Assembly (NCBI RefSeq): GCF_004363805.1
Contig: NZ_SNZP01000013.1
Coordinates: 62,001-126,000 of the forward strand
Source: Paludibacterium purpuratum
Lineage (GTDB): Bacteria > Pseudomonadota > Gammaproteobacteria > Burkholderiales > Chromobacteriaceae
Length of the DNA: 64,000 nucleotides
Reading direction: 5' to 3'
Shown here piece after piece: positions 1 to 64,000 of this stretch (positions are counted from its first letter, which is position 1; the number at the start of each line of letters is the position of its first letter). A program made the translations under genes and the position numbers. The notes under the pieces were generated by a model, which was not told the origin of the DNA, searched no databases, and saw only the letters and a program-made list of their open reading frames with translations.

Positions 1-122
1 TCGATTTCATTCAGGTCTACTACCATGACTGGTACTATCCGGCCTTCAATCTGGCCGATTCCGCCATTTGTATCGGCGCGGCACTGATGGTGCTCGACAG
101 TCTGAGAAAGCCGAATCGATGA
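1..122 (+). CDS. lspA: Lipoprotein signal peptidase (signal peptidase II), C-terminal end only
   Basis: Only the last 39 codons are present; the gene enters from the left edge in the frame beginning at base 3 and ends at TGA 120-122. The readable end contains [18 protein letters not shown], the family's second catalytic-Asp block (FNxADxxI) followed by the last membrane helix and a short basic tail. LspA is the inner-membrane aspartyl protease that removes signal peptides from diacylglyceryl-modified prolipoproteins. Its stop overlaps the start of ispH (ATGA), so the two are almost certainly co-transcribed, and lspA-ispH adjacency is common in proteobacteria. Confidence 0.93.
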
Positions 123-1057
123 ATAAGACCATCATGCTGGCCAACCCGCGCGGCTTCTGCGCCGGGGTCGATCGGGCCATCGCCATCGTCGAGCGCGCCA
201 TCGAACTGTACGGCGCGCCGATTTACGTGCGTCACGAAGTGGTGCACAACCGCTTCGTGGTCGAGCAACTGCGCGACAAGGGCGCTATCTTCATCGAGGA
301 TCTGGCCGACGTGCCGACGGGCTCGATCCTGATCTACTCCGCCCACGGTGTGCCGCAATCGGTGCGGCAGCAAGCCGAGGCGCGCGGTCTGCAGGTTTAC
401 GACGCCACCTGTCCGCTGGTGACCAAGGTGCATGTCGAGGTCAAGCGCATGCACAAGGCCGGCATGGAAATCATCATGATCGGCCATGCCGGGCACCCGG
501 AAGTGGAGGGCACCATGGGCCAGGTGCCGGATCGCATGTACCTGGTGGAAAGCATCGCGGATGTCGAGCGTCTCGAGGTCGTGCATGCCGATGCGCTGGC
601 CTTCGTGTCGCAGACCACCTTGTCGGTCGACGAAACGCGCGACATCATCGCCGCCTTGCAGGCGCGTTTCCCAGCGATTGCCAGTCCGAAAAAGGACGAT
701 ATCTGCTACGCCACGCAAAACCGCCAGGATGCGGTCAAGACGCTGGCCGATGCTTGCGACCTGGTGATCGTGGTCGGTTCGCCCAACAGCTCCAACTCCA
801 ATCGTCTGCGCGAAGTCGCGGCGCTCAAAGGCGTGACGGCGTACATGGTCGACAATGCCACCCAGCTTGAGGCGTCCTGGTTCGACGGCCCGACACGCAT
901 CGGCGTCACGGCCGGCGCATCGGCGCCGGAGGTGCTAGTGCAGGCGGTCATCGAGCGCATCCGCCAACTGGGCGTGGGCGAGGTCACCGAACTGCCGGGC
1001 GTCGAGGAGCACACCACCTTCGCCTTGCCGCCGGGGTTGCGCGCGGAAAAAGCCTGA
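119..1057 (+). CDS. ispH: 4-hydroxy-3-methylbut-2-enyl diphosphate reductase (IspH/LytB)
   Basis: A 312-residue protein that makes IPP and DMAPP in the last step of the MEP isoprenoid pathway using a [4Fe-4S] cluster. The three cluster cysteines are visible at C14 ([10 protein letters not shown]), C98 (YDATCPLV) and C196 ([11 protein letters not shown]), and the catalytic Glu lies in GHPEVEGT (about residue 128). A longer in-frame reading from 68 exists, but the ATG at 119 gives the canonical [14 protein letters not shown] start and overlaps the lspA stop by 4 nt, so the upstream 17 codons are rejected. A hairpin at 1081-1104 follows the stop. Confidence 0.97.
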
Positions 1058-1080
1058 ACGATCCATCTCCTGTGAGTGTT

Positions 1081-1104
1081 AAGCCCGGCTGTCATGCCGG
1101 GCTT
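1081..1104 (+). terminator. Hairpin after ispH, probable terminator
   Basis: AAGCCCGGC (1081-1089) and GCCGGGCTT (1096-1104) form a perfect 9-bp stem with a TGTCAT loop, 23 nt after the ispH stop. The right arm runs into TTTG rather than a long T-run, so termination strength is uncertain. Confidence 0.65.
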
Positions 1105-1210
1105 TGTCGTCTATGTGTTGTCTATTTCATAAGCTGAAGGCATGATGGTGCCCCCATCACTTGTTGAACTCTTCTCCCGGCAACGGGTTCGGAGCAAGCG
1201 GAAGACTGTC

Positions 1211-1666
1211 ATGCCTATGCACGCAACCCCTCTTCGGTTCGACCTCGATGCGCTCACCATCCGCCAGGCGTCGCCTTACGAATTCGCCTCGGTGGTGCGT
1301 CTCTACGACGAAGGCGGTTACGACGGGCGTTATCAGGCATCGGACTTCCTGTTGTTGGCGCTGTCGGGGCAGCAGGCCGTCGGCGTGGTGCGCTTGGTGC
1401 AGGATCAGGGCTACACGCTGCTGCGCGGGCTGTACATCGGCAAGGACTGGCGCGGTCGCGGCATCGGCCGCCGGCTGCTGGCCGCCGCGGCTGGCCATCT
1501 GACGACGCCGTGCTATTGTCTGGCGCAGAGTTCGCTGCTTGGCCTGTTCGCCGCCCAGGGGTTTATTCCTTGCGACGACAGTATCTCGCCGCCGTTCCTG
1601 TTGGAGCGCCGCCACCGTTACGGCTGGACCGGCAAGACCTACCACATCCTCTATCGGCCGGACTAA
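1211..1666 (+). CDS. GNAT-family N-acetyltransferase
   Basis: About 151 residues from the ATG at 1211, preceded by CGGAAG six bases upstream; an upstream in-frame ATG at 1142 would add 23 residues outside the fold. The acetyl-CoA binding block is clear: LLRGLYIGKDWRGRGIGRRLLAAA carries the GNAT motif A pattern (R/Q-x-x-G-x-G/A), with beta strands before it. The C-terminus (RHRYGWTGKTYHILYRPD) is also typical of the fold. The substrate cannot be read from sequence. It stands alone between ispH and htpG. Confidence 0.8.
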   Translation: MPMHATPLRFDLDALTIRQASPYEFASVVRLYDEGGYDGRYQASDFLLLALSGQQAVGVVRLVQDQGYTLLRGLYIGKDWRGRGIGRRLLAAAAGHLTTPCYCLAQSSLLGLFAAQGFIPCDDSISPPFLLERRHRYGWTGKTYHILYRPD

Positions 1667-1732
1667 GCGCGCGAACGCACGCAAATTGGCGCGTAGCTAC
1701 CCGAACGCGCCCTACCATGCCGTTGGCCGTCT

Positions 1733-1760
1733 ATTGAAATCGGGCAAGGCGCCCCTATCT
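1733..1760 (+). promoter_or_regulatory. Candidate sigma-32 (heat-shock) promoter for htpG
   Basis: ATTGAAA (1733-1739) resembles the sigma-32 -35 element CTTGAAA, and CCCCTATCT (1752-1760) resembles the -10 element CCCCATNT. The spacer is 12 nt, slightly shorter than the usual 13-15. It lies 35 nt before the start of htpG, a classic sigma-32 target. This is pattern reading, not mapped. Confidence 0.5.
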
Positions 1761-1794
1761 GCGCTTTATCGTTGATCAACCCCGATGAATCTCC

Positions 1795-3702
1795 ATGAGC
1801 GCACATAAAGAGACCTTGGGCTTTCAGGCCGAAGTGAAGCAACTCCTGCAACTGATGATCCACTCCTTGTATTCCAATAAGGAGATTTTCCTGCGGGAAC
1901 TCGTTTCCAATGCCTCGGATGCCGCCGATAAACTGCGTTTCGAGTCGATGAGTAACCCGGCGCTGCTGGACGAGGACGGCGAGCTCAAGATCCGTGTCAG
2001 CTTCGACTCGGCGGCACGCACGCTGACCGTGGCCGATAATGGCATCGGTATGAGCCGTGACGAGGTGATCGAACATATCGGCACCATCGCCAAGTCCGGC
2101 ACGCGTAAATTCTTCGAGGCGCTGACCGGCGACGCTCAAAAGGACGCCAACCTAATCGGTCAGTTCGGTGTCGGTTTCTACTCCGCTTTTATCGTGGCCG
2201 ACAAGGTGACGCTGACCACGCGCCGTGCCGGTGCCGCCGCCGAGAGCGGTGTGCGCTGGGAGTCGACCGGCCACGGCGAATACACGCTGGAAGCCGTCGA
2301 TAAGCCGAATCGCGGTACCGAAGTGGTGCTGCATTTGAAAGAGGGCGAGGACGAGTTCCTCAACGACTGGCGTCTGCGCCACATCGTGCGCACCTATTCC
2401 GACCATATCTCGCTGCCGATCGAGATGAAGACCGTCGCAACCGCGGACGAAGAGGGCAAGGAAGCCGCCGAGACCGAGGAAACATTCGAAGCGGTCAACC
2501 AGGCCTCCGCACTGTGGGCGCGCGCCAAGAGCGAGATCAGCGACGAACAATACCGCGAGTTCTACAAGCATGTGGCGCACGACTTCAGCGATCCGCTGGC
2601 ATGGAGCCACGCTCGCGTCGAAGGACGCCAGGAATACACCGAGTTGTTGTACATCCCATCGCGTGCCCCGTTCGATCTGTACGACCGCGAACGCAAGCAG
2701 GGCGTCAAACTGTATGTCCGCCGCGTGTTCATCATGGAAGATACGGAAAAGCTGATGCCGCATTACCTGCGCTTCGTGCGCGGGGTCATCGATGCCAGCG
2801 ATCTGCCACTTAACGTATCGCGTGAAATCCTGCAGGAATCGAAGGATATCGACGCCATCCGCGCCGGTTGCATCAAAAAAGTGCTCGGTATGCTCGACGA
2901 CCTGGCACAGAACGATGCCGACAAGTACGCCAGCTTCTGGCGCGAGTTTGGCCAAGTGCTGAAAGAAGGCGTGGGCGAAGACTTCGCCAACAAGGAGCGC
3001 ATCGCCAAATTGCTGCGCTTCCACTCCACTGCCGGCGAGAGCGACGCCGCCGACGTTTCGTTGGCCGATTACGTCGGCCGCATGAAGGAAGGTCAGGAGA
3101 AGATCTACTTCATCACCGCGGAAACGCTGGCCGCGGCCAAGAATAGCCCGCACCTGGAAGTCTTCAAGAAGAAGGGTATCGAAGTCCTGCTGTTGGTCGA
3201 CCGGGTCGACGAATGGGTCGGTAGCCATCTGCACGACTTCGAAGGCAAGGCGCTGCAGTCGGTCGCCAAGGGCGAACTCGATCTGGGCGCGCTGGAAGAC
3301 GAAGCCGATAAAGTCGCGCAGCAACAAGCCGAAGAGGCTGCCAAACCGGTGATCGGCCGCATCGCCGCGGCACTAGGCGAGCGGGTCAAGGAAGTACGCG
3401 CTACCGCGCGGTTGACCGATAGCCCTGCTTGCTTGGTGGTGGGCGAGCACGATATGAGTGCGCATCTGGAGCGCCTGCTCAAGTCGGCGGGCCAGGATGT
3501 GCCCGACGTCAAACCGGTGCTCGAGATCAACCCGGAGCATGTCCTGGTGCAGCGGTTGTCGTCGGAGGCCGACGAGGCGCGCGCGGCCGACTTGGCCCAG
3601 GTGCTGTACGACCAGGCGTTGCTGGCCGAAGGGGGCAAGCTCGACGATCCGGCATCCTTCGTCAAACGCATCAACCGCTTGATGCTTGAACTGTCTGCTT
3701 GA
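1795..3702 (+). CDS. htpG: Molecular chaperone HtpG (bacterial Hsp90)
   Basis: A full-length 635-residue Hsp90. The N-terminal GHKL ATPase domain shows [15 protein letters not shown] and [11 protein letters not shown], followed by the middle client and catalytic domain ([13 protein letters not shown], with the conserved Arg) and the C-terminal dimerisation domain. As in other bacterial HtpG proteins there is no long charged linker and no MEEVD tail. It is a cytosolic dimeric ATP-dependent chaperone. It is monocistronic: a sigma-32-like promoter precedes it and a strong nested hairpin follows it at 3710-3745. Confidence 0.97.
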
Positions 3703-3709
3703 TCTTTCT

Positions 3710-3745
3710 CCCCGCCCAGCCGGTCATGAGACCGGTAGGGCGGGG
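3710..3745. terminator. Nested hairpin between convergent htpG and 3768-4220
   Basis: An outer stem CCCCGCCC/GGGCGGGG (8 bp) encloses an inner stem CCGGTC-ATGA-GACCGG. It lies 7 nt after the htpG stop and beyond the stop of the convergent minus-strand gene, so it probably serves both directions. There is no long T-run on either side. Confidence 0.6.
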
Positions 3746-3767
3746 ATTCCTACCTATCCGGGGCGGG

Positions 3768-4220
3768 TTAACGCTTCTCCGGCATCAACGACGAATGGTG
3801 GCTGGTGATCAGCCACTGTTTGCCATCGTAGTCGTAGGTGAAGGTGTAGCGCGCGTGCGCGAGACTGCCGTCGCCGAAGCGGAACGTGTATAGGCCGCTA
3901 TCCAGCGCCGAATTACAGCCAATGCTAACGACGCGCTGGTCGATCTGACCGACCGGCTTCTTGACCAGGAAATGCTCAAAATAGTCGATCTTTTCCGCCT
4001 GCGTCAGCCGGGGCTTGTTAGACAGCGTCGGGAGCAGGAGCGAGCCCTGTGCGTAGTTGGCGGCGACCTTTGCCGGGTCGCCGGTTTGCAGCGAGGCATT
4101 CCAGCGGTCGAATAAGCCGGCGATTTCGGCTTGTGTGGTCGGCTTGCAGTTGGTGTCGGCATACGCGAGCGCGTTGGTGCCGGCAAGCACCAACGACAGG
4201 CAGAACGATAGAACTTTCAT
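3768..4220 (-). CDS. Secreted SnoaL-like (SgcJ/EcaC-type) protein
   Basis: 150 residues. Residues 1-21 are a signal peptide (MKVLSFCLSLVLAGTNALAYA), so the product is probably periplasmic. The rest fits the cone-shaped NTF2/SnoaL fold seen in the SgcJ/EcaC and CaMKII-association-domain-like families: EIAGLFDRWNASLQTGDPAKVAANYA, then LLLPTLSN, HFLVKKPVGQI and the C-terminal strand pair YTFTYDYDGKQWLITSHHSS. The HHSSLMPEKR ending is the usual end of that family. The function of secreted members is unknown; ligand binding or an enzymatic role are both possible. An SD-like AGGAGAAAT precedes the ATG. Confidence 0.72.
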   Translation of the reverse strand: MKVLSFCLSLVLAGTNALAYADTNCKPTTQAEIAGLFDRWNASLQTGDPAKVAANYAQGSLLLPTLSNKPRLTQAEKIDYFEHFLVKKPVGQIDQRVVSIGCNSALDSGLYTFRFGDGSLAHARYTFTYDYDGKQWLITSHHSSLMPEKR

Positions 4221-4401
4221 GGCGATTTCTCCTTATTTTGATGCGAACGATCCGCATGAAGGCAATGCGGCCGTGAGATTCTAGTGTTCTGTTGATCGCG
4301 AATAGCTAGGAAGAGTCTTAACAGGTCGACATTTGTCGTTCGCGCGCCCCTTTCCCCTCGGACGAGAGGTGAGGGCACGCGTTTCGGTCACGCAAAACGT
4401 A

Positions 4402-5013
4402 TCAAGCCGACGGCGGGCAGGTGTCGACGAAGGACGGGCGCGTTTCCAGCTTTTGCTGCAAGGCGAGCAGGTTGGGATAGGCATCCTTCCACTGAATATC
4501 GGGGAAGCGGAAGTCCAGGTAGGCCAGGCAGCAGCCTACGGCGATGTCCGCCAGGCTGTAACCGTCGCCGTGGCACCACGGTCGTTCGCCCAGGTCGTGC
4601 GATAGCGCCGCCAGGCCGCGATCGATCTTTCCGTGCTGACGATCGAGCCATTCCTGGCTTTGTTGGACTGCCGGACGTTTCTTCTCCAGGAAGATCGCCA
4701 CCGCGGCATCGATGATGCCGTCGGCCAGCGCTTCCCAGCGCTTGGTCTGGATCAGTTGACGGTTGCCGTCCGGCAACAGCCGCTGAACCGGCGAAACGTT
4801 GTCTAGATATTCGACGATGACGCGCGAATCGAACAGTGTCATGCCGTCGTCGAGTTCGAGTACCGGCACCTTGCCCAACGGGTTGTAGTCGGGCACTTTG
4901 CTGTCGGCATTCCAGGGAATGTCGACCTCGATCGGGCAGTCGATTTTCTTTTCCGCCAGCACGATACGCACCTTGCGGGCATAGGGGCTGGTGAGCGAAG
5001 CGATCAGTTTCAT
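4402..5013 (-). CDS. Glutathione S-transferase family protein (YibF-like)
   Basis: 203 residues. The N-terminal thioredoxin-like domain begins MKLIASLTSPYARKVRIVLAEK, with the Ser/Pro glutathione-activating region at residues 8-10. It continues with NPLGKVPVLELDDG (cis-Pro) and the SNAIL-type position DSRVIVEYLD. The helical C-terminal domain follows (ALADGIIDAAVAI and YSLADIAVGCCLAYLDFRFPDI, the N-capping box). It reads closest to E. coli YibF, a GST of unknown substrate. The gene is a single minus-strand unit between two unrelated genes. The 181-nt gap before the next gene (4221-4401) holds nothing I can name. Confidence 0.88.
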   Translation of the reverse strand: MKLIASLTSPYARKVRIVLAEKKIDCPIEVDIPWNADSKVPDYNPLGKVPVLELDDGMTLFDSRVIVEYLDNVSPVQRLLPDGNRQLIQTKRWEALADGIIDAAVAIFLEKKRPAVQQSQEWLDRQHGKIDRGLAALSHDLGERPWCHGDGYSLADIAVGCCLAYLDFRFPDIQWKDAYPNLLALQQKLETRPSFVDTCPPSA

Positions 5014-5109
5014 AAGAGGTTCAAACCGGGTTGATGATTCATCCGACTTGCGGAGCGACGACTTACTTTAGCGCAAGCGTCGCCGCCCCGGAAGAGCCTG
5101 CAAACCGAC

Positions 5110-5802
5110 TTACTTCAAATCCAGCTTACCGCTGACCTGCAATTGCAGCATGGTGGTGCCTGCCTGCCAGTCGGGTGCGGCGACGCTTTCGGTGCTGGCG
5201 ATGCCGCGTTTGGCCATCATCGCCATCAGCGGACGCGGCCCGTTGCCGCCGTTGCCGATCGACAGCTCGCGCACGCTGACGCTTGTTTTACCTAGCGCGC
5301 CGGCTGCGATCTTGGCGGTCGCCTGCAACTGGGAAATGGCTTCCGGCAGCATCTGTTGTTCGACGGTTTTGCGCATCTGATCCGATACGCTGAAGTCTAC
5401 ATTGCCTAAAAGCATGCTCTGCTGCAACTTGGCGACCAGTTGGGCCCCCTGTACGAAATCACGGCTCCTCAAGTGGATTTCCGCCCGCCCCTGCCAGCCT
5501 TTGATCTGGTTGTTCTTGTCGTACAGCGGCCAGCTCGAATAGGCCCCGCTCGTCGCTTGAACCGCGCTGTAGCCGCGAGCCACGGCCATGGCGGCGGCGG
5601 ACTTGCGGTTCAGGCTATCGGCCAGTGTGGCCGGCTGCGACTGGGTTTCCTGGACGTACAGGGTGGCATCCAACTGGTCGTTGGCGACTTCGCGCTGGCT
5701 GGAAGCGGTCAATTCGAGCTGCGTGGCGGCCTCTTCGGCCGTGGCGGGCAACGCTGCGGCCAGTAGCAGGGTGCCGCCGATCAGGGCGTGCATGGGTTTC
5801 AT
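5110..5802 (-). CDS. SIMPL domain (DUF541) periplasmic protein
   Basis: 230 residues with a signal peptide (residues 1-22, cleavage after ATA). The SIMPL/DUF541 fold follows: LELTASSQREVANDQLDATLYVQ at the N-terminus, alternating strands with GWQGRAEIHLRSRDF in the middle, and MLQLQVSGKLDLK at the C-terminus. The family includes E. coli YggE and BP26-type antigens; the molecular function is not established, although E. coli YggE has been linked to oxidative stress. Two nearby Met codons (residues 1 and 4) could serve as start. It reads toward lower coordinates, downstream of aceB but beyond that gene's terminator. Confidence 0.85.
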   Translation of the reverse strand: MKPMHALIGGTLLLAAALPATAEEAATQLELTASSQREVANDQLDATLYVQETQSQPATLADSLNRKSAAAMAVARGYSAVQATSGAYSSWPLYDKNNQIKGWQGRAEIHLRSRDFVQGAQLVAKLQQSMLLGNVDFSVSDQMRKTVEQQMLPEAISQLQATAKIAAGALGKTSVSVRELSIGNGGNGPRPLMAMMAKRGIASTESVAAPDWQAGTTMLQLQVSGKLDLK

Positions 5803-5836
5803 GGCATCTCGCTGTCAATAAGGGAACTCGTCTGGA

Positions 5837-5874
5837 CAAAAAAATGACGAGATCGTTCAGTTGATCTCGTCATT
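5837..5874 (-). terminator. Intrinsic terminator of aceB
   Basis: AATGACGAGATC (5843-5854) and GATCTCGTCATT (5863-5874) form a perfect 12-bp stem around GTTCAGTT. On the minus strand the stem is followed by a run of seven T's (the A-run at 5838-5844), a textbook terminator 35 nt past the aceB stop. Confidence 0.92.
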
Positions 5875-5909
5875 AATTTAGCGACATGTTGGCCGTTGAG
5901 ACAAGTGCG

Positions 5910-7505
5910 TTATGACAGGTACTCGTAACCAGGCAGTGTCAGGAACTCCACGAAGCGGTCGGAAGTGGTGAGCATATCGAACATTTCGACCGCATCTTGG
6001 TACTGTTTGGTCCAGCGTGCGCCGTACTCTGCCTTGAGCTTGCCTACCTCATCCTCCTGCAGTTGGCGGAACAGTTCGACCGTGACCTTGCGGCCATCGT
6101 CCAGCACGCCTTTGGGCGAGCGGATCCATTGCCAGATCTGCGAGCGCGAGATTTCCGCGGTGGCGGCGTCTTCCATGAGATTGTGGATCGGCACGCAGCC
6201 GTTGCCCGAAATCCATGAGCCGAGATACTGGATGCCGACGTTGATGTTCATGCGTAGCCCGGCTTCGGTAATCGGCGTTTCCGGCTGGAAATTGATCAGA
6301 TCGGCTGGCTTGACCTCGACATCCGGCCGCTGCTTGCCGATCTGGTTCGGTTGCTCGCCCAATACGGCGCTAAAGGCTTCCAACGCGATCGGCACCAGTC
6401 CCGGGTGTGCGATCCAGCCGCCGTCGTAGCCGTCGGCCGCGTCGCGATCCTTGTCGGCCTTTACGCCCGCCAGTGCCTTTTCGTTGGCAACCGGATCGTT
6501 CTTGATCGGAATCAGTGCCGCCATGCCGCCGATCGCCGGGGCGTTGCGGCGATGACAAGTCTTGAGCAGCAGCAGGCTGTAGGCACGCATGAACGGGACG
6601 GTCATGGTGATCTGGCCGCGGTTGGCCAGGCAGAAGTCGCGGTTGTTCTTGAACTTCTTGATGCAACTAAAGATGTAGTCCCAGCGCCCGGCGTTCAGCC
6701 CCGAGCTATGCTCGCGCAGTTCATACAGGATCTCGTCCATTTCGAAGGCGGCAAGGATGGTCTCGATCAGCACCGTCGCCTTGATGGTGCCGCGCGGCAC
6801 CGAGAGCGCGCCTTGCGCCGCCACGAAGATGTCGTTCCACAGCCGGGCTTCCAGGTGGCTTTCCATCTTGGGCAGATAGTAGTAGGTCGCCGAACCGTTG
6901 GCGGTCAGATAATGGATGTTATGGAAGAACGACAGCGCGAAATCGAAAATCGCGCCGCTGACTTGTTCGCCGTCCACCGTCACGTGCTTTTCCATCAGGT
7001 GCCAACCGCGCGGACGCAGGATCAGTGTGGCGATGGTGTCGTTCAGGCGGTAGGCCTTGCCCTCCGGACTCGTCCAGGCGATGGTCTTGCGATAAGCATC
7101 GCGCACGTTGATTTGGCCGGTGATCTGGTTTTCCCAGCTCGGGCAGTTCGAGTCTTCGAAATCGGCCATGAAGCTCTTGGCGCCCGAGTTGAGCGCATTG
7201 ATCATCATCTTGCGCTCTACCGGGCCTGTGATCTCAGCGCGGCGATCCAGCAGATCCGCCGGTAGCGGTGCGATTTTCCAGTCGCCTGTGCGGATGTGGC
7301 CGGTTTCCGCCAGGAAGTCGGGCAGCCGGCCGCCATCCAGTTCGGCTTGGCGAGTGACGCGCGCTGCTATCAGCTCGCGGCGGCGCGGCTCGAACTGGCG
7401 GTGCAGTGCCGCCACCAGCGCCAATGCGTCGGGGGTTAGTATGCTGGCGAATTCCGGCGTTACCTGCGCGTTGATCGCGACGCCCTGTGGCAATGTTGTC
7501 GACAT
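5910..7505 (-). CDS. aceB: Malate synthase A
   Basis: 531 residues, the length of malate synthase A. It condenses glyoxylate and acetyl-CoA to malate, the second step of the glyoxylate bypass. Visible landmarks are the N-terminal [16 protein letters not shown], the catalytic-Arg region [11 protein letters not shown], the acetyl-CoA/Mg region [37 protein letters not shown] (the family signature) and the C-terminal [27 protein letters not shown] with the catalytic Asp. It is divergent from a LysR gene and has its own terminator. The partner aceA is 7 kb away, so the bypass is not an operon here. Confidence 0.97.
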
Positions 7506-7535
7506 AATGCTTCCTCTCGTGCTGTGCTTTTTATG

Positions 7536-7597
7536 AAAATGCGATAACCCAGTTTAGTGACCTCGATGTGATAAAAAAAGAGCTAAAATGCCATAAC
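7536..7597. promoter_or_regulatory. Paired 13-bp repeats in the aceB/LysR intergenic region
   Basis: AAAATGCGATAAC (7536-7548) and AAAATGCCATAAC (7585-7597) differ at one base and start 49 bp apart, within the 114-bp region between divergent aceB and the LysR gene. They are candidate binding sites for the LysR protein or another regulator of aceB. No classical inverted LysR box is obvious. Confidence 0.35.
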
Positions 7598-7619
7598 ATC
7601 TTTTACTTTTTAGTAACTA

Positions 7620-8516
7620 ATGGACAGCCTCAAGCAACTGGAAAGTTTTGTCGCGGTGGTCAAGCACGGCAGCCTGTCCGCCGCTGCGCGCAGTGAGGGC
7701 GTGGTGCCGGCGGTGATGGGGCGGCGGTTGGATGCCCTGGAGGAGCGGCTGGGCGCCAAGCTGCTGGTGCGCACGACGCGTAGTCTGACACTGACGCAGG
7801 AGGGGAGTGCCTTCTACGAGGACTGCCTGCGCATTCTGGCCGAATTGACGGAGGCGGAGGCGGCGGTTGCCTCCGGCAGCGCCCGTGCTCGTGGCCATTT
7901 GCGCATCAGCGCGCCGGCCGGCTTCGGCAGGCGCCATGTCGCGCCGCATGCCGCCGCCTTCCAACAGGCCAACCCCGACATCAAGGTCACGCTCGACCTG
8001 TCCGATCGTATGGTCGATCTGTTGCGCGACCCGATCGACTGTGCCATCCGCATCAGCGATTTGTCGGATTCCAACCTGGTTGCGGTGCGGTTGGCGCAGA
8101 ATCGCCGCGTGGTGGTTGCCGCGCCCGCCTATCTCGCCCGGCACGGTATCCCGCGGACGCTGGACGATTTGGCCCGCCATGCCTGCTTGACCCTGGGCGA
8201 AAGCCAGAGCCGCGGTTGGCGCTTCGTGGTCGACGGCGAGCAGATCAACCTACGGGTCAGCGGCATGCTGGAGTGCAACGACGGCGCCGTGCTGCACGAT
8301 TGGGCCTTGCAGGGCAGGGGACTGGCTTGGCGCTCGCTGTGGGAGGTCAAGGACGACTTGTCGGATGGCCGGCTGGTCAGTGTGCTCGATCACTATTCCT
8401 CGCCCGACTACCCGGTTTACGCCGTGGTGCCGCAACGAAAATTCCTGCCGCAGCGCGTGCGGCACTTCATCGATTATTTGAAAGCGGTCTATGCTCAAGC
8501 CGGTTATTGGGACTAA
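7620..8516 (+). CDS. LysR-family transcriptional regulator
   Basis: 298 residues. The N-terminal winged HTH is typical (LKQLESFVAVVKHGSLSAAARSEGVVPAVMGRRLDALEERLGAKLLVRTTR, residues 4-54). A periplasmic-binding-protein-like effector domain follows from about residue 90 (RGHLRISAPAGFGRRHV...). The second helix has GVVPAVMGRR, a variant often seen in the subgroup that regulates single target genes. It is transcribed divergently from aceB with 114 bp between starts, so control of aceB is the natural guess, but the effector is unknown. No good Shine-Dalgarno precedes the ATG. Confidence 0.92.
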   Translation: MDSLKQLESFVAVVKHGSLSAAARSEGVVPAVMGRRLDALEERLGAKLLVRTTRSLTLTQEGSAFYEDCLRILAELTEAEAAVASGSARARGHLRISAPAGFGRRHVAPHAAAFQQANPDIKVTLDLSDRMVDLLRDPIDCAIRISDLSDSNLVAVRLAQNRRVVVAAPAYLARHGIPRTLDDLARHACLTLGESQSRGWRFVVDGEQINLRVSGMLECNDGAVLHDWALQGRGLAWRSLWEVKDDLSDGRLVSVLDHYSSPDYPVYAVVPQRKFLPQRVRHFIDYLKAVYAQAGYWD

Positions 8517-8528
8517 GGGAGAATGCCG

Positions 8529-8939
8529 ATGAATAAACGCTTGCTTTTGCCGGGGGCGCTCATGCTGCTGGCAAGCTATGTTGCCGCTGCCGCCGAGCCG
8601 ACCTATCAACTGACCTGTTTGCCGGACAATGCCTCACCGTCGCTGGTGGAAAACATCCACACCCGGCTGGCGTTGCACGGCTGGCAAGAAGCCCGGGGCA
8701 AGGCGGACTATCAGCTGTGCTTCCAGGTTTTGACGCGCCAGCAGATCGTCGCCGATCCGGCACCCTATCGCTACGGTCCCTATTGGGCGCCGCCTGTCGA
8801 TCAAGTGGTGGACGTCCCCTACCTGTCGTTGCGTGCCACCGGCACCGACCAACCGGCCTGGCGCGGCGAGCAGACGCTGGATCAGGATGGTGGCCTCGAG
8901 GCGGCAATACGTAGTCTGATCGACCGTCTGCCGTTATGA
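8529..8939 (+). CDS. Small secreted protein of unknown function
   Basis: 136 residues from the ATG at 8529. AGGGAG lies seven bases upstream of it; the ATG at 8523 sits too close to that site. Residues 1-22 form a signal peptide (NKRLLLPGALMLLASYVAAAA). The mature part has two Cys residues (LTCLP, YQLCFQ) that could form a disulfide, and a Tyr/Pro-rich centre (APYRYGPYWAPPVDQVVDVPYLSLRATG). It ends in an alpha-helical DGGLEAAIRSLIDRLPL. The shape, alternating strands with a C-terminal helix, resembles DUF4136-type periplasmic proteins, but I cannot assign it. It starts 12 nt after the LysR stop and may be co-transcribed; a terminator follows. Confidence 0.7.
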   Translation: MNKRLLLPGALMLLASYVAAAAEPTYQLTCLPDNASPSLVENIHTRLALHGWQEARGKADYQLCFQVLTRQQIVADPAPYRYGPYWAPPVDQVVDVPYLSLRATGTDQPAWRGEQTLDQDGGLEAAIRSLIDRLPL

Positions 8940-8963
8940 GGCCTTAGCGCCTCGAGCGAGATG

Positions 8964-8988
8964 CGCCACAGCTTGTGGCGTTTTTTTT
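8964..8988 (+). terminator. Intrinsic terminator after the LysR/small-protein unit
   Basis: CGCCACA-GCT-TGTGGCG (8964-8980) is followed by eight T's (8981-8988), 25 nt past the stop at 8939. Confidence 0.9.
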
Positions 8989-9016
8989 GCGTTGCAGTAA
9001 ACTATTCGTGTTGCGA

Positions 9017-9040
9017 ATTGATCAATGCAATATTTGCATT
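9017..9040. promoter_or_regulatory. Overlapping AT-rich palindromes upstream of a GNAT gene
   Basis: ATTGATCAAT (9017-9026) overlaps AATGCAA-TAT-TTGCATT (9024-9040). These dyads lie in an AT-rich stretch about 105 bp before the GNAT start and look like an operator; no regulator is encoded next to it. The remainder of 8989-9143 shows no gene I can support. Confidence 0.35.
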
Positions 9041-9143
9041 AAGTCAAGAGGAGTGGAAATAACTGCCTGGCAGCCTCGCGATGTGCTCTTAGCGCCATAA
9101 ACTGTCTGTAATCGACAAATTTGGCTTTCACAAGGAAACAATC

Positions 9144-9542
9144 ATGCGTTTACGCCCTTACCAACCAGGCGAAGAACCCAAGCTATGGGATCTTTACCTG
9201 CGGCTCGGCAAGACCGGGCAAAGCCGGCAGCAATGGTTGACGCGCCTGCAGTGCAGCATACCGTTCGTGGTCGAGTATGACCGGCAGGTCATCGGCTATG
9301 CCAATCTCGACAATGATGGCGTCATCGATCATTTCTTCGTGCGGGAAAACTGGCAGGGCAGGGGCGTCGGCACCCTGCTCATGGAAAAGATGCATAAGCA
9401 GGCTGCCAATCAGCGTCTCTCGGTGCTGACCGCGCTGGTGTGCCGCGAGTCGCAATCGTTCTTCGCCCGCTGGGGCTTTGTGCTCGAACCGGGCCAAGCG
9501 GTCGGCGCCGACAACGCCTTCATGCGCAAGAATCTGCGCTAA
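9144..9542 (+). CDS. GNAT-family N-acetyltransferase
   Basis: 132 residues, start supported by AAGGAA eight bases upstream. The acetyl-CoA motif reads IDHFFVRENWQGRGVGTLLMEKMHKQA (R/Q-x-x-G-x-G at about residues 71-76), and the C-terminal half has the conserved FFARWGFVLEPG turn followed by MRKNL. It resembles small single-domain acetyltransferases of the YhhY/ElaA size class; the substrate is unknown. It is a single gene, convergent with the next LysR gene. Confidence 0.85.
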   Translation: MRLRPYQPGEEPKLWDLYLRLGKTGQSRQQWLTRLQCSIPFVVEYDRQVIGYANLDNDGVIDHFFVRENWQGRGVGTLLMEKMHKQAANQRLSVLTALVCRESQSFFARWGFVLEPGQAVGADNAFMRKNLR

Positions 9543-9555
9543 GCTTTCACGGCAA

Positions 9556-10512
9556 TCATTCTTCCCCGCGGTCGGACGACGCGCCCCAAGCGCCTTCCGC
9601 CGCGACTTTGTCCATTAGATCCCGCATCAATGCACGCAGCCAGGCCAGTCCTGGCTCGCGATCTCGTACCGGATGCCAGACACAATTGAGGTGATAGCCC
9701 GGCAGTACCGCCGGCAGTGCGAGCAGCCGCAACGGCCAGAAGCCCGCCATCATCGACGCCACCCGGCGCGGCAGGATGAACAGGTGATCCGACTGGCTGA
9801 CGATAGCCGCCGCCGACATATAGCTCTGGCTATTGACCGCGATGCTTCGCGACAAGCCGCGTTCGGCCAGGAAGCTGTCGAGCGCCGAACCGGACTTGCC
9901 AAGCGGCGAATGGAACACATGCGGCAGCAGAATGAGTTGATCGAGCGACAGCGCTTCGCCCGCCAGCGGGTGCCCTGCGCGCAGCAGGCCAGCCAACGGT
10001 TCGGTGAGCCAGGTCTCGCGGTGTAGATAGGCCGGGATCTGCATGTCTTCATCGAACCCCAGCACCAGATCGATTTCTCCATTGGATAAGGCATCCTCCG
10101 GCACTTGCTCGCGCAGGATCTGAATGTCGATGTGCACGCCGGGCGCTGCGTTGGCGAGATGGTGCACCAATGGCGGGATCAGCACGCATTCGACGAAATC
10201 GGTGGTGCTGATGGTGAACCGGCGTTGCGATGTGCGTGGGTCAAAGGCCTCGGGCTGATTCAAATGCGTTTCCAACTGGCTGAGCATCTGATGGACGCCG
10301 CGTTGCAGGTAGAGCGCGCGTTCGGTCGGCTGCATGCCCTGCGGTGTGCGCACCAGCAGTGGATCGTCGAAGGTGGCGCGCAGTCGGTTCAGGGCGTGGC
10401 TCATCGCCGGCTGGCTGATGAACAGCCGATCCGCTGCGCGGGTCACGCTCTTCAGACCGACCAGCGCATCCAGTGCCAGCAGTAGGTTCAGGTCAATCTG
10501 GTGTAATTTCAT
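9556..10512 (-). CDS. LysR-family regulator, probably of the aguBA genes
   Basis: 318 residues from MKLHQIDLNLLLALDALVGL (ATG at 10512); the ORF extends 15 codons further upstream, but this start matches the family. The NodD/LinR-like N-terminus contains HTH SVTRAADRLFISQPAMSHALNRLRATFDDPLLVRTPQGM. The effector-binding domain follows, with FTISTTDFVECVLIPPLVHHLA and a FGFDEDMQIPAYLHRETWL-type cleft region. It is divergent from aguB with a 102-bp shared intergenic region holding a dyad. Control of agmatine use is inferred from this position. Confidence 0.9.
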   Translation of the reverse strand: MKLHQIDLNLLLALDALVGLKSVTRAADRLFISQPAMSHALNRLRATFDDPLLVRTPQGMQPTERALYLQRGVHQMLSQLETHLNQPEAFDPRTSQRRFTISTTDFVECVLIPPLVHHLANAAPGVHIDIQILREQVPEDALSNGEIDLVLGFDEDMQIPAYLHRETWLTEPLAGLLRAGHPLAGEALSLDQLILLPHVFHSPLGKSGSALDSFLAERGLSRSIAVNSQSYMSAAAIVSQSDHLFILPRRVASMMAGFWPLRLLALPAVLPGYHLNCVWHPVRDREPGLAWLRALMRDLMDKVAAEGAWGASSDRGEE

Positions 10513-10543
10513 ATTCGTGCCATGGATGGTTGTATTTGTATTA

Positions 10544-10560
10544 TTCATTTGTTGCATGAA
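10544..10560. promoter_or_regulatory. LysR-type dyad between the LysR gene and aguB
   Basis: TTCAT-N7-ATGAA (10544-10560) is a 17-bp inverted repeat that contains a T-N11-A core, the typical LysR box, placed about 55 bp before the aguB start. Function is inferred only from position and shape. Confidence 0.4.
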
Positions 10561-10614
10561 AGGTCAATGCCTAGACTGGCGGCATCACTACCGATCAACG
10601 CAAGGAGCCTAGTC

Positions 10615-11505
10615 ATGGCAAGAATCGTCACTGTCGCAGCCACCCAGATGGCTTGTAGCTGGGATAGCGCCGGCAATATCGCCCGCGCGGAGAAACTGGT
10701 CCGCGAAGCCGCCGCCCGCGGTGCGCAGATCATCCTGCTGCAAGAGCTGTTCGAAGCACCCTATTTTTGCATCGAGCAAAACCCGCAGCATTTCGATCTG
10801 GCCACCTCGGTGGAGGAAAGTCCGCTGATCGCGCACTTCAGCGCCTTGGCACGCGAACTGCAGGTGGTGCTGCCGATCAGCTGGTTCGAACGCGGCCAGA
10901 CCGCTTTCTACAATTCGCTGGTGGTGATCGATGCCGATGGGGGCGTGTTGGACACCTATCGCAAGACGCATATTCCCAATGGGCCGGCCTACCAGGAAAA
11001 GCAATACTTCACCCCGGGGGATACCGGTTTCAAGGTGTGGGATACCCGCTATGCCCGCATCGGCGTCGGTATCTGCTGGGATCAGTGGTTCCCTGAGACC
11101 GCACGCTCGCTGGCGCTGATGGGGGCCGAACTGATCTTCTTCCCCACGGCTATCGGCAGCGAGCCGGACTACCCGGAAATCGACAGCCAGCCGCACTGGA
11201 CGCGTGTGCAACAGGGCCATGCCGGTGCCAATCTGGTGCCAGTCATTGCCTCCAACCGCATCGGCACCGAGGCCAGCGTACTGCATCCGGACTACCAGAT
11301 GACCTTTTACGGCACGTCGTTCATCGCCGACGAGACCGGCGCATTGGTCTGCCAAGCCGACAAGACCAGCGAAAGCGTACTTGTGCACGCCTTCGATTTG
11401 GATGCGGTCAAGCGACGTCGCGTCGCCTGGGGTGTTTTCCGCGACCGTCGGCCGCAGATGTACGATGTACTGGCAACCTCCGATGGTCGGCATCGGGCGA
11501 AATAA
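10615..11505 (+). CDS. aguB: N-carbamoylputrescine amidase
   Basis: 296 residues of the nitrilase superfamily. The catalytic triad is visible as E44 ([11 protein letters not shown]), K117 (YRKTHIP) and C154 ([12 protein letters not shown]). The text [21 protein letters not shown] and the C-terminal [17 protein letters not shown] are typical of N-carbamoylputrescine amidases. It hydrolyses N-carbamoylputrescine to putrescine, CO2 and ammonia. AAGGAG at 10602-10607 fixes the start, so the ORF extension back to 10522 is rejected. aguA starts 10 nt later, giving a two-step agmatine-to-putrescine operon. Confidence 0.95.
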
Positions 11506-11515
11506 GGAGAACGTC

Positions 11516-12598
11516 ATGGATGCATTGCACTCGCCGTCGGCGGACGGCTACCACATGCCTGCCGAATGGGCGCCGCAACAGGCTGTCTGGATGCTCTGGC
11601 CCTATCGCGCCGACAACTGGCGCGAAGGTGGCCGCTTTGCCCAGCCGGTGTTCGCCGCCGTGGCCCACGCCATCGCCGCAGTCACGCCGGTGTTCATGGG
11701 TGTCCCGCCGGAGCATCTGGCGCAAGCGCGCGAAATCATGCCGTCCGAGGTGACGCTGGTGCCGTTGGCGAGCGACGACTGCTGGATGCGCGACACCGGG
11801 CCGACCGTGCTGGTCGGTCCTGCGGGCGCTCGGCGCGGCGTCGATTGGCAATTCAATGCCTGGGGCGGTCTGCAAGGCGGTTTGTACCATCCATGGGATC
11901 GCGACAGCGAGGTGGCGGGCCAGGTGCTGTCGAGCTTGGCGTTCGAGCGTTATGCGGCACCGCTGGTGCTGGAGGGCGGCTCGATCCACGTCGACGGCGA
12001 GGGCACTTTGCTGACCAGCGCCGAATGCCTGCTCAACGCCAACCGCAATCCGCAACTGAATCAGGGGCAGATCGAGGCGTTGCTTCGCGATTACCTGGGC
12101 GTCACGCACTTCATCTGGTTGCCGGAAGGCGTCTACATGGATGAAACCGATGGCCACATCGACAATATGTGCTGTTTCGCCCGCCCGGGCGAGGTCATCC
12201 TGCACTGGGTGGACGATGAAAACGACCCGCAGTATCCGCGCTCGCAGTCGGCCTACCAGGTTCTGTCGCAGGCGGTGGACGCCCGCGGTCGCCGGCTGAA
12301 GATTCATAAGATGGTGGCGCCGGGACCGTTGTACTACACCGAGGAGGAGGCCGCCGGCGTTGTCAGCGGCGACGCGGTGCCGCGTCCCGCGGGCGAGCGT
12401 ATGGCCGCGTCCTACGTCAACTTCCTGATCAGCAATGGGCGTGTGATCTTCCCCTTGCTGGATGCGGCCACCGACGAACAGGCGCGCGACCAATTGGCGG
12501 CGATTTTTCCGGATCATCAGGTCGTTGGCGTGCCGGCGCGCGAGATTTTGCTGGGCGGCGGCAATATCCACTGCATCACGCAGCAGATTCCCGCCTGA
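11516..12598 (+). CDS. aguA: Agmatine deiminase
   Basis: 360 residues of the peptidyl-arginine-deiminase-like fold. It converts agmatine to N-carbamoylputrescine plus ammonia. Landmarks are the N-terminal [26 protein letters not shown], the central [21 protein letters not shown] and [16 protein letters not shown] (active-site His), and C353 in [16 protein letters not shown], the nucleophile. TAAGGAG precedes the ATG at 11516; the ORF start at 11381 lies inside aguB. It is the second gene of the aguBA operon and ends at a hairpin (12658-12678). Confidence 0.95.
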
Positions 12599-12657
12599 AC
12601 ATGGTCTGCCATCGAGGCGTCGCGCTGGTTTGCCGGCGTGGCGCCTTTTGCTTGGTG

Positions 12658-12678
12658 GGCGGGCTTTCCCCGCCTTTT
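12658..12678 (+). terminator. Probable terminator after aguA
   Basis: GGCGGG-CTTTC-CCCGCC (12658-12674) is followed by TTTT, 60 nt after the aguA stop. Confidence 0.7.
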
Positions 12679-12685
12679 ATCCAGT

Positions 12686-12750
12686 TGCGACAAGTTAATA
12701 AGAAGATGGTGATTTTGTGGTCTAGTCTTGATCTAGTGCAACTTGTCGCA
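12686..12750. promoter_or_regulatory. Widely spaced 11-bp inverted repeat upstream of amtB
   Basis: TGCGACAAGTT (12686-12696) and AACTTGTCGCA (12740-12750) are perfect reverse complements separated by 43 nt, 69 bp before the amtB start. They could be the arms of a leader RNA stem or a pair of operator half-sites. No convincing sigma-54 -24/-12 element was found. Confidence 0.4.
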
Positions 12751-12818
12751 TCAGGCCTTGATGCACGATGCGAGCACTATAAAAAGACCTAAAAATTCGT
12801 ATAAAAGGAAATCGATCC

Positions 12819-14063
12819 ATGACTACCCCAATCATGCCGATTAATGTCGGAAACACTGGTTTCATGTTGTTGTGTTCCAGCCTGGTGATGTTGATGACAC
12901 CGGGTCTGGCGTTCTTCTATGGCGGTCTGGTCGGCCGCAAAAACGTGCTGACCATCATGGCGCAGAGCTTTATGTCGCTGGGCTGGACCACGGTTCTGTG
13001 GTTTGCCTTCGGCTACTCGATGAGCTTTGGTCCGACCTGGCACGGCATCATCGGCGACCCCACTTACTATGCCTTCATGCGCGGCGTCACGCTGCACACC
13101 ATGTTCGGCGGTAACGATGCGGGCATTCCGTTGATCGTGCACGTGGCCTACCAGATGATGTTCGCCATCATCACCCCGGCACTGATCACCGGCGCCTTCG
13201 CCAACCGCGTGACCGTCAAGGCCTACTTCCTGTTCTTGACCGCCTGGCTGATCTTCGTCTACTTCCCGTTCGTCCATATGGTATGGAGCCCGAACGGTCT
13301 GTTGGCGCAGTGGGGCGTACTGGACTTCGCTGGCGGTATCGTGGTGCACAACACCGCCGGTTTCGCCGCCCTGGCTTCGATCCTGTATGTCGGTCGCCGT
13401 TCGTTCGTCGAGAACAAGCCGCACAACGTACCGTTGATCGCCCTGGGTACTGGTCTTTTGTGGTTCGGCTGGTACGGCTTTAACGCCGGCTCCGAACTGC
13501 GCGTCGACTACGTCACCTGCTCGGCCTTCCTGAATACCGACGTGGCCGCCTCGTTCGCCGGCACCACCTGGTTCTTCCTCGAGTGGTCGCATTCCAAGCA
13601 ACCGAAGCTGATCGGTCTGTTGACCGGTGCCGTTGCGGGCCTCGCTACCGTGACCCCGGCCGCCGGCTACATCTCGCTCGGCTCCGCCGCCACCATCGGC
13701 GTGATTGCCGCCGTAGTGTGCTACTTCGCCGTGATGATGAAGAATCGCCTGGGCTGGGACGATGCGCTCGACGTTTGGGGTGTGCACGGTGTCGGCGGTC
13801 TGCTCGGCACCATCCTGCTGGGCGTATTCGCCGACAAGGCGTGGAATGCCGCCGGCGCCAATGGCCTGCTGCTGGGCGATGCCTCGTTCCTGTGGAAGCA
13901 GGTCGTCGCCGCCGTGGTTTCGGGCATTTGGGCCTTTGTCTTCACCTACGGCATGCTGTGGGTGATCGATCGCTTTACGCCGGTGAAGGTAGATCCGAAG
14001 ACCCAGGAATCCGGTCTGGATGCTGCCTTGCATGGCGAAGAGGCCTATACCCAAGGGCTGTGA
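12819..14063 (+). CDS. amtB: Ammonium transporter (Amt family)
   Basis: 414 residues, an eleven-helix inner-membrane Amt/MEP channel for ammonium. The twin pore histidines are H177 (IVVHNTAGF) and H323 (DVWGVHGVGG), and FFYGGLVGRKNVL and FGWYGFNAGS are the family signatures. There is no cleavable signal peptide, unlike E. coli AmtB, and the short C-terminal tail (EESGLD-type, ending HGEEAYTQGL) is the usual GlnK contact region. No glnK gene lies upstream, which is unusual. AAAGGAA precedes the ATG, and a strong terminator follows at 14095. Confidence 0.95.
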   Translation: MTTPIMPINVGNTGFMLLCSSLVMLMTPGLAFFYGGLVGRKNVLTIMAQSFMSLGWTTVLWFAFGYSMSFGPTWHGIIGDPTYYAFMRGVTLHTMFGGNDAGIPLIVHVAYQMMFAIITPALITGAFANRVTVKAYFLFLTAWLIFVYFPFVHMVWSPNGLLAQWGVLDFAGGIVVHNTAGFAALASILYVGRRSFVENKPHNVPLIALGTGLLWFGWYGFNAGSELRVDYVTCSAFLNTDVAASFAGTTWFFLEWSHSKQPKLIGLLTGAVAGLATVTPAAGYISLGSAATIGVIAAVVCYFAVMMKNRLGWDDALDVWGVHGVGGLLGTILLGVFADKAWNAAGANGLLLGDASFLWKQVVAAVVSGIWAFVFTYGMLWVIDRFTPVKVDPKTQESGLDAALHGEEAYTQGL

Positions 14064-14094
14064 CCCGAGGGATACCTCTCTTTTCAAATTTTGT

Positions 14095-14126
14095 AAGCCG
14101 CGATGCGTTTCGCGGCTTCTTTTTTT
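14095..14126 (+). terminator. Intrinsic terminator of amtB
   Basis: AAGCCGCGA (14095-14103), loop TGCGTT, TCGCGGCTT (14110-14118), then C and seven T's. Confidence 0.92.
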
Positions 14127-14138
14127 GTTTGGATAACG

Positions 14139-14172
14139 AAAAAGCCGCCTCCACACAGTGGAGACGGCTTTT
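14139..14172 (-). terminator. Intrinsic terminator of aceA
   Basis: AAAAGCCGCCTCCAC (14140-14154) pairs with GTGGAGACGGCTTTT (14158-14172) through a 15-bp stem with one mismatch that is a G-U pair in the minus-strand RNA. It lies just past the aceA stop and its A/T arms supply the T-run. Confidence 0.85.
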
Positions 14173-14192
14173 GTTTTGCGAACCCGCGAAAA

Positions 14193-15473
14193 TCAGTGGA
14201 ACTGTTCTTCTTCCGTCGAGCCGGTCAGCGCGGTGGTGGACGATTGCCCGCCCTGAATGGTCTGGGTGACGGCGTCGAAGTAGCCGGTACCGACTTCGCG
14301 TTGATGCTTGACGGCGGTGAAGCCCTTCTCGGCGGCCGCGAATTCGTTCTGTTGCAGTTCGACGAAGGCGGTCATTTGCTGACGGGCATAGCCGTGGGCC
14401 AGGTTGAACATCGAGTAGTTCAGGCTGTGGAAGCCGGCGAGCGTGATGAACTGGAACTTGTAACCCATGGCGCCCAGTTCCTTCTGGAAACGGGCGATGG
14501 TGGCATCGTCCAGATTCTTCTTCCAGTTGAAGGACGGCGAGCAGTTATAGGCCAGGAGCTTGCCCGGGAATTGGGCATGGATCGCTTCGGCGAATTTGCG
14601 CGCGTACTCCAGATCCGGCTTGCCGGTTTCGCACCAGATCAGGTCGGCGTAAGGCGCATAGGCCAGACCGCGCGAGATGGCTTGCTCCAGGCCCGGCTTG
14701 GTACGGTAGAAACCCTCCACCGTGCGTTCGCCGGTGCAGAACGGACGGTCGCGCTCGTCGACGTCGGAGGTCAACAGATCGGCGGCTTCGGCATCGGTAC
14801 GCGCCACCAGAATCGTCGGCACGCCGTAGATGTCGGCGGCAAGGCGGGCGGCGACCAGCTTTTCGACGGCTTCGCGCGTCGGGACCAGTACCTTGCCCCC
14901 CATGTGACCACACTTCTTCACCGAGGCGAGTTGGTCTTCGAAGTGAACGCCGGCGGCACCCGCTTCGATCATGCTCTTCATCAGTTCGTGGGCATTGAGC
15001 ACACCGCCGAAGCCGGCTTCGGCGTCGGCTACGATCGGGGCGAAGAAGTCGATTTCATCGTTGCCCTCGGCGTGGTGCAGTTGGTCAGCGCGCTGGAAGG
15101 TGTTGTTGATGCGCTTGACCACCGCCGGTACCGAGTTGGCCGGATACAGCGACTGATCGGGGTACATTTCGCTGCCGAGGTTGGCATCGGCGGCGACCTG
15201 CCAGCCGGACAAGTAGATGGCCTTCAGACCCGCTTTGACCTGTTGCATGGCCTGATTGCCGGTCAAGGCGCCCAGTGCGTTGACGAACGGTTCCTCATTG
15301 ATCAAAGTCCACAGCTTCTCGGCGCCGCGACGGGCCAGGGTGTGTTCGATCAGTACCGTGCCGCGCAGTCGTTCGACGTCGGCGGCGCTGTAGCCCCGGG
15401 TGATGCCCTTCCAGCGTGGGTTCTGATCCCAGTCTTTTTGGATGGCAGCAATGCGTTGTTCGCGAGTAGTCAT
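14193..15473 (-). CDS. aceA: Isocitrate lyase
   Basis: 426 residues. It cleaves isocitrate to succinate and glyoxylate, the entry to the glyoxylate bypass. The catalytic signature KKCGHMGGK is present, with upstream [23 protein letters not shown] and ADAEAGFGG (Mg-binding). Downstream is the NCSPSFNW substrate loop. The length fits the shorter E. coli-type enzyme. It pairs functionally with aceB at 5910-7505. A 476-bp regulatory region lies upstream, and a terminator immediately follows. A long plus-strand ORF across this interval is a shadow. Confidence 0.97.
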
Positions 15474-15871
15474 ACGTTACCCTTCATCGATATGTTTCTT
15501 CCAAGTCGCCGGCAAGCGACTTCCCTCGTGGTGGCCACCGGTAGGGGATGCTTGACTTCGGTGGCTAAGCAGTCCGGGATCACCGGGGCCGTTCTCTCTT
15601 TGCGGCGGCCGTCGGTGGGTGGTGCGGCCGCTATAAAACGTCATATGACGTCCTTCTTGTGAGGCTATTTAAGCATAAATAATCTGCTTTGTGTGCGGCG
15701 CAGCACAAAAAAATCGTTTATTTTCAATTGCTAACAAATTTGACCGAAAACGAATATGTATTCGAATATTTGTTTTGCATTTTCGAACCTGAGAGGCCGA
15801 AAGCGAGCATTGCCGCTATTGCACTGCGCAATTGGCTTGGCGTGGAGAATTTGTGCCGGTTGCATCGCCAC
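15474..15871. promoter_or_regulatory. Long aceA/grpE intergenic region with palindromes
   Basis: No convincing gene occupies this divergent region. Three dyads stand out. ACGTCATATGACGT at 15638-15651 is a perfect 14-bp palindrome. CGAATATGTATTCG at 15751-15764 overlaps TATTCGAATA at 15759-15768. The AT-rich section (about 15660-15790) contrasts with the GC-rich flanks and probably holds the aceA promoter and operators. A 77-codon plus ORF at 15689-15922 has no start signal or family and is not called. Confidence 0.5.
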
Positions 15872-15902
15872 CCCCTTGAATTCGCCGCTAAAGACCCTAC
15901 TT
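15872..15902 (+). promoter_or_regulatory. Sigma-32 promoter for grpE-dnaK-dnaJ
   Basis: CCCCTTGAA (15872-15880), preceded by CCAC, closely matches the extended sigma-32 -35 element TCTCNCCCTTGAA. CCCTACTT (15895-15902) matches the -10 CCCCATNT moderately, with a 14-nt spacer. It lies 47 nt before the grpE start, and the downstream genes are classic sigma-32 targets. Confidence 0.72.
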
Positions 15903-15949
15903 TGCAAGAAGTTAACATTTAGTCACAGCCGTTCCATCGAGGATTTGCC

Positions 15950-16483
15950 ATGCAGGAAAAACCGGAAAACGTCGCCGCGGCAGCGGTGGACGCCGTCGAA
16001 ACGACCGATTCGCATACCGAAATCATCAGCGAAGCCAGCGCCGAAGAGCGCATCGGCGTTCTGGAGGCCGAACTGGCCCAGGTCAAGGATCAGTACCTGC
16101 GAAGCCTTGCGGATATGGAAAACCAGCGTCGCCGGCATCTCGACGAACTGACCAATACGCAGAAATACGCCATCAACAAGTTCGCCATGGAGCTTCTGAG
16201 CGTCAAGGATAGCCTCGAGATGGCGCTGGCCGATCAGAGCGGGCAATTCGACAACCTCAAATTCGGCGTCGATCTAACCCTCAAACAACTCGCCAGCGCG
16301 TTCGAGAAGGCACAGATCGAGGAGATCAATCCCTTGGGCCAAGCGCTTGATCCGCACAAGCACCAAGCGATCAGCAGCGAGGAGGCGGAAGTCGAAGCCA
16401 ATACCGTGCTGCGCGTGATGCAGAAGGGTTACGCCGTTGCCGATCGCCTGCTGCGTCCGGCCATGGTGGTGGTGGCGAAATAA
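15950..16483 (+). CDS. grpE: Nucleotide exchange factor GrpE
   Basis: 177 residues. A charged, disordered N-terminus (residues 1-40) precedes a long coiled-coil helix (ERIGVLEAELAQVKDQYLRSLADMENQRRRHLDE). The C-terminal beta wing then reads INPLGQALDPHKHQAISSEEAE...NTVLRVMQKGYAVADRLLRPAMVVVAK, the family signature. It is the dimeric cochaperone that releases ADP from DnaK. GAGG seven bases before the ATG fixes the start. It is first in grpE-dnaK-dnaJ, behind a sigma-32-like promoter. Confidence 0.97.
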   Translation: MQEKPENVAAAAVDAVETTDSHTEIISEASAEERIGVLEAELAQVKDQYLRSLADMENQRRRHLDELTNTQKYAINKFAMELLSVKDSLEMALADQSGQFDNLKFGVDLTLKQLASAFEKAQIEEINPLGQALDPHKHQAISSEEAEVEANTVLRVMQKGYAVADRLLRPAMVVVAK

Positions 16484-16507
16484 CCGACGGAAAGTGCTGG
16501 CGTGACC

Positions 16508-16535
16508 CTTGAAAAAGCGGACTTCGCCACGACTT
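16508..16535 (+). promoter_or_regulatory. Possible second sigma-32 promoter before dnaK
   Basis: CTTGAAA (16508-16514), in the context GACCCTTGAAA, is a full -35 match. The only -10 candidate is CCACGACTT (16527-16535) after 12 nt, which is weak. The 117-bp grpE-dnaK gap leaves room for an internal start. Confidence 0.35.
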
Positions 16536-16600
16536 GCAGAACATGATCAAGGAAGCCGACCGTTCAACGGGGTTTCCAACCGGATTAAAGGGAAGACAAT

Positions 16601-18517
<1,917 letters not shown>

Positions 18518-18543
18518 GCGGTAATCTGTCGTTTCAATGAATA

Positions 18544-18571
18544 CACAGAGCTCCCGCAAGGGGGCTCTGTG
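18544..18571 (+). promoter_or_regulatory. Stable hairpin over the dnaJ translation-initiation region
   Basis: CACAGAGCTCCC (18544-18555), loop GCAA, GGGGGCTCTGTG (18560-18571): a 12-bp stem with one U-G pair capped by a GNRA tetraloop. The only strong Shine-Dalgarno-like run (AAGGGGG) lies in the loop and right arm, and the first ATG follows two bases later. It could act as an attenuator, a processing site or a thermosensor of dnaJ translation. Confidence 0.6.
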
Positions 18572-18585
18572 CAATGGTCAAGCAT

Positions 18586-19716
18586 ATGTCAAAACGAGAT
18601 TACTACGAGGTACTGGGGGTCAACCGCGATGCTTCGGAAGAAGAGATCAAGAAGGCCTATCGCAAACTGGCGATGAAGTACCACCCGGACCGCAATCCGG
18701 ACAGCAAGGAAGCCGAAGACAAGTTCAAGCAAGGCAAGGAAGCCTACGAGATCTTGTCCGATAGCCAGAAGCGGGCGGCGTATGACCAGTTCGGTCATGC
18801 CGGCGTCGACCCGAATGCCGGCGCCGGCGGTTTCCGTGGCGGCGGCCAGGGCTTCGGCGACTTCTCCGATGCGTTCTCCGATATCTTCGGCGATATCTTC
18901 GGCGGCGGACGCGGTGGCGGTCGCTCCCAAGTTTTCCGTGGCGCCGACCTGCGCTACAACATGGAAATCACGCTGGAAGAAGCGGCCCGCGGTTGCGAGC
19001 GCCAGATTCGCATTCCGGCGCACGAGCATTGCGACACCTGTCACGGCAGCGGCGCCAAGCCGGGCACCCAGCCCAAGACCTGCGCCACCTGCGGCGGCCA
19101 CGGTCAAGTGCGCATGAGCCAAGGCTTTTTCTCGGTGCAGCAGACCTGCCCGACTTGCCACGGCAGCGGCAAGCAGATCACCGAACCGTGCCCGAAGTGC
19201 CACGGCGCCGGCCAGTTGAAGACCACCAAGACGCTCAACGTCAAGATCCCGGCCGGGGTCGACGAAGGCGACCGCATTCGCCTGGCGGGCGAGGGCGAGC
19301 CGGGCGAGAACGGCGGCCCCAACGGCGACTTGTATGTCGTCACGCACATCAAGCCGCACGCGGTATTCCAGCGCGAAGGCATGGATCTGCATTGCGAGAT
19401 GCCGATCAGTTTTGCCACGGCGGCGTTGGGCGGCGAAGTGGAAATCCCCACGCTCGACGGCATGGCCAAGGTCAAGATCGGCGGCGAAACCCAGAGCGGC
19501 CGGGTGTACCGTCTGCGCGGCAAGGGTATCAAGGCCGTACGCGGCAATACCTTCGGCGATCTGATGTGCCACGTAGTGGTGGAGACGCCGGTCAATCTGA
19601 CCGAACGGCAGAAGGAACTGCTGCGCGAATTCGAGGAAATCAGCCAGAGCGACACGGCGGTGCATAATCCGCGCGCCAAGTCGTTCATGGACAAGCTGAA
19701 GGATTTCTTCGCCTGA
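18586..19716 (+). CDS. dnaJ: Chaperone protein DnaJ (Hsp40)
   Basis: 376 residues from the family-typical start [12 protein letters not shown] at 18586; an in-frame ATG at 18574 would add MVKH. The J domain (residues 1-70) has HPD in [10 protein letters not shown] Gly/Phe-rich linker follows ([20 protein letters not shown]). Four zinc-finger repeats come next ([32 protein letters not shown]), then the C-terminal peptide-binding and dimerisation domains. It stimulates DnaK ATPase and presents substrates. A hairpin occupies the region before the start, and a terminator follows at 19752. Confidence 0.97.
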
Positions 19717-19751
19717 CCCTGCGCGACGACAGCGTTTGAGTGTCATGACAG

Positions 19752-19784
19752 AACCCGTCGCCGGTTACCGGCACGGGTTTTTTT
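19752..19784 (+). terminator. Intrinsic terminator of the grpE-dnaK-dnaJ unit
   Basis: AACCCGT-C-GCCGG, loop TTA, CCGGC-ACGGGTT forms a 12-bp stem with one bulged base, followed by seven T's (19778-19784), 35 nt after the dnaJ stop. Confidence 0.9.
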
Positions 19785-19901
19785 ATTACTTGTGCCGCAC
19801 GTTGCGCATCGTGCCGCGCCTTGTGGCTATATCGGCGAAAACTGATGCACTACCACGCAATCGGCGTACAATAGCTTTGTCATTATTTAATCTGTGGAAT
19901 A

Positions 19902-21100
<1,199 letters not shown>

Positions 21101-21225
21101 CGGATGAATTTTATGCGGCACAGCGGCAGCCTTTTTCGGTTGGGAACAGTCGAACGACAGCGTGCGGCAAGAAGCGCGCATGAGCGGCCGCGTGCCTTTC
21201 TTCCCTCAAATCATGAGTCAATGCG

Positions 21226-22425
<1,200 letters not shown>

Positions 22426-22506
22426 TCTATGGCGCAATCGCTGGCGATTGCGCCGTTTCGACAGACACAACCGATGCGGCTCGACCCGCGTCAGGGAGAC
22501 ATAACA

Positions 22507-23532
22507 ATGAAAGCGCTGGCTAAACTCAAGTCCGAACGCGGTCTGTGGTTGACCGACGTCGCCAAACCCGAAGTCGGTCACAACGACCTGTTGATCCAGA
22601 TCCGCAAGACAGCCATCTGCGGCACCGACATCCATATCTACAACTGGGACGAATGGGCGCAGAAAACCATCCCGGTGCCGATGCACGTTGGCCATGAATA
22701 CGTCGGTGTGGTTGCCGGCATGGGCTCGGAAGTCAAAGGTTTCGAAATCGGCGACCGCGTCTCCGGCGAAGGCCACATCACTTGCGGTTACTGCCGCAAC
22801 TGTCGCGCCGGGCGTCGCCACCTGTGCCGCAACACCGTCGGTGTCGGCGTCAACCGCGAAGGTGCGTTTGCCGAATATCTGGTGATCCCGGCTTTCAATG
22901 CCTTCAAACTGCCGCCGGACATCTCCGACGATCTGGCATCGATCTTCGATCCGTTCGGCAATGCCGTGCACACCGCGCTGTCGTTCAACCTGGTCGGCGA
23001 GGATGTACTGATCACCGGCGCAGGCCCGATCGGCATCATGGCGGTGGCGATCGCGCGCCACGTCGGCGCGCGTCATGTGGTGGTCACCGACGTCAACGAA
23101 TATCGGCTCGACCTGGCCCGCAAAATGGGCGCCAGCCGAGCGGTCAACGTGGCGAAGGAAGATCTGCGCGAAGTGATGGGCCAATTGCATATGTGCGAGG
23201 GTTTCGACGTCGGCCTGGAAATGTCCGGCAACCCGCAAGCCTTCCGCCAGATGCTGGAAACCATGAATCACGGCGGCAAGATCGCCCTCCTGGGCATCCC
23301 GCCGGCCAACACCGCCATCGATTGGAACCAGGTCATCTTCAAGGGCCTGGAAATCAAGGGGATCTACGGTCGCGAAATGTTCGAGACCTGGTACAAGATG
23401 GTGGCCCTGATCCAGTCTGGCCTCGATATCACGCCGATCATCACCCACCACTACAAGATCGACGACTTCCAGCAAGGCTTCGATGCCATGCTGTCCGGTC
23501 AGTCGGGTAAGGTGATTCTCGACTGGGCGTGA
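22507..23532 (+). CDS. tdh: L-threonine 3-dehydrogenase
   Basis: 341 residues, the exact E. coli Tdh length, from the ATG at 22507 after GGGAG; an in-frame start at 22429 would add 26 unrelated residues. It is a zinc-dependent medium-chain dehydrogenase that oxidises threonine to 2-amino-3-ketobutyrate for Kbl. Catalytic zinc ligands are in [13 protein letters not shown] and HVGHEYVG; structural zinc cysteines in [18 protein letters not shown]; the NAD motif in [11 protein letters not shown]. It ends at a strong terminator shared with the convergent cytochrome-porin gene. Confidence 0.97.
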
Positions 23533-23553
23533 GCGATACCTAGCTCAATCCAG

Positions 23554-23584
23554 AACCCCGTGGGTAGTCGCCACGGGGTTTTTT
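23554..23584. terminator. Intrinsic terminator after tdh
   Basis: AACCCCGTGG (23554-23563), loop GTAGTCG, CCACGGGGTT (23571-23580), then TTTT. It lies between convergent tdh and the cytochrome-porin gene, and the A/T-flanked arms could work in both directions. Confidence 0.88.
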
Positions 23585-23597
23585 GTTGCGACGACGG

Positions 23598-24926
23598 CTA
23601 GAAGGCGACCCAGGAGTAGAGGTACAGGGTGTTGTTGTCATGGGCGTTGCTGCCGTTGCCATCGTAATTGGTCGCCGCCCCCATGAATGCGTTGTAAGCC
23701 GTGTACTGCAGGCCAAGGCGCCACCATGGGCGCGGCATGTAGTCGAATTCGACGATCTGACCGCGCGTGTTTGGGCTGCCGTTGGCGGAAGTGGGGTAAA
23801 GCAAGGCGTCGTGGCTGCCGTCGACGTGGAACACGCCCAGTGTCAGTCCCCATTGGCGTCGATACCAGTATGAAATTTTTGCCTGCGCGCTGTGCAGCGT
23901 GTCGCTGTTGTTGCTCTGGTTGACGCCGAGTCCGACCTGATTCCAATTGGTGTGCTCATCGATGTATGAGGCCTGCATGGAGACACTGTGGGGCTCGGAT
24001 AAATACTGGTACTGTGCGTCAAGCCCGATGTCGCGAAAGTGATTCGAGGGCGCGCCGTTGCTGCCGGGGTCGACGCTGACGTGGGCATCGAGCCCGAAGG
24101 TGCCGATTTCCAGCGAATGTGGGCCCCAGTCCCGGTTCCATGCCAGGCGCCAATAGGGGTTATTGCCCTCGAGCCGGTTGTAAAAAGACACGCCGCGGCT
24201 GAACAGGCCGAACTTGCCGTCCGCGGCTTGGTAATCTCCCAGCTCGACATACCAGCGGCGATTGAGGAGTGCGTAGGCGGACAGGCCGACGGCTTGTTGT
24301 GCGAGTCCCTCGGCGATCAAAGGCGCGGGCGGCGTGTTGAGCCAGGTGTTGTACGACAAATTGGAAACCTGATACGGAAAGCTCAAGGCGGGCGTGGTGT
24401 TCCAGGCGTCCTGTCTGGTCGGGTTGTTGTTGAGCGACAGCCCGTAGATCAGATCCTGGTCCTGGTTTGCGCTATGGCCGACAAAGCGAAGGTCGGTGTT
24501 ATCGCTCGCAAGCCCAGCGTCGAATCGCGTGCTGCCGTTGTCGTCGGTGGAGGAGGCCAGATTATCGTAAGTCCATTTAGAGAAGATGCCGATGTGCTCG
24601 TCCAGTTTGCCGGCGATAAATAAACTCCCGCCCTCGATGACGCCTTGATTGTTCTTGGGATAGTTATGCGTGTTATTGGCCACGCCGGTGTGTGACGCGG
24701 TGAGTGTGGCCGACAAGGGAAACAACGAGGTGCTGCCCAGGGTATAGCCAGACAGCTTGAACGCGCGGCCTTCTGGGGTGAGTTCGGGGGCGCCGAGGTG
24801 GCAGGCGGCACAGTCCAGGCCCGTCTGGCGGGCGAATGCCGGAACAGCTTGCGCAGGCGCGTGCCATAACAGGGCGGCGCAGACGATGAGCGGGAACAAG
24901 CGCCGAAATAAGAGAGCCGAGTGCAT
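23598..24926 (-). CDS. Outer-membrane monohaem cytochrome c-porin fusion (Cyc2-like architecture)
   Basis: 442 residues. A signal peptide (1-27, ending PAQA) is followed by a short domain with one c-type haem site, CAACH at 39-43. It is embedded in VPAFARQTGLDCAACH followed by APELTPEGRAFKLSGYTL. The remainder is Tyr/Trp/Asn-rich with alternating amphipathic strands and a terminal aromatic (YLYSWVAF), as in outer-membrane beta barrels. This N-terminal pattern and layout match fused cytochrome-porins such as Cyc2, which move electrons across the outer membrane in iron oxidisers. Related proteins also occur widely in non-iron-oxidisers, so the electron donor is unknown. AAAGGAAA lies before the ATG. 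No other cytochrome gene is adjacent. Confidence 0.75.
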   Translation of the reverse strand: MHSALLFRRLFPLIVCAALLWHAPAQAVPAFARQTGLDCAACHLGAPELTPEGRAFKLSGYTLGSTSLFPLSATLTASHTGVANNTHNYPKNNQGVIEGGSLFIAGKLDEHIGIFSKWTYDNLASSTDDNGSTRFDAGLASDNTDLRFVGHSANQDQDLIYGLSLNNNPTRQDAWNTTPALSFPYQVSNLSYNTWLNTPPAPLIAEGLAQQAVGLSAYALLNRRWYVELGDYQAADGKFGLFSRGVSFYNRLEGNNPYWRLAWNRDWGPHSLEIGTFGLDAHVSVDPGSNGAPSNHFRDIGLDAQYQYLSEPHSVSMQASYIDEHTNWNQVGLGVNQSNNSDTLHSAQAKISYWYRRQWGLTLGVFHVDGSHDALLYPTSANGSPNTRGQIVEFDYMPRPWWRLGLQYTAYNAFMGAATNYDGNGSNAHDNNTLYLYSWVAF

Positions 24927-25170
24927 ATCATTTCCTTTTTTTGATTATGACTGCGTCGTTTTAATTATTTATTTATTGATCATATCGGCAATGGGTGGGG
25001 ATGGCGATAGGGCAGGGCTGGCCAAGCTGCCACGGGCATCGTTCTCCTCGCCGAGACGAATACATGCCGAATCAAGGGCTTTGCACCAGGGGTTGCAACG
25101 GGCTCTTCTTTCCTCTGCGCCCGCGAACCGGTAGAATCTCCGTTTAATTTTCTCTTTGCTGAACGGCGTC

Positions 25171-26064
25171 ATGCTTACTTTCCAGGAAATTATCCTTACG
25201 CTGCAGAACTATTGGAATCGCCAGGGCTGCGCCCTGCTGCAGCCTTACGATATGGAAATGGGCGCGGGAACCTCGCATACCGCGACCTTCCTGCGCTCCA
25301 TCGGACCGGAGCCGTGGAACGCGGCCTACGTGCAGCCGTCGCGCCGGCCGAAGGACGGCCGCTATGGCGAAAACCCCAATCGGCTGCAGCACTACTACCA
25401 ATTCCAGGTGGTGCTCAAACCGTCGCCGTCGAATATCCAGGATCTGTACCTGGGCTCGTTGCGCGAATTGGGTATCGACACCACCGTGCACGACATCCGC
25501 TTCGTCGAGGACGATTGGGAGAACCCGACGCTCGGCGCGTGGGGGCTGGGCTGGGAAGTGTGGCTCAACGGTATGGAAGTCACCCAGTTCACCTACTTCC
25601 AGCAGGTCGGCGGCTTGGATTGCCGTCCGGTGCTGGGCGAGATCACCTATGGGCTCGAGCGCCTGGCGATGTACCTGCAGGGCGTGGAAAACGTCTACGA
25701 CCTGACCTGGACCGTTTATCCCAACGGCCAGAAAGTCAGCTACGGCGACGTGTTCCACCAAAACGAAGTCGAGCAGTCGCGCTATAACTTCGAGCATTCG
25801 AACGTGTCGTTCCTGTTCGAGCAGTTCAACCAGTTCGAGGGCGAGGCCAAGCGACTGTTGGACGCCGGTCTGCCGCTGCCGGGCTACGAGATGATCCTCA
25901 AGGCCGCGCATGCCTTTAACCTGCTCGATGCGCGCGGCGCCATCTCGGTGACGGAACGCGCCGCCTATATCGGCCGTATCCGCGCGTTGGCGCGCCAGGT
26001 AGCACAAGCCTATTACGACTCGCGCGAAGCCCTGGGCTTCCCGATGTGCCCGAAGGACGCTTGA
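25171..26064 (+). CDS. glyQ: Glycyl-tRNA synthetase alpha subunit
   Basis: 297 residues, the catalytic subunit of the bacterial alpha2beta2 glycyl-tRNA synthetase. Highly conserved blocks include [51 protein letters not shown] and [33 protein letters not shown]. The ATG at 25171 gives [12 protein letters not shown], matching the family, whereas the longer ORF begins at a TTG. glyS follows after a small gene whose ATG overlaps the glyQ stop. The 244-bp upstream gap (24927-25170) also contains the divergent cytochrome-porin promoter and holds nothing else I can name. Confidence 0.97.
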
Positions 26065-26504
26065 TGAAACGAGCTGTCCTGTCGATGTTGTGCCTTGCCG
26101 CCTGCGCGTTGCCGGCGGCGGCCGCCGAGCGCCTGGCCGACTGGCAGGTGTATCAGCGGGGGGCCGCGCTCGAACTGTCGATCGATCGCAATGCGATCTG
26201 GCAGGAGTCCGACGGCCTCGCGCACTTCGTCAATCAGGAACGTTTCGTTCAGCGCCAGTACGACAAGCACTACCAGGTCTATTACTGGATCCGTCGCACC
26301 ACGGGCTACGCTGATTGCAAAAAGTACCAGTACGTGCTGACCAGCACCGATTTCTACACCGACACCAATCGACATGTCTGGTCGACCATGTATCCGGTGC
26401 CGCGCTATGCCTGGAAGTGGCAGCCGGTCTACCAGGATACGCTGGCGGCCGCGATGATCGATCTGGTGTGCAGTAACCCTGCCTCGCGCAAGAAACCCGA
26501 ATAA
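26064..26504 (+). CDS. Secreted protein of unknown function between glyQ and glyS
   Basis: 146 residues with a signal peptide ([20 protein letters not shown]). The mature protein is rich in Tyr, Trp and Gln (WQVYQRGAALELSIDRNAIWQE, YQVYYWIRRTTGYADCKKYQYVLTS, YPVPRYAWKWQPVYQDTLAAAMIDLVC). Two cysteines could pair. The ATG overlaps the glyQ stop by one base and glyS starts 3 nt after its stop, so it is tightly embedded in the operon. The alternating-strand pattern resembles surface-adhesin-E-like (CNP/Ehd-type) small secreted proteins, but I cannot assign it to a family. Confidence 0.75.
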   Translation: MKRAVLSMLCLAACALPAAAAERLADWQVYQRGAALELSIDRNAIWQESDGLAHFVNQERFVQRQYDKHYQVYYWIRRTTGYADCKKYQYVLTSTDFYTDTNRHVWSTMYPVPRYAWKWQPVYQDTLAAAMIDLVCSNPASRKKPE

Positions 26505-26507
26505 GCC

Positions 26508-28568
26508 ATGAACGCTACCCTGTTGATCGAACTCCTCACCGAGGAATTGCCGCCCAAGGCTCTGCCCAGGCTGGCGGCCAGTTTCGCCGAAACGATCGGC
26601 GACGAACTGAAGAAAATGCAATTCGTCGCCGCCGATGCGGCGGCGACCGTGTACGCCAGCCCGCGCCGCCTGGCGGTGACCCTGCCGCAGGTGTTGTCGG
26701 TACAGCCCGAGCAGCACATCGTGCGCAAGGGGCCGGCGCTGTCGGCCGGCATGAAGGGCGGCGAGCCGACCCCTGCGCTGATGGGCTTCGCCCGATCCTG
26801 CGGCGTGGAAGTGGCCGAACTGACCACCTTGCACGACGGTAAGCAGGACGTGTATGCCTGGCAGACCGTCAAAGCCGGCCAGTCGCTTGCCGAAGTGCTG
26901 TCCGGCATCGTGGCCATGGCCCTCAAGAAACTGCCGGCGCCCAAGTTGATGCGCTGGGGCGATTCCGAACATCAATTCGTGCGCCCGGTGCATGGCCTGG
27001 TCATGCTGCATGGCGACGCGGTGGTCGACGGCGAGGTGTTGGGTCTGACGAGCGGCCGCGATACCCTCGGCCATCGTTTCCTGTGCAATGCGCCGGTGCC
27101 GCTGCCGGACGCGGATACCTACGCCCGGGTGATGTTCGAGCGTGGCCGCGTGGTGGCGAGCTTCGCCGCGCGTCGCGAACTGATTCATCATCGGCTGACC
27201 GAAGCAGCCGCGCAGCAAGGGGCAACCATCGCCGCCAGCGATGCGCTGTTCGATGAAGTCGCCGCGCTGGTCGAGTGGCCGGTCGTGCTGGAGGCCGGTT
27301 TCGATGCCGAATTCCTTCAGGTGCCGCAGGAGTGCCTGATTCTGACCATGCAGCAGAATCAGAAATATTTCCCGCTGCTCGACGCGACCGGCAAGTTGAA
27401 GAACCGCTTCTTGCTGGTCTCCAACCTCGAAGCCAGCGATTCGTCCGCCATCGTCGGCGGCAACGAACGCGTGCTGCGCGCCCGACTGTCGGATGCCAAG
27501 TTTTTCTACCAGCAGGATCAGAAGGCGCGGCTCGAATCGCGTCTGCCGCGCCTGGCCGACGTGGTCTACCACAACAAGATCGGTAGCCAGTGGCAGCGTA
27601 TCGAACGTCTGCAAGTGATTGCCGGCGCCATCGCCGGCCGCCTGGGCGCCGATGCCGCGCTGGCCGAACGCGCCGCGCAGTTGGCCAAGGCCGACCTGGT
27701 GTCGGACATGGTGGGCGAGTTCCCGGAGCTGCAAGGTATCATGGGGATGTACTACGCCGAGCTCGACGGCGAGCATCCAGAGGTGTCGGCCGCCATCGAG
27801 GGCCATTATCACCCGCGCTTTGCGGGGGACTCGTTGCCGCAAGGCCCGGTCGCCACGGCCGTGTCGTTGGCCGATAAGCTGGAGACGTTGGTCGGCATCT
27901 GGGGCATCGGCTTGGTGCCCTCTGGCGACAAGGATCCGTTCGCGCTGCGCCGTGCTGCGTTGGGCGTGTTGCGCATGCTGCTGGCGCACCCGCTCGACTT
28001 GCGCGATCTGCTGCGTCTGACCGCCGATGCCTTCCCGCCGGGGCTGTTGGCCGCCGAGGCGGTGGACGAAGTATTCGGTTTTTGCCAGGAACGGTTGAAG
28101 AACTATCTGGCCGGCGAATATCGCGGCGACGAGATCGACGCCGTGCTGGCGCTGGCGCCGTCGGCCATCTCCGATGTCCCGGCCGTGCTGGCCGCCGTGG
28201 CGGAATTCAAGCGCCTGCCGGAGGCGGCAACGCTGGCGGCCGCCAACAAGCGCGTGAAGAACCTGTTGAAGAAAACCAGCGGCGACAACGGCGAAGTCGA
28301 CCCGGCGCTGTTGCAGCACGATGCCGAACAGGCGCTGTTGGCCGCGCTCGAGGCGCTGTCGCCGACTGTCGAGGCACTGTTCGCCGCGCATGATTTCGCC
28401 GCCGCGCTGGCCGCGCTGTCTAGCCTGAAGGAGCCGGTAGACGCCTTCTTCGACGGGGTGATGGTGATGGACGAAGATATGGCGATCCGTCGCAACCGCT
28501 TGGCGCTGTTGACGCGACTGGCCACACTGTTCAACCGCGTGGCCGATATCTCGCTGCTCGCCGAATAA
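26508..28568 (+). CDS. glyS: Glycyl-tRNA synthetase beta subunit
   Basis: 686 residues. The beta subunit binds tRNA-Gly and is needed for aminoacylation by GlyQ. Conserved text includes LLIELLTEELPPKALPRLAASFAE, MRWGDSEHQFVRPVHGLVMLHG, the tRNA-binding HD-like core DMVGEFPELQGIMGMYYA, and LADKLETLVGIWGIGLVPSGDKDPFALRRAALGVLRML. The C-terminal anticodon-binding-like domain ends in EPVDAFFDGVMVMDEDMAIRRNRLALL. An 885-codon minus-strand ORF opposite is a shadow. A hairpin lies 17 nt after the stop. Confidence 0.97.
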   Translation: MNATLLIELLTEELPPKALPRLAASFAETIGDELKKMQFVAADAAATVYASPRRLAVTLPQVLSVQPEQHIVRKGPALSAGMKGGEPTPALMGFARSCGVEVAELTTLHDGKQDVYAWQTVKAGQSLAEVLSGIVAMALKKLPAPKLMRWGDSEHQFVRPVHGLVMLHGDAVVDGEVLGLTSGRDTLGHRFLCNAPVPLPDADTYARVMFERGRVVASFAARRELIHHRLTEAAAQQGATIAASDALFDEVAALVEWPVVLEAGFDAEFLQVPQECLILTMQQNQKYFPLLDATGKLKNRFLLVSNLEASDSSAIVGGNERVLRARLSDAKFFYQQDQKARLESRLPRLADVVYHNKIGSQWQRIERLQVIAGAIAGRLGADAALAERAAQLAKADLVSDMVGEFPELQGIMGMYYAELDGEHPEVSAAIEGHYHPRFAGDSLPQGPVATAVSLADKLETLVGIWGIGLVPSGDKDPFALRRAALGVLRMLLAHPLDLRDLLRLTADAFPPGLLAAEAVDEVFGFCQERLKNYLAGEYRGDEIDAVLALAPSAISDVPAVLAAVAEFKRLPEAATLAAANKRVKNLLKKTSGDNGEVDPALLQHDAEQALLAALEALSPTVEALFAAHDFAAALAALSSLKEPVDAFFDGVMVMDEDMAIRRNRLALLTRLATLFNRVADISLLAE

Positions 28569-28585
28569 GCGAGGCATGCCGCACT

Positions 28586-28613
28586 TCGCCGGCGCGCCCT
28601 GCCGCGCCGGCGA
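28586..28613 (+). terminator. Hairpin between glyS and gmhB (possible attenuator)
   Basis: TCGCCGGCGCG (28586-28596), loop CCCTGC, CGCGCCGGCGA (28603-28613): perfect 11-bp stem with no T-run. It more likely shapes mRNA or attenuates than fully terminates, since gmhB follows closely. Confidence 0.5.
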
Positions 28614-28632
28614 CCGAAGATTGGAGATCCGT

Positions 28633-29181
28633 ATGAAGCTGGTGATTCTCGATCGCGATGGTGTCATCAACGAAGACCGCGATGACTACGTCAAAAGCCC
28701 AGCCGAGTGGGTGCCGATCGCCGATAGTCTGGAGGCGATCGCCAATCTGACCCAGGCGGGTTGGCGCGTGGTCGTTGCCACCAATCAGTCGGGCATCGGC
28801 CGCGGCTTGTTCGACATGCATGCGCTCAATGCCATGCACGAAAAAATGCACCGACTGGTCAATCAAGCCGGTGGGCGTATCGATGCCGTGGTGTTCTGCC
28901 CGCATACCCGCAACGATCAGTGCCGTTGCCGCAAACCGGCACCCGGCATGGTGCTGGAAATCGCCGAGCGCTTCCATGTGCGCCCGGATTCGCTGCCCAT
29001 GGTTGGCGACAGTCTGCGCGATTTGCAGGCCATCGACGCCGCCGGCGGCCATCCGATCCTGGTCAAGACCGGCAAGGGACAGAAGACCCTGGCCGGTGGC
29101 GAGCTGCCGGAGCATACCCGAGTGTTCGACAATCTCTACGATGCCGCCGAATTCCTGATTCAATCCCCCGATTACCAATAA
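28633..29181 (+). CDS. gmhB: D-glycero-beta-D-manno-heptose 1,7-bisphosphate 7-phosphatase
   Basis: 182 residues, HAD-superfamily phosphatase. It acts in the ADP-heptose branch of lipopolysaccharide core synthesis. The nucleophile block is LDRDGVINEDRDDYVKSP, followed by VVVATNQSGIGRG, the zinc ligands CPHTRNDQCRCRKP (Cys-x-His...Cys-x-Cys) and MVGDSLRDLQA. GGAG six bases before the ATG at 28633 supports this start over the longer ORF. gmhB-plsC after glyS is a common neighbourhood in betaproteobacteria. Confidence 0.93.
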   Translation: MKLVILDRDGVINEDRDDYVKSPAEWVPIADSLEAIANLTQAGWRVVVATNQSGIGRGLFDMHALNAMHEKMHRLVNQAGGRIDAVVFCPHTRNDQCRCRKPAPGMVLEIAERFHVRPDSLPMVGDSLRDLQAIDAAGGHPILVKTGKGQKTLAGGELPEHTRVFDNLYDAAEFLIQSPDYQ

Positions 29182-29197
29182 TTCGAAACGAGGCCCG

Positions 29198-29962
29198 ATG
29201 CTGCTCTGGATTCGCAACCTGCTCTATTGGGTGGTGCTGGTCATCTCCACCACCGTGTTCTTCCTGTGTCTGCTGCTGCTCGCGCCGCTGCCGCGCCGCC
29301 GCCGTCATTTCCTCGGCGTGGCCTGGTGCAAGGTGCTGATGTGGATGCTGGAAAACGTCATCGGCCTCAAATACCGGCTGATCGGTGCCGAGCATATTCC
29401 CAATACACCGTCCATCATTTGCTCCAAGCACCAATCCGGCTGGGAAACCCTGTCGCTGCAAACCATTTTCCCGTATCAGATCTACGTCGCAAAACGCGAA
29501 TTATTGTGGATTCCGATCTTCGGCTGGGGGTTGGCGTTGATGAACGCCATCATGATCAACCGCTCCGAGCGGGCGCGCGCCAACCAGCAAATCATCGAGC
29601 AGGGGCGCGAGCGCTTGCGTCACGGTTTCTGGATCACCGTGTTCCCCGAGGGCACGCGCGTCAAACCCGGCGTACGCGGCAAGTACAAGCTGGGCGCGGC
29701 GCGCATGGCGATCGACCTGCAAATTCCATTGGTGCCGGTGGCGCATAACGCCGGCGAATTCTGGCCGCGCAATTCGTTTCTCAAATACCCGGGCCTGATC
29801 ACCATGGTGATCGGTCCCGCCATTGCCCCGGAAGCCGGCAAGAGTGCCGACGATCTGATGTCCGAGGCCGCGGACTGGATCGAGGCGCGCCAGCAGGAAA
29901 TCGGCGGTGTCGGTCCCTGTGCCGGTCAGGCGCGCTCTGGTGCTCCAGCTCGCTCTGCCTGA
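29198..29962 (+). CDS. plsC: 1-acyl-sn-glycerol-3-phosphate acyltransferase
   Basis: 254 residues. An N-terminal membrane helix (WIRNLLYWVVLVISTTVFFLCLLLL) precedes the PlsC/LPLAT fold. The catalytic box is H78-QSGW-E83, an HX4E variant of the usual HX4D. FPEGTR occurs at residues 149-154, followed by KLGAARMA and PLVPVAHNAG. It makes phosphatidic acid from lysophosphatidic acid at the inner membrane. Its last 56 nt overlap the next gene in another frame; the C-terminal tail [12 protein letters not shown] may be dispensable. Confidence 0.93.
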   Translation: MLLWIRNLLYWVVLVISTTVFFLCLLLLAPLPRRRRHFLGVAWCKVLMWMLENVIGLKYRLIGAEHIPNTPSIICSKHQSGWETLSLQTIFPYQIYVAKRELLWIPIFGWGLALMNAIMINRSERARANQQIIEQGRERLRHGFWITVFPEGTRVKPGVRGKYKLGAARMAIDLQIPLVPVAHNAGEFWPRNSFLKYPGLITMVIGPAIAPEAGKSADDLMSEAADWIEARQQEIGGVGPCAGQARSGAPARSA

Positions 29963-30626
29963 CGGCAGCCGCCCCGAGATCGTGGTCTCGCGCCGTGCGC
30001 GCCGGACCATCGGCATCCGGGTACTCGACGGCCGCATCGAATTGGCGGCGCATGCCCGTGTGCCGCTTTCGATGCTGCAGCGGGTGCTGGACGAAAAGCG
30101 CGATTGGATCTGGCGTCATTGGCAGCGCCAACAGGCGCTGCTGCTGGCCCGGGCCGCAGCGCCGCAGGCCGTTTGCCTGCAGGGGCGGCCGCTGGCTTTG
30201 CTTTGCGAGCCGGCGCGGCCCGCCGGCGCCGCCCTGACCGACGACGCGTTGCGCGTGGGCGGTACGGCGGGGGATGTGCGTGCGCAGGTAGCCCATTTCC
30301 TGTTTTGCCAGGCCGCCGAAGTATTTCCGCGCCATCTGCGCCGGCTGGCACCGTTGGCCGCGCGCGCACCCGGACAGCTGCTGTTGTCCTCTGCGCGTAC
30401 ACGCTGGGGCAGTTGCCATCGCGATGGCCGCATTCGCCTGAATTGGCGTTTGATCCAGGCGCCGCCGACCATCCTCGATTACGTGATCGCCCACGAATTG
30501 GCGCATTTGCGCCATATGAACCATTCGCCGGCCTTTTGGCAGGAAACCGGGCGACTGTATCCGGACTGGCGCACTGCGCGCGCCTGGCTGCGCCGGCAAG
30601 GCGAAAGCCTGTTCGATTTTGGCTGA
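29907..30626 (+). CDS. YgjP-type zinc metallopeptidase domain protein (DUF45/SprT-like)
   Basis: About 239 residues from a GTG at 29907 inside the end of plsC. The N-terminal strands ([30 protein letters not shown]) and TRWGSC lead into the zinc site H196-ELAH-200, with the third ligand in MNHSPAFW (H206). This is the YgjP/DUF45 pattern (WGSC...[18 protein letters not shown]). These are predicted metal-dependent hydrolases whose substrates are mostly unknown. The start codon is uncertain: later starts are possible but would shorten the first strands. Confidence 0.85.
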
Positions 30627-30652
30627 ATCGATACCAAAAGGAGATAAATTCA

Positions 30653-31042
30653 ATGAGAATATTGCATACCATGCTGCGCGTGGGGAACCTCGAGCGCTCT
30701 TTGGCTTTCTATCAGCAGGTGCTCGGAATGCGCCTGCTGCGTCGTCAGGATTTTCCGGATGGGCGCTTTACCCTGGCGTTCGTCGGCTATGGCGAAGAGT
30801 CCGAGCATACCGTGCTGGAGCTGACCCACAACTGGGATACGGCCGAGTACGAACTGGGCGCAGGCTTTGGCCACATTGCGCTCGAGGTCGACGACGCGGC
30901 CGCCGCTTGTGACGCCGTGCGCGCCAAAGGGGGCAAGGTGGTGCGCGAAGCCGGTCCGATGAAACATGGCACAACGGTCATCGCTTTCGTCGAGGATCCG
31001 GACGGTTACAAGATCGAATTCATCCAGAGAGGCAGTCGATAG
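30653..31042 (+). CDS. gloA: Lactoylglutathione lyase (glyoxalase I)
   Basis: 129 residues. It converts the methylglyoxal-glutathione hemithioacetal to S-lactoylglutathione. All four metal ligands are present at the E. coli positions: H5, E56 (TVLELTHNW), H74 (GFGHIALEV) and E122 (YKIEFIQ). AAGGAG at 30638-30643 and the [17 protein letters not shown] start exclude the longer ORF from 30104. The lack of a C-terminal extension fits the Ni-dependent bacterial class. Confidence 0.97.
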
Positions 31043-31106
31043 CGCGGGGCCGGGCAGGCCTCCCGGCATTCCCTGCACTCTGGATATCATGCAGAAAGAG
31101 TAGGGA

Positions 31107-32507
31107 ATGACAATGCAACAAAAACTGCTGGCGGGGCTACTGCTCCTTGTGCCGATGGCGGCGCAAGCGGCCACGCTCGATGGCGCAAGCCTGAGTCTGC
31201 TGTGGGGGCTGCCCTTTGCCGCCATCCTGCTGTCGATTGCGCTGTTTCCGATGTTTGCCGAGTCCATTTGGCATCATCACTTCGGCAAGATCGTGGCAGT
31301 GTTTACGCTGGCCTTCCTGCTGCCGTTCGTCTCGTGGTTCGGCATCGAGGCGATGCTCGGGCTGTTGGCGCACGCGCTGTTGACCGAGTACTTACCCTTC
31401 CTGATTCTGTTGTTGACGCTGTATACGCTGTCGGGCGGGATCTTGCTCACCGGGCGGCTGCATGCCACACCGGCACTCAACACCCGCATCCTGGCGCTCG
31501 GCGCGTTGCTCGCGCCGGTCATGGGCACCACCGGCGCCGCCATGCTGCTGATCAGACCGCTGTTGCGCGCCAACAAGGGCCGGCATCACAAGGTCCATGT
31601 GGTGGTGTTCTTCATTTTCCTGGTGGCCAATATCGGCGGCGGACTGACGCCGCTCGGCGATCCGCCGCTGTTTCTCGGCTTTCTCAACGGCGTGAGCTTT
31701 CAGTGGACCTTCCGCCATATGTTGGCCCCGGTACTGGTGGCGGTGGCTCTGTTGTTGGCGATGTTCTATTTTCTCGACCGGCACTATTTCCGCAAGGAGC
31801 GCCAGCAGCATCCGACGCATGGGCCGGACGAACCGCTGCGCCTGTCCGGGCGGATCAACCTGCTGTTGTTGATGTTTGCCATCTGCGCCGTGCTGTTGTC
31901 CGGGGTGTGGAAACCCGGCATCGAGCTGTCGCTGTTCGGCGTGCACTTGCCGCTGCAGGACATGGTACGAGATGCGATGTTGCTGCTGCTTACCGGACTG
32001 TCGCTCTGGCTTACGCCACGCTGGGTGCGTGCCGGCAACGAATTCAATTGGCATCCGATCGCCGAGGTGGCCAAGCTGTTCGCCGGCATCTTCATCACCA
32101 TCGCGCCGGTGATCGCCATGCTGCGCGCCGGCCACGCCGGACCGCTGGCCAGCTTGTCGCGGTTGGTGACCCTCCCGTCCGGACAGCCTCACGATCCGGC
32201 CTACTTCTGGATGACCGGCTTACTGTCGAGTTTCCTCGACAACGCACCGACCTACCTGGTGTTTTTCAATATGGCGGCCGGCGACGCGCACATCCTGATG
32301 GGGCGGTTGTCCTCGACCCTGCAGGCGATCTCCATGGGTGCGGTTTTCATGGGGGCGATGACCTATATCGGCAATGCGCCCAACTTCATGATCAAGAGCA
32401 TCGCCAGTCATCATCGCGTCAGAATGCCGAGCTTCTTCGCTTACCTCGGCTGGTCTTGCACCTTTCTGCTGCCGGTGTTTGTGCTGTTGACGCTGCTGTT
32501 CTTTTGA
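31107..32507 (+). CDS. Sodium:proton antiporter of the NhaD/CitMHS-like (IT superfamily) type
   Basis: 466 residues with a putative signal-like first segment and about 11-12 transmembrane helices. Signature loops are FVANIGGGLTPLGDPPLFLGFL-like (LVANIGGGLTPLGDPPL) and SSFLDNAPTYLVFFN, the paired re-entrant motifs of the IT superfamily. This family is variously labelled NhaD-type Na+/H+ antiporter or putative citrate transporter; ion versus carboxylate specificity cannot be settled by reading. It is a single gene, with a long GC-rich hairpin just after it. Confidence 0.8.
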   Translation: MTMQQKLLAGLLLLVPMAAQAATLDGASLSLLWGLPFAAILLSIALFPMFAESIWHHHFGKIVAVFTLAFLLPFVSWFGIEAMLGLLAHALLTEYLPFLILLLTLYTLSGGILLTGRLHATPALNTRILALGALLAPVMGTTGAAMLLIRPLLRANKGRHHKVHVVVFFIFLVANIGGGLTPLGDPPLFLGFLNGVSFQWTFRHMLAPVLVAVALLLAMFYFLDRHYFRKERQQHPTHGPDEPLRLSGRINLLLLMFAICAVLLSGVWKPGIELSLFGVHLPLQDMVRDAMLLLLTGLSLWLTPRWVRAGNEFNWHPIAEVAKLFAGIFITIAPVIAMLRAGHAGPLASLSRLVTLPSGQPHDPAYFWMTGLLSSFLDNAPTYLVFFNMAAGDAHILMGRLSSTLQAISMGAVFMGAMTYIGNAPNFMIKSIASHHRVRMPSFFAYLGWSCTFLLPVFVLLTLLFF

Positions 32508-32517
32508 TTCCGGTGCG

Positions 32518-32544
32518 GCGGCGTCGCAGTTTCTGCGGCGCCGC
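32518..32544 (+). terminator. Hairpin after the NhaD-type gene
   Basis: GCGGCGTCGCAG (32518-32529), loop TTT, CTGCGGCGCCGC (32533-32544): 12-bp stem with one G-U pair. No T-run follows, so termination may be partial and mpl may receive readthrough. Confidence 0.5.
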
Positions 32545-32615
32545 GGGAAATCCGGTTGAGAGGGGGGCTATTCCCGCGTAAGCTACCGGCTTTAATTGTT
32601 TTCGCTGTTTACCCT

Positions 32616-33989
32616 ATGCATATCCACATCCTCGGTATCTGCGGTACCTTCATGGGCGGTGTCGCCGCCCTGGCTCGCGAATCCGGCCATCGGGTTACCG
32701 GTTGCGATGCCAACGTCTATCCGCCGATGAGCACCCAGTTGGAGGCCATGGGCATCGAATTGATTCAGGGCTTCGATGCCGCGCAGGCCGATATCGGCGC
32801 CGACATGTTCGTGGTCGGCAACGTGGTCACGCGCGGCAAGCCGTTGATGGAGGAGATCCTTAACCGTGGCCTGCCGTACTGCTCCGGGCCGCAGTGGCTG
32901 GCCGAGCATGTGCTGCGCGACCGCTGGGTGCTTGCCGTGGCCGGCACGCACGGCAAAACCACCACCAGCTCGATGCTGGCCTGGATTCTTGAACATGCCG
33001 GCCTGGCGCCGGGCTTCCTGATCGGCGGCATTCCGCAGAACTTCGGCGTGTCGGCGCGCATGCCGGGCCGGCCGACGCAGGATCCGGCAAGTCTCAGCCC
33101 ATTCTTCGTCATCGAGGCCGACGAATACGATACGGCCTTCTTCGACAAGCGGTCCAAGTTCGTGCATTACCACCCGCGGACGGCCATTCTCAACAACCTG
33201 GAATACGATCACGCCGACATTTTCGCCGACCTGGCGGCCATCGAGACGCAATTCCACCACCTGGTGCGCACCATTCCCGCCAACGGCCGCATTGTGGTCA
33301 ATGGACGCGAAGAGAGCCTCGCGCGCGTGCTGGCACAGGGCTGCTGGACGCCGGTCGAGTCGTTCGGCGTGGCCGGCGGTTGGCAGGCAGGGCCGAGCGA
33401 CGATCAAGGACACTTCGACGTCCTGTTCGACGGACAGCGGCAGGGGCGTGTCGCCTGGGAACTGTTGGGCGAGCACAACCGCATGAATGCCTTGGCGGCG
33501 ATCGCCGCCGCGCGTCATGTCGGCGTAACGGCGCAAACCGCCATCGAGGCGCTGACGCATTTCCGCAATGTGAAACGCCGTATGGAAGTTCGCGGCGAGG
33601 TAAATGGCATTACGGTTTACGACGACTTCGCCCACCACCCGACGGCGATCGCCACCACGGTTGCAGGGCTGCGCAGCAAGGTGGGTTCGGCGCGCATCCT
33701 GGCCGTGCTCGAACCGCGCTCGAATACCATGAAGCTCGGCACCATGAAGGACGCTTTGCCACAGGCACTCGCCGATGCCGACTTGGTGTTCTGTTCGGCG
33801 GCAGGGCTCGGCTGGCATCCGGCCGAAGCGTTGGCGCCGCTGGGCGAACGTGCGCGAACCTTCGACGATTTCGAGTCAATGTTGACGGCGATTCTGCAAA
33901 CCGCCCGGCCGGGGGATCAACTGCTGGTCATGAGTAACGGCGGCTTCAACGGCATCCACCAGAAACTGCTGGATGGTTTGAAATCGTAG
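32616..33989 (+). CDS. mpl: UDP-N-acetylmuramate:L-alanyl-gamma-D-glutamyl-meso-diaminopimelate ligase
   Basis: 457 residues, the E. coli Mpl length. It recycles cell-wall tripeptide by joining it to UDP-MurNAc. The MurC-like N-terminal domain reads HIHILGICGTFMGGVAALARESGH, followed by the ATP loop AGTHGKTTTSSMLAWILE. Next come the central EADEYDTAFFDKRSKFVHY and C-terminal YDDFAHHPTAIATTVAGLR. The ATG at 32616 matches the family start; the ORF extends back to 32556. It is convergent with the transporter gene. Confidence 0.95.
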   Translation: MHIHILGICGTFMGGVAALARESGHRVTGCDANVYPPMSTQLEAMGIELIQGFDAAQADIGADMFVVGNVVTRGKPLMEEILNRGLPYCSGPQWLAEHVLRDRWVLAVAGTHGKTTTSSMLAWILEHAGLAPGFLIGGIPQNFGVSARMPGRPTQDPASLSPFFVIEADEYDTAFFDKRSKFVHYHPRTAILNNLEYDHADIFADLAAIETQFHHLVRTIPANGRIVVNGREESLARVLAQGCWTPVESFGVAGGWQAGPSDDQGHFDVLFDGQRQGRVAWELLGEHNRMNALAAIAAARHVGVTAQTAIEALTHFRNVKRRMEVRGEVNGITVYDDFAHHPTAIATTVAGLRSKVGSARILAVLEPRSNTMKLGTMKDALPQALADADLVFCSAAGLGWHPAEALAPLGERARTFDDFESMLTAILQTARPGDQLLVMSNGGFNGIHQKLLDGLKS

Positions 33990-33998
33990 GAAGGTAGG

Positions 33999-34022
33999 GT
34001 GCAATGCCTGTGGCATTGCGCC
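33999..34022. terminator. Hairpin between convergent mpl and the transporter gene
   Basis: GCAATGCC (34001-34008), loop TGT, GGCATTGC (34012-34019). It resembles the GTGCAATGCC...GGCATTGC type of dispersed REP-like hairpin seen in many proteobacteria, but I see no other copy in this window. It may act as a bidirectional terminator. Confidence 0.45.
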
Positions 34023-34035
34023 GAAGCGGAGGGGG

Positions 34036-35289
34036 CTACAGGTGCGTACCCACCCAGTAGCTGACCATCACCAAGAGGCCCGCCAGCAGTACCAGTACAC
34101 TGGCCCGTTCGCGATAGATCGCCAAACGCGGTACGCGGCGGAATATGTAGACCGGCATCACATAGCAGACCAGCGCGATGATCGGCGCGGCCACCATGCC
34201 GATCAGCGCCAGGATCGATGGGTCGGCCAGCGCGAATCCCCACAGCGGTAGGGCAATCGCCAAGGTGGTGATCCACTCCAGCGAGTGGAGTCCGTGCGGA
34301 TGTTGCTGCTGGCGCCGCCATTGGCCGAGCAGGCCGATCAGACCGTTGCGCGCGCCGAGAAAGGCCGAAAAGTACGAGTGCAGGATGGTGGCGAATGCCA
34401 ACAGCGGAAGGCTGTAGCGCAATAGGCGCGGCTTGATGTGCAGGGACATCAGCGTCAGCACGTCGATGTTGTGTTGCAATGCGAAGGTCAAGTCGTGTTG
34501 TTCGGTGGCCAGCACGCAGGAGAAGGTGAAGAACAGTACGAACACCAACAGCATCAGGCTGCTCCAGTACACGGCGCGGTCGCTACGACGCATCGCCACG
34601 CGCGCGTCCGGGTAGTGGCGCCGGTAGGAGGCCGCCAGCATGGCGCAAATCGGCGAAAAATCCATACTGAAATACAGGATCGGCACGATCAGCAACAGAC
34701 TCTTGCTCAAAGCCCAGGCGTCGGGCACCTGCGCGAACATCGCCGGGTTCCAGCTCGGAATCAGGTAGATCGACAGGAACAACAGCGCGGCGATCAGCGG
34801 AAAGGCGATGCCCGAGGTGATGCGCAGGATGGCGCTTTCGCCGGCGGTCAGCATGACCGCCGATAGGCCCAGTGCGATCAGTAGGCACAGAATCGGCCGC
34901 GGCATGGCTTCCAGGCCGAGCTGGTTTTCGATATACGTGGCGGCGATGTTGATCATGCCGGTGGCGAATGCCACCACCAGTGCCAAGTAGAACATCAAGT
35001 AGAGCAGGCTGACCGCCAGGCCGGCTGCGCCGCCCAAGTCGTCCTCCACCACCTGAGGCAGTTCGCAAGGTTGCTTGTGGGTGACGACCAAGTGCGTCAG
35101 TGTGCGATGCGAAAGCCAAACCACCGGAAAACTGACGCAGCTGAGAATCAGCACCGGCCAGATGCCGCCGAATCCCGCTTGGATCGGTAGAAAGAGTATG
35201 CCGGCGCCCACGGCGGTGCCGAACAAGGTGAGAATCCACTCCACATCGTGCTGGGTCGTGCCAGCTTTCATCCCGGCCGGTATATTCAT
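34036..35289 (-). CDS. HAAAP-family amino acid transporter (serine/threonine type)
   Basis: 417 residues with about 11 transmembrane helices. The N-terminus EWILTLFGTAVGAGILFLPIQAGFGGIWP is the signature of the hydroxy/aromatic amino acid permease family, as in SdaC and TdcC. The central YFSMDFSPICAMLAASYRRHYP and the C-terminal SILALIGMVAAPIIALVCYVMPVY also fit. Proton-coupled serine or threonine import is the usual activity of this branch; the exact substrate is inferred. It lies downstream of pflB on the same strand, 173 bp away, as tdcC-like and pfl-like genes sometimes do. That gap (35290-35462) has no gene. Confidence 0.85.
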   Translation of the reverse strand: MNIPAGMKAGTTQHDVEWILTLFGTAVGAGILFLPIQAGFGGIWPVLILSCVSFPVVWLSHRTLTHLVVTHKQPCELPQVVEDDLGGAAGLAVSLLYLMFYLALVVAFATGMINIAATYIENQLGLEAMPRPILCLLIALGLSAVMLTAGESAILRITSGIAFPLIAALLFLSIYLIPSWNPAMFAQVPDAWALSKSLLLIVPILYFSMDFSPICAMLAASYRRHYPDARVAMRRSDRAVYWSSLMLLVFVLFFTFSCVLATEQHDLTFALQHNIDVLTLMSLHIKPRLLRYSLPLLAFATILHSYFSAFLGARNGLIGLLGQWRRQQQHPHGLHSLEWITTLAIALPLWGFALADPSILALIGMVAAPIIALVCYVMPVYIFRRVPRLAIYRERASVLVLLAGLLVMVSYWVGTHL

Positions 35290-35462
35290 TTGATCTTATT
35301 GGTTTGCCTGTGTGATTGCCGGTTGTGCTCGTTGATTGCGAGGGCGCGGCAGATGTCGGCGTCAGTATAGCCTGGAACGAGCCCATGCCGCAGCCAAACC
35401 CGGAGCAGGCACATGGCAAATGTCGGTGCCGTGCCTGTCCGGTTGTCTACCGCGAGTGCCCC

Positions 35463-37718
35463 CTACATGGCGGCGTGGAAGGTGCGGTGGATGACGTCCA
35501 ACTGTTGCTCGCGCGACAGCTTGACGAAGTTCACCGCATAGCCGGATACCCGGATCGTCAGTTGCGGGTATAGCTCCGGATGCTCCATGGCATCTTCCAG
35601 TTTCGCCCGATCCAGCACGTTGACGTTGACATGGAAGCCGCCGGCGCAGCAATAACCGTCCAGGCAGGCAGATAGATTGGCGATCCGTTCGGATAGCGTG
35701 TGGCCCAGTGCATCCGGCGTGGCCGAGGCGGTCCAACTGATACCGTCTTGCGCATCGTCGTAGGGCAGCTTGGCCACCGAGGCGCCGGCGGCGACGAAAC
35801 CCAGGTGGTCGCGGCCGTTCATCGGGTTGGCGCCCGGTGCGAACGGTTCGCCGGCGCGGCGGCCATCCGGCGTATTGCCGGTCTTCTTGCCGTATACCAC
35901 ATTGGACGTGATGGTCAGCACCGACTGGGTCGGCATGGCTTGGCGATAGGTCTTTTGCCGCCGCACCTTGTCCATGAAACGATGCACCAGATCCACGGCG
36001 ATCTGGTCGACTCGGTCGTCGTTGTTGCCGAAGGCAGGGTAGGTGCCGTCGATCTCGAAATCCACCGCCAGACCCTGCTCGTTGCGCAGAATACGCACCT
36101 TGGCGTATTTGATGGCGGACAGCGAGTCGGCGGCCACCGACAGGCCGGCAATGCCGCAAGCCATGGTGCGCAGGATGTCGCGGTCGTGCAGCGCCATTTC
36201 GATGCGCTCGTAGGCGTACTTGTCGTGCATGTAGTGGATGCAGTTGAGTGCCTTGACGTAAGTGCGCGCCAGCCAATCGAGCAGCAGATCGTATTTGATC
36301 ATCACTTCGTTGAAATCGAGTAGCTCACCCGAGATCGGGGTGAAGCCGCGCGCCACGCGCACGCCGGATTTCTCGTCCACGCCACCGTTGATCGCATACA
36401 GCAGCGCCTTGGCCAGGTTGGCGCGCGCGCCGAAGAACTGCATCTGCTTGCCGATGCGCATGGCCGAGACGCAGCAGGCGATGCCGTAGTCGTCGCCCCA
36501 GTGCGGGCGCATGACGTCGTCGCTCTCGTACTGGATCGAACTGGTGTCGATCGAGGCCTTGGCGCAGAAATCCTTGAAGCCCTGCGGCAGATGTTCCGAC
36601 CACAGCACCGTCAGGTTCGGCTCCGGTGCCGGACCCAGATTGAATAGCGTATTGAGGAAGCGGAAGCTGTTCTTGGTCACCAGTGTGCGGCCGTCCATGG
36701 CCATGCCGCCGATGCTTTCGGTCACCCAGGTCGGGTCGCCGGAGAACAGTTCGTTGTACTCCGGCGTACGCAGGAAGCGCACGATACGCAGCTTGATCAC
36801 CAGGTCGTCGATCAGCTCCTGCGCGCGTTCCTCGTCAAGCCGACCCGCGTTCAGGTCGCGCTGGAGGTAGACGTCGAGGAAGGTGGAGACGCGGCCAAGC
36901 GACATGGCGGCGCCGTTTTGTTCTTTGATGGCCGCAAGGTAGCCGAAGTACAGCCATTGCACCGCTTCTTGCGCACTGTGCGCCGGGCGGCCGATATCGA
37001 AGCCGTAGCTCGCCGCCATGCTCTTGAGTTCGCCTAGTGCGCGATATTGTTCCGACAACTCTTCGCGCAGCCGGATCACGTCCTCGGTGAAGTCGCGCTC
37101 GTCCAGTTCGTCATACAGCGCTTGCCGGTCGGCGATCAAGCGGTCGATACCGTACAGGGCCACGCGGCGGTAGTCGCCGATGATGCGGCCACGGCCATAG
37201 GCGTCCGGCAAGCCGGTGATGATGCCCGACTTGCGCGCGGCGCGAATTTCCGCGTTATAGGCATCGAAAGTGCCTTGGTTGTGATCCTTGCGATAGCGGC
37301 TGAAGACATCCTTCAGCGTCGGGTCGAGTTGGTAGCCGTAGGCGTTGAGCGCCGTCTCGACCATCCGGATGCCGGAGAAGGGCATGATGGCACGTTTGAG
37401 CGGCGCGTCGGTCTGTAGACCGACGATCAACTCCCGCTCCTTGAGGATATAGCCCGGACCATAGGCGGTGATACCGGCGCCGACGTCGGTGCTGACGTCC
37501 AACACGCCTTTTTCCCGTTCTTGTTTGAGCAGTGGAGTCAGCGCTTCCCAGACGGCACGGGTGCGGCTGCTTGCGCCGGATAGAAAGCCCGCATCGCCGG
37601 TATAGGGCGTGATGTTCAGTTGGATGAAGTCGCGTACATCGATGGCATGTTGCCAGTTGCCGGGCTGGAAACCTTCCCAAGGATCTAACGATGCTGCGGC
37701 ACGGTCGGTGGTAAGCAT
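35463..37718 (-). CDS. pflB: Formate C-acetyltransferase (pyruvate formate-lyase)
   Basis: 751 residues, a glycyl-radical enzyme converting pyruvate and CoA to acetyl-CoA and formate without oxygen. The paired catalytic cysteines C415-C416 are in [12 protein letters not shown], and the radical glycine is G726 in [25 protein letters not shown] and [20 protein letters not shown] support PFL over glycerol dehydratase-type relatives. AGGAGAGG precedes the ATG. No pflA (activating enzyme) or focA is in the window, although PflB is inactive without an activase. An atypical PilZ gene is 36 nt upstream. Confidence 0.96.
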
Positions 37719-37754
37719 GGAACCTCTCCTAAAATCGGTGCCACGGGGCTGCCC

Positions 37755-38267
37755 CTAGCGTGCCAGGATGCCTCGGCGGTGGCGCCGGAAAACCCATTTC
37801 TCCCACAGGTGCAAGGTGAACTCGTCGAGTGCCGGCAGGATGTCCAGCGTGATCTGATGTTGCCCGCCCTCTATCGGCACGCTGGCGCTGACGGTCGCCG
37901 CCAGATAGAGCACCAGCGCCGAATCGGCGTGCGGGAACATCTCGATCCGCAGTTTTTCGCCCAGCGTGTACGGGTGCTGCGAGAGCCAGCCGATCGCGTC
38001 GAGCCCGACGCGGCAGGAGGTCAGCATCGGCCGTTCCGGATAGCGCGACAGTAGGCTGACTTCCAGTGCCAGATCCAACTTGGCTTCCAAGCGTTGCAAG
38101 AGCGGATCGGTGTTTTCCACGCTGTCGACCGGCGCCGCCAGGACGCGAAGCGCCAGCCGGGTTTCCCGTACCTGTTGCGGCGTGCAGGCACTTTGCGCCA
38201 TCGGGATGGCGGCGAAGGGGAGCTCGGCATCGAAACTGGCGGTGGTAAGCGTTGGCAGCGGTGACAT
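37755..38267 (-). CDS. Atypical PilZ domain protein (tPilZ, possible c-di-GMP receptor)
   Basis: 170 residues. The pattern fits the atypical PilZ (tPilZ) family: a helical N-terminal part with LALRVLAAPVDSVENTDPLLQRLEAKLDLALEVSLLSRY; then strands TSCRVGLDAIGWLSQHPYTLGEKLRIEMFPH and LVLYLAATVSASV; then the ending LDEFTLHLWEKWVFRRHRRGILAR. The RxxxR and D/NxSxxG motifs of canonical PilZ are not evident, as expected for this subfamily, so c-di-GMP binding is uncertain. It sits between serB and pflB on the same strand and is probably co-transcribed with pflB. Confidence 0.72.
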   Translation of the reverse strand: MSPLPTLTTASFDAELPFAAIPMAQSACTPQQVRETRLALRVLAAPVDSVENTDPLLQRLEAKLDLALEVSLLSRYPERPMLTSCRVGLDAIGWLSQHPYTLGEKLRIEMFPHADSALVLYLAATVSASVPIEGGQHQITLDILPALDEFTLHLWEKWVFRRHRRGILAR

Positions 38268-38315
38268 GTTTTCCTCGAACCTATTCCATATTCATTGAAG
38301 CATAATCGGTGAAAT

Positions 38316-39170
38316 TTAGCGGAACAAACGCAAGATGCCATCCAGGCCGCCGGCATTGATGGTCGCATCCGCCTGCGCGCGCACCACCGGCTTGGCATGG
38401 AATGCCACGCCAATGCCGGCTTCGGTCAGCATCTTCAAATCGTTGGCGCCGTCGCCGACCGCCAGCACCTGGTCGGCTCGCAGTCCCAGGCGTTCGCGCG
38501 TCTCGATCAGCAGCTCGCGCTTGGCATCGGCATCGACGATTCGTCCCTGCACGCGGCCGGTCAGCTTGCCGTCGCGCACTTCCAGTTGGTTGGCGAAGCT
38601 GTAGTCGAGTCCAAGATGCTGCTGAAGCCGGTCGGTGAAGTAGGTGAAGCCGCCGGAAACCAGCATGAATTTCACGCCGTGCTGCCGACAGGCGGCGACA
38701 AGCCGCTCCGCGCCGGGCGTCAAGCGCACCCGCTCAGCATAGACCTGTTCCAGCGCCGCGGCATCGAGTCCGGCCAAGAGCGCGACGCGTTCGACCAGCG
38801 AGGCGGAAAAATCGAGTTCGCCGCGCATCGAACGTTCGGTGATCGCCGCCACCTGCGCTTTCAGGCCTTGCATGTCGGCGATCTCATCGATGCACTCGAT
38901 GGTGATCAGCGTCGAGTCCATATCCGAGACGACCAGTCCCAGGTCGGCAAAGCGCATGTCGGATGGTAACCAGCCCGCGTCCCACGACCAGTCGTGGCAG
39001 AGCTCGGCAACGATCGCGCGCGCGCCGGTACTGGCGCCAGCCAGCCGTGCCTGGGTCGGCTCGGGGCGTTCGATGGCGTGGGCGGCAGTCAGTTCGACCA
39101 GCCGGGAAAGCCGCGCGTCGTCGAGCGGCTCGGCGGATTGCACAACCAGGGTAGTAGCGTTTGCGGTCAT
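38316..39170 (-). CDS. serB: Phosphoserine phosphatase
   Basis: 284 residues from MTANATTLVVQSAEP (39170). HAD-family enzyme for the last step of serine biosynthesis. The nucleophile block is LVVSDMDSTLITIECIDEIAD, followed by LVSGGFTYFTDRLQ, GRIVDADAKRELL and AVGDGANDLKMLTEAGIGVAFHAKP. The N-terminal 75 residues form a degenerate ACT-like domain, as in other proteobacterial SerB. The ORF extends upstream into the queE region and is rejected there. No clear Shine-Dalgarno precedes this ATG, so the start is the best family match rather than proven. Confidence 0.94.
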   Translation of the reverse strand: MTANATTLVVQSAEPLDDARLSRLVELTAAHAIERPEPTQARLAGASTGARAIVAELCHDWSWDAGWLPSDMRFADLGLVVSDMDSTLITIECIDEIADMQGLKAQVAAITERSMRGELDFSASLVERVALLAGLDAAALEQVYAERVRLTPGAERLVAACRQHGVKFMLVSGGFTYFTDRLQQHLGLDYSFANQLEVRDGKLTGRVQGRIVDADAKRELLIETRERLGLRADQVLAVGDGANDLKMLTEAGIGVAFHAKPVVRAQADATINAGGLDGILRLFR

Positions 39171-39250
39171 CGGCGTCGAAAGAGGGATCGGGCCAACGAT
39201 TATGTCACGCCCGCCGTTGGATGACATCTTTCTATCGAGCGAAAAATACT

Positions 39251-39270
39251 CGCCCCCGGGGCAGGGGGCG
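39251..39270 (-). terminator. Possible terminator after queE
   Basis: CGCCCCC (39251-39257) and GGGGGCG (39264-39270) form a 7-bp stem around six bases. On the minus strand it is followed by AGTATTTTT. It lies 12 nt past the queE stop and before serB. Confidence 0.5.
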
Positions 39271-39282
39271 ATGGCGCCGACA

Positions 39283-39912
39283 TCAGCGAATGCGGATCGT
39301 TTTGTGAGTCTGCAGCGACAGGCGCCAGCGAGGGTGCGCCAGGCAATAGGCGATGGCGGCTTGCAGATTGGCGTCGGCATCCGGCCCATCCATCGGCTGC
39401 AGATACCAGTGGGTGAAGTCGAGGTGCTCGAAGGTTTCGGGCAGGGCGGTCTGCTGTGGGTAGACCAGCTTGAGCTCGCTGCCGGAGGTCTGCCGCAGCG
39501 GCGCGCCGGCCTTGGGGCTGACGCAGAGCCAGTCGATGCCCTGCGGGGCGACAACGGTGCCGTTGGTCTCCACCGCCACCTCGAAGCCGCGTGCATGCAG
39601 CGCGTCGATCAGGGGGGCGTCCAGTTGCAACAGCGGCTCGCCGCCGGTACAGACCACGTAGGGCCGGCCTTGATTGCGATCCGGCCAGGCGGCGGCGACG
39701 CGCTCGGCCAGCGCTTCGGCGTCGGCGAACTTGCCGCCGTCCGGGCCGGTGCCGACGAAGTCGGTATCGCAGAATTGGCAGATGGCCTGGGCGCGATGAC
39801 GCTCCTTGCCGCTCCACAGGTTACAGCCGGCAAAGCGGCAGAACACCGCGGCGCGGCCGGTCTGTCCGCCCTCGCCCTGCAGCGTGTAGAAGATTTCCTT
39901 GACGGTGTACAT
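39283..39912 (-). CDS. queE: 7-carboxy-7-deazaguanine synthase
   Basis: 209 residues, a radical SAM enzyme. It rearranges 6-carboxy-tetrahydropterin into 7-carboxy-7-deazaguanine for queuosine biosynthesis. The start MYTVKEIFYTLQGEGGQTGRAAVFCRFAGCNLW is diagnostic. The cluster cysteines are C31 and the CQFC pair in QAICQFCDTDF, so this is the CX14CX2C form of QueE. VVCTGGEPLLQLD and SPKAG complete the fold. It is the third gene of queC-queD-queE, 10 nt after queD. Confidence 0.96.
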   Translation of the reverse strand: MYTVKEIFYTLQGEGGQTGRAAVFCRFAGCNLWSGKERHRAQAICQFCDTDFVGTGPDGGKFADAEALAERVAAAWPDRNQGRPYVVCTGGEPLLQLDAPLIDALHARGFEVAVETNGTVVAPQGIDWLCVSPKAGAPLRQTSGSELKLVYPQQTALPETFEHLDFTHWYLQPMDGPDADANLQAAIAYCLAHPRWRLSLQTHKTIRIR

Positions 39913-39922
39913 GGCGTTCTCT

Positions 39923-40945
39923 TTACAGCAGCGGCCAACGCATGTCGTGATCGAAGGTGAGCGACACGCCGCGCTCGGCGGTGTCGTACAGGTCGATGCG
40001 CGACAATTCTGGCACCAGCGGCGCCAGGTGGACGTGCACCCATTCCGCCACCGACGTGCTCTTGCCGTTGCGGATGCCGGACAGGCGGTCGAGCGGGTTG
40101 TGATCCAACTGGCGGTAGACCGGCTTGAAGCGGTCCTTCACGTCGCCGAAGTCGAGCACCCACCCCATGGTGCGATCCAGGTCGCCGGTCAGCATCAGGC
40201 GAATCAAATAGCTGTGGCCGGTATAGGCGCCGTCTTGTGCGAACGGCACCGCGCTTTCGAAGCGTTGTTCTTTCCAGATGTTGAAGTGCTGACCATCGTA
40301 TTGGCTGCCGGCACTGTGGGTCTCGCGGACTTCGACCCAGGCCAGGCCCGGCAGCGTATCGCGCAAGCGCTCGAACAGCCATTTGGCCAGCACTTCGCTG
40401 GTCGGGTTGTCCAGGCCGTCGATATCGTTTAGATAGCGGTGGTTGAGTCGCTCGAACAACGGCTGCCAAGCAGCCTCCAGCCGCATGTGGTCGCAACGGG
40501 CGGCATCGGCGAACAAGCGCACGCCGAAGCGGTGGCCGTGCAGGCGACCGCATTTGTGGCCGGCCGGCACTTGCGGCAGCTGGTGCGCGGCTTCGAACGA
40601 GACGGTCAGGCTGACCAGTGCCAGGTTGTTGTCGACCAGTGCGCCGCGGCGCATCGAGCTTTGCAGGGCCAGCGTCACCGGGCTGGAAATACTATCGGCT
40701 AGGTAACGGGCGATGCCCAGGTCGTCCGGATCGGCCAGCGTGTCGTTGATCTGGGCGTAGTGGAGCGGGGCGGCCGCGGTGGCGAGCGCCGCTTCCAGCG
40801 TAGCCTGGTCGGTATGCGTGGCGTCGGCGCGCGCCAGGGCGCGGAAGCTATGGCCGTGCGTATTGATCAATCGCTCGTCGGTCGCGCCGGGAATACGGCG
40901 GGCGGCCTCGAAACCGGTGGCGGCCAGTAGGAAGGTCGTATGCAT
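39923..40945 (-). CDS. queD: 6-carboxy-5,6,7,8-tetrahydropterin synthase with three T-fold modules
   Basis: 340 residues, about three times the 120 of E. coli QueD, from ATG 40945. Three PTPS/T-fold units are readable. The first (about 12-95) has FEAARRI and NTHGHSF, but the first zinc His is Arg and there is no Cys. The second (about 112-218) has FEAAHQL (H121), GHKCGRLHGH (C132, H136, H138), LNHRYLND and VRETH, a complete active site. The third (about 226-330) has YTGHSY, WVLDFGDVKD and LDHNPLD but lacks the Cys and first His. The product should be 6-carboxytetrahydropterin from dihydroneopterin triphosphate. It lies between queC (2-nt gap) and queE. Confidence 0.9.
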   Translation of the reverse strand: MHTTFLLAATGFEAARRIPGATDERLINTHGHSFRALARADATHTDQATLEAALATAAAPLHYAQINDTLADPDDLGIARYLADSISSPVTLALQSSMRRGALVDNNLALVSLTVSFEAAHQLPQVPAGHKCGRLHGHRFGVRLFADAARCDHMRLEAAWQPLFERLNHRYLNDIDGLDNPTSEVLAKWLFERLRDTLPGLAWVEVRETHSAGSQYDGQHFNIWKEQRFESAVPFAQDGAYTGHSYLIRLMLTGDLDRTMGWVLDFGDVKDRFKPVYRQLDHNPLDRLSGIRNGKSTSVAEWVHVHLAPLVPELSRIDLYDTAERGVSLTFDHDMRWPLL

Positions 40946-40947
40946 GT

Positions 40948-41652
40948 TCAGCTCCGCGCGGTACGCACGACCAGCGGATCGGCGATGCCGGCATCCGCGA
41001 AGCCCTTGGCGCGCAGGCGGCACGAGTCGCACTGGCCGCAGGGCGGCACGGCGCCGTTGTAGCAAGTATGGCTCCAGGCCATGGCCTCCATCGCGCCGAC
41101 TTCTTGCGCCAGGTGCACCGTCTGCGCTTTGGTCAGGTACATCAGCGGGGCATGTAAGGACAGCGGTGCGTCCATGCCGAGGCGAATCGCCAGTTCCAGC
41201 GCCTTGAGCGTGTTTTCGCGGCAGTCGGGATAACCGGAGTAGTCGGTCTGGGCCACGCCGGTGACGATGTGGCGTATGCCGCGGGTGTAGGCCAGCGCGG
41301 TGGCGAAAGTCAGGAAGATCAGGTTGCGCCCCGGCACGAAAGTGTTGGGCAGGGCCGCGCTGTCGGGTGTGTCGCCGGTCTGCGGCGCGATGGCTGCGTC
41401 GGTGAGCGCATTGCCGCCGATGGCGCCAAAGGTGTCGATCGGCAACTCGATTTGCTCGACGCCGGCAATGGCGGCGACTTTTCGTGCGCTATCGAGTTCG
41501 ATGCGGTGGCGCTGACCGTAGTCGAACGTGACCGCCGAGACGTTGGCAAGGCCGAAGCGGCGGATCGCCCAAAAGAGGCAGGTGGTCGAGTCCTGGCCGC
41601 CGGAGAGGACGACCAGGGCCTTTTCGTTGTTTTGTTCCATACAATGTTCCAT
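40948..41652 (-). CDS. queC: 7-cyano-7-deazaguanine (preQ0) synthase
   Basis: 234 residues (or 230 from the second ATG at 41640). ATP-dependent enzyme making preQ0 from 7-carboxy-7-deazaguanine and ammonia. The PP-loop is LVVLSGGQDSTTCLFWA. The zinc ligands are in HTCYNGAVPPCGQCDSCRLRAKGF, four cysteines as expected. FVPGRNLIFLTFATALA and TDYSGYPDCRENTLKALELAIRLG are conserved QueC text. It is first in the queC-queD-queE operon; its leader has a GC-rich hairpin (41707-41722). Confidence 0.96.
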   Translation of the reverse strand: MEHCMEQNNEKALVVLSGGQDSTTCLFWAIRRFGLANVSAVTFDYGQRHRIELDSARKVAAIAGVEQIELPIDTFGAIGGNALTDAAIAPQTGDTPDSAALPNTFVPGRNLIFLTFATALAYTRGIRHIVTGVAQTDYSGYPDCRENTLKALELAIRLGMDAPLSLHAPLMYLTKAQTVHLAQEVGAMEAMAWSHTCYNGAVPPCGQCDSCRLRAKGFADAGIADPLVVRTARS

Positions 41653-41706
41653 CGATAAACAGTCGAGGTCGCGGCACTCGGGATCGGTCTCACCCGGCGC
41701 GGCAGT

Positions 41707-41722
41707 CGGAGGCGGGCCTCCG
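41707..41722 (-). promoter_or_regulatory. GC-rich hairpin in the queC leader
   Basis: CGGAGG-CGGG-CCTCCG (41707-41722) lies in the 5' leader of queC, with further GC-rich complementary segments on both sides (41661-41725). I could not match it to a known preQ1 riboswitch class. A promoter-like TACACTAT lies just upstream on the minus strand. Confidence 0.3.
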
Positions 41723-41890
41723 GAGCAACCCCATAGTGTAGCCGTTTTCGTGTCACGCAGCCAGAAAATCCCCTGTTACTCGATGACGGCTCGTCCGTGC
41801 GTCATTGCTTTATTTATGGTTCAACGGCGACCGGGCTGCTCTACTTTATGTGGCTTGCATTGCCTTGCCGCTAGCCCGTACTCTTCTCCG

Positions 41891-42808
41891 ATGGCTCAAC
41901 CGCATATTTGCTTCATTCTGCATGGTCGTCGCAGCCCGGCGCATTGGCCCGACCGGCTGCTGCGCCAGTTTTCTCGTGGCTACGCGGTGCACATCCACAT
42001 CACCAGTTCCGGCCTGCGCGCCGAGGAGGTCGCTTGCCAGGCCGTGACACAGGGCTGCGATTTTGTCGTCGCGGTGGGCGGGGATGGCACCGTGCACGAG
42101 GTCGTCAACGGCGTCATGCGTGCGCCGGCCGCTCAGCGCGAGCGCGTGACGCTGGGCATTTTGCCGGTCGGCACCGGTAACGATTTCGCACGCTCGATCG
42201 GTATGAACGCCTCGGTGTCTCGGCTGTACCGGCTGATTCAGAGCGGTAGCGCGCGCCGGCTGGATCTGGGGTGCATCGAAACGCTCGGCTCGCAGCCAGC
42301 GACGCGTTATTTCGCCAATATCGCTTCGCTCGGCATCAGCTCCGCCGTGGTCGACCGGGTGGCACGGATGCCGCGCTGGTTACCGGCGGGGCTCGCCTAT
42401 GGACTGGGTACGGTGTTGTCGCTCTTGACCTGGCGGCCGGCGCGCTTGCGGCTGACGTTCGACGAGGGGAACGTGCGCGAGGAATCGATGATCAACTTGT
42501 GCCTAGCCAACGGGCGCTACTTTGGCGGCGGACTCGGTGTGGCGCCGCGGGCGCGGCTGGACGATGGTTTGCTTGAGATCGTCATGATCCGCAATGCCAC
42601 GGTGGCGGCATTTTTGCGCCTACTGCCGTTGCTGCGCCAAGCACGGCCTATCGACGATGCGCGCGTGTGTTATGCCCAAAGCCGCGGGCTGCGGATAAGC
42701 ACCGAGCCGCCGGGATGCCCGCTGGAAGCCGACGGCGAACGGATCGGCAGAGAACCGGTTCGTGTCAGCGTGCTGCCCGGCGCCTTGCGCTGGTTGGGGC
42801 GCGCCTAA
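41891..42808 (+). CDS. Diacylglycerol kinase-like lipid kinase (DAGK catalytic domain)
   Basis: 305 residues from MAQPHICFILHGR (ATG 41891). The DAGK catalytic domain has VAVGGDGTVHEVVNGVM (nucleotide loop) and LGILPVGTGNDFARSIGM. FANIASLGISSAVVD and LCLANGRYFGGGLGVAPRARLDDGLLEIV are the usual DAGK/YegS blocks, and PLEADGER occurs near the end. It is a cytosolic or membrane-peripheral lipid or sphingosine-type kinase; the physiological lipid is unknown. The ORF extends far upstream, but only this start fits. Its stop overlaps that of the convergent OYE gene by 4 nt. Confidence 0.9.
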   Translation: MAQPHICFILHGRRSPAHWPDRLLRQFSRGYAVHIHITSSGLRAEEVACQAVTQGCDFVVAVGGDGTVHEVVNGVMRAPAAQRERVTLGILPVGTGNDFARSIGMNASVSRLYRLIQSGSARRLDLGCIETLGSQPATRYFANIASLGISSAVVDRVARMPRWLPAGLAYGLGTVLSLLTWRPARLRLTFDEGNVREESMINLCLANGRYFGGGLGVAPRARLDDGLLEIVMIRNATVAAFLRLLPLLRQARPIDDARVCYAQSRGLRISTEPPGCPLEADGERIGREPVRVSVLPGALRWLGRA

Positions 42809-43797
42809 GCTATTTGCCTGCAGGTGTCAGCCGCAGTGCTACAACAGACCATATCGGCGAAGCCAGCGTCGAGATGGCGCGCAGCGTGTTCCTGACCGTG
42901 GTGCGTGGTGACGATCAGGGGGCCATGAAAGGCCTGGCGTAACTGTCGCCACCAGCGCTCGCTGATTTGCGGCCCAAAGGGCCACGTCGGCTCGATGATG
43001 CGCAGATACGCCAGGCCGCGCGCGTTGGCCTGCGAGGCTAATTCCAGCGAGGCTTCCGCCAGCGCCGTACCGGACAGCAGTCCGTTGAACACGCCGCATG
43101 GCGCCAGTGCCAAGCCAAGCAAGTTGGCGGCGCAGTTCTGTAGCGCGGCATCCAGCACCGCCAGCACCAGATGCAAGCGGTTGGTTAGGCTGCCGCCATA
43201 GTGGTCGTTGCGACGGTTGATGGCGGGCGAGAGAAACTGATGCAAGAGATAGCCGTGCGCGGCGTCGATCTCCACCCAATCCGCTCCGGCGGCGAGTGCC
43301 TGGGCCGCGCCACGGTGAAAGGCCTCGGTCAACCCTTCGATCTCGTGTGCCCCGAGCGCCCGGGCTCGGCCGCAGCGCGCGCGCGTGACGCCGCCGTGCG
43401 CATTGGCGATCGAGGTGAAGCAGGCCGCCTGGCTGGCCGAGGGCGCCAAGGGCGCGCGCCGGCGCGGCTGCAGCCTGCGGTGCGATACCCGCCCGGCGTG
43501 GGTCAGTGGCAGTGCCAGGCGGTAGCCGGCTTGCCGGCTGGCGCAGATGACCGTTTGCCATCCACGCCATTGCTCCGTATTGAATAGGCCCGGCATACCC
43601 ATGTGTGCATAGCCGGTCGCGGCGATGGTGGCCGGCGGCGCCAGCAGCATGCCCGCCGGACCGAGGTCGGTCGCCGCCATGGTGGGAATGCCGCGCGCAT
43701 CGGCGCGCAGGTTGGTAAGCCCTGTCGCCAGTGCGATGCGGTTGGCAACGGAGATGGTGCCGATCAGGGTCGGCGATAACAGAATCGAGGATGACAT
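42805..43797 (-). CDS. Divergent Old Yellow Enzyme-like oxidoreductase
   Basis: 330 residues with the OYE TIM-barrel order, but eroded. It keeps LPLTHAGRVSHRRLQPR and the active-site segment DAAHGYLLHQFLSPAINRRNDHYGGSLTNR, including the catalytic Tyr. The FMN-binding N-terminus reads ANRIALATGLTNLRA instead of the usual [13 protein letters not shown]. The C-terminal FMN phosphate block ([10 protein letters not shown] in its neighbour) is replaced by FADMVCCSTAAD. It probably arose from duplication of the neighbour at 43984. It may be inactive, may have changed cofactor handling, or may be a decaying paralogue. Confidence 0.72.
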   Translation of the reverse strand: MSSSILLSPTLIGTISVANRIALATGLTNLRADARGIPTMAATDLGPAGMLLAPPATIAATGYAHMGMPGLFNTEQWRGWQTVICASRQAGYRLALPLTHAGRVSHRRLQPRRRAPLAPSASQAACFTSIANAHGGVTRARCGRARALGAHEIEGLTEAFHRGAAQALAAGADWVEIDAAHGYLLHQFLSPAINRRNDHYGGSLTNRLHLVLAVLDAALQNCAANLLGLALAPCGVFNGLLSGTALAEASLELASQANARGLAYLRIIEPTWPFGPQISERWWRQLRQAFHGPLIVTTHHGQEHAARHLDAGFADMVCCSTAADTCRQIA

Positions 43798-43942
43798 GGC
43801 GAACTCCTCATTAAAAGTGCCGATAACTCGGTATGGGAGTCCAGTCTAGATAGCGGATGGGGGAAGAGAAGTCAGATCATTCCTATCGCCAAGCAGAAGC
43901 GTGGAGGTTTTGACTTGACACAAGAGCGGTAGGCGGGTCGAC

Positions 43943-43966
43943 AAAGCGGCCTCGAAAGGCCGCTTT
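43943..43966 (-). terminator. Terminator after the intact OYE gene
   Basis: AAAGCGGCCT (43943-43952), loop CGAA, AGGCCGCTTT (43957-43966): perfect 10-bp stem just past the stop of the minus-strand OYE gene. It separates that gene from the divergent paralogue downstream. Confidence 0.75.
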
Positions 43967-43983
43967 GCATTGCCATGGCGGCG

Positions 43984-45078
43984 CTATAGCGTCGGGTAGT
44001 CGGTGTAGCCCTTGGCGCTGCCGCCGTAGAAGGTGGACAGGTCGGGCTGGTTCAGCGCCGCGCCGGTTTGCAGTCGCTCGGCCAGGTCGGGGTTGGCGAT
44101 GTAGCTGCGGCCGAAGGCCACCGCGTCGGCGTAGCCCTTGGCGATCACGGCTTCCGCTTTGGCACCGTCGTAGCCGCCGGCGGCGATGATCACGCCCGGG
44201 TATTCGGCACGCACCGCTTGGCGGAATACCTCGGTCAGTGCCGGCCCGCCGGCCCAGTCGGGTTCCGAGATATGTAGGAAGGCCAGCTTGCGGCGTGCCA
44301 GTTCCTTGACCAGGTAATGCGCCATTTCCTCTTGGCCGACATCGGACAAACCGTTGAAGATGCCCAGCGGCGAGATCCGGATGCCGACGCGGTCCGCCGA
44401 CCATTCGCCCACCACGGCATCGACCACTTCCAGCACCAGCCGGGCGCGGTTTTCGATGCTGCCGCCGTAGGCATCGGTACGCTGATTGGCTTGCGGCGAC
44501 AGGAATTGTTGTAGCAGATAGCCATGTGCGGCATGGATTTCCACCAAGTCGAAGCCGGCGCGGCGCGCATTGTCGGTGGCGCGGCGGTAGTCCTCCAACA
44601 TATCTTCGATTTCCGACAACTCCATGGCGCGCGGCTCGTCGCAGGGTACGCGCTCTAGGCCGCCGTCGGCGGTGCGGATATTGGTGTTGCTCTCGGCACG
44701 CAGTGCCGACGGCGCCAGCGGCGCATCATTGTCCGGCTGCAGCGAACGGTGCGAAATCCGTCCGGTGTGCCACAGTTGCAGCGCGATCAGGCCGCCGTCC
44801 TGGTGCACGGCCGCGGTGACGGGCTGCCAGGCGCGCACTTGGTCTTCGCTATAGATGCCCGGCGCACCGGCGTAGCCCTTGGCGGTGGGGGAGATGTGCG
44901 TGCCTTCGGCGATCAACAGCCCGCCGCTGGCGCGCTGACGGTAGTAGTCGACCGCCAGTGCCGTCGGCGTATCGCCCGGTTCGGTATTGCGCAGACGGGT
45001 CAGCGGCGCCATGACCACGCGGTTTTTCAGGGTGACGGCACCGACGCGCAGCGGGGTGAACAACTTGTCCAAATTCAT
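43984..45078 (-). CDS. nemA: Old Yellow Enzyme family alkene/N-ethylmaleimide reductase (NemA-like)
   Basis: 364 residues from [19 protein letters not shown], with AAGGA five bases upstream. FMN TIM-barrel: [63 protein letters not shown] (His/His-Tyr active site) and [17 protein letters not shown] (FMN phosphate). NADPH-dependent reduction of electrophilic alkenes, maleimides or nitrate esters is the usual activity. It follows the nitroreductase gene by 16 nt and so probably shares the operator-rich promoter at 45856-45903. Confidence 0.92.
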
Positions 45079-45094
45079 CATGTTCCTTTCGGAT

Positions 45095-45835
45095 TTATTG
45101 ATCGAAGCCAAAACCCTGCTTACGCGCCACCACGGCGGTCAGCGGGAAGTAAACGGTTTTGTAGGTCTGGGCGGTGTTGGCCGACCAGGGCTGCCCATCG
45201 GGGCGGCCGATTTGCTGCCAGTATTGTGCGAGCTCGGTGTCGTATGCGCGGATCGACGGCGCGATCGCCGCGGTGTCATAGCGTTCGCGATGCACGAAGC
45301 TCGCGCGCGGCAGACGCGGTTTGATGCTGCCGTCCTGCTCGATATGGCCGATGACCACACCGGCCACGGCAAAGGTACGCGGCGGCAGGCCGAGTAGATC
45401 GATCATCGCCTGCGGGTCGCGGCGGATGCCTCCGATCGGCACCACGCCGAGTCCGGCGGAGCGCGCGGCGGTCATCAGGTTGCCCAACGCGATGCCGGCA
45501 TCCACCGCGCCGACGGCGAAGCCTTCCACACTTTGGTGGATGACTTGCGACTCGCCAGCCAACTCCGCACCGACGGCGGTCTTGTGAAAATCGATCACCA
45601 CGGCGACGAAGACCGGCGCCTGGGCGATCCACGGCTGGCCGCCGGCGATTTCGGCGATGCGCGCTCGGCGCGCCGCGTCTTGCACCACCACCAACGACAC
45701 TTGTTGGCCGTTGATCGAGGTCGGGCCTTTCCAGGCGGCATCGAGAATCGCGTCGAGCACGGCCGGATCGACCGGCTTGTCTTGATAACTGCGCACACTG
45801 TGGTGCTGTTGCATCTGTTCGAGGGTCGGGTTCAT
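45095..45835 (-). CDS. NfsA-type nitroreductase / NADPH-dependent oxidoreductase
   Basis: 246 residues from [17 protein letters not shown] (ATG 45835, AGGAA five bases upstream); the ORF extends into the operator region and is trimmed. It is an FMN nitroreductase fold: [43 protein letters not shown] at the N-terminus and [25 protein letters not shown] in the middle. The C-terminal SFVHRERYD is the Arg-containing phosphate contact typical of NfsA-like enzymes. It is first in a two-gene electrophile-detoxification operon with nemA. Confidence 0.9.
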
Positions 45836-45855
45836 GGCGGTTCCTGCAAAAAGAT

Positions 45856-45903
45856 TAGACTGGTCGTCTAGTTCGAGTCGAACTCTACTAGACCGGTCGT
45901 CTA
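45856..45903. promoter_or_regulatory. Tandem TetR/NemR-type operators before the nitroreductase-nemA operon
   Basis: Two copies of TAGAC-N5-GTCTA occur at 45856-45870 (N5=TGGTC) and 45889-45903 (N5=CGGTC). Their centres are 33 bp apart, about three helical turns. Between them is a third palindrome, GTTCGA-G-TCGAAC (45871-45883). The layout is typical of a TetR-family repressor; the NemR family controls nemA in E. coli. No regulator gene is adjacent. Confidence 0.7.
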
Positions 45904-46025
45904 GTTGCAAGTGATTTTTCTGTGAGACTGCAACATATTATGTCTTTTGGTGATGCCGTTGCGTGGTGCGGGCCCGTCCCTTAGGCTTAGGCTCTAAGCA
46001 AGAGCATCAATAGAGGACGAGCTAC

Positions 46026-46559
46026 ATGCGCATCGAACAGGAATTGCCCTTGCCTTCAGGCGAGGCGACATTGCGGCAAATTGACCGGCAAGATATCGAC
46101 GCTTGGTACCGTTGCCTATCCGATCCGCATGTGACAGAGCACACCAGTTGGTCGATCGCGTCGGCCGCAGAACTGGCGCCGTTGGTGACATCGTATCTTT
46201 CTTCCGATCCAGATTCGCCGATTCGCCTGGCGGTCTTGCGGCAGACCGATAGCGCGTTCCTGGGTACGGTCGGTTTCCATACCATTTCCACGCGCCATCG
46301 TACCGCCGAGATCGCCTATGAGTTCGCCTGCGAGCATTGGGGGAGGGGATTGGCCTCGCAGTGTTGCCGTGCCATGGTCGAATGGGGATTCGTGCAGCGT
46401 CGTTACGTGCGTATTCAGGCGACCGTCCTCGATAGTAACCACGCCTCGGCCCACATGCTGGAGCGCTGCGGTTTCGTTTTCGAGGGGGTGTTGCGTCATT
46501 ACCGTATTGTCCGTGGCGAACCGCGAAATTACCGCCTTTACGCCATTACCCCAAACTGA
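46026..46559 (+). CDS. RimJ/RimL-type GNAT acetyltransferase
   Basis: 177 residues. Family blocks: LRQIDRQDIDAWYRCLSDPHVTEHTSW at the N-terminus, GTVGFHTISTRHRTAEIAYEFACEHWGRGLASQCCRAMVEW (acetyl-CoA site, R/Q-x-x-G-x-A), and VLDSNHASAHMLERCGFVFEGVLRHYRIVRGEPRNYRLYAI. This is the Acetyltransf_3 group that includes ribosomal-protein and toxin-neutralising acetyltransferases. GAGG nine bases before the ATG is acceptable. A single gene, divergent from the nitroreductase operon; the region 45904-46025 carries both promoters. Confidence 0.9.
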   Translation: MRIEQELPLPSGEATLRQIDRQDIDAWYRCLSDPHVTEHTSWSIASAAELAPLVTSYLSSDPDSPIRLAVLRQTDSAFLGTVGFHTISTRHRTAEIAYEFACEHWGRGLASQCCRAMVEWGFVQRRYVRIQATVLDSNHASAHMLERCGFVFEGVLRHYRIVRGEPRNYRLYAITPN

Positions 46560-46695
46560 AGTTCGGCGGCTGCCGCGTTATTTATCCGTTTTTCTAATAA
46601 ATTCATAAAAAAACGTTGTTTGAGTGATAAATGGCTTTGCGCTGTAATGCAGAAGGCCCTTAGAGCGTGAACAGGCTCTTCATCTTGGAGCGACC

Positions 46696-48033
46696 ATGAA
46701 TGTTTTGTTGAATGAAACGCACGACCCCGAACTGACGAGTTGGCTGGTATCGGCCAATCGCGCCGGCCAGGATTTCCCCATCCAGAATTTGCCGTTCGCG
46801 GTGTTCCGCCGTGCGGGCAGCGACGAAAGTTATCGCGGCGGCGTGGCGATCGGCGACCGGATTGTCGATCTGGCGGCGCTGGCGGCGGCGGGCGTATTCG
46901 AAGGCGAGGCTGCCGTGGCGCTTGCCGCGTGTGCGGCCCCGGCACTCAACGATTTCATGGCATTGGGTCAGCGCGCCTGGTCGGCGCTACGTTTGAGCTT
47001 ATCGCGCGCACTGCGCGAAGGTTCGCCGATGGCCGACCTAGTAAAGCCCTGCCTGGTGCCGCAAAGCGACGCCGAGTTCGCCCTGCCGGCCCGCATCGGC
47101 GACTACACCGATTTCTACGCCTCGATCCACCACGCCACCAATGTCGGCAAGTTGTTCCGACCGGACAACCCGCTGTTGCCCAACTACAAGTGGGTGCCGA
47201 TCGGTTACCACGGCCGGGCGTCGTCGATCGGCGTGTCCGGCCAACGATTTTTGCGGCCATGCGGGCAGACCATGGCGCCGGGGGCCGAACACCCGAGCTT
47301 CGGGCCGAGCCAGCGCCTGGATTACGAGATGGAGGTGGGTATTTTCATCGGCCAGGGCAATCCGCTCGGCTCCCACATCGCCTTGGATCGGGCCGAACAG
47401 CATGTGTTCGGGCTGTGCCTGCTCAACGACTGGTCGGCGCGCGACATCCAGGCTTGGGAATATCAGCCGCTCGGGCCGTTTTTGGCGAAGAACTTCGCCA
47501 CCACCATCTCGCCGTGGATCGTCACGTTGGAGGCTCTAGCACCTTTCCGCGTCGAATGGACCCGCCCGGTCGAAGATCCGCAGCCGCTGCCCTATCTGGC
47601 GTCGGCGACGTTGCGCCGCGAGGGCGCGTTCGATATCCAATTGGAAGTGTGGCTGCAGACCGAACGCATGCAGCGCGAAGGGCAGGCCGAGACGCGCCTG
47701 TCGCACACCAGTTTCCGTCATGCCTATTGGAGCGTGTCGCAGATGGTGACGCACCACACCGTCAACGGTTGCGGCTTGCAACCGGGGGACCTGCTGGGGA
47801 GTGGCACCATGTCGGGACCTGCGGCGGACGAGGCTGGCTCCTTGCTGGAGTTGAGCGCCGGCGGCAAGCAGCCGCTGGTACTGGCCAATGGCGAAGAACG
47901 GCGCTTTTTGCAAGACGGCGACACGGTGACGATGCGCGGCTATTGCGAGCGCGCGGGCGCCGCACGCATCGGCTTCGGCGCAGCGGTGGGCCAGGTGCTG
48001 CCGGCCGGGGATCGAGGGTCGGCCGATGCGTAA
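46696..48033 (+). CDS. fahA: Fumarylacetoacetase
   Basis: 445 residues, somewhat longer than the ~420 typical. It hydrolyses fumarylacetoacetate to fumarate and acetoacetate in tyrosine catabolism. Metal and active-site blocks: YTDFYASIHHATNVGKLFRP (Asp/His), PIGYHGRASS, DYEMEVGIFIGQGNPLG (two Glu ligands) and LLNDWSARDIQAWEYQPLGPFLAKNF. It begins with FPIQNLPFAVFRR and ends in PGDTVTMRGYCER-like sequence. maiA overlaps its last 8 nt. hmgA (homogentisate dioxygenase) is not in the window. Confidence 0.95.
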   Translation: MNVLLNETHDPELTSWLVSANRAGQDFPIQNLPFAVFRRAGSDESYRGGVAIGDRIVDLAALAAAGVFEGEAAVALAACAAPALNDFMALGQRAWSALRLSLSRALREGSPMADLVKPCLVPQSDAEFALPARIGDYTDFYASIHHATNVGKLFRPDNPLLPNYKWVPIGYHGRASSIGVSGQRFLRPCGQTMAPGAEHPSFGPSQRLDYEMEVGIFIGQGNPLGSHIALDRAEQHVFGLCLLNDWSARDIQAWEYQPLGPFLAKNFATTISPWIVTLEALAPFRVEWTRPVEDPQPLPYLASATLRREGAFDIQLEVWLQTERMQREGQAETRLSHTSFRHAYWSVSQMVTHHTVNGCGLQPGDLLGSGTMSGPAADEAGSLLELSAGGKQPLVLANGEERRFLQDGDTVTMRGYCERAGAARIGFGAAVGQVLPAGDRGSADA

Positions 48034-48673
48034 GCTCTACAGTTATTTCCGTAGTTCCGCGGCCTATCGCGTGCGCATCGCGCTGGCGCTCAAGGGGGCG
48101 GATTACCTGACGGTGCCGGTGCACTTGCTGCGCGATGGCGGCGAACAGCATCTTCCCGCGTTTCGCGCGCTCAACCCGGCCGAACTGGTGCCGATGCTCG
48201 ACGACGACGGGACATTGCTGACCCAGTCGCTGGCGATCATCGAATACCTGGACGAAACCTGCCCGGGCCCGGCGCTATTGCCGGCCGACCCCGCCGGCCG
48301 TGCGCGCGTTCGGGCGCTGGCGCAATCCATCGCTTGCGAAATCCACCCGCTCAACAATCTGCGCGTGTTGGCCTATCTGCGCGACGAGCTCGGCGTCAGC
48401 CAGGCGGCGCGCGACGGCTGGTACCGGCATTGGGTCGAACACGGCTTGGCGGTGGTGGAACGTCAGTTGGCCGGCGACGCGCGCACCGGACGCTTCAGCC
48501 ACGGCGATACGCCGACGTTGGCCGATTGCTGCCTGGTGCCACAGATTTTCAACGCGTTGCGTTTCAGTTGCCGGCTCGATGGGCTGCCCACCGCACTGCG
48601 CATTTACGAGCAGTGCATGCAACTGCCGGCATTTCAGTCCGCGGCGCCGGAGCGACAGCCGGACGCCGAGTGA
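48026..48673 (+). CDS. maiA: Maleylacetoacetate isomerase (zeta-class GST)
   Basis: 215 residues. Zeta GST signature SSAAYRVRIALALKG near the N-terminus (Ser10-Ser11), then NPAELVPMLDDDGTLLTQSLAIIEYLDE with the cis-Pro and SNAIL-type position. The C-terminal IACEIHPLNNLRVLAYL and HGDTPTLADCCLVPQIFNALRF are specific for this enzyme. It isomerises maleylacetoacetate to fumarylacetoacetate, the substrate of FahA, and overlaps fahA by 8 nt, so the pair is translationally coupled. The downstream gene is convergent. Confidence 0.95.
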   Translation: MRKLYSYFRSSAAYRVRIALALKGADYLTVPVHLLRDGGEQHLPAFRALNPAELVPMLDDDGTLLTQSLAIIEYLDETCPGPALLPADPAGRARVRALAQSIACEIHPLNNLRVLAYLRDELGVSQAARDGWYRHWVEHGLAVVERQLAGDARTGRFSHGDTPTLADCCLVPQIFNALRFSCRLDGLPTALRIYEQCMQLPAFQSAAPERQPDAE

Positions 48674-48679
48674 ACATGT

Positions 48680-48991
48680 CTATACCGGACTTGCCAGTTC
48701 GTTGGAAAGCTCGGGGTGGTTCATCAGCAAGCGCATCAGGCACACGACCGCGCCAGGCGGTTTGAAGCGTCCTTGTTCCCAGTCGCGTAAGGTAGATGGC
48801 GGCGTGTTGATACGTTGCGCGAACTCTTTTTGGGACAGGCCGGTTTTGACTCTGGCTTCACGAAGGAGAATCTGCTCAGGCGTCGTGACGCGACCAATGC
48901 CTGCCTCTGCCTCGGCCAGCGCCTGACGCAGCTCAGGGAGTGCTTCCCCAATATCGGTCTCGATGGCCTTGGCGATTTTTTCGATGTCCAT
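48680..48991 (-). CDS. Helix-turn-helix (XRE-like) antitoxin-type regulator without visible toxin
   Basis: 103 residues from the ATG at 48991 with AGGAG seven bases upstream; the ORF's TTG start is too close to that site. The C-terminal HTH reads EARVKTGLSQKEFAQRINTPPSTLRDWEQGRFKPPGAVVCLMRLLMNHPEL, the pattern of HigA/NadS-type antitoxins. A short N-terminal helix (DIEKIAKAIETDIGEALPELRQALAEAEAG) precedes it. No RelE/HigB-like gene lies on either side, so it appears orphaned or functions as a stand-alone regulator. Confidence 0.8.
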   Translation of the reverse strand: MDIEKIAKAIETDIGEALPELRQALAEAEAGIGRVTTPEQILLREARVKTGLSQKEFAQRINTPPSTLRDWEQGRFKPPGAVVCLMRLLMNHPELSNELASPV

Positions 48992-49060
48992 GATCAATCT
49001 CCTCTTTCGATCTCGCCGGGTATGACATTAGCGCGTTCAGCGCGTCGCCGGGGGAATCGG

Positions 49061-49651
49061 TCAACCCGACTCCGCCCCTGCGAGCGTTTCGATCTCGACC
49101 AACCATCCCTCGGCCTGGCCGCGAAGCCAGGCCGGGCCCTCTGACCACAAGAGCTCTCCCGGCGAAATCGACAGCGTCAACGATCCGGCGCGCAGGCTGC
49201 CGGCGGTCAGGTAGATCAGCCACAGCGGGTGATCGACCCACTGTTCGCCGTCGAGCCGTAGCGGTCGCAATCGGTGGCGGTAGCATCCGCGCCGGGTCAT
49301 GACGTTGAAGTCGATCAGCGTGCTGCCGGGCGCCACCTCGCCATAGACCGATGTCTCGCCGGCGAACTGATTCCATTGTTCGCCTGGATGCAACGTCAGC
49401 TCGTCGGATTGCTCGCCGCCGGTGGCGACGGTGAGCCGTAGATCGCCGCCGGACAGGAGCGCGAGCGAGCGGTCGATGTCGGGAAAGGCGGAGAAGGGGC
49501 CGCTGCTGTCCACCCGGGCGCTGGTGACGCGCCAGTCGAAGTTGTCGAGATCGGCTTCGGGGGGCCAGATGGCGAGTTGGGTGGTTTCGCCGCCGCCGTT
49601 CTTCCATGGCATGCGCTTGAAGTCGGCGGTATTCAATCGATACAGGATCAT
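49061..49651 (-). CDS. hutD: HutD family protein
   Basis: 196 residues from [26 protein letters not shown], the diagnostic HutD N-terminus. A cupin-like fold follows: [37 protein letters not shown] is the conserved segment, then [12 protein letters not shown] and [11 protein letters not shown]. HutD is conserved in histidine-utilisation operons and is thought to limit hut expression, possibly by binding a pathway intermediate; the mechanism is unresolved. Its ATG overlaps the hutI stop (ATGA). It is the last gene of hutUHGID. Confidence 0.93.
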
Positions 49652-50862
49652 ACTGAGTCCCGAGGTTCGCCTCCGATCCAGCAGGCTGCGAGCGGTCGCT
49701 GTCCGAGGTGGTAGACCAGATCTACCGGCTCCTGGATGTGCCATAGCGCCAGGTCGGCGCGCATGCCGACCGCGAGCTGGCCTCGATCGGCGAGCCCGAG
49801 CGCTTGCGCCGCGTGGCGCGTGATGCCGGCCAGCGCCTCCTGCGGCGTCAGGCCGAACAGCACGGCGCCCATATTGGCGACGGCGAGTAAGGAGGTGATT
49901 GGGGACGTGCCGGGATTGCAGTCGGTCGACAGCGCCATCGGCACGGCGGCCGACCTTAGCGCGTCGATGGGCGGCAGTCGGGTCTCGCGCAGGAAATAGA
50001 AGGCGCCGGGCAGCAGAACCGCCACGCTGCCGGCGTCCCGCATGGCGGCGATGCCGGCCTCGTCGAGCCACTCCAAATGGTCTGCCGACAGTGCGCGATG
50101 ACGCGCCGCCAAGGCTGCGCCGCCCTGGTTGGACAATTGTTCGGCATGCAGTTTGACCGGCAGGCCCAGTCGGTCGGCCGCGTCGAATAACCGGTCTACC
50201 TGGGCCGGCGAGAAAGCGATGCGCTCGCAGAAGGCATCCACCGCGTCCACCAATCCTTCGTCGGCGAGTCGCGGCAGCCAGTCGCGACACAGGATGTCGA
50301 TATAGTCGTCGGGACGGTTGGCATACTCCGTCGGCAAGGCATGCGCGCCAAGGAAGGTGGTGCGCACGGTGACCGCGCGGACTTCGCCGATCTGGCGCGC
50401 CACGCGCAACATGCGCCGCTCGCTGACCAGATCCAGACCGTAGCCGGACTTGATCTCCAATGTGGCGACCCCCTCGGCCAGCAACGCGTCGACGCGCGGC
50501 AAGCTCATGGCCAACAACAACTCTTCGTTGGCGGCGCGGGTGGCGAGCACGGTGGCGGCGATACCGCCGCCGTTCTGCGCGATTTCCTGGTAGCTCACGC
50601 CATTTAGCCGGGCCTCGAATTCGCCCGCGCGGTTACCGGCGTAGACCAAGTGGGTGTGGCAGTCGATCAGGCCGGGCGTCAGCCAACCGTCGTGCCCGTC
50701 CTGGCGCGACAGATCCATGTATTCGCCCGGCAGATCCACCTGCGGGCCAAGCCAAGCGATACGGCCGTCGCGCCAGGCGATGGCCGCATCGCGGATTTCG
50801 CTGTAGCCCTCGCCGGCGAAAGTGGCCAAGTTGACGTTGTCGATCAGGCCGTCCCGACTCAT
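49648..50862 (-). CDS. hutI: Imidazolonepropionase
   Basis: 404 residues, an amidohydrolase-fold enzyme. It opens the imidazolone ring to N-formimino-L-glutamate. Zinc/iron ligands are visible in [31 protein letters not shown], in [33 protein letters not shown] and in [15 protein letters not shown] (Asp). The Met start at 50862 overlaps the hutG stop by 4 nt, and its own stop overlaps hutD by 4 nt, consistent with tight translational coupling. Confidence 0.96.
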
Positions 50863-51833
50863 TCACGCCCCCAGGATTCGGCCACGCGGGCAGCCAGCCG
50901 TGCGGCGACGCGTGCGGTACGCATATCCAGATCCAGTTCCGGGTTGAGTTCGGCCAGATCGAATAACTTGAGCTTGCCGCTGGCGACCGCGGCATCGAGA
51001 AGCGCTTCGAGCACCGCTTGCTCCACGCCACGCGCCGATGGCGCCGAGACGCCGGGGGCGAGCGAAGGCGGCAGTACGTCAAGGCAGATGGTCAGGTAGA
51101 GATGGTCGACCCCGGCGATGAAGTCGAGCAGCTCGGCTTTGGCATCGGCCAGATCAGCTTGCGTCAGGTGTTCATCCTCGCGCCAGCGCACCCCGAGCGC
51201 GCGCGCCTTGTCGAACAGCGAGGCGGTATTGGCGAAGCGCGAGATGCCGAAGCACTGGTAGCTAAACGGTACGCCGTCTTTGGCGCAGCGTTCGCTGATC
51301 TGGCGGAATGGCGTGCCGGACGTGCCGCGTTCGCCGGCGCGCAGGTCGAAGTGGGCATCGAAGTTGACGATGCCGATTTTCGGCTGCGCCTCGCCGGCGG
51401 CCTGGCAGGCGTCCAGCAGGCCGTTGAAGCTTGCCAGCGCGATTTCATGACCGCCGCCCAGACCGATGACGCGGTGCCCATTGGCCAGCAGATGGCTGAC
51501 GCTGTGGGAAAAGGCCGCCTGCGCGGCCTCCAACTGGTCGCCGTTACAGAAGACGTCGCCGGCATCGTACAACGTCGCCGGGCCGGGCAGCGGCACATTG
51601 GCCAGCGCGCGTCGGATGGCGCGCGGACCGGCTTCGGCGCCGGCGCGGCCATGATTGCGGACGATGCCGGCGTGGCAGGCGAAGCCCAATAGCGCGACGC
51701 CGGGCAGGCCCGGCTTGACCGGGGTGACCTCCTGATGCCAGCGCCGGGCAAAGCCCGGCTCTTCGTCATCGCAGCGGCCGTGCCAGTAATCGGGATTGAA
51801 GTCGCTGCATTCCAGTTTGGTTTTGGTATCCAT
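50859..51833 (-). CDS. hutG: Formimidoylglutamase (arginase family)
   Basis: 324 residues. Arginase/ureohydrolase fold with the binuclear manganese ligands: [26 protein letters not shown] (DAHFD) and [22 protein letters not shown] (D-x-D variant). It hydrolyses formiminoglutamate directly to glutamate and formamide, the short one-step end of histidine catabolism, so no HutF/deformylase is needed. It overlaps hutI by 4 nt and starts 6 nt after hutH. Confidence 0.95.
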
Positions 51834-51839
51834 AGCGCA

Positions 51840-53381
51840 TCATGATTCGATGGAGGGCAGCAGGTGGTGCGCGGCGAAATCGAACTTGCCGGATAAGACC
51901 ATCTGTTGCGCCGCGTTGAGATCGGGGGCCAGGTAGCGGTCCTCACCATAAAACGGCACTTCGGCGCGCAATTGCGCATGTACCGCTTCTAGTTTATCCG
52001 AGCTTTTCAATGGGCGCTGAAAGTCTATCCCTTGGGCCGCGGCCAACAGTTCGATGCCGACGATGTGCGCGGTGTTTTGCGCCATGTCCGTCAGGCGTCG
52101 GCCGGCGAAGGTGGCCATGCTGACGTGGTCTTCCTGGTTGGCCGAGGTCGGCAGGCTGTCCACGCTGGCCGGATGCGCCAGCGACTTGTTTTCCGACGCC
52201 AGCGCGGCGGCGGTGACATGCGCGATCATGAAACCGGAGTTGAGTCCCGGGTTCTGCACCAGGAACGGCGGCAATTTGGAGAGGCTGGCGTCGATCAACA
52301 GCGCGATGCGGCGTTCCGACAAAGCGCCGATTTCGGCGATGGCCAGCGCCAGGGTATCGGCGGCGAATGCCACCGGCTCGGCGTGGAAGTTGCCGCCGGA
52401 GACGACGATATGACCGTCGCGCTCCTCGAAGATCAGCGGGTTGTCGGAGACGGCATTGGCTTCGATCTCCAGCGTGCGCGCGCATTGGCGCATCAGGTCG
52501 AGGCAGGCGCCCATGACTTGCGGCTGGCAACGCAGCGAGTAGGGGTCCTGCACGCGATCGTCGCCCACTAAATGCGATTGGCGAATGGCAGAGCCCGCCA
52601 GCAGTTCGCGGTAGTGATCGGCCACGGCCATTTGGCCCGGTTGGCCGCGCACGGCGTGGATGCGCGCGTCGAACGGCGCATCCGAGCCGCGGGCGGCATC
52701 CACCGTCAAGGCGCCGGCGGCGATGGCGGCGGCGAACACCCGCTCGGCCAGGAACAGCCCCTGCAGCGCCAACGCGGTCGATGCCTGGGTGCCGTTGATC
52801 AGCGCCAACCCTTCCTTGGCGGCAAGCAGGATCGGCGCGATGCCGGCGGCGGCCAGCGCCTCGGCGGCGGATTGCTCGACGCCCTGGACACGGACGCGGC
52901 CTTCGCCCATCAGCGCCAGCGTCATGTGCGACAGCGGCGCCAGGTCGCCCGAGGCGCCCACCGAGCCCTTGGACGGAATCAGCGGCACGATGCCGGCGTT
53001 GTAGGCCGCCAACATGGTTTCCAGCACCGAGCGGCGGATGCCCGATACGCCGCGCGCCAAACTGGCGATCTTGGTGGCCAGGATCAGGCGCACCACGCGA
53101 TCTTCCATCGGCGCGCCCACGCCGACCGAATGCGAGCGGATCAGGTTGGTTTGCAGTTGCGCCAGTTGGTCGTTTTCGATTTGCGTGCTGGCCAGTTTGC
53201 CGAAGCCGGTATTGATGCCGTAAGCCGGCGCGCCGCGCGCGACGATGGCGGCGACCGCGTCATGCGAGGCCTGCACCGCCGGCCAGGCGGCCGGATCCAT
53301 TTCCAAGCGGACTTCGTCCTGCCAGATGGCGCGCAGGTCTTTGAGGGTCAGTTGCTGAGGTTTCAGTGTCAGAGTATGCAT
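51840..53381 (-). CDS. hutH: Histidine ammonia-lyase
   Basis: 513 residues. It deaminates histidine to urocanate. The self-forming MIO cofactor triad is A143-S144-G145 in [38 protein letters not shown] and [15 protein letters not shown] are conserved. The N-terminal text [11 protein letters not shown] and C-terminal [15 protein letters not shown] also fit. It lies 3 nt after the hutU stop in a hutU-H-G-I-D operon. Confidence 0.97.
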
Positions 53382-53384
53382 TGA

Positions 53385-55088
53385 CTATTCTCCCTGCATC
53401 GGCAGATCGAGATCCATCTTGCGCGCGCAGTTTGCGGCGATGTCGTAACCGGCGTCGGCGTGACGCATCACGCCGGTGGCCGGGTCGTTCCACAGTACAC
53501 GTTCCAGACGTCGGGCGGCAGCCGGCGACCCGTCGGCGACGATGACCACGCCGGCATGCTGCGAGAAGCCCATGCCCACGCCGCCGCCATGATGCAGCGA
53601 TACCCAGGTGGCGCCGCCGGCGGTGTTGAGCAATGCGTTGAGCAACGGCCAGTCGGACACGGCGTCCGAGCCGTCTTGCATCGATTCGGTTTCGCGGTTG
53701 GGGCTCGCCACCGAGCCGGTATCCAGATGGTCGCGGCCGATCACGATCGGCGCCGACAGTTCGCCGTTCGCCACCATCTCGTTGAAGGCCAGGCCCGCCC
53801 GATGACGTTCGCCCAGGCCGAGCCAGCAGATGCGCGACGGCAAGCCCTGGAAGGCGATCCGCTCTTCGGCCATATCGAGCCAGCGCGCCAGCGCCTTGTT
53901 TTCCGGGAACAGCTCGCGCAGCTTATCGTCGGTCTTCTTGATGTCTTGCGGATCGCCCGACAGCGCCACCCAGCGGAACGGGCCCTTGCCTTCGCAGAAC
54001 AGCGGGCGGATGTAAGCCGGCACGAATCCCGGGAAGTCGAAGGCGTTTTTCACGCCTTGGTCGAGCGCGACCTGACGGATATTGTTGCCGTAGTCGGTGA
54101 CCGGTACGCCCATGGCCTGGAAGTCGAGCATCGCCTGCACGTGCTCGGCGCAGGCGCGTGCGGCGGCAGAACGTAGGGTGTCGTGCTGTGCCGGGTCGCG
54201 TTGCGCGGCCTGCCATTGATCCAGCGTCCAACCTGCTGGCAGATAGCCGTGAATCAGGTCGTGCGCCGAGGTCTGGTCGGTGACCAGTGCCGGCCGAGGA
54301 CCGCCGGCGCGAGCGCGGCGTACCAATTCCGGCAGTATTTCGGCGGCATTGCCCAATAGACCGATCGAGACGGCGTCGCCACGGGCGGTGTGGTGAGCGA
54401 TCAGTTCCAGGGCGTGTTCCAAGTCGCGCGCCTGTACATCGAGATAACGCGTGCGCAGGCGGAAATCGATGCGCGACTGCTGGCATTCGATCATCAGCGA
54501 AGTGGCGCCGGCGAAGCTGGCGGCCAGCGGTTGCGCGCCGCCCATGCCGCCCAGGCCGGCGGACAGAATCCAACGGCCCCGCCACGGATTGTCGCCGCCG
54601 TAGTGCTGGCGACCGGCTTCGGCGAAGGTTTCGTAGGTGCCTTGCACGATGCCTTGCGTACCGATGTAGATCCAACTACCGGCGGTCATTTGGCCGTACA
54701 TCATCAAGCCCTTGCGGTCGAGCTCGTTGAAATGCTCCCAATTGGCCCAGTGCGGCACCAAGTTCGAATTGGCGATCAGCACGCGCGGCGCGTCGGCATG
54801 GGTGCGGAACACACCGACCGGTTTGCCGGACTGTACCAAAAGCGTCTCATCGTCTTCCAGGCGTTGCAGCGTTGCCAGAATCTTGTCGTAGCAGGCCCAA
54901 TTGCGCGCGGCGCGACCGATGCCGCCGTAGACCACCAGCGCTTGAGAGTTTTCCGCCACCTCGGGATCCAGATTGTTCTGTATCATTCTGTAGGCAGCTT
55001 CTGTCAGCCAACTCTTGCAGGTAAGTTCGGCGCCACGCGGGGCGCGGATCTGGCGGGTTGGGTCGAAGCGGGGATCGGTTTGGGACAT
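53385..55088 (-). CDS. hutU: Urocanate hydratase (urocanase)
   Basis: 567 residues from [19 protein letters not shown], chosen because GGAGGAG lies six bases upstream. It binds NAD+ tightly and hydrates urocanate to imidazolone propionate. Blocks: [36 protein letters not shown], the NAD region [48 protein letters not shown] and [18 protein letters not shown]. The ORF reads back through the operators, and that extension is not coding. It is the first gene of the hut operon, divergent from hutC. Confidence 0.97.
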
Positions 55089-55113
55089 CGGTTTCTCCTC
55101 CATGTCGTGAGAG

Positions 55114-55167
55114 TTGTATAGACTAATATAGGTGAGCGACATCACCTTGAAAAGCTGTATAGACAAA
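55114..55167. promoter_or_regulatory. Two HutC-type operators between hutU and hutC
   Basis: TTGTATAGACTAA (55114-55126) and CTGTATAGACAAA (55155-55167) share TGTATAGAC and are 41 bp apart in the hutU-hutC intergenic region. TGTATAnACA-type sequences are known HutC targets in Pseudomonas. One copy sits near each divergent gene, so HutC probably represses hutU and itself until urocanate builds up. Confidence 0.75.
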
Positions 55168-55181
55168 TTTTGGCTAAGACA

Positions 55182-55895
55182 ATGACATCCGCTGACAAAA
55201 ATGCCACGCCTCGTTATCAGCAGATCAAGCAGGATCTGCTGGATCGCATCGCCGCCGGAGAGTGGGCGGTAGGAGAAGCGATTCCGCCGGAGCAGACGCT
55301 GGCGCGCGATTTCGGCGTAGCGCGCATGACCGTCAATCGCGCGCTGCAGGATCTCACCCAGGCCGGCGTACTGGTGCGCCGCCGAGGTTCCGGCACCTAC
55401 GTCGCCCCGCCGCGCATCCACACCTCGCTTCTGCAGATTCGCAACATTGCCGACGAAATCGCCGAGCGCGGCCATCATCACGACAGCGCGCTGTTGCGGC
55501 TGGAGACGGTGCCGGCGACGGCAGATCAGGCGCTGTTGTTCGGCATCGAGGCCGGCGACCCGCTGTTCCGCTCCGTCATTGTCCATCGCGAGAATGAGGT
55601 GCCTATTCAGGTAGAGGACCGGCTGGTCAACCCCGCCGTGGCGCCGCACTACCTGGAGCAAGATTTCAAGAGTCAGACGCCCAGTGCCTACCTATCGATG
55701 GTCGCGCCGTTGATCGGCGCCCACTACACGGTGGAGGCGAGGCTGCCCGGCCGGGAAATCGCGCTGCACCTGGCGATCGGCACCCGGGAGCCGTGCCTGG
55801 TCGTGCACCGCACGACCCGCACCGAAGACCGCATCGCTTCGTTGGCGGTATTGTGGCACCCCGGTCAGCTGTATCAGCTAACGGGCGGGGTGTGA
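55182..55895 (+). CDS. hutC: Histidine utilisation repressor HutC (GntR family)
   Basis: 237 residues from the ATG at 55182; the ORF begins at a TTG four codons earlier. GntR winged [73 protein letters not shown] effector domain follows ([24 protein letters not shown]... [18 protein letters not shown]), and the C-terminus [17 protein letters not shown] is HutC-like. It senses urocanate in studied homologues. Two TGTATAGAC repeats precede it. Confidence 0.95.
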
Positions 55896-56149
55896 GGACG
55901 GGGACGTACTTTCGGTCGCAGGCGCTTAAGAAAGCGAACAGCAGAACAGGGCGGCGTGCGCACGCCGCCCTGCTTGTATCCTCGGCCGTCGCTATCGGCG
56001 CGGGAGCGGGCGATTAGATTTTCAAGAATTCGTCTTGATGCGGCGGCAGCGGCGTCGACGACTTGGTTCCGCTCGCGCGAGACTTCCCGAGAAGCATCAC
56101 GGGTGCCGCCGCAGATCTTGACGAGTTTTGCCTTGTTTACTTCATACAT
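55874..56149 (-). CDS. Small protein with possible double-glycine leader (bacteriocin-like candidate)
   Basis: 91 residues from the ATG at 56149, which has AGGAGG at ideal spacing. The N-terminus MYEVNKAKLVKICGG has hydrophobic residues at -4, -7 and -12 relative to a GG pair, the shape of a double-glycine leader. The remaining part is basic and Ala-rich (DASREVSRERNQVVDAAAAASRRILENLIARSRADS), then runs through a perfect palindrome to a Pro/Arg-rich tail that overlaps the convergent hutC end by 22 nt. The C-terminal third may not be natural. No transporter, peptidase or immunity gene is adjacent, so function is unknown. Confidence 0.4.
   Translation of the reverse strand: MYEVNKAKLVKICGGTRDASREVSRERNQVVDAAAAASRRILENLIARSRADSDGRGYKQGGVRTPPCSAVRFLKRLRPKVRPRPHTPPVS
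55947..55972. terminator. Perfect 26-nt palindrome downstream of hutC
   Basis: CAGGGCGGCGTGC (55947-55959) is followed directly by its exact reverse complement (55960-55972). As a hairpin it could terminate hutC transcripts, although no T-run follows. It also lies within the minus-strand small ORF. Confidence 0.5.
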
Positions 56150-56307
56150 GATTTCGCCTCCTATGTGGTTGGGTGATCGTTTGGCGTGATCGCCGAGTGA
56201 TAGACCGGAGGGGGCGGGGGAAGTTGGCCTCCGACGGTGGCGTGCCATGGGCTTGGGACGAAAAAGGATAATTGTCTCGGGGCGCGCGGAAATTTCCTGC
56301 CCGGCGC

Positions 56308-56922
56308 TTAACGGCGTCCGCTACGTTGGCACAGCGCCAGATACAGCATCGCCACGCTAATGGCATCGTTGAGCGCATCGTGCCGCGGCAGCTGCGGTAC
56401 GCCCAGCTCGGCATGCAGGCTGGCGAGCCGCAAATCGACATAGCTATTCGGGTTTTGACGCAGCTTGTAGTCGTAGTAGCAGCCGGACACTTCGATCTGC
56501 CGTTGCGGAAGCGGGCAGCCGATCAGTGGCTTGACGTATTTGTCGAGCACCGCCACATCGTATTCCAGGTAATAACCCAACAGCGGGCGGCCGCCGATGA
56601 AGTCCAACAACCGCAGCACGGCCTCTTCGGCCGACAGCCCCTGGTCCACATCGCAACGGCGCAGACCGTGTACTTCGATATTCGGTTTTTCCGGCGGCGT
56701 TTGCGGCCGCACCAACAGATACAGCGCCTCGCTGGTCAAAATACGATTGCCGCGCAGTTTGACGGCGCCGATCGAGAGCAGTTCGGCTTCGCCGACGTTC
56801 AGGCTGGTCGTTTCGCAGTCCAGGCTGACGTATTCGTCGCCGCGCTCCTCGAATAGCGTGCGCCAGGCCGGATCCCGTAACCGGTGCAGGTGCCATGGCC
56901 GCATGAGCGTGTGCAGCCGCAT
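56308..56922 (-). CDS. DnaQ-like 3'-5' exonuclease
   Basis: 204 residues from MRLHTLMRPWHLHRL. DEDDh exonuclease: Exo I SLDCETTSLN (D35, E37), Exo II LLGYYLEYDVAVLDKYVKP, Exo III LPRHDALNDAISVAMLYLAL (H and D). The layout matches the DnaQ-like proteins that often accompany cNMP/CBS/DUF294 proteins, with which it overlaps by one base (TGATG). The substrate is unknown; a role in DNA or RNA end trimming is assumed from the family. It is separate from the replicative epsilon subunit. The gap 56150-56307 probably holds the promoter of the small gene at 55874-56149; nothing else was seen. Confidence 0.88.
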   Translation of the reverse strand: MRLHTLMRPWHLHRLRDPAWRTLFEERGDEYVSLDCETTSLNVGEAELLSIGAVKLRGNRILTSEALYLLVRPQTPPEKPNIEVHGLRRCDVDQGLSAEEAVLRLLDFIGGRPLLGYYLEYDVAVLDKYVKPLIGCPLPQRQIEVSGCYYDYKLRQNPNSYVDLRLASLHAELGVPQLPRHDALNDAISVAMLYLALCQRSGRR

Positions 56923-58727
56923 CACAGACTCCCCAAGCGGTAATGGTGGCGCAGCTGTGTCTTGAAGCGCTTGACCACCGCCAGCGCGTCTTTTAGCAGG
57001 TCGCGTTCCAGCGTCGATAGTCCGGACGGTTCGATCAGATTGTCGATCGGCTGCTGGCGCGATAGCTGTTGCAGCCCGTGCTGCAGCCGCAACTGCAGCA
57101 GGAAGGAGAGGGCTTCGCGGATGTCGCCCGCCAAAACCGGGTCGAGATGGCCGGACTGCGCCAACCGGTCGGCGCGACCCTGACTCGAGGTGTCGTCGAT
57201 ACCGTATTCCAGCGCCAATGCGCGCAGGCCGTGCACCAGCGGGAAAATGCCGCCCTTTTTGAGATCCAACAGATCGCGCCCATCGCGCGACCGGGTCTGC
57301 AGCTGGGCGAACAGTCCGAGCGGCGTGTCGAATTGCTCGATGGCGCGGGCAAAGCGGGCATAGAAACTGGCATCGTCTTGCAACAATTGCCGCAGGTAAT
57401 CGCGGCCGGCCGAGAGTAGGCGGCTGTCGCCCGAGACCGGTTCGGCGTCGAGAAAGATCGCCAACTGCATCATGCCTTCGCCGCTGGGTTGATGAACCCA
57501 CTGGCGTATACGCGCACGCAACGCCTCGCTGCTCAGTCGCCAGACCGGGTTGTCGACCATCACACTGCCCGGACAAGGTGGGTAGCCGAAGCGCGCCAGC
57601 GCCGCCGACAGCGCATCGCAGGCGGCGGCCAGTTCCGGAAAGTCCGTCCCGTCCGGCAGTAGCAGGGCATTGTCCTGATCGGTCTTGAGAATCTGCTCGC
57701 CGCGTCCTTCCGAACCCATGACCAACAGACAACTGGCCGAGACCAGCGCCGGCGGCGCGATCAACTGCCAGGCGCGGGCGAACAGCCTGCCGTTGAGGGT
57801 CTGTACCAGACGCCCCAACTGTGGCGGACGCACGCCATGGCCGGACAAGATCTGCACCAGGCGAGTGACCTGGCTCGCCGCCTGGACCAGCTCGTCGAGG
57901 CTTTCCGCCCGTTCCAGCCGTTGGGCGATCAGGTGCGAGTGATTGGAAAAGTAGGACAACACATCCACTTGCGACAGCATGCCGACCGCCCGGCCGTTTT
58001 CCTTGACCACCAGTCGGCGCAGGTTGCGTTGCGTCATCAGCAGCAGGGCATCGAACAAGAAGTCGTCGATATCGATGCACAGCAACTCGAAACGGGCGCA
58101 TTGCGCGACCGGCGTGTCGACCGGGGTGCCGTCGAGGATGATGTCGCGGAAATCGGTGGTGGTGAAAATGCCCAGCCGAGCGCCGTCTTGCACCAGTACC
58201 GATTTGCTGCGCGCCTGTTTCATGCAGCGCGCCACCTCGCGGATGCTCAGGCCGCCGTCGACGAATACCGGCGCGCGACAACCGACGTCGCGCACCGTGG
58301 CGGTGAACAGCGTTTGCAACTCGCGCGAACCGGCGCGTTGGGCCAGCGTCCCCATCTTTTGCGAGACGCTGGAATAGAAATAGGCGCCGAAGGCCGCGTT
58401 GCATTCGGTCAACGCCAGTACCTGCTGGCGTGGCAGGGCGAACAGCAGCGCTTCTTCCTCGGCGACGAAACGGTGTGGACTATGGCCCGCCACCATGGCG
58501 CGCGCATCGAAGCTGTCTTGTGCGCGGTAGCGCGCCAACGTTTCGTCGTCGGTCGATTCGCAGACGGTACCCTTGATGACCACGTACAGGCTGTCGATGA
58601 CTTGGCCGGGGCCGATGATCGGCGTATCGGGCGCGAAATAGACGATATCGGCGCTTTGTTCCAGTTGCTGGCGCTCGGCGTGACTGAGGCTGTCGAAAGG
58701 CGGATGGTCGAAATCGAAACGGGTCAT
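56922..58727 (-). CDS. cNMP-binding/CBS/DUF294 nucleotidyltransferase-like signalling protein
   Basis: 601 residues from MTRFDFDHPPFDSLS; the ORF extends upstream, and no Shine-Dalgarno settles the start. Domains in order: cyclic-nucleotide-binding-like beta roll (about 15-135, VIDSLYVVIKGTV); two CBS motifs (about 150-275, LSIREVARCMKQARSKSVLV...GIFTTTDFRDIIL and RRLVVKENGRAVGMLSQVDVLSYF); DUF294 nucleotidyltransferase-like (about 300-430, LLVMGSEGRGEQILKTDQDNALLL); and a DUF294 C-terminal helical domain. The G-S...D-x-D loop looks complete. It was probably built to sense a nucleotide and modify a partner; targets are unknown. The exonuclease gene follows in the same operon. Confidence 0.88.
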   Translation of the reverse strand: MTRFDFDHPPFDSLSHAERQQLEQSADIVYFAPDTPIIGPGQVIDSLYVVIKGTVCESTDDETLARYRAQDSFDARAMVAGHSPHRFVAEEEALLFALPRQQVLALTECNAAFGAYFYSSVSQKMGTLAQRAGSRELQTLFTATVRDVGCRAPVFVDGGLSIREVARCMKQARSKSVLVQDGARLGIFTTTDFRDIILDGTPVDTPVAQCARFELLCIDIDDFLFDALLLMTQRNLRRLVVKENGRAVGMLSQVDVLSYFSNHSHLIAQRLERAESLDELVQAASQVTRLVQILSGHGVRPPQLGRLVQTLNGRLFARAWQLIAPPALVSASCLLVMGSEGRGEQILKTDQDNALLLPDGTDFPELAAACDALSAALARFGYPPCPGSVMVDNPVWRLSSEALRARIRQWVHQPSGEGMMQLAIFLDAEPVSGDSRLLSAGRDYLRQLLQDDASFYARFARAIEQFDTPLGLFAQLQTRSRDGRDLLDLKKGGIFPLVHGLRALALEYGIDDTSSQGRADRLAQSGHLDPVLAGDIREALSFLLQLRLQHGLQQLSRQQPIDNLIEPSGLSTLERDLLKDALAVVKRFKTQLRHHYRLGSL

Positions 58728-58933
58728 GGCGGCGGTACCGTAGGCGATGCTTCCAGCATAGCGGGAAATAGCTAGCGAGTCGGCAAAGGGCATCGCCGAA
58801 TGCAAAATATGCATCACGGCTGCGACACGAGAAGGCACGATCCTGTAGGCATGGTGCTACAATCGTTGGCTGACCGGCCGCGCACCCGAGTCGCGACCGC
58901 CTTCCGAGTCTATCTGAATTGCGAGATTGCCCA

Positions 58934-60460
58934 ATGACCCTTATCCGCCAGGATGACTTCATCCAGAGCATCGCCGATGCCTTTCAGTACATCAGCTATT
59001 ACCATCCCGTCGATTACATCAAGGCGTTGACCGCGGCCTACGAGCGCGAAGAGAGCACCGCCGCGCGCGACGCGATGGCCCAGATCCTGATCAACAGCCG
59101 CATGTGCGCCGAAGGCCACCGCCCGCTCTGCCAAGACACCGGGATCGCGCTGGTGTTTTTGAAGGTCGGCATGAACGTGCAGTGGGATGCCACGCTCAGC
59201 GTGCAGGAAATGGTCAACGAAGGCGTGCGCCGCGCCTATACCGACGCCGACAACAAGCTGCGCGCCTCGGTATTGACCGACCCGGCAGGTAGCCGCCGGA
59301 ACACCAAGGACAACACCCCGGCCGTGGTGCACATGGAAGTGGTGGCCGGCGATCAACTGGAAGTGATCTGCGCCGCCAAGGGCGGCGGTTCGGAAAACAA
59401 GGCCAAGTTCGTGATGCTCAACCCGTCCGACTCGATCGTCGACTGGGTGCTCAAGACCGTCCCGACCATGGGCGCCGGCTGGTGTCCGCCGGGGATTCTC
59501 GGCATCGGTATCGGCGGCACGCCGGAAAAAGCCATGCTGATGGCCAAGGAATCGCTGATGGCCCCGGTCAACATCGCCGAATTGCGCGAGAAATCCGCGA
59601 ATGGCGCCGAGTTGAGCCGTGTCGAACAGTTGCGCCTGGAATTGATGGAAAAGGTCAACGCGCTGGGTATCGGCGCCCAAGGCTTGGGCGGTCTGACCAC
59701 GGTACTCGACGTCAAGATCATGGATTACCCGACGCACGCCGCCTCGCTGCCGATCGCCATGATTCCCAACTGCGCCGCCACCCGGCACGTGCATTTCCAC
59801 CTCGATGGCAGCGGCCCGGCGAAGCTTGCCGCGCCGAGCCTGGAAGATTGGCCCGCGCTGACCTTCGACGCGTCCAAAGGCCGTCGCGTCGACCTGGATA
59901 CCATTACCCGTGAGGAAGTGGCTTCGTGGCAGCCGGGCGAAACCTTGCTGCTCAACGGTAAGTTGCTGACCGGCCGTGATGCGGCGCACAAGCGCATGAC
60001 CGACATGCTCAACCGTGGCGAGAAGCTGCCGGTGGACTTCACCAACCGCTTCATCTACTACGTCGGCCCGGTCGATCCGGTGCGCGACGAAGTGGTCGGC
60101 CCGGCCGGCCCGACGACCGCTACGCGCATGGACAAGTTCACGCGCCAAATGCTCGAACAGACAGGCCTGTTGGGCATGGTCGGCAAGTCCGAGCGCGGTC
60201 CGGCCGCCATCGAGGCCATCCGCGACAACAAGGCCGTGTATCTGATGGCCGTCGGCGGTGCCGCCTACCTGGTCTCCAAGGCCATCAAGGCCGCGCGCGT
60301 GCTGGCATTCCCCGAGCTTGGCATGGAAGCCGTCTACGAGTTCGAGGTCAAGGACATGCCGGTGACCGTGGCGGTCGACGCCTGTGGCAGCTCGGTGCAC
60401 CTGACTGGCCCGGCCGAGTGGCGCGCCCGTATCGGCAAGATCCCGGTCGTGGAAGCCTGA
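58934..60460 (+). CDS. fumA: Fumarate hydratase, class I (iron-sulfur)
   Basis: 508 residues from MTLIRQDDFIQSIADAFQYISYYHP. It is the oxygen-sensitive [4Fe-4S] class. Cluster cysteines lie in RPLCQDTG, GAGWCPPGILGIGIGGTPEKA and IPNCAATRHVHFHLDGSGPA. NKLRASVLTDPAGSRRNTKDNTPAVVH and GPTTATRMDKFTRQMLE (KPT/GPTTA anion-binding) are conserved. It interconverts fumarate and malate in the TCA cycle, linking FahA's fumarate product to central metabolism. It is monocistronic with a strong terminator at 60484. The choice among fumA/fumB symbols is conventional. Confidence 0.96.
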   Translation: MTLIRQDDFIQSIADAFQYISYYHPVDYIKALTAAYEREESTAARDAMAQILINSRMCAEGHRPLCQDTGIALVFLKVGMNVQWDATLSVQEMVNEGVRRAYTDADNKLRASVLTDPAGSRRNTKDNTPAVVHMEVVAGDQLEVICAAKGGGSENKAKFVMLNPSDSIVDWVLKTVPTMGAGWCPPGILGIGIGGTPEKAMLMAKESLMAPVNIAELREKSANGAELSRVEQLRLELMEKVNALGIGAQGLGGLTTVLDVKIMDYPTHAASLPIAMIPNCAATRHVHFHLDGSGPAKLAAPSLEDWPALTFDASKGRRVDLDTITREEVASWQPGETLLLNGKLLTGRDAAHKRMTDMLNRGEKLPVDFTNRFIYYVGPVDPVRDEVVGPAGPTTATRMDKFTRQMLEQTGLLGMVGKSERGPAAIEAIRDNKAVYLMAVGGAAYLVSKAIKAARVLAFPELGMEAVYEFEVKDMPVTVAVDACGSSVHLTGPAEWRARIGKIPVVEA

Positions 60461-60483
60461 TGTCCCTCGAATGATGGATGCTT

Positions 60484-60518
60484 AAAAACGACCGGGCGAT
60501 GCCCGGTCGTTTTTTTTG
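60484..60518 (+). terminator. Intrinsic terminator of the fumarase gene
   Basis: AAAAACGACCGGGC (60484-60497), loop GAT, GCCCGGTCGTTTTT: a long perfect stem followed by a run of eight T's. It lies 23 nt past the stop. Confidence 0.93.
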
Positions 60519-60685
60519 TTTTCGAGTGTCCTTAGGGACAGGTCCGATTGTGCCGATTGGTGAAATTATTTATATTCGCCATGTTCAGTTTAAATTTTTA
60601 GTTAATTGACGTTGCATGAGTCGATGCGACTTTCCTCCAGGCGGTTGTGCCGCACATCTCCCCTGCCATCCTTGTGGAAAACACC

Positions 60686-61348
60686 ATGGCCTTATTGACT
60701 CGTTTCACCGCCGCTCGCCGGCTGTTGCTGGCATGCTGCGTGCCGCTGTTGGCGGCCTGCGCCAGCCTGCATGCCGAAGACACCATTGGATTAGGCGTTT
60801 CCAACGTCAACTACAGCGGCACCGCCTACGATTCGGCGCTGGCGGTCGACCCTGTCACGGACAAGTCGGGCGGCGGCGAGGCGGCGATGCCTTACGGCGC
60901 AGGCGGTTTGATGTGCTGCTACAGCCTGCCGGCCAAGTGGCGCCCCGGCATCCAGGTCGAAGTCCGTCTGCTCAAGGAGAAGGTCGGCAAAACCTACAAA
61001 GAGCGCGCCTACGAACAAGACGTCTGGATCAAACAGACCGTCGAAGTTCCTCCCTATCAAGGCAGCCCCGGCACGCTGTGGATCGTCATCTATCCCGACG
61101 GGCAGGTGGCGGTGCATGCCACCAACTACGAACCGTCCAACCCCAACTGGCCCGGCAAGATCAAAGGCTGGCCGGTGCCGTCGGTCGAGTACCGGCGGAT
61201 GTTGTGGGATCGCAAGATGGATGAGCGGCTGAAAGAGAAGAGGATTTTTGAGAATGCCATCATTCAGCACCCTCAAGACAAGCAAAAATTCAGCGATGCC
61301 GTTCAATCCGTAAATGATGCAATTCAACGTTTAGGTAAACGTCCATGA
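60686..61348 (+). CDS. DUF3304 lipoprotein, predicted T6SS phospholipase immunity protein
   Basis: 220 residues. The signal peptide ends in the lipobox LLAAC (MALLTRFTAARRLLLACCVPLLAACASLH), giving a lipid-anchored periplasmic protein. The mature part has the DUF3304 pattern: NVNYSGTAYDSALAVDPVTDKSGGGEAAMPYGAGGLMCCYSLPAKWRPGIQVEVRL, then LWIVIYPDGQVAVHATNYEPSNPNWPGKIKGWPVPSVEYRR. It overlaps the phospholipase gene (ATGA). Lipoproteins next to DUF2235 effectors are typical immunity partners that protect against periplasmic lipase activity. The immunity role is inferred from position and anchor type. Confidence 0.8.
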   Translation: MALLTRFTAARRLLLACCVPLLAACASLHAEDTIGLGVSNVNYSGTAYDSALAVDPVTDKSGGGEAAMPYGAGGLMCCYSLPAKWRPGIQVEVRLLKEKVGKTYKERAYEQDVWIKQTVEVPPYQGSPGTLWIVIYPDGQVAVHATNYEPSNPNWPGKIKGWPVPSVEYRRMLWDRKMDERLKEKRIFENAIIQHPQDKQKFSDAVQSVNDAIQRLGKRP

Positions 61349-63414
61349 CGCAACTATGTGCGCCAGTTTCTTCGGCCCAAAACAATCCTTGCGACAAGGC
61401 CACATTTTTTAACGCGTACGAACTCGAGACATTGCTCCAACACGATTCCCGCGAATACCCGCCGCCCAAAAACCCGGCCGCCAGTTGCAACTACAACCTA
61501 TTCTTCGGCTTCTTCTTCGACGGCACCGGCAACAACTACGACCAGTGCATGAAAAACCCGGACATGAAGGAAGGGTTTACCAACGTGGCGCGCTTGTACG
61601 ATGCCTATCCCGGGCGTAGCGTGCCGGGCATTCTCGATGCCAGCACCGATTGGCAGCACGATGCCGACTTCTATCGCCACTTCTTCCGAGTTTATGTTCC
61701 CGGTCTCGGCACCCCGTTTCCGCAAATTCAGGATGAGGGCGGCCCGCTTGGCCTGGGCACCGGCCGCTACGGCCAGCGGCGCATTCTGTGGGGTTTGGTG
61801 CAGGCGATCAATCATCTGCACCGCTACTTTCTCGGCGACGCGTTCTTGCTGATCGAGCACAAAGAGGTGGTGGCGCTCGACCGCTCCATCGACCTCGACT
61901 GGCAGACCTTGACCAAGGCCAGTTGGCAACGCCGCATGACGGCGTCTCGGCGCGAAGACCCGCTCCCCGCCGCCTGCAAGGTGCTGCGCGACATGCTGAG
62001 CAGGCTGCACGAGCGCATCGCGCCGTTCATGAAGAAAGACGGCGTCAAACCGGCCAATGTCACCATGACCATCGTCGACAACATCTACGTCTCCTGCTTC
62101 GGTTTTTCGCGCGGGGCCGCCGAGGCGCGGGTGTTCGCCAACTGGCTGTTGCTGCTGTGCCGGCTCGACGCCGAGCTGTGCCGGGAAAAGGGCTTCGTCA
62201 ACCTGGCCGAGCATACGCTCGGCGGTTTCCCGGTCTGCTTCGACTTTCTCGGCCTGTTCGAATCCGTGGCCTCGATCGGGCTCGCCGCCTCCACGGTGCT
62301 GTTCGACGGCCACGGCGCCTGGGCCGACGCCGAACACTCGCTGCGTATCTCCCCCGCGATCAAGAAGTGCGTGCATATGGTGGCGGCGCACGAAATCCGC
62401 CGCTCGTTCCCGCTCGACAGCACCCAGATGGGCGGTGCCGGCTGCGCCGAGGAAATTCTCTACCCCGGCGCCCACTCGGACATCGGCGGCGGTTATCTGC
62501 CGCGTGCGCAAGGCCGTGGCCAAGACCCCATGGGGGCGGACATGCTATCGCGCATTCCGCTGGCCGACATGTACCGCAAAGCACGGCTGGCCGGCGTGCC
62601 GCTCAAGCCGGAGCTGAATCTGACTCGCACACAGGACCGCTTCAGCATCGATCCGACGTTGATCGCCGATTTCAACGCCTACCTGAAGCTATTCCAGGCG
62701 CCGCCCGAGGATTTCAAGGTATTGCTGCAGACACAGTACTGGCCTTACCTGGCTTGGCGGCTCGGCATGCTGGACCGGCAAGGCACGACGGCCATGGCGG
62801 CGCTGTGGCCCGGGGCCAAGGAGAGCGAACTGAAGGAATTGAGCGCGGCACACCAGCGTTTCAAGGAACACTTCGACATCTACTGCAAGTGGTACACGTT
62901 TCGCGACACCCCGCCGGTACGCTACGCGTGGGAAAAGGCCGATCCGAACCCGCCGCGTTATGCGGTGCCCTCGTTCGACCCCGCGCACGAGCGGCATTGG
63001 CAAGAACTGCTGCCGTTGATGCAAACCTTGGCCAAGGCACGCGATGCCCGGGGCATCGCCGACAGCGACTATTATCGACCGGAGGCCAACACCCTATTCG
63101 TCAAGTACGTGCACGACTCGTTTGCCGGTTTCCGGCCCTTCGGCAAGGATGTGGCCGAAGCGAGCAAAACGCTGAAACAACTGGCCAACGTGCAAGAGGG
63201 TGAAATCCCTATTTCGGCGGAGGAAGCGGCCTGGGTCAGGTCGTTCCGCCAAGGCGGCAGGCGGATGGAGGACGACCCGGACGGCTTCGAGCCGACGTGG
63301 CTCGGCGCCGGCTATCTGCGTTACCGCAAGGTCTATGCTGGCGCAGACCACCTGCAGTTGACGCGCCGGGTGCCGGTGGACGAGCGTGGACAACCGGTCA
63401 CCGACGCAGTCTGA
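61345..63414 (+). CDS. Tle1-type (DUF2235) T6SS phospholipase effector
   Basis: 689 residues. DUF2235 alpha/beta-hydrolase: the N-terminal strand FFGFFFDGTGNN (residues 53-64), the nucleophile elbow C-F-G-F-S255-R-G-A, and HSDIGGGY (H377, D379), which supplies the acid/base part. LGLFESVAS (302-310) corresponds to the position that reads FDTVA in many relatives, with Glu in place of Asp. The C-terminal ~280 residues form the amphipathic helical region thought to contact membranes. Without a signal peptide it would be delivered by a type VI secretion system via VgrG, not found here. It is coupled to the DUF3304 gene upstream. Confidence 0.85.
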   Translation: MTQLCAPVSSAQNNPCDKATFFNAYELETLLQHDSREYPPPKNPAASCNYNLFFGFFFDGTGNNYDQCMKNPDMKEGFTNVARLYDAYPGRSVPGILDASTDWQHDADFYRHFFRVYVPGLGTPFPQIQDEGGPLGLGTGRYGQRRILWGLVQAINHLHRYFLGDAFLLIEHKEVVALDRSIDLDWQTLTKASWQRRMTASRREDPLPAACKVLRDMLSRLHERIAPFMKKDGVKPANVTMTIVDNIYVSCFGFSRGAAEARVFANWLLLLCRLDAELCREKGFVNLAEHTLGGFPVCFDFLGLFESVASIGLAASTVLFDGHGAWADAEHSLRISPAIKKCVHMVAAHEIRRSFPLDSTQMGGAGCAEEILYPGAHSDIGGGYLPRAQGRGQDPMGADMLSRIPLADMYRKARLAGVPLKPELNLTRTQDRFSIDPTLIADFNAYLKLFQAPPEDFKVLLQTQYWPYLAWRLGMLDRQGTTAMAALWPGAKESELKELSAAHQRFKEHFDIYCKWYTFRDTPPVRYAWEKADPNPPRYAVPSFDPAHERHWQELLPLMQTLAKARDARGIADSDYYRPEANTLFVKYVHDSFAGFRPFGKDVAEASKTLKQLANVQEGEIPISAEEAAWVRSFRQGGRRMEDDPDGFEPTWLGAGYLRYRKVYAGADHLQLTRRVPVDERGQPVTDAV

Positions 63415-63458
63415 GCGATGCTTGGGGTATGATTTATTCGAATAAGGTATGCTTAAGG

Positions 63459-63480
63459 CGGCCGGGCTATGCTCCGGCCG
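63459..63480 (+). terminator. Probable terminator after the phospholipase gene
   Basis: CGGCCGG (63459-63465), loop of eight bases, CCGGCCG (63474-63480), followed by TTTGC. It lies 45 nt past the stop; the short T-run makes it a weak terminator. Confidence 0.5.
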
Positions 63481-63503
63481 TTTGCTATTACAAAGGAGGC
63501 GAT

Positions 63504-64000
63504 ATGGTTCGTCGTCATTACCATCCTGCCAGCATCGCACTGCACTGGCTGGTGTTCTTGCTGTTCGCCGCAGCGCTGTTGTTCATCGAACTGCGCGGCA
63601 ATGTGCCCAAGGGCGCGCCTTTGCGCGATCTGTTACGCAACTGGCACATCGATGCCGGTCTTCTGCTGTTGCTGTTCGCCTTCGTGCGCGTCGGCGCCCG
63701 CTTAGGCTTCGGCGGTCCCAAGCCGCTCGGCGCGCGCGCCCAGGCTGCCGCCGCGAGTGCCTTGCATGGTCTGTTGTACCTGGTGATGTTCCTGCTGCCG
63801 ATCACCGGCGTGGTGTTCTCGCAAGCCGGCGGCCGCGATGTCGCGCTGTTCGGCTGGATACTGCCGCATTTGGTCGCGCCCGATCCGGCGCTGCGCGCCT
63901 CGGTGCGCGATGTGCACGAGTTGCTGGGCAACGCGGTGTATTTCTTGGTCGGCATTCATGTGCTGGCGGCGCTGTGGCACCACGTGATGTTGAAGGACGA
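63504..64000 (+). CDS. Cytochrome b561, incomplete at the right edge
   Basis: At least 165 residues are readable before the window ends. The ATG at 63504 has a strong AAGGAGG five bases upstream. Four transmembrane helices are indicated (SIALHWLVFLLFAAALLFIEL, LLLLLFAFVRVGARL, LLYLVMFLLPITGVVF, VYFLVGIHVLAALWHHVML), with haem-ligand histidines in the first (IALHWL), second and fourth regions. This is the CybB type, a cytosolic-membrane b-haem electron carrier that oxidises quinol. A 12-bp palindrome TTATTCGAATAA (63434-63445) lies in its upstream region. Confidence 0.9.
   Translation, partial: MVRRHYHPASIALHWLVFLLFAAALLFIELRGNVPKGAPLRDLLRNWHIDAGLLLLLFAFVRVGARLGFGGPKPLGARAQAAAASALHGLLYLVMFLLPITGVVFSQAGGRDVALFGWILPHLVAPDPALRASVRDVHELLGNAVYFLVGIHVLAALWHHVMLKD

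Follow-up and report, generated by a model that had tools for sequence, protein, structure and literature searches.

The closest described systems to the locus studied here are the Cyc2 proteins, which according to Keffer 2021 (PMC8406198) are marked by the consensus AXPXFAR[QK][TY], a CXXCH haem site, a PXL motif and a length of at least 365 residues, a signal peptide and a 16-strand outer-membrane barrel being further marks. In that study the barrel is reasoned to admit dissolved Fe(II), with the haem domain plugging its periplasmic mouth, and Fe(II) oxidation is reported for one Cyc2 protein from each of the three clusters; genetic tests are called for, additional functions are considered possible, and several sequences of Burkholderia, Ralstonia and Xanthomonas were removed before the Cyc2 tree was built. 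Li 2023 (PMC10654088) gives a network around the Acidithiobacillus Cyc2 in which Chromobacteriaceae, Burkholderiales, Rhodanobacteraceae and Acidiphilium appear, and describes the dihaem Cyc1 as coming after Cyc2 in Acidithiobacillus. Moreover, He 2017 reports Cyc2-like genes in Thiomonas as well as a cluster in Bradyrhizobium that includes homologues of HiPIP and Cyc1, and a granodiorite study by Napieralski and co-workers reports Cyc2 homologues in genomes without RuBisCO. Cyc2 genes are common outside the recognised iron oxidisers. Homologues of the Acidithiobacillus Cyc2 in Chromobacteriaceae are already in print (PMC10654088) and the kind is known; what is added here is detail within it, namely that one lineage lost the partner, where its gene was inserted and how far it is constrained. 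The original prediction had held such a protein to be notable in a heterotroph, a point to be corrected, since genes of this type had already been reported from heterotrophic Beta- and Gammaproteobacteria (Li 2023; Keffer 2021). Our literature search brought up no paper joining Cyc2 and Paludibacterium among the matches listed, which is no proof of absence.

The window, by which we mean the whole analysed stretch of 64,000 nucleotides from Paludibacterium purpuratum, carries one gene (Table 1) whose product has the marks given by Keffer 2021: one CXXCH, the consensus before it, PEL after it, and 442 residues where at least 365 are expected, the haem site lying 12 residues past the likely signal-peptide cut. 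The original prediction of a fused cytochrome-porin gene is thereby confirmed as an observation, and its interpretation is supported in part. The ORF is a genuine gene and not a chance frame, with relatives in at least 569 scanned stretches. As had been predicted, it is convergent with an ORF which we take to be tdh (threonine 3-dehydrogenase, from gene order plus the ADH domains found), which ends at 23532 with a gap of 65 bp, and it is divergent from an ORF which we take to be glyQ (glycyl-tRNA synthetase alpha, from sequence and order). AGGAAA stands immediately 5' of the ATG; the RNA fold of the upstream stretch is unremarkable (z 0.58), and no conserved regulator site was seen when this stretch was compared by eye with that of the closest relative, L036. 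A foreign origin is not indicated by composition, the GC3 being 0.776 versus 0.785 to 0.832 in the neighbours. The beta barrel is predicted from homology together with a weak periodicity signal in the porin part, which is equalled by 10 of 300 shuffles. Pfam and NCBIfam searches with the window protein returned no matching model, an alignment of 60 rows (A2) gave nothing convincing against the same two collections, PDB sequence searches found no relative, and the profile comparison with the phosphate porins (Porin_O_P) was not significant, with a probability of about 8-10.

Table 1. Features of the cytochrome-porin locus and its neighbours in the window
Feature	Positions	Strand	Basis
Cyc2-type cytochrome-porin gene	23598..24926	minus	ORF, ATG start, 442 aa + stop
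Putative signal peptide, residues 1-27 (AQA|VPAF)	24846..24926	minus	read by eye
Cyc2 consensus AXPXFAR[QK][TY] = AVPAFARQT, residues 27-35	24822..24848	minus	motif of PMC8406198
Haem c site CAACH, residues 39-43	24798..24812	minus	sole CXXCH of the protein
Predicted porin part, residues 64-442	23601..24737	minus	hhalign of barrel part; homology
Residue 46, A in the window protein	24789..24791	minus	column of relatives' alignment
Residue 74, T in the window protein	24705..24707	minus	column of family alignment
Intergenic stretch shared with divergent glyQ	24927..25170	minus	two putative sigma-70-like matches on the minus strand
ORF taken as tdh, convergent neighbour, outside the system	22429..23532	plus	ADH domains + gene order
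ORF taken as glyQ, divergent neighbour, outside the system	25171..26064	plus	sequence + gene order

The window genome (4.04 Mb, 99.9% complete) has one copy of the gene. A match at E 1e-10 or better was found in 14 of the 61 genomes of the family-level search, so the distribution is patchy; the class-wide search covered 369 genomes and 63 of them gave matches. Among named genomes, at least 595 stretches were matched by a profile scan, 569 of the listed ones encoding a relative, and the best 80 were kept. All 80 of these best relatives, among at least 569, have exactly one CXXCH, and the strict motif is present in 72 while FNRQT replaces FARQT in the other 8. The closest among the matches listed is the copy of a Paludibacterium MAG (L036), which is 81% identical over the protein and has the same neighbours.

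The placement of the protein was examined by a quick tree of 81 of the 142 collected rows, with SH-aLRT support and without bootstrap, in which three long branches (L027, L177, L205) are flagged. The window protein pairs with L036 (SH-aLRT 100), and the sister of this pair is the partnered copy L023 of genome G002 (98); the three fall within a clade (100) whose ten rows come from Chromobacteriaceae and their relatives, and which in turn is nested in a 62-row clade (100, branch 1.85) holding L154, the Cyc2-like gene of an operon in G323. Two other groups of CXXCH-porins lie outside the 62-row clade, with haem blocks of the FQHFP type and of the HSAFPAL type, and the former we take as Cluster 1 by its motif. 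By hhalign, the window profile matches a ten-row group including the G323 gene over the full length at E 1e-128 (8e-105 for the barrel part alone), the Cluster 1-like group at 8e-27 and the other CXXCH-porin group at 5e-18. As for the G323 operon, the rusticyanin search covered 28 genomes with a curated cut-off of 146.7 bits, and the match in G323, about 7 kb from L154 on the same strand, is just under it at 137 bits; the order read by eye is cyc2-like, cupredoxin-like, coxB-, coxA-, coxC-, ctaA- and ctaB-like and rusticyanin-like, of which the rusticyanin alone was tested with a model, and no cyc1 is found in it, unlike the printed orders of Acidithiobacillus, Acidiferrobacter and Acidihalobacter. 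On its motifs, its profile match and its clade, the window protein belongs to the Cyc2-family fused cytochrome-porins and groups with a Cyc2-like gene of a rusticyanin-type operon, apart from the two other groups, so that the Cyc2 kinship proposed in the original prediction holds.

Compared with the Cyc2 of Acidithiobacillus ferrooxidans (rus operon, Cluster 2), the window protein shares the fused monohaem c domain and the predicted barrel as well as the full-length profile match, for which the G323 gene served as a stand-in for the A. ferrooxidans sequence, and its partnered relatives repeat the cyc2-cyc1 order; the window genome differs as that of a heterotroph without rusticyanin, an adjacent Cyc1-like gene or a RuBisCO match. 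With Cyc2PV-1 of Mariprofundus ferrooxydans (Cluster 1) it shares the haem block, namely FAR[QK][TY], CXXCH, P.L, G and FK, although the Cluster 1-like group, assigned by its motif, forms a separate group in the tree. The published architecture of Cyt572 from Leptospirillum (Cluster 3) is the same. MtoAB and PioAB are also published as passing electrons at the outer membrane, but by a separate decahaem cytochrome and a 26-strand porin, where the window has one protein with one haem.

A further difference is the missing partner. Nine partner sequences were used as probes at the best 80 of at least 569 named loci, where directly downstream means a start within 400 nt. A dihaem c4-like cytochrome, to be compared with Cyc1, lies directly downstream in 72 of these 80 and upstream in one (L061), and no dihaem partner was found in the remaining seven (L036, L066, L082, L087, L099, L104, for which only 1,859 nt downstream were searched, and L110). 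Within the window's family the partner stands beside 13 of the 15 CXXCH copies, one of those 13 being broken, and a partner match is missing only at the window gene and its Paludibacterium orthologue (L010/L036). Outside the clade genes standing alone are frequent: 33 further stretches, which have short flanks and are in some cases repeated, gave a dihaem match in 9, and there is none beside the operon gene L154. The absence of the partner is a trait of the Paludibacterium lineage. The lone position described in the original prediction is thus right for the locus, but it belongs to the lineage, 72 of the 80 best named relatives having an adjoining dihaem cytochrome. As the relatives are mostly partnered, and as Cyc1 comes after Cyc2 in Acidithiobacillus, the window gene comes from a lineage working as a Cyc2-Cyc1 pair and now stands alone.

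Such an origin is supported by the site between tdh and glyQ, which lacks the gene in other genomes. In a survey of 12 genomes with glyQ as the probe, five (G003, G006, G008, G016 and G032) have no cyc2-like gene at the site, tdh being 0.2 to 0.95 kb upstream of glyQ. An FAD oxidase-like ORF separates tdh from glyQ in G001, and one similar to it is found 5' of glyQ in G004 and G005; these three ORFs (L163, L164, L165), from genomes of the same genus, are presumably protoporphyrinogen oxidase-like. No tdh is present within the glyQ stretch of G007, G011 and G036, while in G002 the cyc2-like gene occupies the site as in the window. The tdh-glyQ spot is therefore variable, and the cyc2-like gene entered there in the lineage of the window and G002.

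The lone gene looks maintained under purifying selection. The two lone copies give a dN/dS of 0.15 (Nei-Gojobori), compared with 0.075 to 0.361 in five pairs of relatives; in the two genomes that carry them, kbl, hemB and glyQ give 0.033 to 0.056. The gene is therefore constrained, but less than its housekeeping neighbours. In all 116 family rows K57, H43 and the haem block are invariant. Both lone copies depart at 4 of 79 conserved columns (F46A, M74T, Q117K and Y359W). Partnered pairs depart at 0 to 3 of these columns, the partnerless Thiomonas pair L087/L110 at 8 and L066 alone at 6; the latter two cases rule out that such divergence is unique to the window pair. M74 is present in 107 of the 116 rows, the window pair being among the nine without it, and a general role of this residue as haem ligand is unlikely given these nine; the window protein has no Met between residues 1 and 317. 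At residue 46, among the best 80 named relatives together with the window, all 72 copies partnered downstream have F, as does the single copy partnered upstream, against one of the eight partnerless copies. We do not press this position as a docking residue, since the eight partnerless copies represent about four lineages, the partnered family copy L013 has Y, and F occurs without a dihaem neighbour outside the clade (e.g. L158, L197, L204, L141).

The lone copy must operate with general cytochromes or not at all, and the original claim that it has no cytochrome partners, correct for the locus and the window, fails for the genome. The window shows no other credible c-type cytochrome: of its three further CXXCH frames of at least 90 aa, one reads by eye as a DnaJ-like zinc finger and the other two as alternative frames. 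The genome has ten Cytochrom_C domains in seven ORFs, none of them on the window's contig (C13). One of these ORFs is a dihaem c4 (G000:C11) of 201 residues, 40% identical over 176 residues to the Ideonella partner. There are also four COX1-family proteins, one beside a 418-aa haem-c ORF and one beside a 324-aa two-haem ORF, and one narG match; no match to rusticyanin, HiPIP or the RuBisCO large chain was found in the genome.

From sequence comparison we infer the barrel, location, substrate, direction and acceptor of the window protein as follows. The short N-terminal monohaem c domain would plug the periplasmic mouth of the predicted beta barrel. The haem would be reduced by a small electron donor coming in from outside, most likely dissolved Fe(II), and would pass the electron to a soluble c-type cytochrome in the periplasm. 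For most close relatives this acceptor would be the dihaem c4-like cytochrome encoded directly downstream; since the gene is alone between tdh and glyQ, in the Paludibacterium lineage it is probably the general dihaem c4, with a haem-copper oxidase after it. As there is no RuBisCO match, the gain would be extra energy or the removal of Fe(II) in a heterotroph and not autotrophy. To this view as a whole, that electrons of dissolved Fe(II) or another small donor enter the general cytochrome pool, we would give about even weight. Several points count against it, namely the Porin_O_P match that is not significant, the lack of rusticyanin, HiPIP and RuBisCO matches, the changed conserved sites, M74T and Q117K among them, and a dN/dS above that of kbl, hemB and glyQ. 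A Gallionellaceae study (PMC10734462) moreover states that iron oxidation by a Cluster 2 Cyc2 requires a supporting context.

The main alternative keeps the fold and the inward flow and replaces iron by another donor, for example a reduced sulfur or organic compound. It agrees with the occurrence of the family, among the matches listed, in organisms not known as iron oxidisers (Burkholderia, Ralstonia, Chromobacterium and Roseateles), with the altered sites of the lone copies and with the further functions allowed by Keffer 2021; however, one protein of every cluster is reported there to oxidise Fe(II), K57, H43 and the haem block are kept throughout the family rows, and the neighbours point to no particular donor. 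We regard this alternative as less likely than the view above. A rather unlikely reading is a shift of function in the lone Paludibacterium form of Cyc2, which would have departed from the Cyc2-Cyc1 module, settled between tdh and glyQ, given up M74, Q117 and the aromatic residue 46 that partnered relatives retain, and would now serve the general c4 with a retuned haem or pore, perhaps with a donor other than iron. If such a shift is true it can be tested directly in G002, which carries both the lone and the partnered forms; in fact a heterotroph with one lone copy, together with a sister species having lone and partnered copies, makes a simple setting for genetic tests.

Quite improbable, compared with the entry of electrons into the general cytochrome pool, is that the lone copy is a remnant heading for loss after its partner. 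The partner is indeed absent, dN/dS is above that of the neighbouring genes, and a relative in G011 is broken, its Cyc2-like gene being split into separate frames (two; L016/L024, G011:C4, 71801-73044) beside an intact dihaem partner; nevertheless the frame is intact in two species at the same site, its dN/dS falls inside the range of the five pairs of relatives, and the haem block and the C-terminal block are preserved. An outward flow, in which the protein passes electrons to an external acceptor, is improbable to the same degree: sequence does not fix the direction and several c-type cytochromes of the genome could supply electrons, but the characterised relatives take electrons from Fe(II), and a published argument holds that one haem located at the periplasmic mouth should not span the membrane. 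A mainly porin role with a structural or redox-sensing haem, for which a haem-less full-length relative speaks (L234 at about 1461462-1462373 of G442:C1, a paralogue of 402 aa without CXXCH and with 37% identity across porin residues 137-439, in a genome that also holds a normal partnered copy), is very improbable, as the CXXCH kept in every one of the best 80 named relatives and the dihaem cytochrome adjoining most of them argue for electron transfer.

Some further observations were made on the relatives. In L199 (G374:C55) an ORF with 19 CXXCH follows the Cyc2-like gene and its dihaem partner, at 2817-4499 and beyond, truncated where the stretch ends. The gene with its partner occurs in a MAG named Thiobacillus denitrificans (L106), and a nearly identical copy (L100) is found in a MAG named Rhizobium, so that one of the two organism names is probably wrong; one paper states that T. 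denitrificans ATCC 25259 is without Cyc2. Eight of the nine plasmid relatives were examined; an annotated c-type cytochrome stands near the gene in all eight, in one case upstream of it, and one has a HiPIP in addition. Three nearly identical Cyc2-like genes with a c-type cytochrome (L033, L034, L035), carried by plasmids from Acidiphilium and from a strain of Acidithiobacillus ferrooxidans, adjoin transposase genes and represent a mobile form.
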